A stretch of 64,000 bases of DNA from Pseudomonadota bacterium (lineage in GTDB: Bacteria; Pseudomonadota; Gammaproteobacteria; Burkholderiales; Burkholderiaceae_C): assembly GCA_031119395.1 (NCBI GenBank), contig JAVHYA010000006.1, positions 1-64,000 of the forward strand, in the 5' to 3' direction. The first letter of the stretch is position 1. The number at the start of each line of letters is the position of its first letter. Of the stretch, positions 1 through 64,000 are shown one piece after another. A program made the translations under genes and the position numbers. The notes under the pieces were generated by a model. It searched no databases, had not been told where the DNA came from, and saw nothing but the letters and a program-made list of their open reading frames with translations.

Positions 1-350
1 GTTTGAAGCGCGGTCTTTCCACTCGGTTCCATATCTTTTAGGCCCTCTGCCCGGTTGTGACTAAGCCTGCAAGTGAACGGCAGCTCTTGGCCGAGAGCGG
101 CCGACTGAGAGGATAGCGCGAAGGTCGGCTACCGCTGCTCAGCACTCATCAGCCACCCACAGCCAGCCGCTGAATCCAGAGCAGCAGCACGTCGATCGCT
201 GCGACGACCTAGGCACCCCTTTGCCACCTGCGCAACCGCAACGCCCGCACCGGCAATGCGCACGCCCCCGCCACCGGCTGCCTCAACTCGCACGCCACCC
301 CACCCACACAGAACACCACCGACATCAGCCACCGCCGCATCCGCCCGGCG

Positions 351-1103
351 CTAGTCATCCGCCGCCTCCACCTGCACCGAAAACACATACCCCTCGCTGC
401 GCACCGTCTTGATGTATCGCGGCTCGCGGGCGTCGTCGCGCAGGCACTTGCGCAGGCGGCTCACCATGAGGTCGATGGAACGCTCGAAGAGCTCGGCCTC
501 GCGGCCCTGGGTGATGGTGAGGATCTGGTCGCGGTTGAGCACTTTCTGCGGGTGCTCGAGGAAGACGCGCAGCAGCCGGTACTCGGCGCCGCTCAACGAC
601 ACGACCACGCCGTCGGCATCGAGCAGGTGGCGCTCGACGGTGTCGAGCCGCCAGTCGCCGAACACGAGCCAGCGCGCCTCGTCGCCATCGGCGCGGCGCA
701 GGTTGGGCGGCAGCATGCGGGTGCGGCGCAGCACGGCACGCAGGCGGGCCAGCAGTTCGCGCGCCGCGAAGGGCTTGGGCAGGTAGTCGTCGGCGCCCAT
801 CTCCAGGCCCAGGATGCGGTCGGCTTCGTCGCCGCGCGCGGTGAGCATCAGGATGGGCAGCGCCTTGTGCTTGCCGGCGCGCAGGTCGCGGCACAGGGTC
901 AGGCCGTCCTCGCCGGGCAGCATCAGGTCGAGGATCACCAGGTCGAACGGCCCCGATTGCTCCAGCGCGATGCGCATGTGCCGGCCGGTGGGCACGGCGG
1001 TCACCCGCAGGCCGTTCTTGACCAGGTACGCGCTGATCAGCTCGCGGATCTCGCGGTCGTCGTCGACGATCAGGATGTGATCGCCAGAAAGTGCGGCAGA
1101 CAT
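351..1103 (-). CDS. OmpR-family DNA-binding response regulator
   Basis: Translation MSAALSGDHILIVDDDREIRELIS...LVILDLMLPGEDG...K-P receiver plus C-terminal winged helix (SGAEYRLLRVFL...YIKTVRSEGYVF). Start trimmed from the longer ORF 351..2102. Confidence 0.93.
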   Translation of the reverse strand: MSAALSGDHILIVDDDREIRELISAYLVKNGLRVTAVPTGRHMRIALEQSGPFDLVILDLMLPGEDGLTLCRDLRAGKHKALPILMLTARGDEADRILGLEMGADDYLPKPFAARELLARLRAVLRRTRMLPPNLRRADGDEARWLVFGDWRLDTVERHLLDADGVVVSLSGAEYRLLRVFLEHPQKVLNRDQILTITQGREAELFERSIDLMVSRLRKCLRDDAREPRYIKTVRSEGYVFSVQVEAADD

Positions 1104-1144
1104 CGGGGCGTTGTCCTCTTCTTCGTCTCTTCTTGCGGCGCGGT

Positions 1145-2518
1145 TCAGGGGGGCGGCACGGGCACGCGCAGACGCGCCTCGAGCCCGCGTCGCCCCTCGC
1201 GGTGGTGCAGGCTCAGCGTGGCGCCCATCGACAGCGCGAGCTGGTGCGCGATGGCCAGGCCCAGGCCGGTGCCGCCGGTGTCGCGGCTGCGCGAGCCCTC
1301 GACGCGGTAGAAGGGCTGCAGCACGGCAGCCAGCTGGTCGTGCGGGATGCCGGGGCCCTCGTCGCGCACGGCGACGACCACCGCCTCGGCCTCGCGCACC
1401 AGCGCCACGTCGACCGGCGTGCCCTCGCCGTACTTGAGGGCGTTGTCGACCAGGTTGCCGACGATGCGGCGCAGCGCGTGGGGCGCGGCGCTGATCGGGC
1501 CGGTGGCCTCGCCGCCGAAGCGCACGGGCTGGCCGGTGTCGGCGTAGTCGTTGACCAGGCTTTCGACCAGCGCAGCCAGGTCGATGCGGCGCGCCGGTTC
1601 GCCGGTGCCGTGCAGGGTGCGTGCATAGCCCACGCCCTCCTTCACCAGCGTGTGCATGGCGTCGAGGTCGGCGCGGAACCGGTCGCGCTCGGGCAGCTGG
1701 TCGTCGTCCAGCAGGTCCAGGCGCAGGCGCATGCGGGTGATGGGCGTCTGCAGGTCGTGCGAGATGGCGGCCAGGATCTGCACGCGCTCGTCGACGTAGC
1801 CGGCCAGCCGGCGCTGCATGGCGTTGAAGGCGCGCGCGGCGCGTGCCACCTCGGCGGGGCCCTGCTCGTCGACGACCGCAGGCCGCAGGTCGGGCCCCAG
1901 GCCGTCGGCCGCGTCGGCCAGGCGTGCCAGCGGTCGGGTGACCAGGCGCGCGGCCCAGGCAGCGGCCAGGGCCAGCACGACGAGCTGCGCCACCAGCAGC
2001 CACAGCACCCAGTCCGACACCGGCATGGGCACGCGCCGCGCCAGCACATAGAGGCTGCTGCCATCGCCGAGGCCGACCTGCAGGCGCGCGGCGTTGGGCC
2101 ACTGGGTCGCCTCGCCGATGGCCAGCACCGGGTACGGCTTGAGCGCCTCCACGATGACGTCGACGAAGCGCCGCATCGCCGGCGCCGAGGGCGGCGGCGT
2201 GTCGACGGTGCCGCCGAGCGCGAAGCGGTAGTTGGGCCGTTCGAGCCGGTCGAGCCAGGCCGCCCGTTCGCCGGCGGGCAGACGGTCCAGCACGGCCACC
2301 GAACTGGCGATGTCGCGCTCGATGCCGCTGAGCATCAGCGCCTGCATGGCCTGGCCGCGCTCGTAGCGGATGGCCACGAAGGTGAGCCCCTGTGCCAGGG
2401 CCATCGCCAGCACGACCACCAACGTGACGCGCGCGGCCAGCGTGCGCGGCAGCAGGCGCCGCCGGCCGCGCGCGGGCGTGGCGGCGTCGATGGCGGTGGA
2501 GCCGGCGGGCAGGACCAT
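1145..2518 (-). CDS. Sensor histidine kinase (HAMP/HisKA/HATPase), partner of the adjacent regulator
   Basis: H-box ISHDLQTPITRMRLRL, N/G boxes (NLVDNALKYG, DEGPGIP, GTGLGLAI), N-terminal TM segments. Start chosen at MVLPAGST; ORF extends to 2629. Confidence 0.92.
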   Translation of the reverse strand: MVLPAGSTAIDAATPARGRRRLLPRTLAARVTLVVVLAMALAQGLTFVAIRYERGQAMQALMLSGIERDIASSVAVLDRLPAGERAAWLDRLERPNYRFALGGTVDTPPPSAPAMRRFVDVIVEALKPYPVLAIGEATQWPNAARLQVGLGDGSSLYVLARRVPMPVSDWVLWLLVAQLVVLALAAAWAARLVTRPLARLADAADGLGPDLRPAVVDEQGPAEVARAARAFNAMQRRLAGYVDERVQILAAISHDLQTPITRMRLRLDLLDDDQLPERDRFRADLDAMHTLVKEGVGYARTLHGTGEPARRIDLAALVESLVNDYADTGQPVRFGGEATGPISAAPHALRRIVGNLVDNALKYGEGTPVDVALVREAEAVVVAVRDEGPGIPHDQLAAVLQPFYRVEGSRSRDTGGTGLGLAIAHQLALSMGATLSLHHREGRRGLEARLRVPVPPP

Positions 2519-2528
2519 GGTGCGGCGC

Positions 2529-2948
2529 TCAGGCGAGCGAGAGTTCGACCGCGATGTTGCCGCGGGTCGCCTTCGAGTAGGGGCAGATGAGGTGGGCGCC
2601 GTCGACGATCTCGCGCGCCTGCGCGGCATCGATGCCCGGCAGGCTCACGCGCAGCCGGGCCTGCAGCCGGAAGCCGTCCTCGCCCGAGGCGAGGTCGACC
2701 TCGGCATCGACCGCCACGCCGGTCGGCAACGCCACGCCGGCCTGCTGCGCCGCGCGCCGCATGGCCCCGATGAAGCAGGCCGACCAGCCGGCAGCGAAGA
2801 GCTGCTCGGGGTTGGTGCCGACCCCCGTGCCGCCCGGTGGCGTGAGGCGCACGTCGAGCCGGCCGTCGTCGCTGCGCGCCGCGCCGTCGCGACCGCCGCT
2901 CGTGTGGGTCTTGCCGGTGTAGATCACCTTCGAGTCGTCCTGGGCCAT
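2529..2948 (-). CDS. ohr: Organic hydroperoxide resistance protein, Ohr/OsmC family
   Basis: Start KVIYTGKTHTSGGRDG, two catalytic Cys contexts GWSACFIGAM and CPYSKATRGNI typical of Ohr. Confidence 0.92.
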   Translation of the reverse strand: MAQDDSKVIYTGKTHTSGGRDGAARSDDGRLDVRLTPPGGTGVGTNPEQLFAAGWSACFIGAMRRAAQQAGVALPTGVAVDAEVDLASGEDGFRLQARLRVSLPGIDAAQAREIVDGAHLICPYSKATRGNIAVELSLA

Positions 2949-3122
2949 GGAAGCATCTCCTTCGTCAATGCAGAGGGTCGAACAGAAGGCCGCGATTCTG
3001 GGCGCCGAAGGGCGCGCGGGCGGCCGCGGGTCTGTCGCTCTGTAGAGGAAGGCGAAGTGGACACAGTACGTTACCTGCCGACGGCCCAGGGCGCGGGCTG
3101 CCAGTGCGCCTGCGTTGCCGAA

Positions 3123-3188
3123 TTGCTATCGAATCGATAGCTGTCAGCGCAGGCGGGACGGGCGCTGCAGGCACTTTTCTGCCTGAAA
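3123..3188 (+). repeat. Intergenic hairpin repeat, copy A
   Basis: TTGCTATCGAATCGATAGCTGTCAGCGCAGGCGGGACGGGCGCTGCAGGCACTTTTC. Confidence 0.75.
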
Positions 3189-3206
3189 AGCGCCGGGCCG
3201 CATCGC

Positions 3207-3797
3207 TCAATAGGGCGGGGCCTGCGTCGCCCGCTGCACGCGCGCCGCGTTCGTCCACCAGGCCAGGTCGTCGGCCCAGCGCGGGAAGGCGCGCTTCAGG
3301 CTCGCACCCGCATCGCCCGTCGGCTCGCCCTGCGCGTCCAGCGTCTGCGAGATCGGGCCCACCGCCAGCGTGCTGGAGACGACGACCATGCCCATCTCCG
3401 ACAGGATCGAATGCCAGGCGGTGCCCGAACGCACGCCCGAGAAGCGCCCGGCCGAATAGCTGGCGATGGCGGCGGGCCGCCAGAACCACTCCTCCAGGAA
3501 GTGGTCGGTGAGGTTCTTCAGCCCCGGCTGCACGCCCCAGTTGTATTCGCCGGTGACGAAGACGAAGGCGTCGGCCGCGCGGATCTTGCCGGCCAGCGTT
3601 TCGAGCGCCTCGGGCGCCTGGCCCTTGGGATGTTCCTTGTACATGCGGTCCAGCATCGGCAGGCCGACCGCCTTGGCGTCGATGAAGTCGACGTTCGCGC
3701 CGCGGGCGCGCAGGCCCTCGACGATGAAGTCCGCGAGGCGAATGCCCATGCGGTCGGACCGGTACGACCCGTAGAAGACGAGGATGTTGTCGGGCAT
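3207..3797 (-). CDS. NADPH-dependent FMN reductase family protein
   Basis: Flavodoxin-like fold; FYGSYRSDRMGIRLADF... and VFVTGEYNWGVQPGLKNLTDHF. Confidence 0.85.
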   Translation of the reverse strand: MPDNILVFYGSYRSDRMGIRLADFIVEGLRARGANVDFIDAKAVGLPMLDRMYKEHPKGQAPEALETLAGKIRAADAFVFVTGEYNWGVQPGLKNLTDHFLEEWFWRPAAIASYSAGRFSGVRSGTAWHSILSEMGMVVVSSTLAVGPISQTLDAQGEPTGDAGASLKRAFPRWADDLAWWTNAARVQRATQAPPY

Positions 3798-3842
3798 GGA
3801 AGGCTCCTTGGCGATTCAGCCCGGCATCATCTCAGCCCTTGC

Positions 3843-4646
3843 TCATCGGCGCTTGGCGCTCTCGCGTTCGGCCCACTGCTGCCCCATCCGGCGCGCGTGC
3901 CGCTCCATCGCCTGCACCAGCCGCGGCACCCGCTCGTCGGGCAGGCGGTCCTTGATGGCGGTGACGGCGAGGCCGGCCAGCACGGTGCCCTGCGGATGGT
4001 GCACCGGCACCGCCAGCGCGCGCGTGCCGGGCACGATGCCGGGCGACGCGTAGGCATAGCCGCGGCGCTGCAACACGCGCAACCGCTGGCGCAGTTCGTC
4101 GGGCTCGATGCGCAGGGCACGCAGGCGGCGCACGTTGCGCTGGATGGTGGCCGCGCGTTCGTCCTCCGGCAGGCTGCCCAGCAGCACGAGGCCGCTCACG
4201 CCCACGCCGAGCGGCCGCCGCGCGCCCACCTCGATCGACAGCACCTTCACGGCATAGCTGCCCGGATGCCGCGCGAGGCAGACCGAGTCGTCGCCGTTGC
4301 GGATGGTGAGGAAGCAGGTCTCGCCTTCGGCCTCGGCGAGCGCCTGCAGGTGCGGCGCTGCCACCGCGCGCAGGGGAAAGCCGGCCGAGCGCGCCAGGCC
4401 CATCAGCGAGACTTCGCCGCCGATCAGGTAGCGGCGCGTCGTGGCGTCCTGCTCCACCGCCCCCTCTTCCATCAGGACCTGCAGGAGCCGGTGCACCGTG
4501 GCGCGGTTCAGGCCGGTGGCCTGCGCCACGTCCAGCAGGCGCACGCCATGCTCCTGCCCCGCCGCCACGATGCGCAGCACCGCCAGCGCGCGTCGCACCG
4601 ACTGCGCGCCGGCGGTGGGGGCGGACTCGGCGGCTGCAGCGGCCAT
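3843..4646 (-). CDS. IclR-family transcriptional regulator
   Basis: N-terminal HTH (SVRRALAVLRIVAAGQEHGVRLLDVAQATGLNRATVHRLLQVL) and IclR effector domain. Start trimmed to MAAAAAESA. Confidence 0.88.
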   Translation of the reverse strand: MAAAAAESAPTAGAQSVRRALAVLRIVAAGQEHGVRLLDVAQATGLNRATVHRLLQVLMEEGAVEQDATTRRYLIGGEVSLMGLARSAGFPLRAVAAPHLQALAEAEGETCFLTIRNGDDSVCLARHPGSYAVKVLSIEVGARRPLGVGVSGLVLLGSLPEDERAATIQRNVRRLRALRIEPDELRQRLRVLQRRGYAYASPGIVPGTRALAVPVHHPQGTVLAGLAVTAIKDRLPDERVPRLVQAMERHARRMGQQWAERESAKRR

Positions 4647-4660
4647 CGGCAGCGAAAGGA

Positions 4661-5278
4661 TCAGACCACCGACTTGGCCGTCTGCTGCATGCGCCGCAGC
4701 GTGACGATGCGGCCGAGCGTCGCGTAGTTGGGCCCGCCGATGCGGCACACCGGGTCGAGCGCCAGCGTCTCGACCTTGCCGTCGTGCATGAGCCCGTCGC
4801 GCAGATGGAAGCGCGTCACCTCGCCGACGATGAACTCCGCGCCGGTCTCGCCGAAGGGGATGACCTGCGACAGCCGGCACTCCATGGCCACCGGCGCGTC
4901 GCGCAGGCGGGGCACCGCCACCGTCTCGCAGGGCACGGTGGCCAGGCCCAGCAGTTCGGCTTCGCTCACGTCCTCGGGATGCTCCTCGCTGCTCTCGTGG
5001 ATGGCGTTGAGCTGCGCCGAATCGCCGATGTGGACCACGTACTCGCCGCGGCTGTGGATGTGGGCGCCGGTGTCCTTGCGGCGCCCGGCCTTGCGCCCGA
5101 CGTTCACGCCCAGCATCGGCGGCTTGTTCGACACGAAGGTGAAGCAGGAGAAGGGCGCGAGGTTGACCACGCCGGAAGGCGACAGCGTGCTGATCCAGGC
5201 GATCGGCCGCGGCACGACCAGGCCGCTGAGCAGGCGGTAGGTGGCTTCGGGGGTGAGGGTGTGCGGTTCGATCTGCAT
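4661..5278 (-). CDS. Flavin reductase-like domain protein (FMN-binding split barrel)
   Basis: YRLLSGLVVPRPIAWISTLSPSGVVNLAPFSCFTFVSNKPPMLGVNVG typical of the flavin reductase family; start at MQIEPHTL (5278) or MRTMQIE upstream. Confidence 0.85.
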   Translation of the reverse strand: MQIEPHTLTPEATYRLLSGLVVPRPIAWISTLSPSGVVNLAPFSCFTFVSNKPPMLGVNVGRKAGRRKDTGAHIHSRGEYVVHIGDSAQLNAIHESSEEHPEDVSEAELLGLATVPCETVAVPRLRDAPVAMECRLSQVIPFGETGAEFIVGEVTRFHLRDGLMHDGKVETLALDPVCRIGGPNYATLGRIVTLRRMQQTAKSVV

Positions 5279-5320
5279 GGTCCGCATTGTGGACGCGACC
5301 GCGTGCAGGCGCGAAGCCGG

Positions 5321-5341
5321 AAAGTCCACATCATGGACTTT
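5321..5341. promoter_or_regulatory. Candidate IclR-type operator
   Basis: Perfect 8-bp inverted repeat AAAGTCCA-CATCA-TGGACTTT between the divergent flavin reductase and Bug genes. Confidence 0.6.
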
Positions 5342-5433
5342 TCGGCCAACTTGGCGTTGCGGGCCACCGGCCCTTGTTCCTACAGTGGGGACATCGCGAA
5401 CGCTGCACGAGCAGCCCAACGGAGACATCTTCC

Positions 5434-6423
5434 ATGCATCGACTCAAGGCCCTCGGCCTGGCCGCGACCGTCGGCTTCGGCCTGCTTCTTTCCACCCACG
5501 CCGCGCAGGCGCAGAACCCCGCCGCCTGGCCCGACAAGCCCGTGCGCCTGGTGCTGCCCTACCCGCCCGGCGGCAACGTCGACGGCGCGGCCCGCATCAT
5601 CAGCGACCAGCTGCAGGCCATCTTCAAGCAGCCTTTCCTGGTGGACAACAAGCCGGGCGCGGGCGGACTGATCGCGGGCGAATTCGTCGCCAAGGCCGCG
5701 CCCGACGGCTATACCTTCTTCATGGGCGCGAACGGGCCCATCCTCTTCTCGCCCACCATCTTCAAGCGCGACGTCTACGACTGGCGGCGCGACTTCGTGC
5801 CGGTGGGTTCGGTGTCGTTCACGCCGCTGGTGCTGCAGGTGAATCCCTCCACGCCCTACAAGACCATCGGCGAGCTGATCGAGGCCGGCAAGAAGCCCGG
5901 CAACAAGCTGACCATGGCCTCGCCCGGCGCCGGCACGCAGAACCACCTGGTGAGCGAATACCTGCAGCGGGAGAGCGGCAGCCACTGGACCACCGTGCAC
6001 TACAAGGGCAACGCACCGGCCACGACCGACCTGCTGGGCGGCCAGGTGAACTTCAACTTCGACCAGGTGTCGGTGGCGCAGCCCTTCATCCAGCAGGGCC
6101 GCACGCGGCCGCTGGCCGTGACCTCGCCGCAGCGCCTGCCGCAGCTGCCCGAGGTGCCCACGCTGCAGGAGTCCGGCTTCAAGGACTTCAGCACCGAGAC
6201 CTTCACCGGCATCCTGGCGCCCAAGGGCACGCCCGAGGCCATCGTGCAGAAGCTGTCGCAGGCGCTGCAGAAGATCCTGGCCGACAAGGCCGTGCAGGAG
6301 CGCTTCAACGTGCTGGGCTCGCAGGCCCGCGCGATGACGCCCGCCGAATTCACCCAGTTCCTCGACAAGGAAGACAAGCGATGGATTCCCATCATCAAGC
6401 AGGCCAACATCACGGCGCAGTGA
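5434..6423 (+). CDS. Bug-family (tripartite tricarboxylate transporter) substrate-binding protein
   Basis: Signal peptide then WPDKPVRLVLPYPPGGNVDGAARII...VDNKPGAGGLIAGEFVAKAAPDGYT, hallmark Bug motifs. Confidence 0.92.
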   Translation: MHRLKALGLAATVGFGLLLSTHAAQAQNPAAWPDKPVRLVLPYPPGGNVDGAARIISDQLQAIFKQPFLVDNKPGAGGLIAGEFVAKAAPDGYTFFMGANGPILFSPTIFKRDVYDWRRDFVPVGSVSFTPLVLQVNPSTPYKTIGELIEAGKKPGNKLTMASPGAGTQNHLVSEYLQRESGSHWTTVHYKGNAPATTDLLGGQVNFNFDQVSVAQPFIQQGRTRPLAVTSPQRLPQLPEVPTLQESGFKDFSTETFTGILAPKGTPEAIVQKLSQALQKILADKAVQERFNVLGSQARAMTPAEFTQFLDKEDKRWIPIIKQANITAQ

Positions 6424-6827
6424 CCCTCACGCGCGCCGCGCCCGCGGGCCGCACCGCCATCTACGTGGGCGGCTTCGGCCACAAGAACCCGATTCCCGCC
6501 GCCTGCCGCATCGGCCCGCTGGTCGAGAGCGGCAGCGTGCTGGGCACCGACCCGGCCACCGGCCAGATCGCCGAGGGCATCGAGGCGCAGTGCCGCCACA
6601 TGCTCGACAACCTGCGCCGCATCGTCGAGGCCGCCGGCGGCAGCACGGCCGACGTGGTCAAGGTCACGGTCTGGATGAAGGACCGCAGCCAGCGCCCCGC
6701 CCTCAACGTGCCCTGGCTCGACATGTTCCCCGACGCCGCCACGCGCCCCGCGCGCCATGCCATCCACGCACCCGAGCTCGACATGGGCAAGCTCATCGAG
6801 TGCGTGTTCACCGCCTACATCGCCTGA
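6420..6827 (+). CDS. RidA/YjgF/Rid-family protein
   Basis: IYVGGFGHKNPIPAACRIGPLVESGSVLGTDPATGQ...QCRHMLDNLRRIVEAAGGSTADVVKVTVWMKD; GTG start overlapping the upstream TGA (GTGA); an ATG at 6381 is an alternative. Confidence 0.82.
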   Translation: MTLTRAAPAGRTAIYVGGFGHKNPIPAACRIGPLVESGSVLGTDPATGQIAEGIEAQCRHMLDNLRRIVEAAGGSTADVVKVTVWMKDRSQRPALNVPWLDMFPDAATRPARHAIHAPELDMGKLIECVFTAYIA

Positions 6828-6847
6828 GCAGCCGCGAACGACCCGCC

Positions 6848-7750
6848 ATGCCCGACTACCTGCCCTTCGACCCCCATCCGCGCGCGCCGGCCCGGCCGCT
6901 GCCGCCGCTGGCCTGCGACAGCCAGTTCCACGTCTTCGGCCCGCGCGAGCGCTACCCCGTGCGCCCCGGTGCCGCCTACGAGATGCCCACCGCCACCTGG
7001 CAGGTGGCGCAGCGCCTGCATGCCACGCTGGGCATCCGGCGCGGCGTGATCGTGCAGGCCACCACGTACGGTGCCGACCACCAGGTGGTGCTCGATGCGC
7101 TGGCCGGCCTCAACGGCGACGGCCCGCGCCGCTACATGGGCTGTGCCAACGCGGCGGTGCTGATCGAGAGGGACGATGCCTACCTGCAGCAGCTGCACGC
7201 CGCCGGCGTGCGCGGTGCCCGCTTCACGCGCGGTGGCCTGGGCATCAGCTTCGGCCCCGCGGAGATGGACCGCGCGCTGGGCCGCGTGCGCGAGCTGGGC
7301 TGGTACGTGAAGGTGCAGCCCGAGCCGAACGGCGTGGCGGAGCAGATGAAGGCCTTCGCCCACCTCGATGTGCCCGTGCTCGTGGACCACATGGGCCGCG
7401 CCGACCCCGCCGCGGGCGAGGCCGATGCCAGCCTGCGCTGCCTGCTGGACCTGCTCCAGCGCGGCAACTTCTGGGTGATGCTGTCGCTGTCCGAGAAGCT
7501 CTCGCACGCCGGCGAGCCCTGGGACGACGTGGTGCCGCTGGCCCGCCGCCTGATCGCTGCCGCGCCCGAGCGCTGCGTGTGGGGCAGCGACTGGCCGCAC
7601 CCGGTCTCGGTCAGGCAGCCGCCGAACGAGGGCGCGCTGCTGGACCTGCTCATGCGTTTCGCGCCCGACGAGGCCCTGCTGCGCCGCATCCTGGTGGACA
7701 ACCCCGCCGCCTTCTTCGGCTTCGATGCCGAGGTGGAGGTGGCCGCATGA
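6848..7750 (+). CDS. TIM-barrel amidohydrolase (2-pyrone-4,6-dicarboxylate lactonase-like, COG3618 type)
   Basis: CDSQFHVFGPRERYPV...VLVDHMGR...CVWGSDWPHP...NPAAFFGF. Confidence 0.85.
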   Translation: MPDYLPFDPHPRAPARPLPPLACDSQFHVFGPRERYPVRPGAAYEMPTATWQVAQRLHATLGIRRGVIVQATTYGADHQVVLDALAGLNGDGPRRYMGCANAAVLIERDDAYLQQLHAAGVRGARFTRGGLGISFGPAEMDRALGRVRELGWYVKVQPEPNGVAEQMKAFAHLDVPVLVDHMGRADPAAGEADASLRCLLDLLQRGNFWVMLSLSEKLSHAGEPWDDVVPLARRLIAAAPERCVWGSDWPHPVSVRQPPNEGALLDLLMRFAPDEALLRRILVDNPAAFFGFDAEVEVAA

Positions 7751-8619
7751 AGCTGCTGAGCTACACCCACCAGGGGCGCGACAGCTGGGGCGCGCTCGAC
7801 GCGTCCGGCCAGGGCGTGGTCGACCTCGGCCGCCGCCTGCCCGCCATCGCCGGCGTGCGCGGACTGCTCGAAGGCGGCGCGCCCGCCCTGGCGCAGGCGC
7901 GCCAGGCATGGACCGGCGCCGCGCCCGACCTTGCATTGGCCGACGTGCAGCTGGACCTGCCCGTGCGCCAGCCGCGCGTCTTCTGCATCGGCGTCAACTA
8001 CGCGCACCGCAATGCCGAGTACAAGGACGGCAGCGACCTGCCCCGCTACCCGAGCATCTTCATGCGGGTGCCCGACTCCTTCAGCGCCCACGGCGCGCCG
8101 CTGCTGCAGCCGGCCGAGTCGCAGCAGCTGGACTACGAGGGCGAGATCGGCATCGTGATCGGCCAGGGCGGGCGGCGCATCCCGCGCGAGTCGGCACTGG
8201 CGCACATCGGCGGCCTGACCTGCATCAACGAAGGCACCATTCGCGACTGGGTGCACCATGCCAAGTTCAACGTCACGCAGGGCAAGAACTGGTTCCGCTC
8301 CGGCGCCATCGGTCCCTGGCTGGTCACGCCGGACGAGTACCCGCAGGGCCTGGGCCACCTGCGCGTGCAGACCCGCGTGAACGGCGAGACCCGCCAGGAC
8401 GACACCACCGAACACCTGATGTTCGACTTCGCCTACCTGGTGCACTACCTCTCGACCTTCACGCCGCTGCTGCCCGGCGACGTGATCGCCACCGGCACGC
8501 CCATCGGCGCCGGCATCCGCTTCGACCCGCCGCGCTTCCTGCAGCCGGGCGACGTGGTGGAGGTGGAAGTGACCGGGGTCGGCGTGCTGCGCAACGTGGT
8601 GGAGGCCGAAGCGCGATGA
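7747..8619 (+). CDS. Fumarylacetoacetate hydrolase (FAH) family protein
   Basis: [16 protein letters not shown]...[12 protein letters not shown]...[12 protein letters not shown]...[18 protein letters not shown] overlap with upstream gene. Confidence 0.9.
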
Positions 8620-9434
8620 GCACCACCCTCAGCCCCGAGGCCTGCCACGACGCCGCGGTGCGCCTGGACCAGGCCGAGCGCAGCCGCGTGCCCTGCGGCC
8701 AGCTCTCGCTGGCACATCCGGGCATGACCATGGACGATGCCTACGCCATCCAGGCCGCCTGGATGGCGCTCAAGCAGCAGGCCGGCCGCACCGTCAAGGG
8801 CCACAAGATCGGCCTGACCTCCAAGGCCATGCAGCGCGCGGTGCGCATCGACGAGCCCGACTTCGGCGTGCTGCTGGACGACATGTTCTACCGCGACGGC
8901 GCGTCCATCCCGGCGGACCGGTTCCTGCAGCTCAAGGTCGAGGCCGAACTGGCCTTCGTGCTGGCCAGGCCGCTGGCCGGCCCCGACTGCACGCTCTTCG
9001 ACGTGCTCGACGCCACCGCCTACGTGGTGCCGGCGCTGGAGATCCTGGACGCCCGCATCCAGCGCGTGGACCCGGCCACCGGCCGCACGCGCACCGTGCT
9101 GGACACCATCGCCGACAACGCGGCCAATGCCGCCATCGTGCTGGGCGGGCGGCCCTTCCGGCCCGAGCAGCTGAACGTGGACATGCGCCGCATCGGCGCC
9201 ATCGTCAGCCGCAACGGCGACGTGGAGGAGACCGGCCTGGCCGCGGGCGTGCTCAACCATCCGGGCCACGGCATCGCCTGGCTGGCGAACCGGCTGCACC
9301 GGCACGGCGTGTCGCTGGCCGCGGGCGAGGTGGTGCTGGCCGGCTCCTTCATCCGGCCCATCGACGTCGCCGCCGGCGACACCATCGTGGCCGACTACGG
9401 CGATTTCGGCAGCGTGGCCTGCCACTTCAGCTGA
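8616..9434 (+). CDS. 2-oxo-hept-4-ene-1,7-dioate hydratase-like enzyme (HpaH family)
   Basis: [14 protein letters not shown]...[17 protein letters not shown]...[16 protein letters not shown]...[14 protein letters not shown] overlap with upstream gene. Confidence 0.88.
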
Positions 9435-9445
9435 GGCACCGAGGC

Positions 9446-10267
9446 ATGGCGTCCACCCCGAACCGCTTCAAGAACGCATTGGCCGAAGGCCGGCCGCAGA
9501 TCGGCGTCTGGTCCACCCTGCCCTCGCCCTACGTGAGCGAGCTGGTGGCCGGTGCCGGCTTCGACTGGATGCTGCTGGACACCGAGCACACGCCCAGCGA
9601 CGTGCCGCTGATGCTCCAGCAGTTGCAGGCCGTGGCCGCGGCCCGGCCGGCAGCGGGCTGCCTGCCCTGCACGCCGGTCGTGCGGCCCGCCTGGAACGAC
9701 CCGGTGCTCATCAAGCGCTACCTCGACGTGGGCGCGCAGAGCCTGCTGCTGCCCTTCGTGCAGAACGCCGACGAGGCGCGCGCCGCCGTGGCCGCCACGC
9801 GCTATGCGCCGGCCGGGATCCGCGGCATGGGCGGCTCCACCCGTGCCAGCAACTTCGGCCGCAGCACGGACGACGTGGCCCGCGCGCAGGACGCGCTGTG
9901 CGTGCTGGTGCAGGTGGAGACGCGCGAGGCGCTGGACCAGATCGAGGCCATCGCCGCGGTCGATGGCGTGGACGGCATCTTCATCGGTCCGGCCGACCTC
10001 TCGGCCAGCATGGGCCATGCCGGCAACCCGCGGCACCCGGCGGTGGACGCCGCCATCGACGACGCGATCCGCCGCATCCGCGCCGCGGGCAAGGCGCCGG
10101 GGATCCTGATGGCGGACGAACGACGGGCGCGCGAATGCCTGGACCTCGGCGCGCTGTTCGTGGCGGTGGCCCTGGACCTGGTGGCGCTGCGCACCGCACT
10201 GGACGCGAGCGCGGCGCGTTTCCGGCCGCACCGCGCTGCGAGCGATGTGCCGGGCGGCAGCTACTGA
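9446..10267 (+). CDS. HpcH/HpaI-family aldolase (4-hydroxy-2-oxo-heptane-1,7-dioate aldolase-like)
   Basis: [35 protein letters not shown]...[16 protein letters not shown]...[16 protein letters not shown]. Confidence 0.9.
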
Positions 10268-10294
10268 TGGGCCGTCCGGCGCCGCGGTGCCGCG

Positions 10295-10687
10295 TCAGCG
10301 CAGCTGCGCTTCGATGGCCGCCTTGTCGATGACCGAGTGCACCTCGGCGATGCGGCCGTCGCGCCAGGTGTAGAAGACGTTCTCCGTGAAGTCGACGCTG
10401 CGGCCGTTCACGTCCAGCCCCATGAAGCGCCCCGCCGGCGTGCACTGGAAGCGCAGGCGCGCCGCCAGGTGCGGCGGCTCGCACACCATCAGCTCGATCG
10501 AAAAGCGCAGGTCCGGGATGTCGCGCACGTCCTGCTCGAGCATGGCGCGGTAGCCGGCCAGGCCGAGCGACCGGCCGTTGTGCGTCACCTCGTCGGCCAC
10601 GAACTCGCCGAGCGCCGGCCAGTCCCGCCGGTTGAGGACGTCGATGTAGCGGCGGTAGCGGTGCGTGAGTTCGGTGCTGGAGGTCAT
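10295..10687 (-). CDS. SnoaL/NTF2-like fold protein, putative ester cyclase
   Basis: YRRYIDVLNRRDWPALGEFVADEVTHNGRSLGLAGYRAMLEQDVRDIPDLRF. Confidence 0.78.
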   Translation of the reverse strand: MTSSTELTHRYRRYIDVLNRRDWPALGEFVADEVTHNGRSLGLAGYRAMLEQDVRDIPDLRFSIELMVCEPPHLAARLRFQCTPAGRFMGLDVNGRSVDFTENVFYTWRDGRIAEVHSVIDKAAIEAQLR

Positions 10688-10709
10688 GGCCCCAGCATAG
10701 GGCCGAAGC

Positions 10710-12146
10710 TCAGGCCAGTGTGTACGCCGTCTTCACCGTCGTGAAGAACTCCTGCGCGTAGTGGCCCTGCTCGCGCGGGCCGTAGCTGCTGCCCTTGCGC
10801 CCGCCGAAGGGCACGTGGTAGTCCACGCCCGCCGTGGGCAGGTTGACCATCACCATGCCGGCCTGGCTGTGGCGCTTGAACTGGGTGGCGTACTTCAGGC
10901 TGGTGGTGGCGATGCCGGCCGAGAGGCCGAACTCGGTGTCGTTGGCGGTGGCCAGCGCCTCGTCGTAGTCCTTCACGCGGATCACGCTGGCCACGGGGCC
11001 GAAGATCTCCTCGCGGTTGATGCGCATGGCCTTGCCGCTCTCGCTGAAGAGCGCGGGCGCCATGTAGAAGCCCTCGGTGCCGAGCTTCAGGCGCTCGCCG
11101 CCCACGGCCAGCGTGGCGCCCTCGCCCTTGCCGATCTCGATGTAGCCCAGGTCCTGCTCCAGCTGGCTCTGGCTCGACACGGGGCCGATGTCGGTGCCCT
11201 GCGCCAGCGCGTCGCCCACGGTGATCTTCGCCATGCGCGCCTTCATCGCCTCGATGAACCGGGGGTAGATGCCTTCGGTGACGATGAGCCGGCTCGACGC
11301 CGTGCAGCGCTGGCCCGTGGAATAGAAGGCGCTCTGCACCGACAGCTCCACCGCCTGCGCCAGGTCGGCGTCGTCCAGCACCACCTGCGGGTTCTTGCCG
11401 CCCATCTCGAGCTGCACCTTCTTGCCCGACTTCACGCATTCCAGGGCGATGCCCCGGCCCACGCCGGTCGAGCCTGTGAAGCTGATGGCATGGATGCCGG
11501 CGTGCTGAACCAGGGCATTGCCGATGACACTGCCGCGGCCCATCACCAGGTTGAACACGCCCGCCGGGATGCCCGAGCGGCTGATGATCTCGGCCAGCGC
11601 CCAGGCGCAGCCGGGCACCAGGTCGGCCGGCTTGAGCACCACGCAGTTGCCGAAGGCCAGCGCCGGCGCGATCTTCCAGGCCGGAATGGCGATGGGGAAG
11701 TTCCATGGCGTGATGAGGCCGACCACGCCGACCGGCTCGCGCGTGATCTCGACGCCGATGCCGGGGCGCACCGAAGGCAGGGTCTCGCCCGCGAGCCGCA
11801 GGCATTCGCCGGCGAAGAACTTGAAGATGTGGCCGGCGCGCGTGGCCTCGCCGATGCCTTCGGCGCGGGTCTTGCCCTCTTCGCGCGCGAGCAGCGTGCC
11901 CAGTTCTTCCTTGCGGGCCAGGATCTCGGTGCCGATCTTGTCCAGGGCGTCGCAGCGCGCCTGCACGCTGCCGGTGGACCAGGCCGGAAAGGCCGCGGTG
12001 GCGGCGGCCACGGCCGCATCGACCTGGGCCGCGTCGCCCTGCGCGTACTCGCCGAGCACGTCCGCAAGGTTGCTCGGGTTGACGTTGGGGCTGTAGGCGT
12101 GGCCGGCCCGCCATTCGCCGTTGATCAGGTTGTCGAACTGCTTCAT
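10710..12146 (-). CDS. Aldehyde dehydrogenase, probable alpha-ketoglutaric semialdehyde (2,5-dioxovalerate) dehydrogenase
   Basis: ALDH motifs LITPWNFPIAIPAWKIAPAL, FTGSTGVGR, LEMGGKNPQVV, STGQRCTASSR; role inferred from gudD/kdgD neighbours. Confidence 0.85.
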   Translation of the reverse strand: MKQFDNLINGEWRAGHAYSPNVNPSNLADVLGEYAQGDAAQVDAAVAAATAAFPAWSTGSVQARCDALDKIGTEILARKEELGTLLAREEGKTRAEGIGEATRAGHIFKFFAGECLRLAGETLPSVRPGIGVEITREPVGVVGLITPWNFPIAIPAWKIAPALAFGNCVVLKPADLVPGCAWALAEIISRSGIPAGVFNLVMGRGSVIGNALVQHAGIHAISFTGSTGVGRGIALECVKSGKKVQLEMGGKNPQVVLDDADLAQAVELSVQSAFYSTGQRCTASSRLIVTEGIYPRFIEAMKARMAKITVGDALAQGTDIGPVSSQSQLEQDLGYIEIGKGEGATLAVGGERLKLGTEGFYMAPALFSESGKAMRINREEIFGPVASVIRVKDYDEALATANDTEFGLSAGIATTSLKYATQFKRHSQAGMVMVNLPTAGVDYHVPFGGRKGSSYGPREQGHYAQEFFTTVKTAYTLA

Positions 12147-12152
12147 CGAGAT

Positions 12153-12217
12153 TCCTTGAAGGTTTTGGGCCTGCAACGCCCGTCCAGCAGGCGCAGGCAG
12201 CTATGAAAACGATAGCA
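12153..12217 (-). repeat. Intergenic hairpin repeat, copy B
   Basis: Reverse complement: TGCTATCGTTTTCATAGCTGCCTGCGCCTGCTGGACGGGCGTTGCAGGCCCAAAACCTTCAAGG. Confidence 0.75.
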
Positions 12218-12228
12218 GCCACGCGTCG

Positions 12229-13593
12229 TCAGCGCACCAGGCAGGGCCTCTTGTTGTCGAACTTCCAGCCGGGGACGAGGTACTGCATCGCCACCGCATC
12301 GTCGCGCGCGCCCAGGCCATGGCGCAAGTACAGCTGGTGCGCCTTCTCGACCTCGGCCATGTCGAGCTCCACGCCCAGGCCCGGCTTCGTCGGCACCTGC
12401 ACGTAGCCGCCCTCGATCCTGAGCGGCTCCCTGGTGAGGCGCTGCCCGTCCTGCCAGATCCAGTGCGTGTCGATGGCCGTGACCTTGCCCGGCGCGGCGG
12501 CGCCGACGTGCGTGAACATGGCCAGCGAGACGTCGAAGTGGTTGTTGGAGTGCGAGCCCCAGGTCAGGCCGAAAGCCTGGCACAGCTGCGCCACGCGCAC
12601 CGAGCCGGCCATGGTCCAGAAGTGCGGGTCGGCCAGCGGGATGTCGACCGACTGCAGCGACAGCGCATGCGCCATCTCCCGCCAGTCGGTGGCGATCATG
12701 TTGGTGGCGGTGGGCAGGCCGGTGGCACGTCGGAACTCGGCCATCACCTCGCGGCCGGAGAACACGCCTTCGGCGCCGCACGGGTCTTCGGCGTACGCGA
12801 CCACGCCGCGCATGCGCTGGCCCAGGCGGATCGCGTCCTTCAGCAGCCAGCCGCCGTTGGGGTCGAGCGTCACGCGCGCCTCGGGAAAGCGCTCGTGCAG
12901 CGCGGTGACGGCGTCGACCTCCTCGTCGCCGCGCAGCACGCCGCCCTTGAGCTTGAAGTCCTGGAAGCCGTAGCGGGCCTGGGCAGCCTCGGCGAGCTTC
13001 ACGATCGCCTCGGGCGTGAGCGCGACCTCGTGGCGCAGGCGGAACCAGTCGCCACCCTCACCATCTTGGGCGCCGGGCTCCTCGCGGTAGGCCAGGTCGG
13101 TCTTGCGCCGGTCGCCCACGTAGAAGAGGTAGCCCAGCATCTGCACCGCGTCGCGCTGCTGGCCCTCACCGAGCAGGGCCGCGACGGGCACCTCCAGGTG
13201 CTGGCCGAGCAGGTCGAGCAGCGCCGACTCGACGGCGGTCACGGCATGGATGGTCACGCGCAGGTCGAAGGTCTGCAGGCCGCGCCCGCCGCTGTCGCGT
13301 GCCGCGAACTCGGCGCGCATGGCGTTGAGCACCGCGAGGTGCCGGCCGACGGGCTGTCCGACGACCAGCGGGCGCGCGTCCTCCAGGGTCTGGCAGATCT
13401 TCTCGCCGCCCGGCACCTCGCCGACGCCGGTGCGGCCGGCGCTGTCGGTGAGGATCAGCAGGTTGCGCGTGAAGAAGGGCCCGTGCGCGCCGCTCAGGTT
13501 GAGCAGCATGCCGTCGTGGCCGGCCACGGGCACGACGCGCAGGCCGGTGACGACGGGGGTGCCCCGCAGCGTCGCAGCGCCTGCCACGCTCAT
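12229..13593 (-). CDS. gudD: Glucarate dehydratase
   Basis: Enolase-superfamily protein: [78 protein letters not shown]. Start trimmed from the 774-aa ORF. Confidence 0.9.
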
Positions 13594-14507
13594 TGCGGCC
13601 CCAGCCTCGCGATCAGCGCCGCCAGCTCCTCGGACTCGGCCGCGCTGAGGTCCGACAGCGGCGGTCGCACGGGGCCGGCGCCATGGCCGACGATGGCCGC
13701 CCCGGCCTTGACGATGCTCACCGCGTAGCCCTGCTTCCTGTTGCGGATGTCGAGGTAAGGCATGAAGAAGTCCTTGAGCAACTGGTGCTGGGTCTTCTGA
13801 TCGTCGTCGCGCACCGCTTCGTAGAACTTCATCGCGGTTTTGGGGATGAAGTTGAAGACGGCCGACGAGTACACCGGCGTGCCCAGCGCCTTGTAGGCGG
13901 CGGCATAGACCTCGGCCGTGGGCAGGCCGCCGAGATAGCTGAAGCGATCGCCCATCCGCTGGTAGACGGACACCATCGCCTCGATGTCGCCCACGCCGTC
14001 CTTGAAGCCGACCAGGTTGGGGCAGGCATCGGCCAGGCGCTCCAGCGTGTCGGGCTTGTACCTGGCCTGCGCGCGGTTGTAGATGATGACGCCGAAGTCC
14101 ACGCTGTCGCAGATGGCCTTCACATGGTTGAAGAGACCGTCCTGGCTCGCCTCGGTGAGGTAGTGCGGCATCAGCAGGATGCCGTGCGCGCCGGCCTTCT
14201 CGGCGGCCTGGGCGTAGGCGATGGTCTGGCGGGTCGGGCCGCCGGCGCCGGCAATGATGGGCACCGTGCCGCGGCACACGTCCACCGCCGTCTGGATGAT
14301 CTCGGGGTACTCCTCGGGCGTGAGCGAGAAGAACTCGCCGGTGCCGCCGGCCGCGAAGAGCGCGCTGGCGCCGTAGGGCCCGAGCCACTCCAGGCGCCTG
14401 ACGTAGCCCGCGCGGTCGAAGTTGCCCTGGGCATCGAAGTCGGTCACGGGGAAGGACAGCAGGCCGGAGCCCATGATGGACTTGAGTTCTTGGGGAGTGA
14501 AGCTCAT
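13590..14507 (-). CDS. kdgD: 5-dehydro-4-deoxyglucarate dehydratase
   Basis: DapA-family: [17 protein letters not shown]...[22 protein letters not shown]...[18 protein letters not shown]...[11 protein letters not shown]. Confidence 0.9.
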
Positions 14508-14545
14508 GGTGTGGTGGCGGTGAAGGATGGAATGGAAGCCATGGG

Positions 14546-14605
14546 CCGTTCACGCCGAGCCTGTCGAAGCGACGCGCAGGGCTTCCACGGGCTCGGGCGG
14601 AACGG
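14546..14605. repeat. Long imperfect palindrome, intergenic repeat type
   Basis: CCGTTCACGCCGAGCCTGTCGAAGC...GGCTTCCACGGGCTCGGGCGGAACGG between kdgD and the Bug gene. Confidence 0.65.
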
Positions 14606-14640
14606 GTGTCTGGTGCTCGACGCGCGGCGCACGCGAAGGA

Positions 14641-15618
14641 TCACTCGATGCGGATGTCGGCGTCTTGCACGACCTGGGCCCAGCGCGCGCGTTCCTTGTT
14701 GAAGAACTGCTCTTCCTCGGATGGCGACATGGTCACGACCTCGGCGCCCTGCCCGGCCAGGCGCGAACGGATGTCGGCCGAGCGGATGACGGCAACCAGC
14801 TCGCGGTTCAGGCGCTGGACCACGGCATCGGGCGTGCCGCGCGGCGCCTTCACGCCCTGCCAGGTGCCGGACTCGAAGCCGGCCACGCCCTGCTCCGCGA
14901 TCGTCGGCACGCTGCCGATCAGCGGCATGCGCGTGCCCTTGGAGACGGCCAGCAGCTTGAGCTTGCCCGACTGCACGTGCGGGTAGGTGGCCAGCATGCC
15001 GTTCATCAGCACCTGGGTCTGGCCGGCGACGGTGTCCTGCACCGACTGGACGCCGCCCTTGTACGGCACGTAGACCCACCGGGCGCCGGTGGCCCGCTGG
15101 ACGGCCACACCCGCGAGGTGCGGTGCACTGCCGGTGGCGGTCACGGCGAAGTTCAGGTCGGCCGTCTTCGACAGGGCCACGAGCTCCTTGAGGCTGTCGG
15201 CCTTGACCGAGGGATGCACCACCAGCAGGTGCGGCGAATACGCCAGCATCGTCACGCCGCGCAGGTCCTTCGAGGGGTCGAAGGGCAGCCGGGTGTAGAC
15301 CGAGGGGCTGATGGCCAGCGCGCCCACGTCGCACAGCAGCAGCGTGTAGCCGTCCGGCGCGGCCTTGGCCACCAGGTCGGCGCCCAGGTTGCCGTTGGCG
15401 CCGGGCTTGTTGTCGACGATGACCGAGACCTTCAACGCCTCCGACAGCGGCTGGCTGATCGAGCGGGCAATGATGTCCGAAGACCCGCCCGGCGGGTACG
15501 GCACGACGATGCGCACCGGCTTGGAAGGTTGCCAGGCCTCGGCGGCGCGCGCCGGGGCATGGACGAGGGCCGCGGCGCCCAGGGCGCCGGTGACGAAGTC
15601 GCGTCGATTCAGGCTCAT
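14641..15618 (-). CDS. Bug-family substrate-binding protein
   Basis: MSLNRRDFVTGALGAAALV signal then KPVRIVVPYPPGGSSDIIARS...VDNKPGANGNLGADLVAKAAPDGYT. Confidence 0.9.
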   Translation of the reverse strand: MSLNRRDFVTGALGAAALVHAPARAAEAWQPSKPVRIVVPYPPGGSSDIIARSISQPLSEALKVSVIVDNKPGANGNLGADLVAKAAPDGYTLLLCDVGALAISPSVYTRLPFDPSKDLRGVTMLAYSPHLLVVHPSVKADSLKELVALSKTADLNFAVTATGSAPHLAGVAVQRATGARWVYVPYKGGVQSVQDTVAGQTQVLMNGMLATYPHVQSGKLKLLAVSKGTRMPLIGSVPTIAEQGVAGFESGTWQGVKAPRGTPDAVVQRLNRELVAVIRSADIRSRLAGQGAEVVTMSPSEEEQFFNKERARWAQVVQDADIRIE

Positions 15619-15682
15619 GCGGATGTCTCCAGGGCTGCGGGCCGGCACGCCCTGCATGGCGCGCAGCCGCTTGGTTGTCTGA

Positions 15683-15703
15683 TGTCGTACGTCATCGTAC
15701 AAC
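15683..15703. promoter_or_regulatory. Candidate GntR/FadR-type operator(s) upstream of Bug gene
   Basis: TGTCGTACGTCATCGTACAAC: palindrome TGtCGTACGtCA followed by TCGTACAA. Confidence 0.5.
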
Positions 15704-15759
15704 CTATGCCGTGATTTGCGCAAGGGCTGCCGGCACCGGCCGGCCGCGGAAGCAGGAAC

Positions 15760-16620
15760 TCAGGCGCCTGCGCCCGCCCCGGGCACCGCCGCCGCGCCGG
15801 GGGCCTGCGCGGCATCGCGCTGCGCCGCCTCCTGCGCCAGGCGCAGGCGCTCGCGGCTGTTGGTCAGGTGGATGCGCATGGCCGCGCGCGCCGAGTCGGG
15901 GTCGCGGCGCGCGATGGCGGCGTAGATCTCCTCGTGCTCGCGGTTGACGCGGCTGAGGTATTCGCCGCGCCGGTCGTGGTTGCGGATGGCGTTGACGCGG
16001 GTGCGCGGGATGATCGTGGTGCCCAGGTGGCTCATGATGTCCGCGAAATACGGGTTGCCCGTGGCCTGCGCGATCTGCAGGTGGAAGCGGAAATCGGGCG
16101 ACACGGTGTCGCCGGCGGCGCCGACGTTGCGCTCGAAATCGTCGAGCGCCTGGCGCATCGCCTGCAGGTGCTCCTCCGAGCGGCGCAGCGCCGCCAGGCC
16201 GGCCGACTCGGTTTCGAGGCTGATGCGCAGTTCGAGCACCGCCAGCACGTCGACGGTGGCCGCGATGTCCGAGGCCTCGAGCCGGAACATGCCCGCCGCG
16301 CGCGGCTGCAGCACGAAGGTGCCGACGCCATGGTGCGTCTCCACCAGCCCCGCCGCCTGCAGCTTGGACAGCGCCTCCCGCACCACCGTGCGGCTCACGC
16401 CGTAGGTCTGCATGATGGCCGACTCGGTGGGCAGCTTGTCGCCGGGCCGCAGCTGCTGGCTGCGGATCTTGTCGCCCAGGTCGTCGACCAGCCCGTGGGC
16501 GAGGCCGCGGCCGCGCCGGCGGACGAAACCGTGCACCGCCGGCGACCCGGAAGACGCCGGCGCCGACCCTGCGGCTGCGGCCTGCGGCACTGTCGCTGAC
16601 CCCGTTGACACGCTAGACAT
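15760..16620 (-). CDS. GntR/FadR-type transcriptional regulator (FCD domain)
   Basis: DKIRSQQLRPGDKLPTESAIMQTYGVSRTVVREALSKLQAAGLVETHHGVGTFV plus all-helical FCD domain. Confidence 0.9.
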   Translation of the reverse strand: MSSVSTGSATVPQAAAAGSAPASSGSPAVHGFVRRRGRGLAHGLVDDLGDKIRSQQLRPGDKLPTESAIMQTYGVSRTVVREALSKLQAAGLVETHHGVGTFVLQPRAAGMFRLEASDIAATVDVLAVLELRISLETESAGLAALRRSEEHLQAMRQALDDFERNVGAAGDTVSPDFRFHLQIAQATGNPYFADIMSHLGTTIIPRTRVNAIRNHDRRGEYLSRVNREHEEIYAAIARRDPDSARAAMRIHLTNSRERLRLAQEAAQRDAAQAPGAAAVPGAGAGA

Positions 16621-16644
16621 CGGCTGATCATAATCCCGCCGAAA

Positions 16645-16657
16645 GTTGTACGACAAC
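16645..16657. promoter_or_regulatory. Candidate GntR/FadR-type operator in gntR-udh intergenic region
   Basis: GTTGT-ACG-ACAAC inverted repeat between divergent start codons. Confidence 0.55.
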
Positions 16658-16666
16658 CGATAACTT

Positions 16667-17524
16667 ATGACCACTGAAAGGTCTGGAGACATGGCCGAGC
16701 CTTCCGCGACCGCGTTCGCCCCGCCGCCCTTGGGCCGCCTGCTGCTGACGGGCGCCGCGGGCGGCCTGGGCCGGGTGCTGCGGGAGCGCCTGAAGCCCTT
16801 GGCCCGCACGCTGCGCGTCTCCGACATCGCGGCGCTCGGCGAGCCGCAGGGGCCGCACGAGGAACTCGTGCGCTGCGACCTCGCCGACAAGCAGGCCGTC
16901 GACGCCCTCCTCGCGGGTTGCGACGCCGTCGTGCACCTGGGCGGCGTGTCGGTCGAGCGCCCCTTCGAGGAGATCCTCGGGGCCAACATCCAGGGCATCT
17001 TCCATGTGTACGAGGGCGCGCGCCGCCACGGCGTGAAGCGCGTGGTGTTCGCCAGCTCGAACCATGTGATCGGCTTCCACAAGCAGGGCGAACGCATCGA
17101 CGCCACGGCCCCGCGCCGGCCCGACGGCTATTACGGCCTGTCGAAGTCCTTCGGCGAGGACATGGCGCAGTTCTACTTCGACCGCTACGGCGTCGAGACG
17201 GTCAGCATCCGCATCGGTTCGTCCTTCCCCGAGCCGGCGAACCGCCGCATGTTGAGCACCTGGCTGAGCTACGACGACCTGACACAGCTCGTCGAGAAGG
17301 CGCTGCTCGTGCCGGACGTGAAGCACACCATCGTCTACGGCGCCTCCGCGAACCGCGACCTGTGGTGGGACAACCGCGCGGCCTCGCATCTGGGCTTCGT
17401 GCCCAAGGACAGCTCCGAGCCCTTCCGCGCCCAGGTGGAGGCGCAGCCGCCGGTGGCACCCACCGACCCCAACGCGGTGTACCAGGGCGGCGCCTTCACG
17501 GCACAGGGCCCCTTCGGCGACTGA
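16667..17524 (+). CDS. udh: Uronate dehydrogenase (NAD-dependent SDR)
   Basis: LLLTGAAGGLGRVLRERL...VHLGGVSVERPFEEILGANIQGIFHVYEGARRHGVKRVVFASSNHVIGF...YYGLSKSFGEDMA; resembles characterised Udh proteins; aldarate gene context. Confidence 0.85.
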   Translation: MTTERSGDMAEPSATAFAPPPLGRLLLTGAAGGLGRVLRERLKPLARTLRVSDIAALGEPQGPHEELVRCDLADKQAVDALLAGCDAVVHLGGVSVERPFEEILGANIQGIFHVYEGARRHGVKRVVFASSNHVIGFHKQGERIDATAPRRPDGYYGLSKSFGEDMAQFYFDRYGVETVSIRIGSSFPEPANRRMLSTWLSYDDLTQLVEKALLVPDVKHTIVYGASANRDLWWDNRAASHLGFVPKDSSEPFRAQVEAQPPVAPTDPNAVYQGGAFTAQGPFGD

Positions 17525-17543
17525 GCCCCCCACGGCGCCGGAC

Positions 17544-18452
17544 ATGACCCAGCCCTCGGTCGAACTGGTCGTCGATGCACGCTGCGGCACCGGCGAGAGC
17601 CCGGTCTGGTCGGCCCGGGAGCAGGCGCTGTACTGGGTCGACATCCCCGGCCGCGCCGTGCACCGCTGGTCCGCCGGGGGCCACGTGCGGTGGCCCACGG
17701 CCGAGATGCCGGCCTGCATCGCGCCGCGCGCGGGCCGCCCGGGCGAATGGCTGGCGGGCATGGAAAGCGGGCTCTTCGCGCTCTCGGGCTTCGATGCGGC
17801 GGGCGGCACGCCCCTGCAGGCCGACCGCGTCGCCGGCGTCACGCACGCACGCGCCGGCATGCGCTTCAACGACGGCCGCTGCGACCGGCAGGGCCGCTTC
17901 TGGGCGGGCACCATGCTGATGGACATGGCCGCTGCGGCGCGGGTCGGCGTGCTGTACCGCCAGGACGACGCGAGCACGACGCCGACCGCGGTGCTGGACG
18001 GCCTCATCGTGCCCAACGGCCTGGGCTTCAGCCCCGACGGCCGCACCATGTACCTGTCGGATTCGCACCCGTCGGTGCAGACCATCTGGGCGTTCGACTA
18101 CGACGCCGACAGCGGCACGCCCTCCAGGCGCCGCGTGTTCGTCGACATGAACCCGCTGCCCGGGCGCCCCGACGGTGCCGCCGTCGATGCCGACGGCTGC
18201 TACTGGATCTGCGGCAACGACGCCGGCCAGGTGCACCGCTTCACGCCGCAGGGCCGGCTCGACCGCTCGGTGCCGGTGCCGGTGAGCAAGCCCGCCATGT
18301 GCGCCTTCGGCGGCCCGCAGCTCGACACGCTCTTCGTCACCTCCATCCGCCCCGGCGGCGACCTGTCGGACCAGCCGCTGGCCGGCGGCGTGTTCGCCTT
18401 CCGCGCCGGGACGCAGGGATTGCCGGAGCCGCCCTTCGGCGGCCGGGGCTGA
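17544..18452 (+). CDS. SMP-30/gluconolactonase/LRE family lactonase
   Basis: [26 protein letters not shown]...[18 protein letters not shown]...[17 protein letters not shown]. Confidence 0.88.
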
Positions 18453-18522
18453 CGACACGACCCGGTTTCTTTCGGCGCATTCGATCCACAACACCACCGA
18501 CCCAGGACGTAGAGGAAGACAC

Positions 18523-19491
18523 ATGAAGCGAATCAAGACCACCCTGCTCGCCGCGGCCGCCAGCACGCTGGCGCTGGCCGTGCACGCCACCGAGTTCCGC
18601 TCGGCCGACATCCACCCCGACGACTACCCCACCGTGACGGCCGTGAAGTTCATGGGCGAGCGGCTCAAGGCACTCTCGGGCGGCAAGCACAGCATCAAGG
18701 TGTTCAACAACAGCGCGCTGGGCAACGAGAAGGACACCATCGAGCAGACCAAGATCGGCGCGCTGCAGATGGTGCGCGTGAACATCGCGCCGATGAACAA
18801 CATCTGCCCCGAGACGCAGGTGCCGACCATGCCCTTCCTGTTCCGCTCGGTCGAGCACATGCACAAGGTGCTCGACGGACCGGTGGGCGAAGACATCCTC
18901 AAGAGCTGCGAGAAGCAGGGCTTCATCGGCCTGGCCTTCTACGACAGCGGCGCGCGCTCCATGTTCACGGCCAAGAAGCCGGTGCGCAGCTTCGCCGACA
19001 TGAAGGGGCTGAAGGTGCGCGTGCAGCAGTCGGACCTGTGGGTCTCGATGATCGAGGCCATGGGCGCCAACGCCACGCCCATGCCCATGGGCGAGGTCTA
19101 CACGGGCCTGAAGACCGGCCTGATCGACGCCGCCGAGAACAACTACCCGACCTACGAGAGCGCCCGCGCCTTCGAGGTGGCCAAGTACTACAGCAAGACC
19201 GAGCACTCGATGGCGCCGGAGATGCTGCTGTTCTCCAAGCGCGTGTGGGACAAGCTCTCGCCCGAGGAGCAGGGCTGGCTGCGCCAGGCGGCCAAGGAGT
19301 CGGTGCCCTACATGCGCAAGCAGTGGGCCGAGCGCGAGGTGAAGTCGCTGGCCACCGTGAAGGCCGGTGGCGCCGAGATCATCGAGATCGACAAGAAGCC
19401 TTTCGAGGCGGCGATGAAGCCGGTCTACGACAAGTTCATCACCGACGCCAGGCTGAAGGACCTGGTCAAGAAGGTGCAGGACACGCGGTGA
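18523..19491 (+). CDS. TRAP transporter substrate-binding protein (DctP family)
   Basis: Signal peptide; [43 protein letters not shown]...[49 protein letters not shown]. Confidence 0.92.
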
Positions 19492-19553
19492 GCCGCCCCG
19501 GTGCGCCGTGCCTCCGCGGGCCGGCGCACCCACCGCAGCGCAGCAACGGCCGG

Positions 19554-19620
19554 TTGCTATCGATTCCATAGCTGCCGGCGCAGGAAGGACGGGCGCTGCA
19601 GCCCTTTTTCTTTCAAGACC
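19554..19620 (+). repeat. Intergenic hairpin repeat, copy C
   Basis: TTGCTATCGATTCCATAGCTGCCGGCGCAGGAAGGACGGGCGCTGCAGCCCTTTTTCTTTCAAGACC. Confidence 0.75.
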
Positions 19621-19629
19621 ACACGTTCC

Positions 19630-20118
19630 ATGTACACCCGCCTCTGTCGCACGCTCGCGCGTGCCTGCATGGTGCTGGGCATCGCCGGCCTCGTCGCAGT
19701 GATCTGCGCCGTGAGCTGGCAGGTGTTCGGCCGCTACATCCTCAACAGCACACCCACCTGGGCCGAGAGCCTGGCGCTGCTGCTGGTGCTCTACGTCACC
19801 ATGTGCGGCGTGGCCGTCGGCGTGCGCGACGCCGGGCACATCGGCCTCGAGTCCTTCCTCGTGCTGGCGCCCGACTGGCTGCGCCTGAAGATGGAATACC
19901 TCATCCACGCGCTGGTGCTGCTCTTCGGCGCGGCGATGGCATGGAACTGCGCCTACCTCGCCGAATCGGTGTGGGACTACCGGCTGCCGACACTCTTCAT
20001 CTCCGAGGGCTGGAAGTACGTGCCGCCGGCCTTCGCGGGCGTGCTGATCGTGCTGTTCTCGATCGAGCACATCATCGCGCTCGCGCAGGGGCGCGAGGTC
20101 GAGCCGTCGTGGAGCTGA
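19630..20118 (+). CDS. TRAP transporter small permease (DctQ family)
   Basis: Four-TM protein, WQVFGRYILNSTPTWAESLALLLVLYVTMCGVAVGVRDAGHIGLE; located between DctP and DctM genes. Confidence 0.88.
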   Translation: MYTRLCRTLARACMVLGIAGLVAVICAVSWQVFGRYILNSTPTWAESLALLLVLYVTMCGVAVGVRDAGHIGLESFLVLAPDWLRLKMEYLIHALVLLFGAAMAWNCAYLAESVWDYRLPTLFISEGWKYVPPAFAGVLIVLFSIEHIIALAQGREVEPSWS

Positions 20119-20167
20119 GCATGACGCACCGCCCCACGGTCACCTTCCTCACCGGCGCGGAGGCCGC

Positions 20168-21463
20168 ATGACCGCCGCGCTGCTGATCCTGTGCCTCTCC
20201 TTCACCGTGCTGCTGCTGCTGGGCGTGCCGGTCGCGTTCTCCATCGGCCTGTCGGCCCTGGCGACGCTGCTCTACGAGGGCCTGCCGCTGGCGGTGGGCT
20301 TCCAGCAGATGATGTCCGGCATGGGGATCTTCTCCTTCCTGGCGATCCCCTTCTTCATCTTCGCGGGCGAGCTGATGCTCTACGGCGGCATCGCCGACCG
20401 CATCGTCAACTTCGCCAACGCGCTGGTGGGCCACGTCCGCGGCGGCCTGGGCATGAGCAACGTGGTGGCCTGCACCCTGTTCGGCGGCGTCTCGGGGTCG
20501 CCGGTGGCCGACGTGTCGGCCATGGGCGCCGTGATGATCCCGATGATGAAGAAGGAAGGCTACGCGGCCGACTACGCCGTCAACGTGACGACGCACGCCG
20601 CGCTGGTGGGCGCGCTCATGCCCACCAGCCACAACCTCATCATCTATTCGCTCGCGGCGGGCGGCAAGGTGTCGATCGCGGCGCTCATCCTCGCCGCGCT
20701 GGTGCCGGCGCTGATCCTCACGCTGTGCAACCTGGCGGCGGCCTACTTCGTGGCCGTCAAGCGCGGCTACCCGGCCGGCAGCTTTCCCGGCTGGCACATC
20801 GTGGCGCGCTCCTTCGCCGCCTCGCTGCCGGGCCTGTTCATCGTGGTGCTGATCCTGGGCGGCATCCTGTCGGGCGTGTTCACGGCCACCGAATCGGCGG
20901 CGGTGGCGGTGCTGTACGCGCTGGCGTTGACGATCCTGGTCTACCGCTCGATGAAGTGGGAGCACTTCGTCAAGGCGGCGGCCAAGGCGGTGCGCACCAC
21001 GGGCGTCATCCTGCTGCTCATCGGCATCTCCAGCACCTTCGGCTACCTCATCAGCCTCTACGGCGTGGCCGAGCTCACGGGCCGGATGCTGTCGGAGATC
21101 TCGACCACGCCCTGGGTGATCTTCCTGCTCATCAACGTGATCCTGTTCGTGCTCGGGACCTTCCTCGACATGGCGGCGACCATCCTGCTGTGCACGCCGA
21201 TCTTCCTGCCCATCGCGCAGCAGTACGGCATGACCTCGGTGCAGTTCGGCATCCTGATGCTCATCAACTGCGCGCTGGGGCTGAACACGCCGCCGGTGGG
21301 CACGACGCAGTTCGTCGGCTGCGCGATCGGCGGCGTGTCGGTCGGCGAGGTGATGCGCACCATCTGGCCCTTCTACGGCGCGCTGATCCTGGCGCTGGGC
21401 CTGGTGACCTTCGTGCCGCAGTTCAGCCTGTGGCTGCCGAGCATGTTCATGGTCGTGAGATGA
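20168..21463 (+). CDS. TRAP transporter large permease (DctM family)
   Basis: [17 protein letters not shown]...[11 protein letters not shown]...[29 protein letters not shown]...[20 protein letters not shown]. Confidence 0.93.
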
Positions 21464-23019
21464 CGCGCCCACCGCACACCATCCGCATGCACGCGGCGGA
21501 CAACGTCGCCATCGTCGCCAACGATGGCGGCCTGCCCGCCGGCACGGTGCTGGCGGACGGGCTGGTGCTGGTCGACCGGGTGCCGCAGGCGCACAAGGTG
21601 GCGCTGGTCGACATCCCCGAAGGCGGCGCGGTGCGGCGCTACGGCGTGCCGATCGGCTACGCGATCAAGCCGATCCGCGCCGGCAGCTGGGTGCACGAGC
21701 GCCTGCTGCACATGCCCGAAGCCCGCGATCTCGAAGGCCTGCCCATGGCGACCGTGAAGCCGCCCGCGCAGGAGGCGCTCACCGGCTACACCTTCGAGGG
21801 CTACCGCAACCCGGACGGCTCGGTGGGCACGCGCAACATCCTGGCCATCACGCAGACCGTGCAGTGCGTGGCGGGCGTGACCGACTTCGCCGTGCAGCGC
21901 ATCAGGGCCGAGCTGCTGCCGCGCTATCCGAACGTGGACGACGTGGTGGCGCTGGAACACACCTACGGCTGCGGCGTGGCGATCGACGCGCCGGACGCGG
22001 TCATCCCCATCCGCACCCTGCGCAACATCAGCCTGAACCCCAACTTCGGCGGCGAGGTGATGGTGGTGAGCCTGGGCTGCGAGAAGCTGCAGCCCGAGCG
22101 GCTGCTGCCGCCGGGCGCCATTCCGGTGGTCGACCGGCGGGCGGACGCCGATCCGGCGCTGGACGTGGTCTGCCTGCAGGACGAGGCCCACGTCGGCTTC
22201 ATGTCGATGGTCGAATCGATCCTGCGCCAGGCCGAGCACCACCTCGAACGCCTGAACGCACGCCGGCGCGAGACCGTGCCCGCCAGCGAACTGGTGGTGG
22301 GCGTGCAGTGCGGCGGCAGCGACGCCTTCAGCGGCGTCACGGCCAACCCCGCGGTGGGCTTCTGCACCGACCTGCTGGTGCGCGCCGGCGCCACCGTGAT
22401 GTTCAGCGAGGTGACGGAGGTGCGCGACGGCATCGACCAGCTGACCTCGCGCGCGAGCACGCCCGAGGTGGCGCAGGCCATGGTCGCGCAGATGGCCTGG
22501 TACGACGCCTACCTGGCCCGCGGCCGGGTCGACCGCAGCGCCAACACCACGCCGGGCAACAAGCAGGGCGGCCTCTCGAACATCGTCGAGAAGGCCATGG
22601 GCTCGATCGTCAAGTCGGGCCGTTCGGCGATCTCCGGTGTCGTGGCGCCGGGCGACAAGGCGACGCAGAAGGGCCTGCTCTATGCCGCCACGCCCGCCAG
22701 CGACTTCATCTGCGGCACGCTGCAGCTGGCCGCGGGGATGAACCTGCACGTCTTCACCACGGGCCGCGGCACGCCCTACGGCCTGGCCGAGGTGCCCGTC
22801 ATCAAGGTGGCCACGCGCAGCGAGCTGGCGCGCCGCTGGCACGACCTGATGGACGTGAACGCCGGCCGCATCGCCGATGGCGAAGCCGGCATCGAGGACG
22901 TCGGCTGGGAGCTGTTCCACCTGATGCTCGAGGTCGCCAGCGGCCGCAGGAAGACCTGGGCCGAGCAGTGGAAGCTGCACAACGCGCTGGTGCTGTTCAA
23001 CCCCGCGCCGGTGACCTGA
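21460..23019 (+). CDS. garD: Galactarate dehydratase (UxaA/GarD family)
   Basis: [113 protein letters not shown] overlap with dctM. Confidence 0.9.
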
Positions 23020-23050
23020 CCCCTTTCGAACCACCACGGAGACAAGAGAC

Positions 23051-24025
23051 ATGACCACGACGAACACCCGGCGCCGACTGGCGCTCGCCGCCACGGCCGC
23101 GATCGCCCTGGGCGCCGCCCTGCCCGCCGCCGCGCAATCGGACTTCCCCAGCAAGCCCATCGAGCTGCTCGTGCCCTATCAGCCCGGCGGCGGCACCGAC
23201 GCGCTGGCCCGCGCCTTCGCCGACGCCAGCCGCAAGTTCATCCAGCAGAGCATCGTGGTGGTGAACAAGCCCGGCGCCGGCGGCGCCATCGGCTGGCAGG
23301 AGGTCATCAACGCCAAGCCCGACGGCTACAAGCTGGCGGTACTGACCGTCGAGTTGCTGACACTGCCGCACCTGGGCCTGGCCAAGTTCAAGTACGACGA
23401 CTTCCAGCCCATCGCCCAGCTCAATGCCGACCCGGCCGCCATCACCGTGAAGGCCGAGGCGCCGTGGAACACGATCGAGGAGTTCCTGGCCGAGGCGAAG
23501 AAGAAGCCCGACAGCGTGCGCGTGGGCAACTCGGGCAACGGCTCGATCTGGCACCTGGCCGCCGCGGCGCTGGAGGACAAGACCGGCACCAAGTTCAACC
23601 ACATCCCCTTCCAGGGCGCGGCGCCGGCGGTGCTGGCGCTGATGGGCGGCCACATCGAGGCCGTGGCGGTGAGCCCGGCCGAGGTCACGACCTACGTGCA
23701 GGCCGGCAAGCTGAAGACGCTCATGGTGATGGCCGACAAGCGCGTGAAGGGTTTCGAGAAGGTGCCCACCGCCAAGGAGAAGGGCATCGACCTGTCGATC
23801 GGCACCTGGCGCGGCCTGGGCGCGCCGAAGAACACGCCGCCCGAGGTGATGGCGAAGCTGCGCGACCTGGCCGCCAAGACCGCCGCCGAGCCGGCCATGC
23901 ACGAGGTGATGGACAAGCAGAACCTGGGCTACGTCTACACCGACGGCGCCGCCTTCAAGGAGACGCTGGCCAAGGACGACGCGTACTTCAAGGGCCTCAT
24001 CACCAAGCTGAACCTCAAGCCCTGA
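23051..24025 (+). CDS. Bug-family substrate-binding protein
   Basis: FPSKPIELLVPYQPGGGTDALARAFADAS...VVNKPGAGGAIGWQEVINAKPDGYKL. Confidence 0.92.
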   Translation: MTTTNTRRRLALAATAAIALGAALPAAAQSDFPSKPIELLVPYQPGGGTDALARAFADASRKFIQQSIVVVNKPGAGGAIGWQEVINAKPDGYKLAVLTVELLTLPHLGLAKFKYDDFQPIAQLNADPAAITVKAEAPWNTIEEFLAEAKKKPDSVRVGNSGNGSIWHLAAAALEDKTGTKFNHIPFQGAAPAVLALMGGHIEAVAVSPAEVTTYVQAGKLKTLMVMADKRVKGFEKVPTAKEKGIDLSIGTWRGLGAPKNTPPEVMAKLRDLAAKTAAEPAMHEVMDKQNLGYVYTDGAAFKETLAKDDAYFKGLITKLNLKP

Positions 24026-24047
24026 GACGCCTTCCCATCCCGCAGAC

Positions 24048-24112
24048 GCTACGAAAAACAGAGCGGCTCGCGCCCGCCCCACCTGCGTTGCGGGCACTTT
24101 TCATCCACAAGA
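24048..24112 (+). repeat. Intergenic hairpin repeat, probable divergent copy D
   Basis: GCTACGAAAAACAGAGCGGCTCGCGCCCGCCCCACCTGCGTTGCGGGCACTTTTCATCCACAAG; same layout, weaker identity. Confidence 0.4.
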
Positions 24113-24131
24113 CCGAGACAGGAGACTTTCC

Positions 24132-25127
24132 ATGCAACGCCGCCGCCTCTTCCAGCACGCGCTCGCCGCCGTGGCCGCCAGCGCCCTCCCCGCCCTGCCC
24201 GCCCTGGCCCAGGGACAGTGGCCCACGGGCAAGGCCATCACCTACCTCGTGCCCTTCCCGGCCGGCGGCACGACCGACGTGCTGGGCCGCCTGATCGCGC
24301 AGAAGCTCGGCACCGTGCTGGGCACCAGCGTCGTGATCGACAACAAGGGCGGCGCCGGCGGCAGCGTGGGCTCCGAGATCGCCTCGCGCGCCGCGCCCGA
24401 CGGCTACACGCTGCTGGGCGGCACCGTGAGCTCGCACGCCATCAACGTGAGCCTGTACCCCAAGATCGGCTACGACCCGATCACCTCCTTCGCACCCGTC
24501 ACGCTGATCGGCACCAACCCCACCGTGCTGGTCGTGCCGGCCAGCAGTCCGTGGAAGACGCTCAAGGACGTGGTCGAGGCCAGCAAGGCCAAGGCCGGCG
24601 GGCTGTCGTCCGCCTCGGCGGGCATCGGGACCTCTCAGCACCTGTCGCTGGAGCTGCTGGCCTACAAGTCGGGCGTGAAGTTCAACCACGTGCCGTACAA
24701 GGGCAGCGGCCCGGCCATCCAGGACGTGATCGGCGGCCAGGTGGACATGATGTTCGACACCACCGTCGTCGCCGCGCCGCACATCGCCAGCGGCAAGCTG
24801 CGCGCCATCGCCGTCACCTCGCCCCGGCGGCTGGAGTCGCTGCCCGAGGTGCCGACCGTCGCCGAATCGGGCGTGCCCGGCCTGGCCGACTACTCGGTGC
24901 TCTCCTGGCAGGCGATCTTCGTGCCGGCCGGCACGCCGGCGCCGGTGGTCGACCGCCTGCACAAGGAGATCCGCACCATCCTGGCCCAGCCGGAGATGCA
25001 GGAGCGGCTCAGGAGCTTCGGCATGCAGCCGGCCGACATGACGACGGCGGAGATCGCCGCCTTCCAGAAGGCCGAGGTGGCGAAGTGGGCGCAGGTCATC
25101 AAGGCGGCAAACATCAAGGCCGACTGA
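24132..25127 (+). CDS. Bug-family substrate-binding protein
   Basis: WPTGKAITYLVPFPAGGTTDVLGRLIAQKL...IDNKGGAGGSVGSEIASRAAPDGYT. Confidence 0.92.
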   Translation: MQRRRLFQHALAAVAASALPALPALAQGQWPTGKAITYLVPFPAGGTTDVLGRLIAQKLGTVLGTSVVIDNKGGAGGSVGSEIASRAAPDGYTLLGGTVSSHAINVSLYPKIGYDPITSFAPVTLIGTNPTVLVVPASSPWKTLKDVVEASKAKAGGLSSASAGIGTSQHLSLELLAYKSGVKFNHVPYKGSGPAIQDVIGGQVDMMFDTTVVAAPHIASGKLRAIAVTSPRRLESLPEVPTVAESGVPGLADYSVLSWQAIFVPAGTPAPVVDRLHKEIRTILAQPEMQERLRSFGMQPADMTTAEIAAFQKAEVAKWAQVIKAANIKAD

Positions 25128-25234
25128 GGCGCCTCGGGCGCTGAGGGCCGCCGCACCCCGCCCCGAAAAGGTGCATCCAGGCCCTTCCCAGGGCTTGCCG
25201 GCCGCCTGCGCGGGCCACCACGGGACAGGCGCGT

Positions 25235-25261
25235 TCAAGCTCCGGCGGTGGATGCCGATAA
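25235..25261 (+). promoter_or_regulatory. Candidate sigma-28 (FliA) promoter upstream of c-di-GMP genes
   Basis: TCAA-N15-GCCGATAA versus TAAA-N15-GCCGATAA. Confidence 0.5.
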
Positions 25262-25443
25262 CTGGGGCTGGAGCGCCGCTGCCGGCGTCCGGTCTTGCCC
25301 GCCATTCCCTCCCGGATTGGCGGCCGACCGGGCCGAGCGGGCGACCCGACGATGAACCCCGACACGCCGACCCCGCCAGCCCGCACGCCCCCCGCCCCTT
25401 CCCGGCCGTGGTGGGCGGCTGCATCCGTGCGTGGTGCGCCGCC

Positions 25444-28400
25444 ATGACCACGCTGCCCTCCAGCCGTCGCGCCCTGGCCACCCTGTACGGGGTCGCGGTC
25501 CTGTTCGTGCTGATGGTGGTGCTGGCAGCCGGCGCGCTGTCCGCCGAGATGCGCCACCGCGCCCTCGACAACGCCGGCGGCCAGGTCACCCGCCACGTGG
25601 CCGCGGTGCAGGCCGCGCTCGATCGCAGCCTGCGCCGCGCCGATTCGCTGGTGGCGGACATGGCCGCCCGGGCCGACGGCGCCAGGCTGCCGCAGTCCGC
25701 AGGGCCTGCCGACCACGACGCGGTCGGCGCCCTGCTGCGCCACCAGGTCGGTCAGGATCCGATGGTCCGCCAGCTGGCCTACGTGGACGAGGATCTGCGC
25801 ATCGTCGCTTCCTCCAGCCAGCGGGCGCGTGGCCAACGCATCGACATGCCGGCCGACCTGGCGCACCGGCTGCGCCCCCAGCCCGACGCCACGCTGGTGA
25901 TCGACCCGCCGTCGGATCGCCGCGACGGCGCGTCCGCGGGCATCCACCTGGTACGGCGGCTGGTCCTCGCCGATGGCCGCGAGCTGCTCGCGGTGGCCGA
26001 GATACCGCTGGCCGCGCTCACGAAACTGCTGGAGGAGAGCGCGGAACCGCCGCGCATCGAAGTGGCCCTCGAGACCGCGGACGGCGTGCTGCTGGCCGGC
26101 CTGCCCGAACGCGACGGCCGGACGAGCCGCACGGCGAGCGTGCCGAGCGAGCGCGTCAGCGCCGATGGCGCGCCGCACCTGGCGCCCTCGCGCCTGGGCG
26201 GCCATGCCGCGGTGGTCGCGGCGCGGCCGGCATTCCATCGTCAGCTGCTGGTGACCGCCAGCCTGCCGCAGGCGCAGGTCCTGGCCGGTTGGGGCCGCGA
26301 TCGGCTGGCGGTTGCGGCGGGGGCGGCGGGCTTCCTCGCGATGATCCTCGCTGCGGCTGCGTTCTCCCATGTGCAGCTGCGCCGCCAGCGCCGCGATCGC
26401 CAGATCATCCTGCAGTCCAAGTTGAATCTGGACCAGGCCCTCGAATCGATGGTCGACGGCCTGGTCCTGCTCGATGCGCGCGACCGTGTCCTGGCCTGGA
26501 ACCGGCGTTTCGTCGAACTGTTTCCCTGGGCGGAGTCGGCCATCGCGCCGAACATGCCGTTTCGCCACCTGATCGAGATGACGCTCGTCCACCTGCGCGG
26601 CCACGGCCTGGACATCAGCCAGAACGCCTGGCTGGCCGGCGACCTGCGGCGAACGCGCAGCGTCCAGGACGAACAGGAACTGGCCCTGCCGGGCGGACGC
26701 ACCATCCTGGCCGTCAAGAGCCCGATGCCGGACGGGGGCGTCGTCTGCGTCTTCCGGGACACCACGGAGCGGCGCCAGCACATCGCGGATGTCGTCAAGG
26801 GCAAGGCCCAGCTGCAGGCCACGCTCGACGCGTTGCCCGACCAGCTGCTCGAGGTGGGCCTGGACGGACGGTGCTTCGACTTCCACTGCCCGCGCGGCGT
26901 GACCTCGGGCCTGCTGGTCGACCAGCCCGTGGGGCTCACGCTCGCGGAAGTGCTGCCGCCCGACGGCAACACCGAGGTGATGGCTGCACTGCGCGAAGCC
27001 TACGTCGCCGGCCGCTGCACCGGGCGCCAGTTCGAACGCCGCGCGTCGCAGGGCACGAGCTGGTTCGAGGCGTCCGTCTCGCGCAAGCCGGTGGGAGAAG
27101 GCGCCGATGCCCGCTTCATCGTCATCCTTCGCAACATCACCGAAACCAAGACCGCCACGCAGGAGATCGAGCATCTGGCGTTCTACGACACGCTCACCGG
27201 CCTGCCCAACCGCCGCCTGCTGCTGCACCGGCTGCAAGGCTGCGTCGACAACAACGCCCGGCACAACCGGCAGGGCGCCCTGCTCTTCCTGGACATCGAC
27301 GACTTCAAGCGGCTGAACGACGCCCATGGCCAGGCGGTGGGCGACGACATGCTGCGGCAGGTCGCCGCCCGCCTGCAGGGCGTGCTGCGCGAAGGCGGCA
27401 TGCTGGCGCGCCTGGCCGGCGACGAATTCGTGCTGATGCTCGAGAACCTGAGCCACGACCATGCGCTGGCGATGGTGCAGGCCCGCGCGCTCGCGGACAA
27501 CGCGCTGGCCCAGATGGCCGAGCCCTTCCGGCTCGCACGCATCGAATACCACAGCACATGCAGCATCGGCGTGTGCGTGTTCGACGGCAGCCGGCGCTCG
27601 ATCGAGGACCTGCTCAAGCAGGCCGACATCGCCATGTACTACGCCAAGCTGGGCGGCGGCCATGCGGTCCGGGTCTTCGAGCCGGCGATGAAGACGACCG
27701 TGACCGCGCGCGCAGCCCTGGACAGCGAGCTGCATGTGGCGCTGAAGAAGCGGCAGTTCGTGCTGCACTACCAGCCACAGGTGAACCACCTCGGACGCGT
27801 GGTCGGTGCCGAGGCACTGATCCGCTGGAACCATCCGATGCGCGGCATGGTGCCTCCTGCCGGCTTCATCGAGCCGGCCGAGCAGACCGGCCTGATCGTG
27901 CCGATCGGCCTGTGGGCCCTCGAGGAGGCCTGCGGCCAGCTCGAGCGCTGGGGCCACGACGCGCGGTATGCACACCTGACGATGTCGGTGAACGTGAGCG
28001 CCCGGCAGTTCCGCAAGGACGACTTCGCCGAGGAGGTCCGGCAGGTGCTGATACGCACGGGGTGCCAGCCCTCGCACCTGAAACTAGAATTGACCGAAAG
28101 CCTGCTGCACGACCAAGTGACGGAAACCATCAGCAAGATGAAGTCGCTCGCCGCCATTGGCATCCGCTTCTCGATGGACGATTTCGGTACCGGTTTCTCG
28201 TCGCTGTCGTACATGGCGCAGCTGCCGCTGCACCAGTTGAAGGTCGACAAGTTCTTCGTGCAGGGCATCGGCCAGAACCCCAAGATCGAACTGATCGTCC
28301 AGACCATCCTGGGCATGGCCGCCAACCTCGACCTCGAAGTGGTTGCCGAAGGCGTGGAAACCGAAGCGCAGCTGGCCTTCCTGCAGGCCCACGGCTGCAA

Positions 28401-28494
28401 GGTCAGCCAGGGCTACTATTTCGGCCGGCCGGAGCCGCTGTCCGACTTCGAGAGCCGATTCAGGGAGCTGACCTCGGGAGTCGCGCGTGGCTGA
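25444..28494 (+). CDS. Membrane-anchored PAS-(A)GDEF-EAL c-di-GMP turnover protein
   Basis: N-terminal TM, periplasmic sensor, second TM, PAS segments, DTLTGLPNRRLLLHRL...LARLAGDEFVLML (AGDEF), EAL domain GAEALIRWNHP...DDFGTGFSSLSYM. Start trimmed to MTTLPSSRR. Confidence 0.88.
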   Translation: MTTLPSSRRALATLYGVAVLFVLMVVLAAGALSAEMRHRALDNAGGQVTRHVAAVQAALDRSLRRADSLVADMAARADGARLPQSAGPADHDAVGALLRHQVGQDPMVRQLAYVDEDLRIVASSSQRARGQRIDMPADLAHRLRPQPDATLVIDPPSDRRDGASAGIHLVRRLVLADGRELLAVAEIPLAALTKLLEESAEPPRIEVALETADGVLLAGLPERDGRTSRTASVPSERVSADGAPHLAPSRLGGHAAVVAARPAFHRQLLVTASLPQAQVLAGWGRDRLAVAAGAAGFLAMILAAAAFSHVQLRRQRRDRQIILQSKLNLDQALESMVDGLVLLDARDRVLAWNRRFVELFPWAESAIAPNMPFRHLIEMTLVHLRGHGLDISQNAWLAGDLRRTRSVQDEQELALPGGRTILAVKSPMPDGGVVCVFRDTTERRQHIADVVKGKAQLQATLDALPDQLLEVGLDGRCFDFHCPRGVTSGLLVDQPVGLTLAEVLPPDGNTEVMAALREAYVAGRCTGRQFERRASQGTSWFEASVSRKPVGEGADARFIVILRNITETKTATQEIEHLAFYDTLTGLPNRRLLLHRLQGCVDNNARHNRQGALLFLDIDDFKRLNDAHGQAVGDDMLRQVAARLQGVLREGGMLARLAGDEFVLMLENLSHDHALAMVQARALADNALAQMAEPFRLARIEYHSTCSIGVCVFDGSRRSIEDLLKQADIAMYYAKLGGGHAVRVFEPAMKTTVTARAALDSELHVALKKRQFVLHYQPQVNHLGRVVGAEALIRWNHPMRGMVPPAGFIEPAEQTGLIVPIGLWALEEACGQLERWGHDARYAHLTMSVNVSARQFRKDDFAEEVRQVLIRTGCQPSHLKLELTESLLHDQVTETISKMKSLAAIGIRFSMDDFGTGFSSLSYMAQLPLHQLKVDKFFVQGIGQNPKIELIVQTILGMAANLDLEVVAEGVETEAQLAFLQAHGCKVSQGYYFGRPEPLSDFESRFRELTSGVARG

Positions 28495-30286
28495 GCACGG
28501 GGACGCCCCGGTCGGCGGCCAGGGCGCCCTGGCCACGCTGTCGGTCATGGCGCAGATGCTCGACGGCCTGTCGGTGGCGCTGTGCGCCTTCGATGCGCAG
28601 GATCGCACCCTGCTGTGGAACCGCAGCTTCGTCAGGTACTTCCCCGAGCACGCCCGCCACGTGCACGTGGGCGAGCCGTATGCCGACAACCTGCGGCGCT
28701 TCTACCGCGAACGACTCGACCCGAGCGAACAGCCGGCACTGGAACGCTACGTCCGGGCCGGCATCGAGCGCCACCGGACGCAGCAGGCCCCCTTCTCGTT
28801 CGAGCACCGCGGCCGGCATCTGACCGTGTCGTCCCTGAGCCTGCCCGACGGCACGCGCGTACGCATGTGGCGCGAGGACGTGCCGTCGCTGCCGGTACCC
28901 GCCGACCCGGCCGAAGACGCGACCCTCGCGGCCGCGCTGGCGCCCATGGAGGCCTCGCTGCTCGACCATGTGGCCGACGGCGTCAGCGTCATCGACGCCA
29001 GCACCACCATCGTCTGGACCAATGAAGCCTTCCTGGCCATGTACGGCTTCGAAAGCCGCGAGGACGCCCTGGGCCTGACCTTCGCGGCGGCCTTCGCGCA
29101 CACCTGGCAGACGGAGGGCCCGCCGACGCAAGCAGCGCGCATGCACGACGGGCTGAGCGTGCTGCGCGACCAGTTGCGCTTTCCCGGTGCGGCCTTCGAG
29201 CTCGCGCTGCCGGGCGACCGCTGGAGCCGCGTGATCGCCAGGGTCGGCCTGCAGGGCAGGCATTTCCTCGTGCATGTCGACATCACCCTGCTCAAGCGCC
29301 AGCAGCACGAGCTGCTGGCCGCCGAAGCGCGGGCCAGGGAGAGCGAGGCCCAGCTCAATCGGAAATCGAGCATGCTGGAACTCACGCTGGAGCGCATGGA
29401 CCAGGGCCTGATGATGGTGAACGCCGACCAGGTCGTCGAGCTGTGCAACCGGCGCGCCATGGAACTGCTCGATCTGCCCGAAGCCCTGATGGCCTCGCGC
29501 CCGAGCTTCCAGCGCGTGCTGCAGTACCAGGTCGACCGCGGCGAGTTCGACCGCGCCGACCCGGCGGTCATGGGATTCATCAGCGCCGGGGGCATCCTGG
29601 CCCGGTCGCACAGCTACGAGCGCGAGCGCCCCGATGGCCGGGTCATCGAGATCCGGAGCGTGCCCCTCGATGGCGGCGGTCTCGTGCGCACCTACACCGA
29701 CATTTCCGAACGACGGGAGCAGGAGCGGCGCATCCGGTTCCTGGCGCGCCACGACGGGCTGACGGGCCTGATCAACCGCGAGGTCTTCCTCGAGCAGCTC
29801 GGCGAGGCCATGGAAGCGGCCAACGCCATCGCCGGCGGGCCCAGCGTCTGCTTCCTCGATCTCGACCGCTTCAAGAGCATCAACGACTCCCACGGCCACG
29901 CCGTCGGCGACCAGATCCTGATCGAGGCGGCGTCGCGCATGACGTCCGTGGTCCGCGACCGCGGCGTGGTGGCGCGGCTGGGCGGCGACGAATTCGGCGT
30001 CCTGCTGGGCGCGACGGTCAACGCGCGGGCCGTGGCCCAGCAACTCTTCGAGGCCTTCCGCGCCACCGGCTGGCAGCATGCGGGCACCGTGCACGACGTG
30101 GCGGTGTCGATCGGGGTCGCCACCTTCCCGAACGGCGGCAGCGACGCCCATTCGCTGCTGCGCTCCGCCGATGCCGCGATGTACCTGGCCAAGGCCACCG
30201 GCGACGGACGCGGTGGCGTGCGCGTGTTCGGGGCCAGCGCGGCCTCGGCACTCCCGGTCGAGCTGCTGCCGCGGGCCCTTCCCTGA
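28487..30286 (+). CDS. PAS-GGDEF diguanylate cyclase
   Basis: Repeated PAS-type segments (ALCAFDAQDRTLLWNRSFVRYF; GVSVIDASTTIVWTNEAFLAMYGF) then HDGLTGLINREVFL...VARLGGDEFGVLL; overlaps upstream CDS by 8 bp. Confidence 0.87.
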   Translation: MAEHGDAPVGGQGALATLSVMAQMLDGLSVALCAFDAQDRTLLWNRSFVRYFPEHARHVHVGEPYADNLRRFYRERLDPSEQPALERYVRAGIERHRTQQAPFSFEHRGRHLTVSSLSLPDGTRVRMWREDVPSLPVPADPAEDATLAAALAPMEASLLDHVADGVSVIDASTTIVWTNEAFLAMYGFESREDALGLTFAAAFAHTWQTEGPPTQAARMHDGLSVLRDQLRFPGAAFELALPGDRWSRVIARVGLQGRHFLVHVDITLLKRQQHELLAAEARARESEAQLNRKSSMLELTLERMDQGLMMVNADQVVELCNRRAMELLDLPEALMASRPSFQRVLQYQVDRGEFDRADPAVMGFISAGGILARSHSYERERPDGRVIEIRSVPLDGGGLVRTYTDISERREQERRIRFLARHDGLTGLINREVFLEQLGEAMEAANAIAGGPSVCFLDLDRFKSINDSHGHAVGDQILIEAASRMTSVVRDRGVVARLGGDEFGVLLGATVNARAVAQQLFEAFRATGWQHAGTVHDVAVSIGVATFPNGGSDAHSLLRSADAAMYLAKATGDGRGGVRVFGASAASALPVELLPRALP

Positions 30287-30599
30287 ACGCGCCCGACCCG
30301 GGCGCCTGACGCGGGGACGGTCGGGCAGCCCCAGCAGCCTGGCCCGGGTCATCAAGTCCCACGCCCGCGTGTCAGGGGCCTGGACGTGGGTGCAAACCAA
30401 CATCCGGGGGCGTGGGGCTCGGCAAATTTCACATTTGTTAATTATCATTATCCGAAATACACATTTCTTGCGGCGCTGGCCCCCGCTGGCGCGATCCCGG
30501 CGAAATCAACGTGCCATCCCGCCTGTCCAGCCGAACACTGCCTGCCCCCCGTCCGAGCCGGACCGCCCCGCGCACCCGCGCAACCGCCAGGGGCGCCCC

Positions 30600-31232
30600 A
30601 TGATCCATGTCATCACCTGCGACGCGCACGGGATCGTGCGGCGGGGCATCCGGGATGTGCTGTCCGAAGCGGTGGACATCCGCGTGACGGGCGAAGCCAG
30701 CGACGCCGCCGAACTCAAGGACGTCCTGCGCTCCACGCCCTGCGACGTTCTGATCCTCGAACTGGCGCTGCCGGGACGCGGCGGCCTGGACCTGCTGTCC
30801 GGCCTGGCGGACAGCGCTGCCCAGGTGAAGGTGCTGGTCTTCTCGATGCACCCGGAACGCGACTATGCGATCCGCTGCCTGCGCGCAGGCGCATACGGGT
30901 TCCTGAGCAAGACGAGCGACCCGCGGCGGCTGATCGCCGCGGTGCGCTCGGTCGCACGGGGCCAGAAACATGTCACGCGCGAATTGGCCCAGGTGCTGGC
31001 CGACAACATCGCCAAGCCTGCCTCGGACGAAGCGCCGCACCACGCCCTGTCGGACCGCGAGATGCAGACGCTGGTGCGCATCGCCTCGGGCAAGCGCCTG
31101 TCCGAGATCGCCGACGAATTCATGCTCAGTCCGAAGACGGTGAGCGTGTACCGCACGCGCGTGAGGGAGAAGCTCAACCTCCCGACCAACGCGGCGCTGA
31201 CCGCCTACGCCATCCGCAACCACCTCGTCTGA
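30600..31232 (+). CDS. LuxR/NarL-type response regulator with atypical receiver (Glu at phosphoacceptor position)
   Basis: Receiver-like N-terminus MIHVITCDAHGIVRRGIRDVL...CDVLILELALPGRGG...GAYGFLSKTS; C-terminal HTH LSDREMQTLVRIASGKRLSEIADEFMLSPKTVSVYRTRVREKL. Confidence 0.88.
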   Translation: MIHVITCDAHGIVRRGIRDVLSEAVDIRVTGEASDAAELKDVLRSTPCDVLILELALPGRGGLDLLSGLADSAAQVKVLVFSMHPERDYAIRCLRAGAYGFLSKTSDPRRLIAAVRSVARGQKHVTRELAQVLADNIAKPASDEAPHHALSDREMQTLVRIASGKRLSEIADEFMLSPKTVSVYRTRVREKLNLPTNAALTAYAIRNHLV

Positions 31233-31235
31233 GGG

Positions 31236-32006
31236 TCAGCGCGAGCCGGTGAACAGGCCGAGCAGCCGCTCCATCAGGGCGAGCAGCGGCTGCTCCATCA
31301 TCGGCAGCACCAGCGCCATGCCCGCCAGGCCGCTGGTCAGCGTGACCGGGAAGCCGATGGCGTAGATGTTCATCTGCGGCGCCACCCGCGAGATGACCCC
31401 CATCACCAGGTTGACGAACAGCAGCAGCGCAATCATCGGCAACGCGATCCACAGCGCGCTGGCGAACAGCTCCGCGCCCAGTTCGTGCAGCCGCAACCGC
31501 GCAAAGGCATCGAGCACCCCGACGCCGACCGGGAAGACCTCGAAGCTCTTGATGACGGCCATCAGCACCGTCAGGTGGCCGTTGATCACGATGAAGACGA
31601 GCATCGCGACATTGCCGAAGAAGCGGGAGACGGCGCTGGCCTGGGCGTTGCTGATCGGGTCGAAGAACGACGCGAAGTTCAGCCCCATCTGCAGTCCGAC
31701 CAGTTCGCCGGCGAACTCGACGGCGGCGAAGACCAGCCGTGCCGTGAAGCCGAGCGCCAGGCCGATGGCCACCTGCTGCACCAGCGCACCCAGGGCGAGC
31801 GCGTTGTCGAACGCAATGACGGGCTGGGCCCCGAGCGTGGCCTGCGCGCCGAGCGCGACCACGGCCGCCAGGCCGATGCGCGCGCGCACCGGGATGGCCC
31901 GCGAAGAGAAGACCGGTGCGGCGGTGAACAGCCCGAGCACCCGCAGGAAGGGCCACAGCCAGGGCGTGATCCACGCGGCCAGCTGCGCTTCGTCGAAGGT
32001 CAGCAC
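31236..32006 (-). CDS. fliR: Flagellar biosynthetic protein FliR
   Basis: FLRVLGLFTAAPVFSSRAIPVRARIGLA...GLQMGLNFASFFDP...; GTG start proposed (VLTFDEAQL); located after fliQ. Confidence 0.9.
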   Translation of the reverse strand: MLTFDEAQLAAWITPWLWPFLRVLGLFTAAPVFSSRAIPVRARIGLAAVVALGAQATLGAQPVIAFDNALALGALVQQVAIGLALGFTARLVFAAVEFAGELVGLQMGLNFASFFDPISNAQASAVSRFFGNVAMLVFIVINGHLTVLMAVIKSFEVFPVGVGVLDAFARLRLHELGAELFASALWIALPMIALLLFVNLVMGVISRVAPQMNIYAIGFPVTLTSGLAGMALVLPMMEQPLLALMERLLGLFTGSR

Positions 32007-32020
32007 GTCGCGGGCCGGGA

Positions 32021-32290
32021 CTAGGCGACCATCCGCGGGATCGACTCGATCATGCGACGCAGGTAGTCCACCAGCGTGGACAGCATCCACGGCCCGGCGA
32101 TCGCGAAGACCACCACGGCCGCGATCAGCTTGGGCACGAAGGCCAGCGTCGCCTCGTTGATCTGGGTGACCGCCTGGAAGATGCTCACGACCAGCCCGAC
32201 GACCAGCACCGCCAGCAGCACCGGCAGGGAGACCATCAGCAGCATGACCAGGGCATCGCGCCCCATGGAAAGAACAGTCTGCGCGTCCAT
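32021..32290 (-). CDS. fliQ: Flagellar biosynthetic protein FliQ
   Basis: 89 aa, two TM; LPVLLAVLVVGLVVSIFQAVTQINEATLAFVPKLIAA. Confidence 0.94.
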   Translation of the reverse strand: MDAQTVLSMGRDALVMLLMVSLPVLLAVLVVGLVVSIFQAVTQINEATLAFVPKLIAAVVVFAIAGPWMLSTLVDYLRRMIESIPRMVA

Positions 32291-32297
32291 CCGGCCC

Positions 32298-33059
32298 TCA
32301 GGTGACGAAGCTGGCGGCCAGGGAGCCGAGCAGCAGGTTCCACCCGTCGGCCAGCACGAACAGCATCAGCTTGAACGGCAGCGCGACGAGCACGGGTGAC
32401 AGCATCATCATGCCCAGCGACATCAGCACGCTGGACACCACGATGTCGATCACCAGGAAGGGAATGAAGATCATGAAGCCGATCTGGAAGGCCGACTTGA
32501 GCTCGCTGGTGGCGAAGGCCGGAATGAGCACGCGCAGCGGCGCGGTCTCGGCGGTGACGTCCGCGGGCAGCTTGGCCAGCCTGGCGAACAGGGCGAAGTC
32601 GGACTGGCGCGTCTGCTTGAGCATGAAGTCGCGCATCGGTGCCTCGGCCCGCTGCGCCGCCGCCTCGAAGCTCAGCGACCCGTTGCTGTACGGCACGTAG
32701 GCATCCTGGTAGACGCGGTCGAGCGTCGGCCCCATGACGAACAGCGTGAGGAACAGCGAAAGGCCGACGATGACCTGGTTGGGCGGCGCGGACTGCGTGC
32801 CCAGCGCCTGGCGCAGCAGCGACAGCACGATGACGATCCGCGTGAAGCCGGTCATCATCAGCAGGATGGCCGGCAGGAACGACAGCGCGGTGAAGAAGAG
32901 CAGCGTCTGCACCGGCACCGAGTAGCTCGTGCCGCCGGGCGTGGAGCCGATCACCAGCGGCAGCTGCCCGGGTGCGGCCTGGGCCCAGGCAGGCGCGCCG
33001 GCCACGAGGGCGGCGCCGGCAACGGCCAGCGCGAGGATTCGTCGATCAGGGCTGGACAT
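32298..33059 (-). CDS. fliP: Flagellar biosynthetic protein FliP
   Basis: [48 protein letters not shown]...[40 protein letters not shown]. Confidence 0.96.
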
Positions 33060-33327
33060 GCTCGCCCGCCGGTGCCGCCACGCTGTGCAGCATGCTGATC
33101 GATTGCGCGGTCACGCCCACGACCAGCCAGCAGCGCGCGCCCTCCGGGCCGACCTCGACGGTCATGATGCGCTGCTGCGGCCCCACGGCCAGCGCGGACA
33201 CCAGCCGGCAGGCCGGTCCCGAGGGGCCGAGCGGCAGCGCCCGCTTCTGCTGCAGGCGCCGGATGACCAGGGGTGCCGCCGCGATCAGGCAGATGAACAG
33301 AACGATGGTCAGGAGACTCTGGGTCAT
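33046..33327 (-). CDS. fliO: Flagellar biosynthetic protein FliO
   Basis: Short protein with one N-terminal TM between fliN and fli[21 protein letters not shown]. Confidence 0.82.
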
Positions 33328-33347
33328 GGCAGGCCGTCGATGGCGCC

Positions 33348-33713
33348 TCAGCTCGCGCCGTTCATGCGCCGCAGCCGCTCCGAGGGCGTCACGACGTCGG
33401 TCAAGCGGATGCCGAAGCGGTTGTTGACCATGACCACTTCGCCCCGGGCCACCAGGTAGCCGTTGACCAGCACGTCCATCGGCTCGCCCGCGAGCGAGTC
33501 CAGCTCGATCACCGAGCCCTGCGCGAGCTGCAGCACGTGCTTGATCGGCACCTTCTTGCGGCCGAGCTCGACCGACAGCTGCACCGGGATGTCGAGCACC
33601 CGGCCGATATCCTGCACGGCCGCGGCCGCGCCACCGTCGGCAGCGGCCACGTCTTCGAGGGGTTGCGCCCAGGCAGCCTGCTCGGGCTGCAACGCGGATG
33701 AGTCAGTGGACAT
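33348..33713 (-). CDS. fliN: Flagellar motor switch protein FliN
   Basis: VLDIPVQLSVELGRKKVPIKHVLQLAQGSVIELDSLAGEPMDVLVNGYLVARGEVVMVNNRFGIRLTDVV. Confidence 0.95.
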   Translation of the reverse strand: MSTDSSALQPEQAAWAQPLEDVAAADGGAAAAVQDIGRVLDIPVQLSVELGRKKVPIKHVLQLAQGSVIELDSLAGEPMDVLVNGYLVARGEVVMVNNRFGIRLTDVVTPSERLRRMNGAS

Positions 33714-34707
33714 GCTTTTCTCCAAGCCAATGGGGCTGATCGCTGTGCAGGGGATGCTCCACGCGCAGTGCGTAACGGCCCTCGTGCGTGCCGTAGCTGC
33801 AGGCGAAGACCGGGGCGCCCTCCACGGTCGCCGCGATCAGGGGCGACTTGTCGAGCTGAATGAAGTCGCCGGGCTTCATGCCGAGCACCTGGGCCACCGT
33901 GAGCTGCGGGCGCGCGAGTTCGGCGACCAGCGCCACCTCGACCTGCTGCAGCTCGCGCGAGAGCATCGACACCCAGCGGCGGTCCTCGGCCAGCGCGCTC
34001 GCCTGCTGCGGTCCATACAGGAGGTCGCGCAGCGGCTCGAGCACGCCATACGGCTTGCAGATGTGGATCGCGCCGGCGAAGCCGCCCATCACGATGTCCA
34101 TGCTCGTCACCACGGTCATCTCGGCCGGCGCTGCGATCGCGGCGAACTGCGGATGCGTTTCCGAGCGCTGGTGCACCAGGCTGAGCGGATAGATGTCGCG
34201 CCAGGCCTCGTCGTAGGCCGCACACACCACCTGCACCAGGCGCTGGATCACGCGCTGCTCGGCGGGGGAGAAATCGCGCCCCTCCATCGAAGCCTGAAGG
34301 TTCCCGTTGCCGCCATACATGAGGTCGACGGTCGCGCCGACCACGGGCGCCTCGAAGGCGACCAGCACATTGCCCCGCAAGGGCTGCAGGGCCGCGATGT
34401 TGAGGCTGGACGGGCCCTCGAGCTTCTGCAGGAATTCGCCGAAGCGCATCACGGCCAGCGGCGCGATGCTCACCTCCGCGCTGCGGCGCAGCAGCTGGAA
34501 CAGGCCTTGACGGAGATGGCGCTGGAAGCGCTCGTTCACGATGTCCAGCGTCGGCATCGGCCGACGCACCCATCGCTGCTCGGTGGACAGGTCGAAGTCG
34601 CGCACCGCGGCCTCGGCCATGCGCTCCACGGCGTCGCCGTTGGCCGGGCCGTCCGTCGCCGCCGCCGTTTCGGGGAGATCGCTCATCGCTGCGCCCGCTT
34701 CGCTCAC
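33703..34707 (-). CDS. fliM: Flagellar motor switch protein FliM
   Basis: MPTLDIVNERFQRHLRQGLFQLLRRSAEVSIAPL...; located between fliL and fliN. Confidence 0.94.
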   Translation of the reverse strand: MSEAGAAMSDLPETAAATDGPANGDAVERMAEAAVRDFDLSTEQRWVRRPMPTLDIVNERFQRHLRQGLFQLLRRSAEVSIAPLAVMRFGEFLQKLEGPSSLNIAALQPLRGNVLVAFEAPVVGATVDLMYGGNGNLQASMEGRDFSPAEQRVIQRLVQVVCAAYDEAWRDIYPLSLVHQRSETHPQFAAIAAPAEMTVVTSMDIVMGGFAGAIHICKPYGVLEPLRDLLYGPQQASALAEDRRWVSMLSRELQQVEVALVAELARPQLTVAQVLGMKPGDFIQLDKSPLIAATVEGAPVFACSYGTHEGRYALRVEHPLHSDQPHWLGEKHVH

Positions 34708-35282
34708 TGGACGATGAAGGACGAGAACAGCACGGCATTCACCGGCGAGGCCGGCGCCTTGCGCGCCTTGCGGCGCGGCGGCTCATCCTCGTCGTCGCCG
34801 TCCTTCGGCCGGCGCGACGCCTTGGGCACCTCGTAGCCGAGCGCCTTGGCGACCTCGACTTGCACATCCTGCGCCAGCTTTTCCTTGCCGTCCCGCTTGA
34901 GCAGTTCTTCGGAGGTGCGCTGCGTCAGCAGCAGCAGCACGCTGCTGCGCACGGCCGGCATCATCGCCCTGAGTTGATCGACCGCCTTGGCGTCGTTCAG
35001 ATCGAGCGTGATGCCCACCTGTGCCACGCGCTCGCCGCCAGGGTCGGCGAGGTTGACGACCATGTTTTCCAGCGCGAGGTAGTTCGGCGACGCCGGCTTC
35101 TTCGCCGAGGCATGCGCGTCCTCCTCGTCGTCCTCGACATGCGCCTTCTTGGACTGCAGGTAGAACCAGCCTGCGCCGCCAGCGCCACCCAGCACGACGA
35201 CGAGCGCCAGCAGGATGATGAGAAGCTTGCCCTTGCCCTTCTTGGGCTCGGCGGCGGCGGTATCCGCGGTGGTGGCTGACAC
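34704..35282 (-). CDS. fliL: Flagellar basal body-associated protein FliL
   Basis: N-terminal TM, LALENMVVNLADPGGERVAQVGITLDL...VRSSVLLLLTQRTSEELLKRDGKEKLA. Confidence 0.93.
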   Translation of the reverse strand: MSATTADTAAAEPKKGKGKLLIILLALVVVLGGAGGAGWFYLQSKKAHVEDDEEDAHASAKKPASPNYLALENMVVNLADPGGERVAQVGITLDLNDAKAVDQLRAMMPAVRSSVLLLLTQRTSEELLKRDGKEKLAQDVQVEVAKALGYEVPKASRRPKDGDDEDEPPRRKARKAPASPVNAVLFSSFIVQ

Positions 35283-35431
35283 GGTGGTTCCTTCAAGGAG
35301 GCGGGCGGGGCCCGCACGGCATGGCGCCCGAATGGAAGGAATTATTCGGGTCCGCGTCGCGCGGGAGGCGCGGAAAAGCGCCAGAAAAACCCCGTTTCAC
35401 CGCGCTTGCGCCCGCGCACCGCGCGCGAGCT

Positions 35432-36856
35432 TCAGGCGTACACGTCGATCCCGCCGCGCTGCACGGCGCGCGCCGCAGCCTGCGCGGACGCGTCCGGCGC
35501 CGGTGCGGCGCTCACCGACGGCGCGCCGATTTCACGCACGCGGCCACCGGCCTCCGGCGCCGGATGGCCCGGCTGGCCGGTTGTCCCCGCACCGACGCTC
35601 ACCTGGCCAAGCACCAGGCCGCTGCCGCCCAGGAGCTGCTCGAGTTGCGCCAGCGAATCGCCGATGAGTTGCCGTGCATGCGCCTGCTCGCTGCGGAATG
35701 CCACGTGGGCTTCGTTGCCCTGCACCTGCACGCTGACCGACACCGCGGCGCCGGCCGGTCCCTGGACGGTGAGTTCGGCGCCCTGGGTCTTCTGCCCGAG
35801 CCACCAGCTGATCTGGTCGGCCAGCGCGCCCGCGAACTCCGTCGCGCCGCCCGCCACGGGGGCTGGCGATGCCTGCGACGTCGAGACGCCGGAAGTCCCT
35901 GGCCCCGCCATTCCTGGCGTCGGCCCCGGTTCGGGCGACGCCGGTTGCCGCGCATCACGTTCCCGTGAGCCGTCCATGCTGCCGCCGGGGGTCGCGAGAG
36001 GCACGGCCCCGCTCGCCGGCAAGGGCTCGGCATGGACCGCGTTGGCAAATCGCTCGGCGAGCATGTCGCCACGCCCCTGCGCCTCCTGATGCGCCAGGCG
36101 CGAGGCGTCGGCCGCCACCACGTCCTGCCCCGGCGTGCCGGCCGCCTGCGCCGGACCCGCCCCGCGCCCTGCGAAGGGCGCCGCCGCCGAGGGCAGCGCG
36201 CCGGCGCCGAAGCGTGGCGCCATGGGCGCATCGGACCCCGCCTTCGACGCGGCGGACGCGGCGTCCCCGGCCCACGCGGCGAGGCGCTCGGGCGTGCGCT
36301 GGCCCGGTGCCGTGCGAACAGCGGCTTCGCCGGGCACGGCCACGGCGGGCGATGACGGCGAGGCCGCATCTGCGCCGGACTCGGCGGGAACCATGGAGGC
36401 GGGCGGCGACGCCACCGGCCGGGCGTCGACACGAACTCCGGGCGTTCGCCCGGCCGCGCCGACGGCGCCGAGGGCGCGGGCGCCTTCGCTGGCGTGCGCG
36501 GGCGCGGCCTGCTGGCCGCGACCCGACGACAGCGCGCTCTGGGCCAGCAGCAACGCAAGGGCCGGCAGGGGCACCGCGCCAGGATCGGGCGCGGCGGGCG
36601 CCGCGCCCGATGCCAGCGACCCGTCCGGAGGCGGGGTCTGGGGATCGGCCACGGCGGATTCCGGCAATGGCGCGCCGGCTGCGTCGTCGACATCCACGTC
36701 GCCGTCGTGCGACGAGGGCTCGACGCGGCGCGCGCTGGTCAGCGCATCGGCGAAGGCCGCCCCCGCCGTGTCGTCGTGCAGGCCGGGGCTGCCGGCGGAT
36801 GCGGCCGACGACAGCGCCGTCGACGGCCCGCCGGCGCCGAGAACCTGCGCGCTCAT
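35432..36856 (-). CDS. fliK: Flagellar hook-length control protein FliK
   Basis: Low-complexity Ala/Pro-rich N-terminus and conserved C-terminal block GAELTVQGPAGAAVSVSVQVQGNEAHVAFRSEQAHARQLIGDSLAQLEQLL; position between fliJ and fliL. Confidence 0.86.
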   Translation of the reverse strand: MSAQVLGAGGPSTALSSAASAGSPGLHDDTAGAAFADALTSARRVEPSSHDGDVDVDDAAGAPLPESAVADPQTPPPDGSLASGAAPAAPDPGAVPLPALALLLAQSALSSGRGQQAAPAHASEGARALGAVGAAGRTPGVRVDARPVASPPASMVPAESGADAASPSSPAVAVPGEAAVRTAPGQRTPERLAAWAGDAASAASKAGSDAPMAPRFGAGALPSAAAPFAGRGAGPAQAAGTPGQDVVAADASRLAHQEAQGRGDMLAERFANAVHAEPLPASGAVPLATPGGSMDGSRERDARQPASPEPGPTPGMAGPGTSGVSTSQASPAPVAGGATEFAGALADQISWWLGQKTQGAELTVQGPAGAAVSVSVQVQGNEAHVAFRSEQAHARQLIGDSLAQLEQLLGGSGLVLGQVSVGAGTTGQPGHPAPEAGGRVREIGAPSVSAAPAPDASAQAAARAVQRGGIDVYA

Positions 36857-37317
36857 CCCGCAAATCCCACCAGGCCGCCGCTCAGCAACCGCCGATGCTG
36901 GGCGGCGGCGAGTTCGTCGGACTGCTTCTGCTCGCGCCGCTGGCGCAACAGCTGTTCCTCGCGCTCGCGTTGCGCCTGCAACTGGCGCAGCGATTCCAGG
37001 CGAGCCTCCGCCGCGCGGACGAGCTCTGCCTCCTGGGACACGCGGGCCGCATGCTCCGCGACGACCGAGGTCTGCAGCCGGATCGCGTGCACCAGGCGCT
37101 CCATGAACTGATAGTGGTGACGCATGATCTCGGGCGCGCATCGCCCGGATTGCGCGCCCCATCGCGAGGTGGTTTCCTGCGCGTACGTTTCGAGCTGGTC
37201 GAGCTGCAGCTGCGCGCCCACCCATTGCTGGCGGGCCTGGCTCAAGGCCTGCGCCAAGGTGTCCCGCTTGCCGGTCGCCAACTCGATGGCGAGCTGCATT
37301 CCGTCGATGTTCGTCAT
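36853..37317 (-). CDS. fliJ: Flagellar export protein FliJ
   Basis: 154-aa coiled-coil protein directly after fliI (LAIELATGKRDTLAQALSQARQQW...). Confidence 0.86.
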   Translation of the reverse strand: MTNIDGMQLAIELATGKRDTLAQALSQARQQWVGAQLQLDQLETYAQETTSRWGAQSGRCAPEIMRHHYQFMERLVHAIRLQTSVVAEHAARVSQEAELVRAAEARLESLRQLQAQREREEQLLRQRREQKQSDELAAAQHRRLLSGGLVGFAG

Positions 37318-37337
37318 GGCCCTCTTCTCCTGCCGCC

Positions 37338-38741
37338 TCAGGCGGCCTTCTCGTCGATCGTGCGCCGCAGCCCCTGGACGCTGCTGCTCAGCGACGCGCC
37401 CTCGTGCATGCCTTGTTGAAGGAAACCCACCATGCCCGGATGGCGTGCGATGGCCTCGTCGAGCTGCACATCGCTGCCCGCGGCATACGCCCCCAGCCGG
37501 ACCAGGTCGCGGCTCTTGCGATAGCGCGAATACACGGCCCTGAAGCGCCGCGCGGCGGCCAGATGCGGGCCGTCCACCACGTTGTGCATGACGCGCGAGG
37601 CCGACTGCTCGATGTCGATCGCCGGGAAGTGCGCCTCTTCGGCCAGGGCGCGCGACAGGACGATGTGGCCGTCCAGGATGGCGCGCGCGGCGTCGGCGAT
37701 CGGGTCCTGCTGATCGTCTCCTTCGGAGAGCACGGTGTAGAAGGCGGTGATCGAACCGACGCCGTTGAGTCCGTTGCCGCTGCGTTCCACCAGCTGCGGC
37801 AGCTTGGCGAAGCACGACGGCGGATAGCCCTTGGTGGCAGGTGGCTCGCCGATCGCCAGCGCGATCTCGCGCTGCGCCATCGCATAGCGGGTCAGCGAGT
37901 CCATGAGCAGCAGCACGTGCGACCCGCGGTCACGGAAATGTTCGGCGATGCCGGTGGCATAGGCCGCGCCCTGCATGCGCAGCAGCGGGGGCGCATCGGC
38001 GGGCGCGGCGACGACGATCGAGCGCGCGCGGCCCTCGGCGCCGAGGATGTCCTCGATGAATTCCTTGACTTCCCGGCCGCGCTCTCCGATGAGCCCGACG
38101 ACGATGACATCGGCGCGCGTGTAGCGGGCCATCATGCCCAGGAGCACGCTCTTTCCGACTCCCGAGCCGGCAAACAGCCCGATGCGCTGCCCACGTCCGA
38201 CCGTCAACAGCGCATTGATCGCCCGCACCCCGGTATCGAGTGGCTCGCGCACCGGGTCGCGCTCCATGGCGTTGATCGGCGCGCGTTCCAGAGGCTCGGC
38301 CGACACCTGCGTGAGCGGCCCCTGGTGATCCAGCGGCACGCCCTGCGGGTCCACCACCCGCCCGAGCAGCCCCGGGCCGACAGGCAGCCTCAGCACGCCG
38401 CTGCGCACCTGGACCTGCGACTCCGGCTCGCCCAGCCGGGGCAAGGGCACGAAGGCGGTGGCCGGCCGCACGGCGGCCCCGCTCGACAGCCCGTGGACGT
38501 CCCCCGCCGGCATCAGGAATGCCCGATCGCCCGAAAAGCCGACGACCTCTGCCAGCACATCCTTCTGGCCCGGCATGCGCACGAGGCACTGGGCGCCGAT
38601 GGGCGTGCGCAGGCCGGTGGCTTCGAGCACCAATCCCGCCACGCGGGTGAGCGAACCCTCCACCTCGAGCTGCGCCGGCCGCTGCACGCGCGCCAGGGCG
38701 TCGTCCATGAAGCGTTGCCAGACGGCGGCCTCAGGCGGCAT
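37338..38741 (-). CDS. fliI: Flagellum-specific ATP synthase FliI
   Basis: Walker [83 protein letters not shown]. Confidence 0.96.
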
Positions 38742-39393
38742 GCGCGCCCTCCTCGTTCCAGGGAATGTCCAGGCCGAGACTGCCGACGGCATGGGCCCAG
38801 CGCGCCGATACGCTGGCGTCCACACGGTTGGCTGCGCTCGACAGCACGCAGTCGCCCTCCGACAGGGAGGCGTCGACCAGCACGCTCACCGACTGGTCGG
38901 CAAATTGGTCCTGCAATGCCGCGCCGAATCGCTCATGGTCCGCCCGCGACAGGCTCAGGCTTGCGGGGCGACCGTCGTCGAGCAGCAACTGCACGGCCTC
39001 CTGCGCCACCTCGGCCAGCCCCTGGGTGCCGCCGGCGAGTTCGCGGCGCAGCACCTGGCGGGCGATGGCACAGGCGATCTCCAGGCTGCCTCGTGCGATG
39101 TCCTGCTGCGCCCGCGCCAGGCCCAGGCTCGCCGCATCGAACAGCGCGGCGAAACGGGCTGCGTGCTCCGCCAGCGAGCGGTCGAAGGCCTCCTGCATTT
39201 CGGCCCGCACACGCGCAGTTGCCTCGGCCACCCCGTCGGCATGGCCCTGGGCATAGCCATGCGAGCGTGCATCCCGCACGGCCTCCGGCCGGATCACGGG
39301 GGCCTGCTCGGGCGTGGTGCCCACGCGGGCGAAAGTCCAGGGCGAGGCGACGCCCAGATCTTCGGCAGCAATGAAACGGGAGGTGCGCACCAT
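38731..39393 (-). CDS. fliH: Flagellar assembly protein FliH
   Basis: [32 protein letters not shown]...; located between fliG and fliI. Confidence 0.88.
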
Positions 39394-39397
39394 GGGT

Positions 39398-40387
39398 TCA
39401 GACCATGCCGGCACCGCCGCCCAGGACGATCTGGCCATCGTCGGCGAGTTGGCGAACCGCCTTCAGGATCTCCTTCTGCTGCGCCTCGACCTCGGCCAGG
39501 CGCAGCGGCCCGCGCGACTCCAGGTCTTCGCGCAGCGACTCGGCGGCGCGCGACGACATGTTGGAGAGAAACTTCTCCCGCAATGCAGGGGGCGCGCCCT
39601 TCAGAGCCACGACCAGGGTCTCCGATGCGATCTCCTTGAGCACCAGCTGGATGGACTTGTCGTCGAGCTTGAGCGTGTCCTCGAACACGAACATCAGGTC
39701 GGCGATTTCCTGCGCCAGGTCGGGGTCGTGGCTGCGGATCGCCTCGACCGCCTGGGTATCGACGCCGGCGCCAAGCATGTTGATCATGCCCGCAGCCGCC
39801 TTGGCACCACCGAGCGTCGGCTTGCGCACCTTGGCGCCCCCGGCAAGGATCCTCCCCATCACCTCGTTGAGGTCCTGCAGGGCGGCCGGATGCATGCCTT
39901 CGAGCGTCGCCACACGCAGCAGCACCTCGGCGCGGCGCTCCTCGGGCAGCTGCACCAGGATCGACGCCGCGTGGTCGGGTTCGAGGTGCACCAGGATCGC
40001 GGCCACGATCTGCGGATGCTCGATCTTCAGCACTTCGGCCACCGATGGGGCGTCCATCCAGCGCAGGTTCTCGATGCCGGTCAATTGCAGCGGCTGCAGG
40101 ATGCGATCGACCAGGATGGTCGCCTTTTCCTCGCCCAGGGCACGCTGCAGCACGGCACGCACATAGTCGCCGGTGTCGGCGGCAAACAGGCCCTGACCGG
40201 CGGTGGCGGTGACGAAGCGATCCGCCACCTCGCCCAGCCGGTCGCGCGAAACGACACGGGTCTTGGCGATGGTCTCGCCGATCTTCTGCACCTCGCGCGG
40301 CGACAGGTGCCGGAGCACCTCGCCGGCTTCCTGCTCCCCCAGGGACATCAGCAGGATGGCTGCGTCGTTGAGGCCTTGTTCGTCCAT
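39398..40387 (-). CDS. fliG: Flagellar motor switch protein FliG
   Basis: NDAAILLMSLGEQEAGEVLRHLSPREVQKIGETIA...EHPQIVAAILVHLEPDHAASILVQLPE...LKLDDKSIQLVLKEI. Confidence 0.96.
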   Translation of the reverse strand: MDEQGLNDAAILLMSLGEQEAGEVLRHLSPREVQKIGETIAKTRVVSRDRLGEVADRFVTATAGQGLFAADTGDYVRAVLQRALGEEKATILVDRILQPLQLTGIENLRWMDAPSVAEVLKIEHPQIVAAILVHLEPDHAASILVQLPEERRAEVLLRVATLEGMHPAALQDLNEVMGRILAGGAKVRKPTLGGAKAAAGMINMLGAGVDTQAVEAIRSHDPDLAQEIADLMFVFEDTLKLDDKSIQLVLKEIASETLVVALKGAPPALREKFLSNMSSRAAESLREDLESRGPLRLAEVEAQQKEILKAVRQLADDGQIVLGGGAGMV

Positions 40388-40408
40388 GGTGCGTCCGGGT
40401 CCTCGCGT

Positions 40409-42142
40409 TCAGGGGGTGGCCGCGGCGTCGCCGTTGACCCAGGTCTTGACGATGTTGGCCACGGCGACGGGGTTCTGGCGGGCCATCTGGCGCGCTCCCT
40501 CGAGCCGTGCCTGCTCGGGCACCTCGCTGCTCGCCGTCCCCGCAAGACGCTCGACCTCGGGCCCGGCCAAAGCCGGGCGCTGCGGCTCGTCGGCAATCAG
40601 GGCACTCAGCTGCGCGCCCTGCGCAGGCACCACGGGCGCAGGCCGGTGGCTGGCCAGCACCTTGATGCCGGGCCGCACGAAGCCGAAGAGCACCACCGCG
40701 CCGAGCAGCGCCAGGGCCACGGGCCACGCCAGGCCGCGCACCATGTCGAGCATCTCGGGCCGCTTCCACAAGGGCAGCTCCGCCGGTGCACCCACGTCCA
40801 CCAGGAAGGGTGCGTTCATCAGGTTGACCGAATCCCCGCGCTCCTTGCTGTAGCCGATGCTTTCGCGTACCAGCGCGGTCATCTGTTCGATCTGCTGCGC
40901 CGACAGCGCGGTGGGCGTGACCTTGCCCTGGGCATCGCCGACGCTGGCATAGTTCACCACCACGGCCGCGCTCAGCCGGCGCACCTGGCCGGTCGCTCCG
41001 CGAACGGTCTTGACGGTCTTGTCGACCTCGTAGTTGGTCACCGATTCGCGCCGGCCGGGCGGACGGGCCGGCGCGCCGGCCGCTGCGCCCGCACCGGCAC
41101 CCGCCGACAGTGGCGCAGCCGAGCCGTTGATGGGCGCGGACGCCGGGCCGGGCGGCTGGTTGGACGTCGCGCCGGGAACCCCACCGGCCGCGGCCGCCGC
41201 TGCGGCGCCGCCAGTGGTTTCGACGGTCTGCTGGCTGCGCACCGCGCTCACCTCGGCGGCCAGATTGGGCTTGTGCTCCTCGGACGTGGCCTCGGTCTGC
41301 GAGAAATCGACATCCGCCGTGACCTGGGCCTTGACGTTCTGGCGGCCGACCACCGGCTCGAGGATGTCCAGGATGCGGCGCGTGAGCTGCTGCTCGATCT
41401 GCTGGGTGTAGGCCAGTTGCTGTGCATCGGCCGCGCCGCCGGCGCCGCCTTCACCGGTGGTCGACAGCAGCTTGCCGGTGTCGTCCACCACGCTCACCGC
41501 GGCAGGCGTGAGTTCGGGCACGCTGGATGCCACCAGGTGCACGATGCCGGCCACCTGGTTCCGCTCGAGCGTGCGGCCCGGGTAAAGAGACAACAGCACC
41601 GACGCGGAAGGCTTGAGCTGCTCCCGGAAAAAGCCGTTCTGCTGGGGCAGCGCCAGGTGCACCCGTGCGCTCTGGACCGACCCCAGGGCCTGGATCGACC
41701 GCGTGAGCTCGCCCTCCAGCGCGCGCTGGAAGCTGAGCTTCTCCTGAAACTGCGTCATCCCGAAACGGGCGTTGTCGGTCAGTTCGTAGCCGGCCACCGA
41801 TCCCTTGGGCAGCCCTTGCGACGCCAGGCGCAGGCGCACGTCATGCACCTTGTCGGCAGGCACCAGCACTGCGCCGCCGCCCTCCGAGTACTTGTAGGGG
41901 ATGTTCATCTGCGCCAACTGGGCCACGATGGCGCCGCCGTCCTTGTCGGCGAGGTTGGTGTAGAGCACGCGCCAGTCCGGCGTGCGCGCCAGCGCCACCG
42001 CGGCCACCAGCAGGGCAACCATGAGCGCCAGCCCGATGCCCAAGCGCATGCGCTGGGCCGGCGAGAGCGTGGAGAGCCTGGACGTCCAGGCAGGCGCGCC
42101 GGGGTTGGCGGAAGCGTTGGTGGTGAGGGCGACGGCGGACAT
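40409..42142 (-). CDS. fliF: Flagellar M-ring protein FliF
   Basis: WRVLYTNLADKDGGAIVAQLAQMNIPYKY...FGMTQFQEKLSFQRALEGELTRSIQALGSVQSARVHLALP...; start at MSAVALTT. Confidence 0.95.
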   Translation of the reverse strand: MSAVALTTNASANPGAPAWTSRLSTLSPAQRMRLGIGLALMVALLVAAVALARTPDWRVLYTNLADKDGGAIVAQLAQMNIPYKYSEGGGAVLVPADKVHDVRLRLASQGLPKGSVAGYELTDNARFGMTQFQEKLSFQRALEGELTRSIQALGSVQSARVHLALPQQNGFFREQLKPSASVLLSLYPGRTLERNQVAGIVHLVASSVPELTPAAVSVVDDTGKLLSTTGEGGAGGAADAQQLAYTQQIEQQLTRRILDILEPVVGRQNVKAQVTADVDFSQTEATSEEHKPNLAAEVSAVRSQQTVETTGGAAAAAAAGGVPGATSNQPPGPASAPINGSAAPLSAGAGAGAAAGAPARPPGRRESVTNYEVDKTVKTVRGATGQVRRLSAAVVVNYASVGDAQGKVTPTALSAQQIEQMTALVRESIGYSKERGDSVNLMNAPFLVDVGAPAELPLWKRPEMLDMVRGLAWPVALALLGAVVLFGFVRPGIKVLASHRPAPVVPAQGAQLSALIADEPQRPALAGPEVERLAGTASSEVPEQARLEGARQMARQNPVAVANIVKTWVNGDAAATP

Positions 42143-42295
42143 GGGGCGGCTGGTGGCAATCGGAGGCGGCATCCTTGCCACCCCGCTGCGACGGATTATT
42201 CGGGCACGCCCCACGCGCATAAGGCCGATAAAGCAGCCGTTTTTGCCCTATTTCTCGGGGATCGACGGCGCGCGGGCGGCCCTAGCATCCACGCC

Positions 42296-42601
42296 ATGGA
42301 CTTCAAGCTCTCTCCCGTTTCGCCCGCCGCCCTCGCGCGACCCGCCGTGGCGCCCCGAACGGTGTCGGCGGGCGCGGAAGCCGGCTTCTCCACCGCGCTG
42401 TCGGGGGCGCTCAAGTCGCTCAGCGCGTCGCAGGCCGAAGCGACGCAGATGCAGCGGGAAGTGCAGATGGAGAACCCCCAGGTGAGCCTGGAGCAGACCA
42501 TGGTGTCGATGCAGAAGGCCCAGATCGGCTTTCAGGCCGCGCTGCACGTGCGCAACCGCATGGTGCAGGCCTACACCGACATCATGAACATGCAGGTCTG
42601 A
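42296..42601 (+). CDS. fliE: Flagellar hook-basal body complex protein FliE
   Basis: ATQMQREVQMENPQVSLEQTMVSMQKAQIGFQAALHVRNRMVQAYTDIMNMQV; divergent from fliF. Confidence 0.93.
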   Translation: MDFKLSPVSPAALARPAVAPRTVSAGAEAGFSTALSGALKSLSASQAEATQMQREVQMENPQVSLEQTMVSMQKAQIGFQAALHVRNRMVQAYTDIMNMQV

Positions 42602-42674
42602 CGCGGCGGGCGGGGCTGGCGCTCGTCGTGCGTGCCGCGCCGGCAACCAAGCTGCACACCCTCGTGCCAGCGCT

Positions 42675-42986
42675 TCAGTGGATCATCTGAAGGCTGCCCT
42701 CGAACATGTTCGCCACGTCGTTGAGCCAGGGCTCGGCCAGCACCCGGATCTCGGCGTCGTTGCGCAGGATGCGCTGCATGATGCGGGTCTTTTCCGCGCG
42801 GTCTTCGCGGGGCAGCTCCTCGCTCTTGCCGCGGTAGCGCAGCTGCTCGATCAGGACGGCACAGGCGCCCTCGCAACGCACGACATCGTCCCAGTCCTCG
42901 CGCCGTGCAGCCTCGAGCATCTGCAGACTGGCTGCCTCGATGGCCTTGTAGTAGTCAAGCAGTCGGTCTTGCATGAGAAGCTCCAT
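42675..42986 (-). CDS. fliT: Flagellar protein FliT-like chaperone
   Basis: 103-aa helical protein MELLMQDRLLDYYKAIEAASLQMLEAARREDWDDVVRCEGAC... downstream of fliS. Confidence 0.72.
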   Translation of the reverse strand: MELLMQDRLLDYYKAIEAASLQMLEAARREDWDDVVRCEGACAVLIEQLRYRGKSEELPREDRAEKTRIMQRILRNDAEIRVLAEPWLNDVANMFEGSLQMIH

Positions 42987-43015
42987 CGGGCATTCTGTTC
43001 CTGTCTGCCTGACGC

Positions 43016-43456
43016 TCAAGCCGCGAGGAGTGGCGCAGCCGCTGCGGGCGCCTTCGCCGCCGCCGTCTGTCCGATCTCCTGCCAGGCCTGCGCCACCGGC
43101 GCGATCAGTGCGGCGACCTCGGCCACGGCCTGTGCGTCGTTGCGAAGGTTGGCGACCGTGAGGCGCGACACGCAATAGTCGTACAGCGCACCGAGTCTCT
43201 CGGCCAGCTCGCCGCCCTGGGCACTGTCCAGCCCGCCCTTGAGGCCTTCATCGAGGAAGCGGATCGCCCGGCCGAGCTGCGTGCCCTTGGCCACGATGTC
43301 ACCACGGTGCAATGCGGCCTCCGCCTGCGCCAGCGCATGGCGCAGGCCGCCGAAGACCAGGTCGATGAGCTGGTGCGGGCTCGCGCCGTCCACGTTGGTC
43401 TCGACACTCACCTTGCGGTAGGCGTTGGCGGCTCTGGCGTACGGGGCAATGTACAT
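43016..43456 (-). CDS. fliS: Flagellar secretion chaperone FliS
   Basis: NAYRKVSVETNVDGASPHQLIDLVFGGLRHALAQAEAAL...LGALYDYCVSRLTVANLRND. Confidence 0.93.
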   Translation of the reverse strand: MYIAPYARAANAYRKVSVETNVDGASPHQLIDLVFGGLRHALAQAEAALHRGDIVAKGTQLGRAIRFLDEGLKGGLDSAQGGELAERLGALYDYCVSRLTVANLRNDAQAVAEVAALIAPVAQAWQEIGQTAAAKAPAAAAPLLAA

Positions 43457-43487
43457 GGTGTCTTCTTCCTGCTGCTGTATACCTTCT

Positions 43488-43514
43488 TTATCGGCATTCC
43501 GGGCGCCGACTCAA
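43488..43514 (-). promoter_or_regulatory. Candidate sigma-28 promoter upstream of fliS
   Basis: Minus strand TTGA-N15-GCCGATAA, 32 bp before the fliS start. Confidence 0.45.
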
Positions 43515-43613
43515 GGGCTCGGCGCGCTTTTCGTCGATCGGCCGGAGCAACTCAGGTCCGGGCGGTGCCGATGACGACGGCGCGCACGAGACCGGGGCCC
43601 GCGGCCAAGGGCA

Positions 43614-45074
43614 TCAGCTGGTGGACTTGTTCCACTGCGCGATCTGGTTGGTGATGTAGGTGCTCAGCGAGTTCAGGGAGGCCACCTTGGTGTCCAGCGC
43701 CGTGTACTGGGCGCGCAGGCGCGCCTCGGTCGCGGTCAGGCGGTTGTTCATCGCGTCCTGGTCGTTGCTGTTGGCCTTCTTCTGCTGGTCCAGCGAGGCG
43801 GTCTTGCTGGCGATCGCGCCGCCCGTGCCGAGGATGGAATCCATCAGGCCCTTGAGCTTGAGGCCGAAGCCCTGCGTAGCGTCGTTGCCGGTGGCGTTGG
43901 TGAAGAATTTCTGGACGTCGTCCGGCGAGCTGGCCAGCGCTGCGCTGAACTTGGTGTTGTCGAGCGAGATGCTGCCATCGCCCGTCTTCGAGACGCCGAT
44001 GCCCAGGCTCGACAGCATCGTGATGTTGCCGGAGGTCGTGGTGCTGAGCAGTCGTCGCAGGGCGTTCTGCATCGAGACGGTCGTCGAATCGCCCTGCAGC
44101 AGCGCCGCCGTCTTGGTCGACGCGTCGTACTTCGTCGCCTGGTTGAGCATGCTGTTGGTCGCGTTGTAGGCCGTCACGAAATCGCTGGCGAGCTTGGTGA
44201 TGGCCGTGTTGTCGACCGCCAGGCTCACCTCCACCGCCGACGTCGTTTCCTTCACGAGCGTCATGCTCAGGCCGGGGACGGTGTTGGACAGCGTGTTCGT
44301 TTCCGAGTCGATGCCGATGCCGTTGAGCGTGGCATGCGCGTTCTGCCCCATCTGCAGGGCGCTCGCCTGAGCCGCGCCCCCCATGCCGAAGGCGCCCGCG
44401 CCCGGGTCGAAGGCGAAGCGGGAGAGGCCGGCGTCGTCGGCGTCGTTCCCGTCGCCATCGATGACCTGCAGGCGAAAGCCCGAGGACACACCGGTGGTGT
44501 TGGAGCGCAGCAGCAGACGCTCGCCGGTCGCGTCCGTGACCACCGTGGCGGTCACGCCCGCATTGGCCGCATTGATCTTGGCCGCCATGCCCGAGACGGT
44601 CGCGTCCGCGGCGGTGATGTCGATCGTGATCTCGCTGCTGCCGTCCTTGGCGACGAAGCTGCCGGAGCTCCAGTTCCCCAGCTGCAGCTTCATGGTGCCG
44701 GTTCCTGTCGAGGACCCCGAGGCAACCGCCGCCGAAGCCGCGGACTGCGCCTTGGCGAGTTGGGAGACCTGGACGCTGAAGCTGGTCGCGGCCGCGCGTG
44801 CGCTGTCGACCACCGCGGCCTTGACGACCGTGGCGTCAGAGGACGTGGCCGTCTTGGCGTTCCAGGCGCTGGCGGTCGCCAGCTTGTTCGCGATGTCCTG
44901 CAAGGACGCGAACTGCGACTTGATGGAGCCGTAGGCGGAAATCTTGCTGTCGATGGTCGTCGCGTTGGTCTGCAGCTTGGTGAGCGGGGCCTTCTCGACG
45001 CTCATCAGCTTGGTGATGATCGACTCGACGTCCAGGCCGCTGCCGATGCCGGCGGATGAGACGGATGCTGCCAT
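43614..45074 (-). CDS. fliD: Flagellar filament cap protein FliD (HAP2)
   Basis: VSSAGIGSGLDVESIITKLMSVEKAPLTKLQ...; C-terminal ARLRAQYTALDTKVASLNSLSTYITNQIAQWNKS. Confidence 0.95.
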   Translation of the reverse strand: MAASVSSAGIGSGLDVESIITKLMSVEKAPLTKLQTNATTIDSKISAYGSIKSQFASLQDIANKLATASAWNAKTATSSDATVVKAAVVDSARAAATSFSVQVSQLAKAQSAASAAVASGSSTGTGTMKLQLGNWSSGSFVAKDGSSEITIDITAADATVSGMAAKINAANAGVTATVVTDATGERLLLRSNTTGVSSGFRLQVIDGDGNDADDAGLSRFAFDPGAGAFGMGGAAQASALQMGQNAHATLNGIGIDSETNTLSNTVPGLSMTLVKETTSAVEVSLAVDNTAITKLASDFVTAYNATNSMLNQATKYDASTKTAALLQGDSTTVSMQNALRRLLSTTTSGNITMLSSLGIGVSKTGDGSISLDNTKFSAALASSPDDVQKFFTNATGNDATQGFGLKLKGLMDSILGTGGAIASKTASLDQQKKANSNDQDAMNNRLTATEARLRAQYTALDTKVASLNSLSTYITNQIAQWNKSTS

Positions 45075-45121
45075 TCGAGATCTCCTTGAGTGCGTCAACC
45101 GCCGCCCGGGATTGCAAAGGG

Positions 45122-45162
45122 CAAAAAGGGCGGCGAACGGAATTTTCCGTTGGCCGCCTTTT
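45122..45162 (-). terminator. Rho-independent terminator after fliC
   Basis: Hairpin GGCGGCGAACGGA-ATTT-TCCGTTGGCCGCC (one mismatch) followed on the minus strand by CCCTTTTTGC. Confidence 0.75.
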
Positions 45163-45218
45163 CTTGAAGCGTGCAGGAAGCCGGCGATTCGGCCCCTGCT
45201 CCTGCGTTTGCCGAGGTC

Positions 45219-46364
45219 TTACTTCAGCAGCGACAGCACCGTCTGCGGGATCTGGTTGGCCTGTGCCACCATGGCCGTGCCGGCCTGTTGCAGGATCTGG
45301 GCGCGCGACAGGTTGGCGGTTTCGGAGGCGAAGTCGGCATCCTGGATGCGGCTGCGTGCGGCAGAGGTGTTCTCGGCCGTCGTCTGCAGGTTCGTCACGA
45401 CGGACTCGAAGCGGTTCTGGATCGCACCCAGCGTGGCGCGCGAGCTGTTGACCGATGCCAGGGCACTGTCGAGCTGCGTGATCGCGGCCTGGGCGTTGGT
45501 GAACGACGAGACGGTCAGCGAAGCGATGCCGGTCGTGCTGGTCGACGTACCGAAGGCGCCGGCAGCGAGGCTGTCCGTGGCGTTGGCGCCGGCGCCGCCG
45601 ACGGTGATGGCCGACGCCGAGGTCAGCGTCAACTGGCCGGAGACGGAGTCGTACGAAGCGCCGACGCCGGTTTGCGAAGACACGCCGTTGATGGCCGTCG
45701 CGAGCTGGGCAGCACGCTCCTGTGCGCTGCCGGCAGCGGCGATCGCACCGACGGACACGTTGTTGATGGTCAGGCCACCGGCCGTGATGGCGTTCGCGAA
45801 GCCGGTCAGGCCACTGGCCGCGACCGAGCCTTCGACGCGGGTCGTCGTGCCGCCGAGCGCGGCGGTGCCGACGTTGGCGATGCTGGTGATCGAGATCGTC
45901 TGGCCGGCGTTGGCACCGACCTGGAAGGCGACGCCGTTGAACGAGCCGTCGAGCAGGTTGCGGCCGTTGAAGGAGGTCTGCGCAGAGACGCGGTTGATTT
46001 CCGAGGACAGCTGCGAGAACTCGGCTTGGAGCGCGTCGCGGTCGACCTGCGAGTTCGTGCCGTTGGATGCCTGCACGGCCAGTTCACGCATGCGCTGCAG
46101 GTTGTTGCCGACCTGGCCCAGTGCGCCTTCGGCGGTCTGCGCCAGCGAGATGCCGTCGTTGGCGTTGCGCACCGCCTGGTTCAGGCCACGCACCTGGGAG
46201 CTCATGCGCTCGGAGATCGCGAGGCCGGCGGCGTCGTCCTTGGCGCTGTTGATGCGCAGGCCCGAGGACAGGCGCTGCAGGGAGGTGGACAAGGAGGACT
46301 GGCTCGCGCTGAGGTTGCGTTGGGCGGTGAGCGAGCTGATGTTGGTGTTGATGATCGAGGCCAT
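45219..46364 (-). CDS. fliC: Flagellin FliC
   Basis: [54 protein letters not shown] and C-terminal [25 protein letters not shown]. Confidence 0.97.
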
Positions 46365-46461
46365 GTTGAGTAACTCCTAAACGGATTGATCCGGCATCGC
46401 TGCCAATGTCGCCAGTGGGCCACTGGCTTGCCAGACGGACCCGGTCGGGGCCGCTGAGTGG

Positions 46462-46489
46462 TTTTCGGGCATCTCAACCCCTGTCTTTA
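46462..46489 (-). promoter_or_regulatory. Sigma-28 promoter of fliC
   Basis: Minus strand TAAA-GACAGGGGTTGAGAT-GCCCGAAAA, N15 spacing. Confidence 0.7.
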
Positions 46490-46506
46490 GCGCTTTATTT
46501 TTCGAG

Positions 46507-46710
46507 TCGAACCCTAAAGATTGCGGCGCTGCGGCGGACACGAAGGCTGTAACAACTGCCGGCGCGGCGGGCCTGTCAGCCACAGGAACTGTTACGAAAA
46601 GTTCGTTTTCGCCACACTTTTGCCCGTCGCGGCGATCAATCGGGAGCAGATTGAGGCAAGCGCGCACTCGCCTTTTCTTACATCTTTGGTATTCGAACCC
46701 TCGAGATTGC
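46507..46710. repeat. Imperfect direct repeats in the fliC-flhD intergenic region
   Basis: TCGAACCCTAAAGATTGC (46507-46524) and TCGAACCCTCGAGATTGC (46693-46710), 16/18 identical. Confidence 0.6.
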
Positions 46711-46898
46711 AACTCGCACAACGAGGTCTTTTGTTTTCTAAATCGTCTAGTTGAACACTTTGGTTGTAGGCAAACAGCCCGCGGCGATGTCAGACAGGGA
46801 GACACAGGGAACAGCGAAGTGCCTATTAAAGTTTTTGTTACGAAATACACAATTTGCTCATCACACCGGGTCGCCGACCCCAGCGGATGTAACCGAAT

Positions 46899-47231
46899 AT
46901 GACGAGCGAACAGATCCTGGCCGAGATCAAAGAGGCCAACCTCACCTACCTCATGCTGGCCCAGAGCCTCATCCGCAAGGACAAGCCCCAGGCCCTGTTC
47001 CGTCTGGGCATTTCCGAGGAATCGGCCGACCTGCTGGAAACGCTGTCGCCTGCGCAGGTGATGAAGCTGGCGTCGGGCAACATGCTGCTGTGCCGATTCC
47101 GCGCAGACGACAACATGGTCTGGAGCCTCCTGACCAACCACAACCTGCAGGGGCGCACTGCCAACGACGCGACCACCCGGCTGCACGCCAACATCGTGAT
47201 GTCGGGACGCTTCGCCGACGCGGCGTCCTGA
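46899..47231 (+). CDS. flhD: Flagellar transcriptional activator FlhD
   Basis: EIKEANLTYLMLAQSLIRKDKPQALFRLGISEESADLLETLSPAQVMKLASGNMLLCRFR. Confidence 0.95.
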   Translation: MTSEQILAEIKEANLTYLMLAQSLIRKDKPQALFRLGISEESADLLETLSPAQVMKLASGNMLLCRFRADDNMVWSLLTNHNLQGRTANDATTRLHANIVMSGRFADAAS

Positions 47232-47255
47232 CCGCAGGGGCAAGGAGCGACGAGC

Positions 47256-47795
47256 ATGGCCACGAACAAGAGCGTCCTGAACGAATCGCGCCAGATCGAC
47301 CGGGCCATCAGCCTGATCGAGATGGGCGCACGCCTGCAGGTCCTGGAGAGCGAGACCGAGCTGTCCTACGAACGGCTGCTGCGCCTGTACAAGGAGGTGG
47401 CTGGCCGCTCGCCGTCCAAGGGCCAGCTGCCGTTCTCGACCGACTGGTTCCTCACGTGGCAGCCCAACATCCATGCCTCGTTGTTCCAGAACATCTACAC
47501 CTACCTGTCCAAGACCAGTTCGCTCGAGAGCATCGACCTGTTGATCAAGGCCTATCAGCTCTACACCGAGCAGGTGGGCGCCTGCGCGCTCGAGCCGCTG
47601 CTGTCGATCACCCGTGCCTGGCGTCTCACGCGCTTCGTGGACAACGACATGCTGCACATGACGGCCTGCAGTTGCTGCGGCGGCCACTTCATCACCGAGC
47701 CGTACGAGAACGCCCGCCACTTCGTCTGCGGCCTGTGCGAGCCGCCGGCCCGGGCCGGCAAGGGCGCGGGCACGGGCGGGATTCAGCTGCAGTGA
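47256..47795 (+). CDS. flhC: Flagellar transcriptional activator FlhC
   Basis: IDRAISLIEMGARLQVLESETELSYERLLRLYKEVAGRSPSKGQLPFSTDWF; zinc cysteines CSCCGGHF...CGLC. Confidence 0.96.
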   Translation: MATNKSVLNESRQIDRAISLIEMGARLQVLESETELSYERLLRLYKEVAGRSPSKGQLPFSTDWFLTWQPNIHASLFQNIYTYLSKTSSLESIDLLIKAYQLYTEQVGACALEPLLSITRAWRLTRFVDNDMLHMTACSCCGGHFITEPYENARHFVCGLCEPPARAGKGAGTGGIQLQ

Positions 47796-47831
47796 TTGTG
47801 TTCGGCGCAGACCGGGCGGAAACCGCAAATA

Positions 47832-47855
47832 GGGGCCCCTGACGGCCCCTTTTTC
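47832..47855 (+). terminator. Rho-independent terminator after flhDC
   Basis: GGGGCC-CCTGAC-GGCCCC followed by TTTTT, 37 bp after the flhC stop. Confidence 0.7.
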
Positions 47856-47947
47856 ATGGACCGCACGCCCGCGGACACAGGCCCAATAGCGTCTACCGCC
47901 GAAGCGCCCCGAGCCTGAAGCGCCCTCCCCGTTCCTCCTCACACGCC

Positions 47948-48805
47948 ATGTTCGTCATCATCGGTTACCTGGTCGCGCTGGGCTGCATCTTCGGCGGCTA
48001 CATCATCCACGGCGGCAACATCGCCGTGGTGCTGCACGCCCTTCCCATCGAGCTGATGGTGATCGGGGGCGGGGCCATCGGCGCCTTCATCGTGAACAAC
48101 CAGCCCAAGGTGCTCAAGGCCACGGTCAAGATGCTGCCCAAGGCCTTCCAGGGCTCCAAGTACACGAAGGCGCGCTACATGGAACTGATGGCGATGCTCT
48201 ACGACATCCTGCAGAAGGCGCGCAAGGACGGCCTGATGTCCATCGAGAAGGACGTCGAGGCGCCGGCCGAATCCCCCATCTTCCAGGCGTACCCGACGGT
48301 GGGCAAGGACCACCACGTGGTCGAGTTCACGACCGACTACCTGCGCATGATGGTGTCGGGCAACCTCAACTCCCACGAGATCGAGGCCCTCATGGACAGC
48401 GAGATCGAGACGCACCACCAGGAATCGCATGCGCCGGTGTCGGCCATCGCGCGACTGGCTGGCGGCCTGCCCGCCTTCGGCATCGTGGCGGCGGTGCTTG
48501 GCGTGGTGAACACCATGGGCTCGGTCGGGCAGCCGCCCGCCGTCCTGGGTGCCATGATCGGCTCCGCGCTCGTGGGGACCTTCCTGGGCATCCTGCTGGC
48601 CTACGGCATCGTCGAACCGCTGGGCGGCCTGCTCGAGCAGAAGTCCGAGGATGGCACCAAGGAGTTGCAATGCATCAAGACCACGCTGCTGGCCAGCATG
48701 CAGGGCTACAACCCGACCACGGCCATCGAGTTCGGCCGCAAGGTGCTGTTCTCCACCGAACGCCCCACCTTCAACGAGCTTGAAAGCCACGTGAAGAAGA
48801 AGTAG
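47948..48805 (+). CDS. motA: Flagellar motor stator protein MotA
   Basis: IIGYLVALGCIFGGYIIHGGNIAVVLHALPIELMVIGGGAIGAFI...LPAFGIVAAVLGVVNTMG...GTFLGILLAYGIVEPLGGLLEQ. Confidence 0.96.
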   Translation: MFVIIGYLVALGCIFGGYIIHGGNIAVVLHALPIELMVIGGGAIGAFIVNNQPKVLKATVKMLPKAFQGSKYTKARYMELMAMLYDILQKARKDGLMSIEKDVEAPAESPIFQAYPTVGKDHHVVEFTTDYLRMMVSGNLNSHEIEALMDSEIETHHQESHAPVSAIARLAGGLPAFGIVAAVLGVVNTMGSVGQPPAVLGAMIGSALVGTFLGILLAYGIVEPLGGLLEQKSEDGTKELQCIKTTLLASMQGYNPTTAIEFGRKVLFSTERPTFNELESHVKKK

Positions 48806-48854
48806 CGCAGCCCCCGCGCTCCGACACCGCTCACCCGCACACCAGGACCCCCTC

Positions 48855-49922
48855 ATGGCCGCAGCCCCGGGCGCCAAGAAGCTCCAGCCCATCATCATCA
48901 AGCGCGTGAAGAAGGCCGCGCACGGCCACCACGGCGGCGCGTGGAAGATCGCCTATGCGGATTTCGTGACCGCCATGATGGCCTTCTTCCTGCTGATGTG
49001 GCTGCTCGGCTCGACGGCCAAGGGCGAACTGCAGGGCATTGCCGCCTACTTCAACTCGCCGCTCAAGGTGGAGATGAGCGGCGGTCCCGGTGCCGGCAGC
49101 ACCAGCAGCGTGGTGCCGGGCGGCGGCAAGGACCTCACCCGTTCGATCGGCGAGGTGCGCAAGTCCGACGGGCGCAGCAACGACCCCAGCAAGATCGGCC
49201 AGGACGGCCGGCGCGAAGGCGACCGTGATACCTCGCGCGAGAGTGCGCGAGAAAGCGCGCGCCAACAGGACATCCGCAAGCTCGCCGCCCTGCGCAGCAA
49301 GATCGAGAGCCTGATCGAGAACAATCCCAAGCTCAAGGATTTCCGTTCGCAGATCAAGCTCGAGGTCACGCCCGAGGGCCTGGAGATCCAGATCCAGGAC
49401 GCGCAGAACCGGCCCATGTTCGACACCGGCAGCGCGCTCGTGAAGCCCTACATGCGCGACATCCTGCGCGAGATCGGCAGCGCCCTCAACGGGATCGACA
49501 ACCGGGTGAGCCTGGCCGGCCACACCGATGCGGCGCCCTACGGCAACGGCGACCGGGGCTACGGCAACTGGGAGCTCTCGGCCGACCGGGCCAATGCCTC
49601 CCGGCGCGAACTCGTCAGCTCCGGCATGGCGGACGACAAGCTCGTGCGCGTCATCGGCCTGGCGGCCAGCGACCTGCTGGACAAGTCCAATCCGATGGCG
49701 CCGCTCAACCGGCGCATCAGCGTGACGGTCCTCACCCGCGACGCGGAGGCACGGATGTTCGGCAACCGACGCCTCGACGCCCCGGATGCGGTGAAGGCCA
49801 TCACGGACCAGATCGGTCGCGAGGCGAACGCACCGGCCGCGGCCTCTCCCAACGCCACGCTGCAGGCGATGGCCGGTCCGCAGGCGCCGCAGGAGCCGGC
49901 GCAGCGCCAGGCCACACCCTGA
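48855..49922 (+). CDS. motB: Flagellar motor stator protein MotB
   Basis: HHGGAWKIAYADFVTAMMAFFLLMWLLGS plus OmpA-like domain (SLAGHTDAAPY...NWELSADRANASRREL). Confidence 0.96.
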   Translation: MAAAPGAKKLQPIIIKRVKKAAHGHHGGAWKIAYADFVTAMMAFFLLMWLLGSTAKGELQGIAAYFNSPLKVEMSGGPGAGSTSSVVPGGGKDLTRSIGEVRKSDGRSNDPSKIGQDGRREGDRDTSRESARESARQQDIRKLAALRSKIESLIENNPKLKDFRSQIKLEVTPEGLEIQIQDAQNRPMFDTGSALVKPYMRDILREIGSALNGIDNRVSLAGHTDAAPYGNGDRGYGNWELSADRANASRRELVSSGMADDKLVRVIGLAASDLLDKSNPMAPLNRRISVTVLTRDAEARMFGNRRLDAPDAVKAITDQIGREANAPAAASPNATLQAMAGPQAPQEPAQRQATP

Positions 49923-50060
49923 TCACGACATCCGGCGCGCCACCACGCGCCTCGTCCGCCGCCGGGACCAGGCTCACGAATTGACGGCCTTGCGGCCCGC
50001 TAATCGGGCTTTAGCGCACGCCAGCGCTGCAGACAATGAACGCCGCACCCGAAGCCCAGC

Positions 50061-51221
50061 ATGTCATCCAGCCAGGACAAAACGCTACCCGCCACACAGC
50101 GCAAGCTGGAGCAGGCACGCAAGGACGGCCAGGTTGCGCGTTCGCGCGATCTGGCCCACCTCGCGGTCGTCGGCAGCGGCGCGGTGGCACTGCTCCTGCT
50201 GGCGCCGACGGGCTTTCGTCACATGCGCGAAGCGCTTGCGGCCGCCCTGCGCTTCAATGCCCATGACGTGGCGACGCCCTCGCACATGCTGGAGCGCCTG
50301 GCCCACCTGGCGGGCCTCGGACTCGTGGCCTGCATCGCGTTCGCGGCCATCGTCGCGGCGGCGGCCGTCGCGAGCACCGTCGCCGCAGGCGGATGGATCG
50401 CGACGGCAAAGCCCATCACACCCGACTTCGCCAAGCTCAACCCCCTGTCCGGGCTTCGCAACCTGCTGAGCAAGCAGCAATTCGCGAACGTCGCGAAGCT
50501 CGTCCTGCTGTCCCTCATGCTCGCCGTCCTGGGTTGGCTCTTCGTCAGCAACAACATCGATGCCGTGGTCCGGCTGGTTCTGCAGCCCTCACCGGCCGCA
50601 CTGGCAATGGTGGCCGACTGGATGGTGGCAGGCCTGGCCCTGGTGATGCTGGTCCTGGTCGCCGCGGCGGTCGTGGACGTGCCGCTGCAGGCGTACTTCC
50701 ACCAGGCGAAGCTGCGCATGTCGCACCAGGAGGTCAAGCAGGAACACAAGGAGTCGGACGGTGACCCGCACCTGAAGGGACGCATGCGTTCGGCGGCGCG
50801 CGAGATCGCGCAACGCTCCAGCATCACCGCCGTTCCGCGCGCCGACTTCATCCTGATGAACCCGACCCACTACGCCGTGGCCCTGCGCTACGACGAGTCG
50901 ACCATGAATGCGCCCCACGTCATTTCCAAGGGTGCCGATCTGCTGGCGATGAAGATTCGCGAGGTCGCGACCGAACACCGCATCCCGGTGGTTCAATCGC
51001 CGGTGCTCGCCCGGGCTCTCTATGCGCATGCCGAACTGGACCGGCCGATTCCCACCGCGCTCTACACCGCCGTCGCCCAGATCCTCGCCTACGTCTACCG
51101 CCTCAAGGCAGCGCTGCGCGGCGAGGGAACCGCCCCGACCGAGCAGCCCGATCCGCAGGTACCACCCGAGCTCGATCCTCACCACATCGCCGCCACGGCC
51201 GACACAGGGGAAGCGGCATGA
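50061..51221 (+). CDS. flhB: Flagellar export switch protein FlhB
   Basis: TQRKLEQARKDGQVARSRDLAHL...KQEHKESDGDPHLKGRMR...FILMNPTHYAVALRYD (NPTH autocleavage motif). Confidence 0.96.
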   Translation: MSSSQDKTLPATQRKLEQARKDGQVARSRDLAHLAVVGSGAVALLLLAPTGFRHMREALAAALRFNAHDVATPSHMLERLAHLAGLGLVACIAFAAIVAAAAVASTVAAGGWIATAKPITPDFAKLNPLSGLRNLLSKQQFANVAKLVLLSLMLAVLGWLFVSNNIDAVVRLVLQPSPAALAMVADWMVAGLALVMLVLVAAAVVDVPLQAYFHQAKLRMSHQEVKQEHKESDGDPHLKGRMRSAAREIAQRSSITAVPRADFILMNPTHYAVALRYDESTMNAPHVISKGADLLAMKIREVATEHRIPVVQSPVLARALYAHAELDRPIPTALYTAVAQILAYVYRLKAALRGEGTAPTEQPDPQVPPELDPHHIAATADTGEAA

Positions 51222-53290
51222 ACTTCTCGACCCTGCGCACCTGGATCGGCACCCAGGGAGCCGTCTTCCACCGCGCGGCCGCCCCGCTCCTGGTCGTCGC
51301 CATCCTGGCGCTGATGGTGCTGCCGATACCGGCCTGGCTGCTCGATGGCTTCTTCACGCTCAACATCGCCGTGGCGCTGATGGTGATGATGGTGGCGGCC
51401 TACATGGTGCGCCCGCTGGACTTCGCCGCGTTCCCGACGGTGCTGCTGCTCACGACGCTGATGCGTCTGTCGCTCAACGTGGCGTCGACGCGGGTGGTCC
51501 TGCTCGAAGGCCACACCGGCCCCGGCGCCGCAGGCGCGGTGATCGAGGCCTTCGGCCACTTCCTCATCGGCGGCAACTTCGCGGTCGGCCTGATCGTGTT
51601 CGCCATCCTGGTGGTCATCAACTTCGTCGTGGTCACCAAGGGGTCCGAGCGCATTGCCGAGGTCTCCGCACGGTTCACGCTCGACGCGATGCCCGGCAAG
51701 CAGATGGCCGTCGATGCGGACCTGAACGCCGGCGTGATCGACGAGAAGGAAGCCAAGCGCCGCCGCGCCGAAGTGGCCGAGGAGGCCAACTTCTTCGGCT
51801 CGATGGACGGGGCCTCGAAGTTCGTGCGCGGCGACGCGATCGCCGGCATCCTCATCCTGGTCATCAGCATCGTCGGCGGATTCACCATCGGCGTCCTCCA
51901 GCACGGCATGGCCGCAGGCAAGGCCGCCGACACCTATGTGCTGCTGGCAGTCGGCGACGCACTGGTTGCGCAGATTCCCGGGCTGCTGATCTCGGTGGCG
52001 GCCGCCATGGTGGTCTCGCGCGTCGGGAAGGAAGACGACGTCGGCCGCCAGATCGTGCAGCAGTTGCTGACGTCTCCGCGCGTTCTGGGGCTGACCGCGG
52101 GCATCCTCGCCCTGCTCGGCATCGTCCCGGGCATGCCGCACGTGGTCTTTCTCTTCATGGCCGCCGTGCTCGGCTACGGTGCCTGGACACTGTCCAGGCG
52201 CAAGCCCGTCGCCGAAGAGGCCGCGGCACCGGCCGCCGCGGCCGACGCCGACGCCACCTGGGACGACCTGCAACCGGTGGCGCCCCTGGGGCTGGAGCTG
52301 GGCTATCGGCTGATCGCGCTGGTCGACAAGACCCGCCAGGGCGACCTGCTTGCCCGCATCAAGGGCGTGCGCCGCAAGTTCGCGCAGGAGGTCGGCTTCC
52401 TTCCGCCGGCCGTGCACGTGCGCGACAACCTGGAACTCAAGCCCAGCGCCTATCGCGTGACGCTGCGCGGCGTGGTGGTGGCCGAAGGAGAGGCGTTCCC
52501 GGGCATGTACCTGGCCATCAATCCGGGCGGCATCTCCACCCCGTTGATCGGCACCGCGACGACGGATCCGGCCTTCGGCCTGCCTGCGCACTGGATCGAA
52601 GAGCGTCAGCGCGAAAACGCGCAATTGGCCGGATTTACCGTCGTTGATTCGGAAACCGTGATGGCGACGCATCTGTCACATTTGATGCACACGCAGGCCG
52701 CGCGCCTGCTCAGCCGCACCGAGACCCAACAACTGGTGGAACACGTGAACAAGCTCGCACCCAAGCTGATCGAGGAGGTCGTGCCCAAGGTCGTGTCGAT
52801 CGCCGCGTTCCAGAAGGTGCTGCAGCTGCTGCTCGAGGAGTCGGTGCACATCCGCGACATCCGCACCATCGTCGAGACACTCGCCGAGCACGCCGCCGTG
52901 ACCGCCGACCCGGCCGAACTCGCACGCCGCGTGCGCATCGCCCTGGCTCCGGCGATCGTGCAGCAGATCTACGGCCCGGCGCGGGAGCTGGACGTCATCG
53001 CCATCGAACCCGCCTTCGAGCGCCTGCTGATGCAGGCGCTGGCCAACGCGAACGCGCCTGCGCTGGACCCGGGCGTGGCCGAACTCTTCACGCGCAGCGC
53101 TGCCGATGTGGCCACGCGCCAGGAAGAGCACGGCGTGCCCGCCTGCCTGCTCGTGCCCGACGCCATCCGCAGCGCGATCTCGCGTCTGGTGCGGCGCAGC
53201 GCGCCCCGGCTCCAGGTGCTGGCGCACAGCGAGATTCCCGAGACCCACACCATTCGCATCGGACCCATCCTCCAGGGGACAGCCGCATGA
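51218..53290 (+). CDS. flhA: Flagellar export pore protein FlhA
   Basis: LLLTTLMRLSLNVASTRVVLLEGH...FVVVTKGSERIAEVSARFTLDAMPGKQMAVDADLNAG...; ATGA overlap with flhB. Confidence 0.97.
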   Translation: MNFSTLRTWIGTQGAVFHRAAAPLLVVAILALMVLPIPAWLLDGFFTLNIAVALMVMMVAAYMVRPLDFAAFPTVLLLTTLMRLSLNVASTRVVLLEGHTGPGAAGAVIEAFGHFLIGGNFAVGLIVFAILVVINFVVVTKGSERIAEVSARFTLDAMPGKQMAVDADLNAGVIDEKEAKRRRAEVAEEANFFGSMDGASKFVRGDAIAGILILVISIVGGFTIGVLQHGMAAGKAADTYVLLAVGDALVAQIPGLLISVAAAMVVSRVGKEDDVGRQIVQQLLTSPRVLGLTAGILALLGIVPGMPHVVFLFMAAVLGYGAWTLSRRKPVAEEAAAPAAAADADATWDDLQPVAPLGLELGYRLIALVDKTRQGDLLARIKGVRRKFAQEVGFLPPAVHVRDNLELKPSAYRVTLRGVVVAEGEAFPGMYLAINPGGISTPLIGTATTDPAFGLPAHWIEERQRENAQLAGFTVVDSETVMATHLSHLMHTQAARLLSRTETQQLVEHVNKLAPKLIEEVVPKVVSIAAFQKVLQLLLEESVHIRDIRTIVETLAEHAAVTADPAELARRVRIALAPAIVQQIYGPARELDVIAIEPAFERLLMQALANANAPALDPGVAELFTRSAADVATRQEEHGVPACLLVPDAIRSAISRLVRRSAPRLQVLAHSEIPETHTIRIGPILQGTAA

Positions 53291-54798
53291 ACATCCAACG
53301 CTTCCAGGCCTCCACTGCGCGAGAGGCGCTCGCTCTCGCACGCGCAGTGTTCGGCGACAACGCGCTCATCCTTGCCAACCGCCAGCTGGAATCGGGCGAA
53401 GTCGAGGTGACGGCGACCTCCGAAGAGGCGCTGGGCGAGCTCGACGCACCGCGTTCCAACGCCCCCGCTTCGCCACCATCCGCTCCCGCGTCGCTCGCTG
53501 CGCCTCGGCGGGCGCCGGCCCCTCCTGCCACGGTGGCCGCCGCCCCGGCCGCGCCGATGCACGAAAGCTCGGTCGCAGCCGATACCGAGCAACTGGCGAT
53601 GAGCACGCTCTCCTTCCAGGACTACGTGCGCGAGCGGATGGCCCGCCGCCAGGAGGCCCAGGTGCAACTGACGTCGCAGCCGGTGGTCCGCCACCCGGCC
53701 TCGGCGGCGTCGAACGCTGCCGCCGCGCCGTCGCCCATGTCTGCTGCCTCGGCCCACGTGCCCGTGCGCCAGGCCCCGGTCGACCGGCGAACGCTGGTGG
53801 AGCAGGCCGGCGAACGACCGGCCCCGCTGTCGCCCGCAACCGCCGCCACCCAGGTGCCGCCCTCCATGCCCGACCTGGAGGGCGTGATGGCCGAACTGCA
53901 GGCGATGAAGAGCATGATGGAGGAGCGCTTCACCACGCTGTCCTGGATGAGTCAGGCCCGCCAGGAGCCGGTGCGCTCGAACCTGTTGCTCAAGCTGATC
54001 CGCGCGGGCTTTTCGCCGGCGCTGTCGCGCACCCTGCTCGAGCGCGTCACCCAGGAGATGTCACCGGCGGAAGCCGTTCGCGACGTCATGGGCACGATCG
54101 AACGCATGCTGCGCGTGGACGCCGGACCGGGCCTGGAGCAGGCCGGCGGGGTGTATGCGCTCGTGGGCGCCACGGGCGTGGGCAAGACCACCACCATCGC
54201 CAAGCTGGCCACGCTGTGCGCGCGCGAGCACGGCGCCCAGAGCGTCGGACTCATCACGCTCGACACCTACCGCGCCGGGGCGCACGAGCAGCTGCGCACC
54301 TATGGCCGCTCCATCAATGTCGTGGCCCACCTGGCGCACGACCGCGCCGCGCTGCTGGAACTCCTGGGCTTGTTCAGCCGCAAGAAGCTGGTGCTCGTCG
54401 ATACCACCGGCGTCGCCCCGCGCGACCCGCGCCGGGTCGACCAGCTCGGCATGCTGGACATTCCACAGCTGCAACGCGTGCTGGTGCTCAATGCGGGCGC
54501 CCACGGCGACACGCAGGACGACATCGCAGGTGCCTTCGGCGCCAATCTGGCCGTGATCTCGAAGGTCGATGAGGCCGTCAAGCTCGCACCGGTGCTGGAC
54601 GCCGCCATCCGGCACCAGCTCGTCGTCACCGGCGTGAGCTGCGGCCAGCGCGTTCCCGACGACTGGCGCGCGCCGGACGCGGACCTGCTCGTGCGCGAGG
54701 CGCTGCGCAGCAATGGCCGCACGGCCTTCGAGCCGCGCAGCGCGGCGGACATGGACTTCTTCCTGTCGCCCTCGCCCCAGTGCACCACCGCCGATTGA
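53287..54798 (+). CDS. flhF: Flagellar biosynthesis GTPase FlhF (SRP-type)
   Basis: ALARAVFGDNALILANRQLESGEVEVTA; GTPase motifs ALVGATGVGKTTTIAKLATLCA, LITLDTYRAGAHEQLRTYG, VLVDTTGVAPRD. Confidence 0.95.
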   Translation: MNIQRFQASTAREALALARAVFGDNALILANRQLESGEVEVTATSEEALGELDAPRSNAPASPPSAPASLAAPRRAPAPPATVAAAPAAPMHESSVAADTEQLAMSTLSFQDYVRERMARRQEAQVQLTSQPVVRHPASAASNAAAAPSPMSAASAHVPVRQAPVDRRTLVEQAGERPAPLSPATAATQVPPSMPDLEGVMAELQAMKSMMEERFTTLSWMSQARQEPVRSNLLLKLIRAGFSPALSRTLLERVTQEMSPAEAVRDVMGTIERMLRVDAGPGLEQAGGVYALVGATGVGKTTTIAKLATLCAREHGAQSVGLITLDTYRAGAHEQLRTYGRSINVVAHLAHDRAALLELLGLFSRKKLVLVDTTGVAPRDPRRVDQLGMLDIPQLQRVLVLNAGAHGDTQDDIAGAFGANLAVISKVDEAVKLAPVLDAAIRHQLVVTGVSCGQRVPDDWRAPDADLLVREALRSNGRTAFEPRSAADMDFFLSPSPQCTTAD

Positions 54799-54817
54799 TC
54801 CCGTGGTCCTGACGCCC

Positions 54818-55555
54818 ATGCTTGCTGCTTCTTCCCAGATGTACAACCCCAGAGGCCGACTCGACCGCGAAGCGCTCATCCGGCAGTACGTCCCGCTCGT
54901 ACAGCGCCTGGCGCATCACATGATCGCCAAGCTGCCGCCGAACGTGGAGCTGGACGACCTGATCCAGGTGGGCATGATCGGCCTGGTCGACGCGCTGTCA
55001 CGCTTCGAGGAAAGCCATGGCGTGCAGTTCGAGACCTTCGCCACGCAGCGCATCCGCGGCGCCATGCTCGACGAGTTGCGTGAAGGCGACTGGATGTCGC
55101 GCGGGTCGCGCAAGAGCCAGAAGCAGATCGAACAGGCCATGCACCGCCTCGAGCATCGCCTGGGCCGTACCCCGCTCGAATCCGAGATCGCGGCCGAGTT
55201 GAAGATGCCACTGGCCGAATACCAGGCCCTGCTCGGGCGCGTGCGCGGCACGCAACTGGTCTACCTGGAAGACATCGGAGCCCACGCCGAGGACGAGGAA
55301 GGATTCCTGGATCGCCACGTGGCCGACGAGGAGGCCGATCCGTTGAGCCTCCTCAAGGACCAGCGCCTGCGCAGCGCGCTGGTCGCCGCCATCGAGTCCC
55401 TGCCCGAGCGCGAGCGCTACATCATGGGCATGTACTACGAGCAGGACATGAACCTCAAGGAAATCGCCGCCGTGCTGGGTGTGACCGAATCGCGCGTCTG
55501 CCAGCTGCACAGCCAGTCGATCGCGCGCCTGCGCGCCAAGATGCGCAGCCACTAG
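54818..55555 (+). CDS. fliA: RNA polymerase sigma-28 factor FliA
   Basis: LIRQYVPLVQRLAHHMIAKLPPNVELDDLIQVGMIGLVDALSRFE...MLDELREGDWMSRGSRKSQKQIEQAM...VTESRVCQLHSQSIARLR; ATG at 54839 is an alternative start. Confidence 0.95.
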   Translation: MLAASSQMYNPRGRLDREALIRQYVPLVQRLAHHMIAKLPPNVELDDLIQVGMIGLVDALSRFEESHGVQFETFATQRIRGAMLDELREGDWMSRGSRKSQKQIEQAMHRLEHRLGRTPLESEIAAELKMPLAEYQALLGRVRGTQLVYLEDIGAHAEDEEGFLDRHVADEEADPLSLLKDQRLRSALVAAIESLPERERYIMGMYYEQDMNLKEIAAVLGVTESRVCQLHSQSIARLRAKMRSH

Positions 55556-55750
55556 CGCCCTCCCGCGCCGCGCCGGCGCGGGGCCATCCCGCATCCCACA
55601 GCCCGACACCACGCCGCGCCTGCAGCGGCGGTGCCGTGGCAGCGCGCGCGTTCGCAGACCGTGTGGCCTGCCGCGCCGAGGAATCCATCCGATGAAGGCT
55701 GCGCCGCCATGGGCCGCGCCGCGTGCCGGGGCGCCGCCCGGCGCGCCGGG

Positions 55751-56110
55751 TCAATGCATGCCGACGATCGGCATGCCCTGGCCGGGAATCGAGTAGGTGG
55801 GTGCCTGGGCGGGGCGCAGCAGGGAGGCCAACGCCCGTTCGACCAGGGCGTTCCTGCGCGCCAGGTGTTCTCGCTGCTGGCTCAGGCGACCGGCCACGCG
55901 CTCGATGCGCTGGCGAAACGGCAGGTCGAACACTTCGGCCGACAGGGCGGCCTCCAGAACGCGAGCGAAGGCCAGGCTGACCTGCCTGAGTTGTGTCGTG
56001 GCCCCCTGGAGCGCCACGGCGTCACCCTCCATCAGGTGCTGGTCGACGGCTTCCAGCTGGGTTTCGACATCGCCCAGCAGGGCCTCGGTGGACAGACGGG
56101 AATCGGGCAT
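55751..56110 (-). CDS. flgN: FlgN-family flagellar chaperone
   Basis: 119-aa helical protein directly downstream of flgM, LLRPAQAPTYSIPGQ C-terminus. Confidence 0.75.
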   Translation of the reverse strand: MPDSRLSTEALLGDVETQLEAVDQHLMEGDAVALQGATTQLRQVSLAFARVLEAALSAEVFDLPFRQRIERVAGRLSQQREHLARRNALVERALASLLRPAQAPTYSIPGQGMPIVGMH

Positions 56111-56113
56111 GTG

Positions 56114-56410
56114 TCAGTTCCGCAAGCGGCTCAGGATTTCCTGGGCGTTGGACAGCATCTTGTCGGCGATGGCACCCGCGTTGACCGTGAACGTGCCCTC
56201 GGCGATGGCGGCTCGCACCGCGGCGACCTTCGCCTCGTCGATCCCGCTGCCAGCCGACGAGACTTCGAGCGAGCGGGCAGCCGCCGACACCGTGACCGGT
56301 ACGCCGGCGGTGGCGCTCGCCCCGTCCTCGGGGCGCACGGCTGCGCGATCGGCCTTGACCGGGCTGGTCGCCGCGGCCAGTGCTGCTTCGTTCAACGGTC
56401 CGATCTTCAT
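56114..56410 (-). CDS. flgM: Anti-sigma-28 factor FlgM
   Basis: MKIGPL...SGIDEAKVAAVRAAIAEGTFTVNAGAIADKMLSNAQEIL. Confidence 0.92.
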   Translation of the reverse strand: MKIGPLNEAALAAATSPVKADRAAVRPEDGASATAGVPVTVSAAARSLEVSSAGSGIDEAKVAAVRAAIAEGTFTVNAGAIADKMLSNAQEILSRLRN

Positions 56411-56448
56411 GGGTGACTCCAGCGCCCTCTTGCGGGCTATGTCACAGG

Positions 56449-56475
56449 TTTTCGGCCTGCCTGCGTCCGACTTTA
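56449..56475 (-). promoter_or_regulatory. Sigma-28 promoter of flgM
   Basis: Minus strand TAAA-GTCGGACGCAGGCAG-GCCGAAAA, N15 spacing, closely matching the fliC promoter. Confidence 0.7.
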
Positions 56476-56491
56476 GGACTTTTTTGCTTCC

Positions 56492-57238
56492 TCAGAGGGT
56501 CAGCCGTACGGTGGTGGCGTCGACCACCACCCCCGAGGTGATGCGCCCGTTCTCCATGCGCACCCGCACCATCTGCCCGACGATGCCCGGGGTGATGGCC
56601 TGGGCGTCGGAGGTGACCTCGAAGCCGGATCCCTTCGCAACGACGCGCACGGCGGCGCCGGCAGGAAAGGCTTGCGCGGCCTTGATCATCGATTGCCGCA
56701 CCGGCTGCCCGGCCGCGAGCGACCTGGCGGCCACCTGCCCGATCCACTGCGCAGCGTCCCCGACCACCGGGGACGGTTCGGCCGCCCAGTCGGCCTCGGC
56801 CTCGACCGCATCGTTGGGGCCGAGGACCGTGCCTGCCACCACGTTGTCGCGCAGGACCCACGCGGGCCCGAAGGCCTTGACGGTCACCGGCAGGAAGACG
56901 TTCCACCGAGCTGCTCCGTCCACGCAGCGCAGACCCAGGCGCGACCGGCCCCAGAGGCGGGTGCCCACAGGGATGTAGGGCTCCACCCGCGCGCAGGGCG
57001 CAAGCCGCAGACGGGCATCGAGTGAGCCGACACTGACTTCCATGCGCAGCGGCAGCGTCTGCCCCGCTTGCGACTTCTCGACCGCAGCGTCCAGCCAGTG
57101 CTGGGTGGCCGCCACGAATTCCGGCGTCACTTCCTGGCCGACGGGCGGCATGTCCTGGGCGCGAGCGGGTGTCGCCAGCACCGAAGCCACCACGGCCAGG
57201 GCCGGCAGCAGGGAGAAGGGAAAGGCAGGAGCAGTCAT
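56492..57238 (-). CDS. flgA: Flagellar P-ring assembly chaperone FlgA
   Basis: Signal peptide; [33 protein letters not shown]...; SAF-like C-terminus [21 protein letters not shown]; start at MTAPAFPF. Confidence 0.9.
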
Positions 57239-57434
57239 GGGGGCAGCGCTTTCGATAGGGGACGCCCGCGCCCGTGCGACACGGCCGCGAGTCCTGGACA
57301 TGGCAGGCACTTTATTCGTCGCGGGTCCGGGCGAAACGATGAACAGGCGGCAAAACCCCCCCTTCATCCGCGCTTGCCGCCCGGCGGCGACTCTCACAAT
57401 TTCCCCACTGCCCAAGCGCCGACCTCTCCAATCC

Positions 57435-57845
57435 ATGCTGGACAAGCTCACATCCGCTCTCGACTTCCAGACGAAGGCCCTGGTGCTTCGCGCCGAGCGC
57501 CAGCAGCTGATCGCCGGCAACATCGCGAACGCCGATACGCCAGGCTACGCGGCGAAGGACATGAATTTCGCCGCCGCACTGCGCGATGCCGGCCAGGCAG
57601 GCAGTGCGCCGACCGCACTGCGCGCGAGCAGCGGCGCCCACCTTCCTGCCTTGCCGGGCACGGCCGCAGCCGGCCTGCAGCAGGCAGCCTATGTCGTCCA
57701 GACCCAGCCCGCCATGGACGGCAACAGCGTGGACCTGGACCGGGAACGCGCGGCGTTCGCGGACAACGCCGTGCGCTACGAGGCCACGCTGCGCTTCATC
57801 AACGGCCAGAGCAAGACCCTGCTGTCGGCCATCACGGGGCAATGA
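57435..57845 (+). CDS. flgB: Flagellar basal-body rod protein FlgB
   Basis: [45 protein letters not shown]. Confidence 0.95.
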
Positions 57846-58255
57846 CCATGTCCATGTTCTCGATCTTCGGCATCTCCGGCAGCGCGGTGAGCGCCCAATC
57901 GCAGCGGCTCAACGTCGTGGCGAGCAATCTCGCCAATGCGGATGCCGTCGCCGGGCCCGACGGGCAAGCCTACCGGGCCCGCCAGGTGGTCTTCCAGACG
58001 CTGCCCCTGGGCGGCGAAGCCGGCGCGGCGGGCGTGCGCGTCGATGCGGTGACCGAGAACCAGACGCCCGGCCGCCGCGTGCACGAACCAGGCCACCCCA
58101 TGGCCGATGCGCAGGGCTACGTGACCCACTCCAACGTGAACGCGGTCGAGGAGATGGTCAACATGATCTCGGCATCGCGCTCCTACCAGAACAACGTCGA
58201 GGTCATGAACACGGCCAAGAACCTGCTGCTCAAGACGCTGCAGCTCGGCCAGTGA
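57842..58255 (+). CDS. flgC: Flagellar basal-body rod protein FlgC
   Basis: [32 protein letters not shown]...[35 protein letters not shown]. Confidence 0.95.
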
Positions 58256-58268
58256 CCGGATCCACGCC

Positions 58269-58955
58269 ATGACGAGCACCACCGCCACCGCCGGCCTGAC
58301 CGGCACCACCAAGTCCTACAACATCACCTCAAGTTCGGACCCGTCCTCGTCCTCGCTGGCCACCAGCAGCGCCGGCGAGGCGCAGGACCGCTTCCTGAAG
58401 CTGCTCGTCGCGCAGATGAGCAACCAGGACCCGATGAACCCGATGGACAACGCGCAGATGACCTCGCAGATCGCGCAGATCAACACGGTCACGGGCATCT
58501 CGCAACTCAACGACACCATGAAGGCCATGGCGAGCCAGGCGTCGGCCATGCAGATGATGCAGGCCAGCGCCATGATCGGCCACGGCGTGCTGACCCAGGG
58601 CAACCAACTGGCCTTCAGCGATGCCGACACCGCCATCGGCGCCTTCGACCTGCCCACCGGCGCGACGAGCGTGCAGATCCAGGTGGTCAATGCCAACGGC
58701 ACGGTCATCGATACCGTCTCGCTCGGCGCACTCGATGCGGGCCAGCATGGCTTCTCGCTCGACGCCAAGGGCTACCCGTCGGACCAGAAGCTCAGGTTCA
58801 ACGTCGTGGCGACCAACGGCAGCGCGTCGATCGACGCCACGGCGCTCATGCACGACACCGTCACGGCCGTGGGCACCGCCACCGACGGCTCGCTCAACCT
58901 CACGCTGCAGCAAAACGGCAACACGCCCTACTCGGGCGTGCGCGCCGTCCTGTGA
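58269..58955 (+). CDS. flgD: Flagellar hook assembly protein FlgD
   Basis: DRFLKLLVAQMSNQDPMNPMDNAQMTSQIAQINTVTGISQLN. Confidence 0.95.
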   Translation: MTSTTATAGLTGTTKSYNITSSSDPSSSSLATSSAGEAQDRFLKLLVAQMSNQDPMNPMDNAQMTSQIAQINTVTGISQLNDTMKAMASQASAMQMMQASAMIGHGVLTQGNQLAFSDADTAIGAFDLPTGATSVQIQVVNANGTVIDTVSLGALDAGQHGFSLDAKGYPSDQKLRFNVVATNGSASIDATALMHDTVTAVGTATDGSLNLTLQQNGNTPYSGVRAVL

Positions 58956-58980
58956 CCCGCCTTCCTCCAGGAGCCTTCCC

Positions 58981-60195
58981 ATGAGTTTCCAGCAAGCCCT
59001 CTCCGGCCTCAACGCGGCCAGCCGCAGCCTCGACGTGATCGGCCACAACATCGCCAATGCCGGCACCACCGGCATGAAGGCCTCGCGTGCCGAGTTCGCC
59101 GAGATCTACGCCAGCTCGGCCGGCGGCATCGGCGGCACGAACGTCGGCCTGGGCGTGGCCGTCGACACGGTCTCGCAGCAATTCACGCAGGGCAGCCTCA
59201 CCATCACCGGCAACGACCTGGACGTCGCGGTCAACGGCGCCGGTTTCTTCCAGGTGAAGGCGCCCGACGGCTCCACCGCCTACACCCGCGCCGGCAACTT
59301 CAAGCTGGACAAGGACGGCAGCATCATCACCACCTCGGGTGCCCAGGTGATGGGCTACCCCACCGACACGAAGGGCACGCGCCTGAGCTTCGACACGCAG
59401 CCGCTCAAGCTGCCCACCGGCGCACCGATCCCCGCCAAGCAGACCACCAAGATGGCCGCCGAGATCACCCTCGACGCCTCGGCCGTGGTTGCGTCCACCG
59501 CCAGCCCGCCGACGCCGCTCACCAAGTACGGCACCTCGCTCACCGCCTTCGACGCCCAGGGCCTGGAGATTCCCGTCGGCCTGTACTTCGAGAAGACGGC
59601 CAACAACACCTGGAACGTCTATACCAGCGTGAACGGCGCCGACCCTGCCACATCGACGCCCTTCACGCTGACCTTCCGCCCCGACGGCAGCCTGGACCCG
59701 GCGTCGACGGTGCCGCCGATCACGCTCACCTCGCCCAACGATCCCGCACAAACCTTCACCGCCAGCCTCGACCTGAGCAAGATGACGCAGGTCAATGCCC
59801 GCTTCGCGGTGTCGGACCTCTCGCAGGACGGCTACACCGCCGGCCAGCTCACCGGCATCAAGATCGAGAACAGCGGGATCATCACCGCGACCTATTCCAA
59901 CGGCCAGACCCAGTCGGCCGGCCAGGTCGCCCTGGTGAACTTCCGCAACGCGCAGGGCCTGGCCCCGACCGGCTCGGGCTATTGGGTCGAAACCGCCGCG
60001 TCCGGCCAGCCGGTGCGCGGCGCGCCAGGCGAAGGCACCTTCGGCCAGCTGCGCTCGGGCGCCCTGGAAGAGTCGAACGTCGACCTCACGGCCGAGCTGG
60101 TGAACATGATGACGACCCAGCGCGCCTACCAGGCCAATGCCCAGACCATCAAGACGCAGGACCAGGTCATGTCGACCCTGGTGAACCTGCGCTGA
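58981..60195 (+). CDS. flgE: Flagellar hook protein FlgE
   Basis: MSFQQALSGLNAASRSLDVIGHNIANAGTTGMKASRAEFAEIYA...LTAELVNMMTTQRAYQANAQTIKTQDQVMSTLVNLR. Confidence 0.96.
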   Translation: MSFQQALSGLNAASRSLDVIGHNIANAGTTGMKASRAEFAEIYASSAGGIGGTNVGLGVAVDTVSQQFTQGSLTITGNDLDVAVNGAGFFQVKAPDGSTAYTRAGNFKLDKDGSIITTSGAQVMGYPTDTKGTRLSFDTQPLKLPTGAPIPAKQTTKMAAEITLDASAVVASTASPPTPLTKYGTSLTAFDAQGLEIPVGLYFEKTANNTWNVYTSVNGADPATSTPFTLTFRPDGSLDPASTVPPITLTSPNDPAQTFTASLDLSKMTQVNARFAVSDLSQDGYTAGQLTGIKIENSGIITATYSNGQTQSAGQVALVNFRNAQGLAPTGSGYWVETAASGQPVRGAPGEGTFGQLRSGALEESNVDLTAELVNMMTTQRAYQANAQTIKTQDQVMSTLVNLR

Positions 60196-60220
60196 TGGGT
60201 AGACCGGCGAGCGCAGGGCC

Positions 60221-60961
60221 ATGGACCGGCTGATCTACACCGCGATGAGCGGCGCCAGCGCCGCCGCACAGCGCCAGGCGGTGCTGGCCAACAACCTGGC
60301 CAACGCGTCGACGCAGGGCTTTCGCGCCGAGCTGTCGGCCTTTCGCGCCGTGCCGCTGCGCGGCGAAGGCGCCACCACGCGGGTCTTCACCGTCGAAGCC
60401 ACGACCGGCCACGACACCCGCGCCGGCTCCGTCGAGCGCACCGGCCGCGACCTGGACCTGGCGGCGCAGGGCCAAGCCTGGTTCGCGGTGCAGGGGCTGG
60501 ACGGCACCGAGGCCTACACCCGCGGGGGTGCCTTCCAGGTGTCGCCCGAAGGAACGCTGGTCAACAGCGCCGGCCTGGTGGTGCTGTCCGACGGCGGCGC
60601 GCCGATCGACGTGCCGCAGGGCGCGCAGATCGCCGTCGGCACCGACGGCACGATCACGTCCAAGGCCGACGGCCAGCCCGCAGCGACGCTCGGGCGCATC
60701 AAACTCGCGACGGAGGATGCCGAGAACCGGCTGGTGCGCGGCGAGGATGGCCTGTTCCGCACCGCCACGCAGGAACCGCTCGCCGCAGACGCCAACGCGC
60801 GCGTGGAATCCGGCGCGCTGGAAGGCTCGAACGTCAACCCCGTCGAGGCGATGGTCGGCATGATCGCCGCCGCCCGCCAGTTCGACCAGCAGATGCGCCT
60901 TCTGCAGAACACGGAAACCGCCGACAAGGCGGCGTCACAGTTGCTGAGCATGCAGGGCTGA
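60221..60961 (+). CDS. flgF: Flagellar basal-body rod protein FlgF
   Basis: [38 protein letters not shown]; order between flgE and flgG. Confidence 0.95.
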
Positions 60962-60981
60962 AACCCACCACCGGACCCAAA

Positions 60982-61764
60982 ATGATCAACTCCCTCTGGA
61001 TCTCGAAGACCGGGATGGAAGCCCAGCAGACGCAGCTGGACGTCATCTCGCACAACCTCGCGAACGTCTCGACCACCGGCTTCAAGCGAGCCAATGCGGT
61101 GTTCGAGGACCTGATGTACCAGAACCTGCGCCAGGTCGGCGCCAACAGCACCGAGCAGTCCCAGTTGCCCACCGGGTTGCAGCTCGGCCTGGGGGTCCGC
61201 ACCGTGGCCACCAGCCGCGCCTTCACGCAAGGCAGCATGCAGCAGACCAACAACCAGCTCGATGTGGCGATCAAGGGCAACGGATTCTTCCAGGTGACCA
61301 TGCCCGACGGCACGATCGGCTACACGCGCGACGGCTCGTTCCAGGTCGATGCGCAGGGGCGCATCGTGACGTCGTCCGGGCTGCCCGTGGCCAACGGGAT
61401 CACCGTGCCGCCGACGGCAACCAACGTCAGCATCGCCAACGACGGAACCGTCACGGCCACGGTCAGCGGCAATGCCACGCCGCAGAACCTGGGCACCCTG
61501 GCCCTGGCCCATTTCATCAACCCCGCCGGCCTGGAGCCCAAGGGGGAGAACCTGTATGCCGAGACTGCCGCCTCGGGCCAGCCCAACGGCGGGACGGCCG
61601 GAACCAACGGCCTGGGCACGATCATGCAGGGATTCCTGGAGACGTCCAACGTCAACGTCGTGCAGGAGCTGGTGTCCATGATCCAGACGCAGCGCGCCTA
61701 CGAGATGAATTCCAAGGCCATCCAGACCAGCGACCAGATGCTGCAGAAGCTCGGGCAACTGTGA
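60982..61764 (+). CDS. flgG: Flagellar distal rod protein FlgG
   Basis: [71 protein letters not shown]. Confidence 0.97.
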
Positions 61765-62471
61765 TGACCCACCGCTTCGCCGCCACCTTGCGCCTGGCCA
61801 TCGCCGCCGGTGCCGGCGCGCTCGCGCTGCTGTGCGCCGGCTGCTCGACCCTGGCGAACACGCCGCAGGTGGACATGCCGGACACCAGGACGCCGCAGGT
61901 GCTGCGAGCCAACCCGGCCCTCGCCCGCCCGAGCAACGGCAGCCTGTTCCAGACCGCCAGCTACCGGCCTCTCTTCGAGGACCGGCGCGCGCGCATGGCG
62001 GGCGACACGGTGACCATCAACATCATCGAGAACGTGTCGGCGAGCCAGAAGTCGACCTCGACGATCGACAAGAAGAGCGGCATCGACAGCAGCATCAGCG
62101 CCGTGCCCTTCCTGTCGGCCAATTCCTTCACCCGCGCCAGCGCCACCGCCGGCTCGACGCACAACTTCGCCGGCAAGGGCGGCACCGAGAGCGCCAACAC
62201 CTTCCACGGCTCGATCACCGCCACGGTCGTCGACGTGCAGCCCAACGGCCACCTGGTGGTCACCGGCGAGAAGCAGATCGGCGTGAACGAGAACGTCGAC
62301 GTGCTGCGCTTCTCCGGCACCATCGACCCGCGCGCCATCCAGGCCGGCAGCGTCGTCAGCTCGACGCAGGTCGCCAACGTGCGCATCGAATCCCGCGGGC
62401 GCGGCGCGCAGGGCGAGGCGCAGGTGATGCCTTGGCTCGGCCGCTTCTTCATGAGCGTGCTGCCCTTCTGA
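61761..62471 (+). CDS. flgH: Flagellar L-ring lipoprotein FlgH
   Basis: Lipobox [52 protein letters not shown]; ends [14 protein letters not shown]. Confidence 0.95.
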
Positions 62472-62482
62472 TTGCTCCTTCG

Positions 62483-63598
62483 ATGACCGGCATGTCCCGA
62501 CTTCTCACCGCCCTGGCGATCGTCCTGTCCTTCGCCGCCGCTCCCGCGCACGCCCTTCGCATCAAGGAAGTGGCAGCGGTCCAGGGCGTGCGCAGCAACC
62601 AGCTGACCGGCTACGGCCTGGTCGTGGGACTGGATGGCACGGGCGACCAGACCACCCAGATGCCCTACACGACGCAGAGCGTCGCGAACTACCTCCAGCA
62701 GCTGGGCATCACCCTGCCCGACAACCGCGCCGCGCAGCTGCAGCTCAAGAACGTGGCTGCCGTGATCGTCACGGCCGAGCTGCCCGCCTTCGCGCAGCCG
62801 GGGCAGGCACTGGACATCAACGTGGCCTCGATGGGCAATGCCAAGTCCCTCAAGGGCGGCATGCTGGTGGCCACGCCGCTGCGCGGTGCCGACGGTGAGA
62901 TCTACGCGCTCGCGCAAGGCAACGTCGTGGTTGGCGGCGCCGGCGCGGCGGCCGGTGGCAGCAAGGTGCAGATCAACCACCTGAGCGCCGGGCGCGTGCC
63001 GGGCGGGGCCCAGGTGGAACGTGCGGTGGCCACCGGCCTGAATGAAGGCGACACCATCACGCTGGGCCTGAACTCGGCCGACTTCCAGACTGCGCGCCGC
63101 GTCGCCGAGGCGGTCAATGGCCGCCTGGGCAGCGGCGCCGCACGCGCCATCGACGGGCGGACGGTGCAGGTGCGGGCGCCGACCGATGCCAACGCCCGCG
63201 TGAGCTTCATCGCGGAACTGGAAGAGCTGACGCTCGAACGCTCCGCACCGGCCGCCAAAGTGGTGATCAATGCGCGCACGGGCTCCATCGTCCTGAACCA
63301 GGCCGTCACCCTCAACCCGTGCGCCATCGCGCACGGCAACCTGTCGGTGACGATCAGCAGCACGCCGGTCATCAGCCAGCCGGCGCCCCTGTCGCGCGGA
63401 CAGACGGTGGTGGCCGAGCAGGCCAGCATCCAGATCAAGCAGGAGCCCGGCACCATGATCCAGGTGCCCAGTGCGCCCCAGCTGGCGGATGTCGTCCGGG
63501 CGCTGAACGCCCTGGGCGCCACGCCGCAGGACCTGCTCGCCATCCTGCAGGCGATCAAGGCCTCGGGGGCGCTCAACGCCGAGCTCGAGGTGATCTGA
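62483..63598 (+). CDS. flgI: Flagellar P-ring protein FlgI
   Basis: Signal peptide then LRIKEVAAVQGVRSNQLTGYGLVVGLDGTGDQTTQMPYTTQSVANYLQQLGITLP. Confidence 0.96.
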   Translation: MTGMSRLLTALAIVLSFAAAPAHALRIKEVAAVQGVRSNQLTGYGLVVGLDGTGDQTTQMPYTTQSVANYLQQLGITLPDNRAAQLQLKNVAAVIVTAELPAFAQPGQALDINVASMGNAKSLKGGMLVATPLRGADGEIYALAQGNVVVGGAGAAAGGSKVQINHLSAGRVPGGAQVERAVATGLNEGDTITLGLNSADFQTARRVAEAVNGRLGSGAARAIDGRTVQVRAPTDANARVSFIAELEELTLERSAPAAKVVINARTGSIVLNQAVTLNPCAIAHGNLSVTISSTPVISQPAPLSRGQTVVAEQASIQIKQEPGTMIQVPSAPQLADVVRALNALGATPQDLLAILQAIKASGALNAELEVI

Positions 63599-64000
63599 TG
63601 ATCAGCGGGGCCACTCCCTCGTCGACAAGCCAGGGCCTGGCGGCCGATGCGCGCTCGCTCGACGCCCTCAAGCTGGCGGCCAAGGGCAGCGACCCCAAGG
63701 CCGTCAGGGAAGCCGCGAAGCAGTTCGAATCGCTCTTCATGCGCGAGCTCATCAAGAGCATGCGCGAGGCCACGATGAAGTCGGGCCTGATGGACAGCGA
63801 CGGCGAGAAGCTCGGAACCGACCTGCTCGACCAGCAGTTCGCGGTCCAGCTCGCGGGCATGCCGGGCGGCCTGACCGATGCGATCACGCGGCAGCTCAGC
63901 CAGCAGATCCGCGCAGGCGGCCCCGACACCTCGTCGATGCCCACGCTCTCGCTCGGAGGCGCGCTGGGCGCGCGCGTGAAGACGAGCGCGACGCAGGAGG
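63598..64000 (+). CDS. flgJ: Flagellar rod assembly protein FlgJ, N-terminal part (truncated by window end)
   Basis: From ATG 63598: AKGSDPKAVREAAKQFESLFMRELIKSMREATMKSGLMDSDGEKLGTDLLDQQFAVQLA, open to the window edge. Confidence 0.9.
   Translation, partial: MISGATPSSTSQGLAADARSLDALKLAAKGSDPKAVREAAKQFESLFMRELIKSMREATMKSGLMDSDGEKLGTDLLDQQFAVQLAGMPGGLTDAITRQLSQQIRAGGPDTSSMPTLSLGGALGARVKTSATQE

What the first reader, a model, noticed from the sequence alone, without database searches (positions are those of the whole stretch)
30600..31232. LuxR-type response regulator with Glu in place of the phosphoacceptor Asp
In CDVLILELALPGRGG the residue aligned with the conserved Asp (position 54, codon GAA at 30759-30761) is Glu, and the acidic pocket is reduced to CD (TCDAHG) instead of a pair of acids. 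The Lys (FLSKTS) and the HTH domain are intact. D-to-E at this site is known to mimic phosphorylation in some regulators. Inference: a constitutive or phosphorylation-independent regulator, placed between c-di-GMP genes and the flagellar locus with no adjacent histidine kinase.
Basis: partly seen in the sequence, partly recalled or inferred. Interest (0 to 1): 0.6.

Follow-up and report, generated by a model that had tools for sequence, protein, structure and literature searches.

The report
Kinase-less flagellar regulator with pseudo-receiver domain
A switch protein that in related bacteria turns on flagellum genes when a partner enzyme tags it has, in this genus, lost both the partner and the tagging site, yet it is still kept and conserved wherever there are flagella.

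Summary
It is neither strain-specific nor an error: all 12 genomes of the genus that carry it lack the Asp (7 Glu, 5 Ala), whereas 130 of 130 orthologues read from other genera of the family keep D8-D9-D54-K104. By synteny it is the orthologue of AcrR, the Acidovorax citrulli activator of flagellar genes including flhDC. Elsewhere in the family the gene follows a REC-HisKA_3 kinase, usually with a 4-nt overlap; 167 of 170 genomes with the regulator have that kinase, and the three without it are this genus. So the kinase was lost and the receiver became a pseudo-receiver, under continued purifying selection. In the genus the gene is present in exactly the 12 flagellated genomes and absent from the 3 aflagellate ones. 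A UvrY/GacA-like dyad upstream of flhD in 29 of 29 Asp-bearing relatives is altered here. Best reading: phosphorylation-independent flhDC regulator, probably controlled through its own expression. Glu as a permanent "on" mimic is possible, but Ala in sister species argues it is not essential. Known kind, unusually clear history.

The parts
30600..31232 (+). AcrR-lineage response regulator, 210 aa, receiver + GerE/LuxR HTH
   Evidence: orthologues beside fliR; tree
30609..30947 (+). receiver (Response_reg, PF00072) domain, residues 4-116, degenerate active site
   Evidence: E 9.7e-21; residue table
30621..30626 (+). pocket acids D8 (kept) and A9 (second acid lost)
30759..30761 (+). E54 (GAA), the former phosphoacceptor Asp; GAA or GAG in the other Xenophilus
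30843..30845 (+). S82, conserved Ser/Thr of the active site, kept
30900..30911 (+). F101 (K-3, invariant Tyr elsewhere) to K104 (conserved Lys, kept)
31044..31208 (+). GerE/LuxR DNA-binding domain, residues 149-203
   Evidence: E 3.1e-13
30435..30463 (+). conserved AT-rich element TTGTTAATTATCATTATCCGAAATACACA, probable promoter/operator of the now monocistronic gene
   Evidence: nearly invariant in four Xenophilus assemblies; related element, other strand, in Pseudacidovorax
31236..32090 (-). fliR, convergent neighbour; the same adjacency as in most Asp-bearing orthologues
28487..30286 (+). PAS-GGDEF gene in the place where relatives have the cognate kinase
46765..46783 (+). TGTAGGCAAACAGCCCGCG, 134 bp upstream of flhD: left arm of the UvrY-like dyad kept, right arm changed
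46899..47231 (+). flhD
47256..47795 (+). flhC (PF05280)

Best explanation
The gene is the Xenophilus orthologue of AcrR, the NarL/GacA-type activator of flhDC and the flagellar regulon of Comamonadaceae. In the ancestor of Xenophilus/Pseudacidovorax the REC-HisKA_3 kinase gene that normally precedes and overlaps it was lost (shown by comparison). The receiver then lost its phosphoacceptor (D54 to E, later E to A in most Pseudacidovorax) and its second metal-binding acid (shown; the order of kinase loss and Asp loss is inferred). The protein stayed under purifying selection and stays tied to possession of flagella (shown). It therefore most likely works without phosphorylation, as an intrinsically active or expression-controlled DNA-binding protein at flhDC (inferred). 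Its input has probably moved to its own promoter, which carries a conserved AT-rich element, and its flhD operator has been remodelled from a symmetrical dyad to one that keeps only the left arm (sequence shown, function inferred). Glu54 may have helped as a partial phosphomimic when the kinase was lost, but is no longer essential in the sister lineage.
For: Orthology: 130 family members read with CDD, D54 and K104; most sit convergent with fliR; the degenerate clade is monophyletic, 100/100. AcrR of A. citrulli has 209 aa, a receiver + HTH and lies 3' of fliRQP; its mutant is aflagellate and flhDC and about 30 flagellar genes fall (PMC7060138). Kinase: directly upstream of the regulator in relatives, 4-nt overlap in 39 of 50; found in 167 of 170 family genomes with the regulator, the 3 exceptions being the sampled members of this genus; no orthologue in any of 15 genus genomes, best hit 38% over the kinase half only. 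Selection: window versus its nearest relative 21 synonymous and 0 nonsynonymous changes, dN/dS 0.04-0.2 within Xenophilus. Flagellar link: in the genus, regulator, fliR and flhC are present in the same 12 genomes and absent from the same 3; in the family 168 of 170 genomes with it have fliG against 22 of 81 without it. Operator: TGTMRG-N7-CYKACA upstream of flhD in 29/29 Asp-bearing genomes, 25 perfect; only 0-3 perfect sites in each of 9 whole genomes; altered in the genus at the same position.
Against: No experiment shows that this protein binds DNA or acts on flhDC. The identity with AcrR rests on synteny, length and domain make-up; the Aave_4382 sequence was not compared. The flhD dyad is inferred to be the AcrR site, and the canonical form is missing from this window, so the regulator may have changed targets. 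X. arseniciresistens lacks the AT-rich element upstream of its gene. The derived operator pattern was described after seeing the sequences.
Confidence: 0.66

Rival explanations
1. Glu54 acts as a permanent phospho-Asp mimic, pairing with S82 and K104 and locking the receiver in the active, dimerising state, so the flagellar regulon is constitutively switched on.
For: Glu is conserved in all Xenophilus with synonymous codon changes (GAA/GAG), and S82 and K104 are kept. Glu is the commonest replacement in aspartate-less receivers (26%) and activates some receivers (PMC4395418). The tree makes Glu the ancestral state of the genus.
Against: Ala in five sister genomes that keep the gene. D9 is lost too. 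Often D-to-E alone does not activate, and replacing the Glu of ChxR by Asp or Ala did not abolish its DNA binding.
Confidence: 0.3
2. The receiver became a sensor of another input (ligand, protein partner or c-di-GMP), which replaces phosphorylation.
For: REC is under purifying selection in both subclades, with many clade-specific changes on a long stem branch of 1.05. GGDEF genes lie beside it in this window. FleQ and VpsT are pseudo-receiver proteins that respond to c-di-GMP.
Against: GGDEF neighbours are not conserved in the genus. The protein has no Trp, so the VpsT W[FLM][TS]R motif (own knowledge) is absent. No candidate ligand site was found.
Confidence: 0.22
3. The gene is a decaying remnant on its way to loss after its kinase disappeared.
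For: Kinase gone, active site eroding step by step (D9 to E, A or P; D54 to E or A), long stem branch, canonical flhD dyad gone.
Against: Intact ORF in 12 of 12 flagellated genomes, dN/dS 0.04-0.2 and zero dN in the HTH among close Xenophilus, kept even where it was moved to another locus.
Confidence: 0.07
4. Sequencing error or strain-specific mutation at the codon.
For: None found.
Against: Independent assemblies of several Xenophilus species all read Glu, with two different codons; sister species read Ala.
Confidence: 0.01
5. Another residue, or Glu54 itself, is phosphorylated by a non-cognate kinase.
For: S82 and K104 are kept; paralogous HisKA_3 kinases exist in the genome.
Against: No new acid near the end of beta-3 in the clade; D9 is lost; those kinases belong to other systems such as the one beside the regulator paralogue on contig 44.
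Confidence: 0.04

Closest known systems
AcrR of Acidovorax citrulli (Aave_4382; PMC7060138)
   Same: Length (209 against 210 aa), receiver + LuxR-type HTH, convergent with fliRQP; orthologous by synteny; regulator of flhDC and flagellar genes
   Different: Asp-bearing relatives carry the kinase upstream and D9/D54; here kinase, D9 and D54 are lost and the flhD dyad is altered
CosR of thermotolerant Campylobacter (PMC3938529)
   Same: Same evolutionary pattern: orthologues with Asp have a linked kinase (CosS), those without Asp have lost it; thought to work without phosphorylation
   Different: OmpR family, Asn or Ser at the site, different regulon
Aspartate-less receivers / pseudo-receivers (ChxR, RitR, HP1043, FleQ; PMC4395418, PMC12632262)
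   Same: Receiver fold without the acceptor; Glu the commonest replacement; first acid kept and second lost; orphan gene
   Different: Here the Asp-bearing, kinase-linked ancestor state is preserved in sister genera, and Glu and Ala occur in sister species
UvrY/SirA/GacA response regulators
   Same: Nearest NCBIfam model (164.9 bits); relatives' flhD dyad TGTMRG-N7-CYKACA resembles TGTAAG-N6-CTTACA (PMC4682653)
   Different: Below the equivalog cut-off (280 bits); no phosphoacceptor; dyad one base longer; target is flhDC rather than csr/rsm RNA genes

Membership tests
Aspartate-less receiver / pseudo-receiver | recognised as a receiver domain (PF00072) | tested here: met
   74.5 bits against cut-off 30.2
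Aspartate-less receiver / pseudo-receiver | phosphoacceptor Asp replaced | tested here: met
   E54; Asp in 130/130 orthologues elsewhere
Aspartate-less receiver / pseudo-receiver | activity without phosphorylation | not testable with these tools
   needs phosphotransfer and DNA-binding assays
AcrR orthologue (Comamonadaceae flagellar regulator) | convergent neighbour of fliR | tested here: met
   PMC7060138
AcrR orthologue (Comamonadaceae flagellar regulator) | receiver + GerE, about 209 aa, single clade with the fliR-linked regulators | tested here: met
   the Aave_4382 sequence itself was not compared
AcrR orthologue (Comamonadaceae flagellar regulator) | control of flhDC | not testable with these tools
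   operator comparison only
Canonical two-component response regulator | D-D pair, acceptor Asp, linked histidine kinase | tested here: not met
UvrY/SirA/GacA equivalog | NCBIfam NF007018 curated cut-off | tested here: not met
   164.9 against 280 bits
VpsT-type c-di-GMP-binding LuxR regulator | W[FLM][TS]R motif in the receiver | tested here: not met
   no Trp in the protein; motif from own knowledge

The most novel reading that the evidence does not exclude
One genus has turned a kinase-gated master switch of flagellar synthesis into a phosphorylation-independent one in traceable steps: kinase deletion, D54 to E (a mimic that kept the system on), E to A once other changes made Glu dispensable, and remodelling of the flhD operator from a symmetrical UvrY-like dyad to an asymmetric site, with control moved to the regulator's own promoter.
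Probability: 0.35. Interest if true: 0.65.

Novelty: new member of a known kind. Interest (0 to 1): 0.5.

Why it matters
How pseudo-receivers are switched on and off in bacteria is described as unknown (PMC12632262). Here kinase-paired Asp orthologues, Glu orthologues and Ala orthologues of one flagellar regulator exist side by side in one family, with a recognisable target promoter. That makes it directly testable whether Glu is a working mimic or a stepping stone, and how a regulon survives the loss of its kinase.

Tried and rejected
Kinase remnant near the gene: weak chance-level hits only in the window and relatives. Kinase elsewhere in the genus: only paralogous kinases, 38% over the kinase half. 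Dyad upstream of the kinase-regulator operon (autoregulation): not found in 50 loci. Genomes with flagella but apparently no regulator as counter-examples: in G137 the contig ends inside fliR, just before the gene; G164 is 70% complete; G123, G052, G246 and G168 have distant flhD and no dyad, so they are weak controls. Fur-box reading of the AT-rich element: only a partial match by eye, not pursued. Structure prediction was not run: a monomer model would not tell active from inactive state.

Full report
Observation. The ORF at 30600-31232 (+) encodes 210 aa with a receiver domain (PF00072, residues 4-116) and a GerE/LuxR HTH (PF00196, residues 149-203). Codon 54 (30759-30761) is GAA, Glu. The pocket is D8-A9, not C7-D8: Cys7 and Asp8 are invariant in Asp-bearing orthologues, and the second acid, D9, is what is lost. 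S82 and K104 are kept; the K-3 aromatic is Phe instead of an invariant Tyr.

Not an error, but lineage-specific. Relatives in genome collections and in the genus show Glu at 54 in all Xenophilus (codons GAA and GAG) and in one Pseudacidovorax (NS331), and Ala in five other Pseudacidovorax genomes. Position 9 is Ala, Glu or Pro. I read 130 orthologues from other genera of the family: 130/130 have D8, D9, D54 and K104, and position 82 is Ser in 129 and Thr in 1. A maximum-likelihood tree places the degenerate proteins in one clade (100/100) on a long stem of 1.05. NS331 (Glu) is sister to the Ala group, so D to E followed by E to A is the shortest history. The tree tool warned that this clade sits on a long branch, so its exact sister group is uncertain.

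What it is. Asp-bearing orthologues mostly lie convergent with fliR, as in the window. Acidovorax citrulli AcrR (Aave_4382, 209 aa, receiver + HTH) lies 3' of fliRQP on the opposite strand. Its mutant has no flagella, and flhDC and about 30 flagellar genes fall (PMC7060138). The window gene is therefore very probably the AcrR orthologue; I could not compare the A. citrulli sequence directly.

The missing kinase. In relatives the gene directly follows a REC-HisKA_3-HATPase kinase, with a 4-nt overlap in 39 of 50 loci. In a sample of 251 family genomes, 170 carry the regulator (E < 1e-57) and 167 of these carry the kinase (E <= 1e-50); the three without it are exactly the three members of this genus in the sample. 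No kinase orthologue occurs in any of 15 genus genomes, and no remnant is seen at the locus. In the window its place is taken by a PAS-GGDEF gene; in X. arseniciresistens by unrelated genes; in Pseudacidovorax the regulator has moved away from fliR.

Still functional, still flagellar. The window protein and its ALPHA2B counterpart differ by 21 synonymous and no nonsynonymous changes; dN/dS within Xenophilus is 0.04-0.2. In the genus the regulator, fliR and flhC are present in the same 12 genomes and absent from the same 3. In the family 168 of 170 genomes with the regulator have fliG, against 22 of 81 without it. These counts are not corrected for relatedness.

A candidate operator. Upstream of flhD in 29 of 29 Asp-bearing genomes there is a 19-bp dyad TGTMRG-N7-CYKACA (25 perfect, 4 with one mismatch, nearly all 124-184 bp before the start), which shuffles almost never give. 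Whole genomes hold only 0-3 perfect copies; in G089 the only one is at flhD. It resembles the UvrY site TGTAAG-N6-CTTACA, whose binding in vivo needs phosphorylation (PMC4682653), and the window protein's nearest NCBIfam model is UvrY/SirA/GacA, below cut-off. That it is the AcrR site is inference. In this genus the dyad is altered: X. arseniciresistens keeps 11 of 12 positions, while the other Xenophilus keep TGTAGG at the same place with a changed right arm (window 46765-46783). Four of the six Pseudacidovorax promoters fit a similar derived form exactly, and all six lack the canonical dyad. The derived pattern was written down after seeing the sequences.

A new promoter? The gene is now monocistronic. 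An AT-rich element at 30435-30463 is nearly invariant in four Xenophilus assemblies, and a related element on the other strand lies upstream of the relocated gene in Pseudacidovorax, but not in X. arseniciresistens. CGAAATACACA occurs in the window only here and in the flhD promoter (30453 and 46841).

Mechanism. Shown: loss of kinase, acceptor and second acid; retention under selection; tie to flagella. Inferred: the protein acts at flhDC without phosphorylation, set by its abundance. The phosphomimic idea fits Xenophilus but not the Ala sisters, unless Glu was needed only early.

Comparison. It meets the definition of an aspartate-less receiver (PMC4395418, PMC12632262). Glu is the commonest replacement, the second acid is commonly lost, and characterised atypical regulators are mostly orphans. 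Loss of kinase together with loss of Asp has a precedent in CosR/CosS (PMC3938529). It is therefore a new member of a known kind. The added value is the preserved ancestral state, the Glu and Ala descendants and a nameable target promoter.

Noticed in passing
window 30435-30463 and 46841-46851: AT-rich element upstream of the regulator in GC-rich DNA, nearly invariant in four Xenophilus assemblies; its CGAAATACACA part recurs only in the flhD promoter. Possible shared promoter or operator.
   Followed up: partly
L244-L273, L275 (flhD upstream regions): UvrY/GacA-like dyad TGTMRG-N7-CYKACA before flhD across Comamonadaceae with the Asp-bearing regulator, nearly unique in whole genomes. I know of no report of it.
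   Followed up: partly
genomes G253, G258, G262 (same genus): Three genomes of the genus lack fliR, flhC and this regulator together, which suggests one or more losses of motility.
   Followed up: partly
L072, -1154 to +3 relative to the regulator: The cognate kinase of the family has an N-terminal receiver domain and no membrane-sensor domain in Pfam, and often lies beside cheA/cheY-type genes; a link between chemotaxis and flhDC control is possible.
   Followed up: no
window 23051-25127: Two tandem tripartite-tricarboxylate-type periplasmic binding protein genes (named from sequence by eye) upstream of the GGDEF genes.
   Followed up: no
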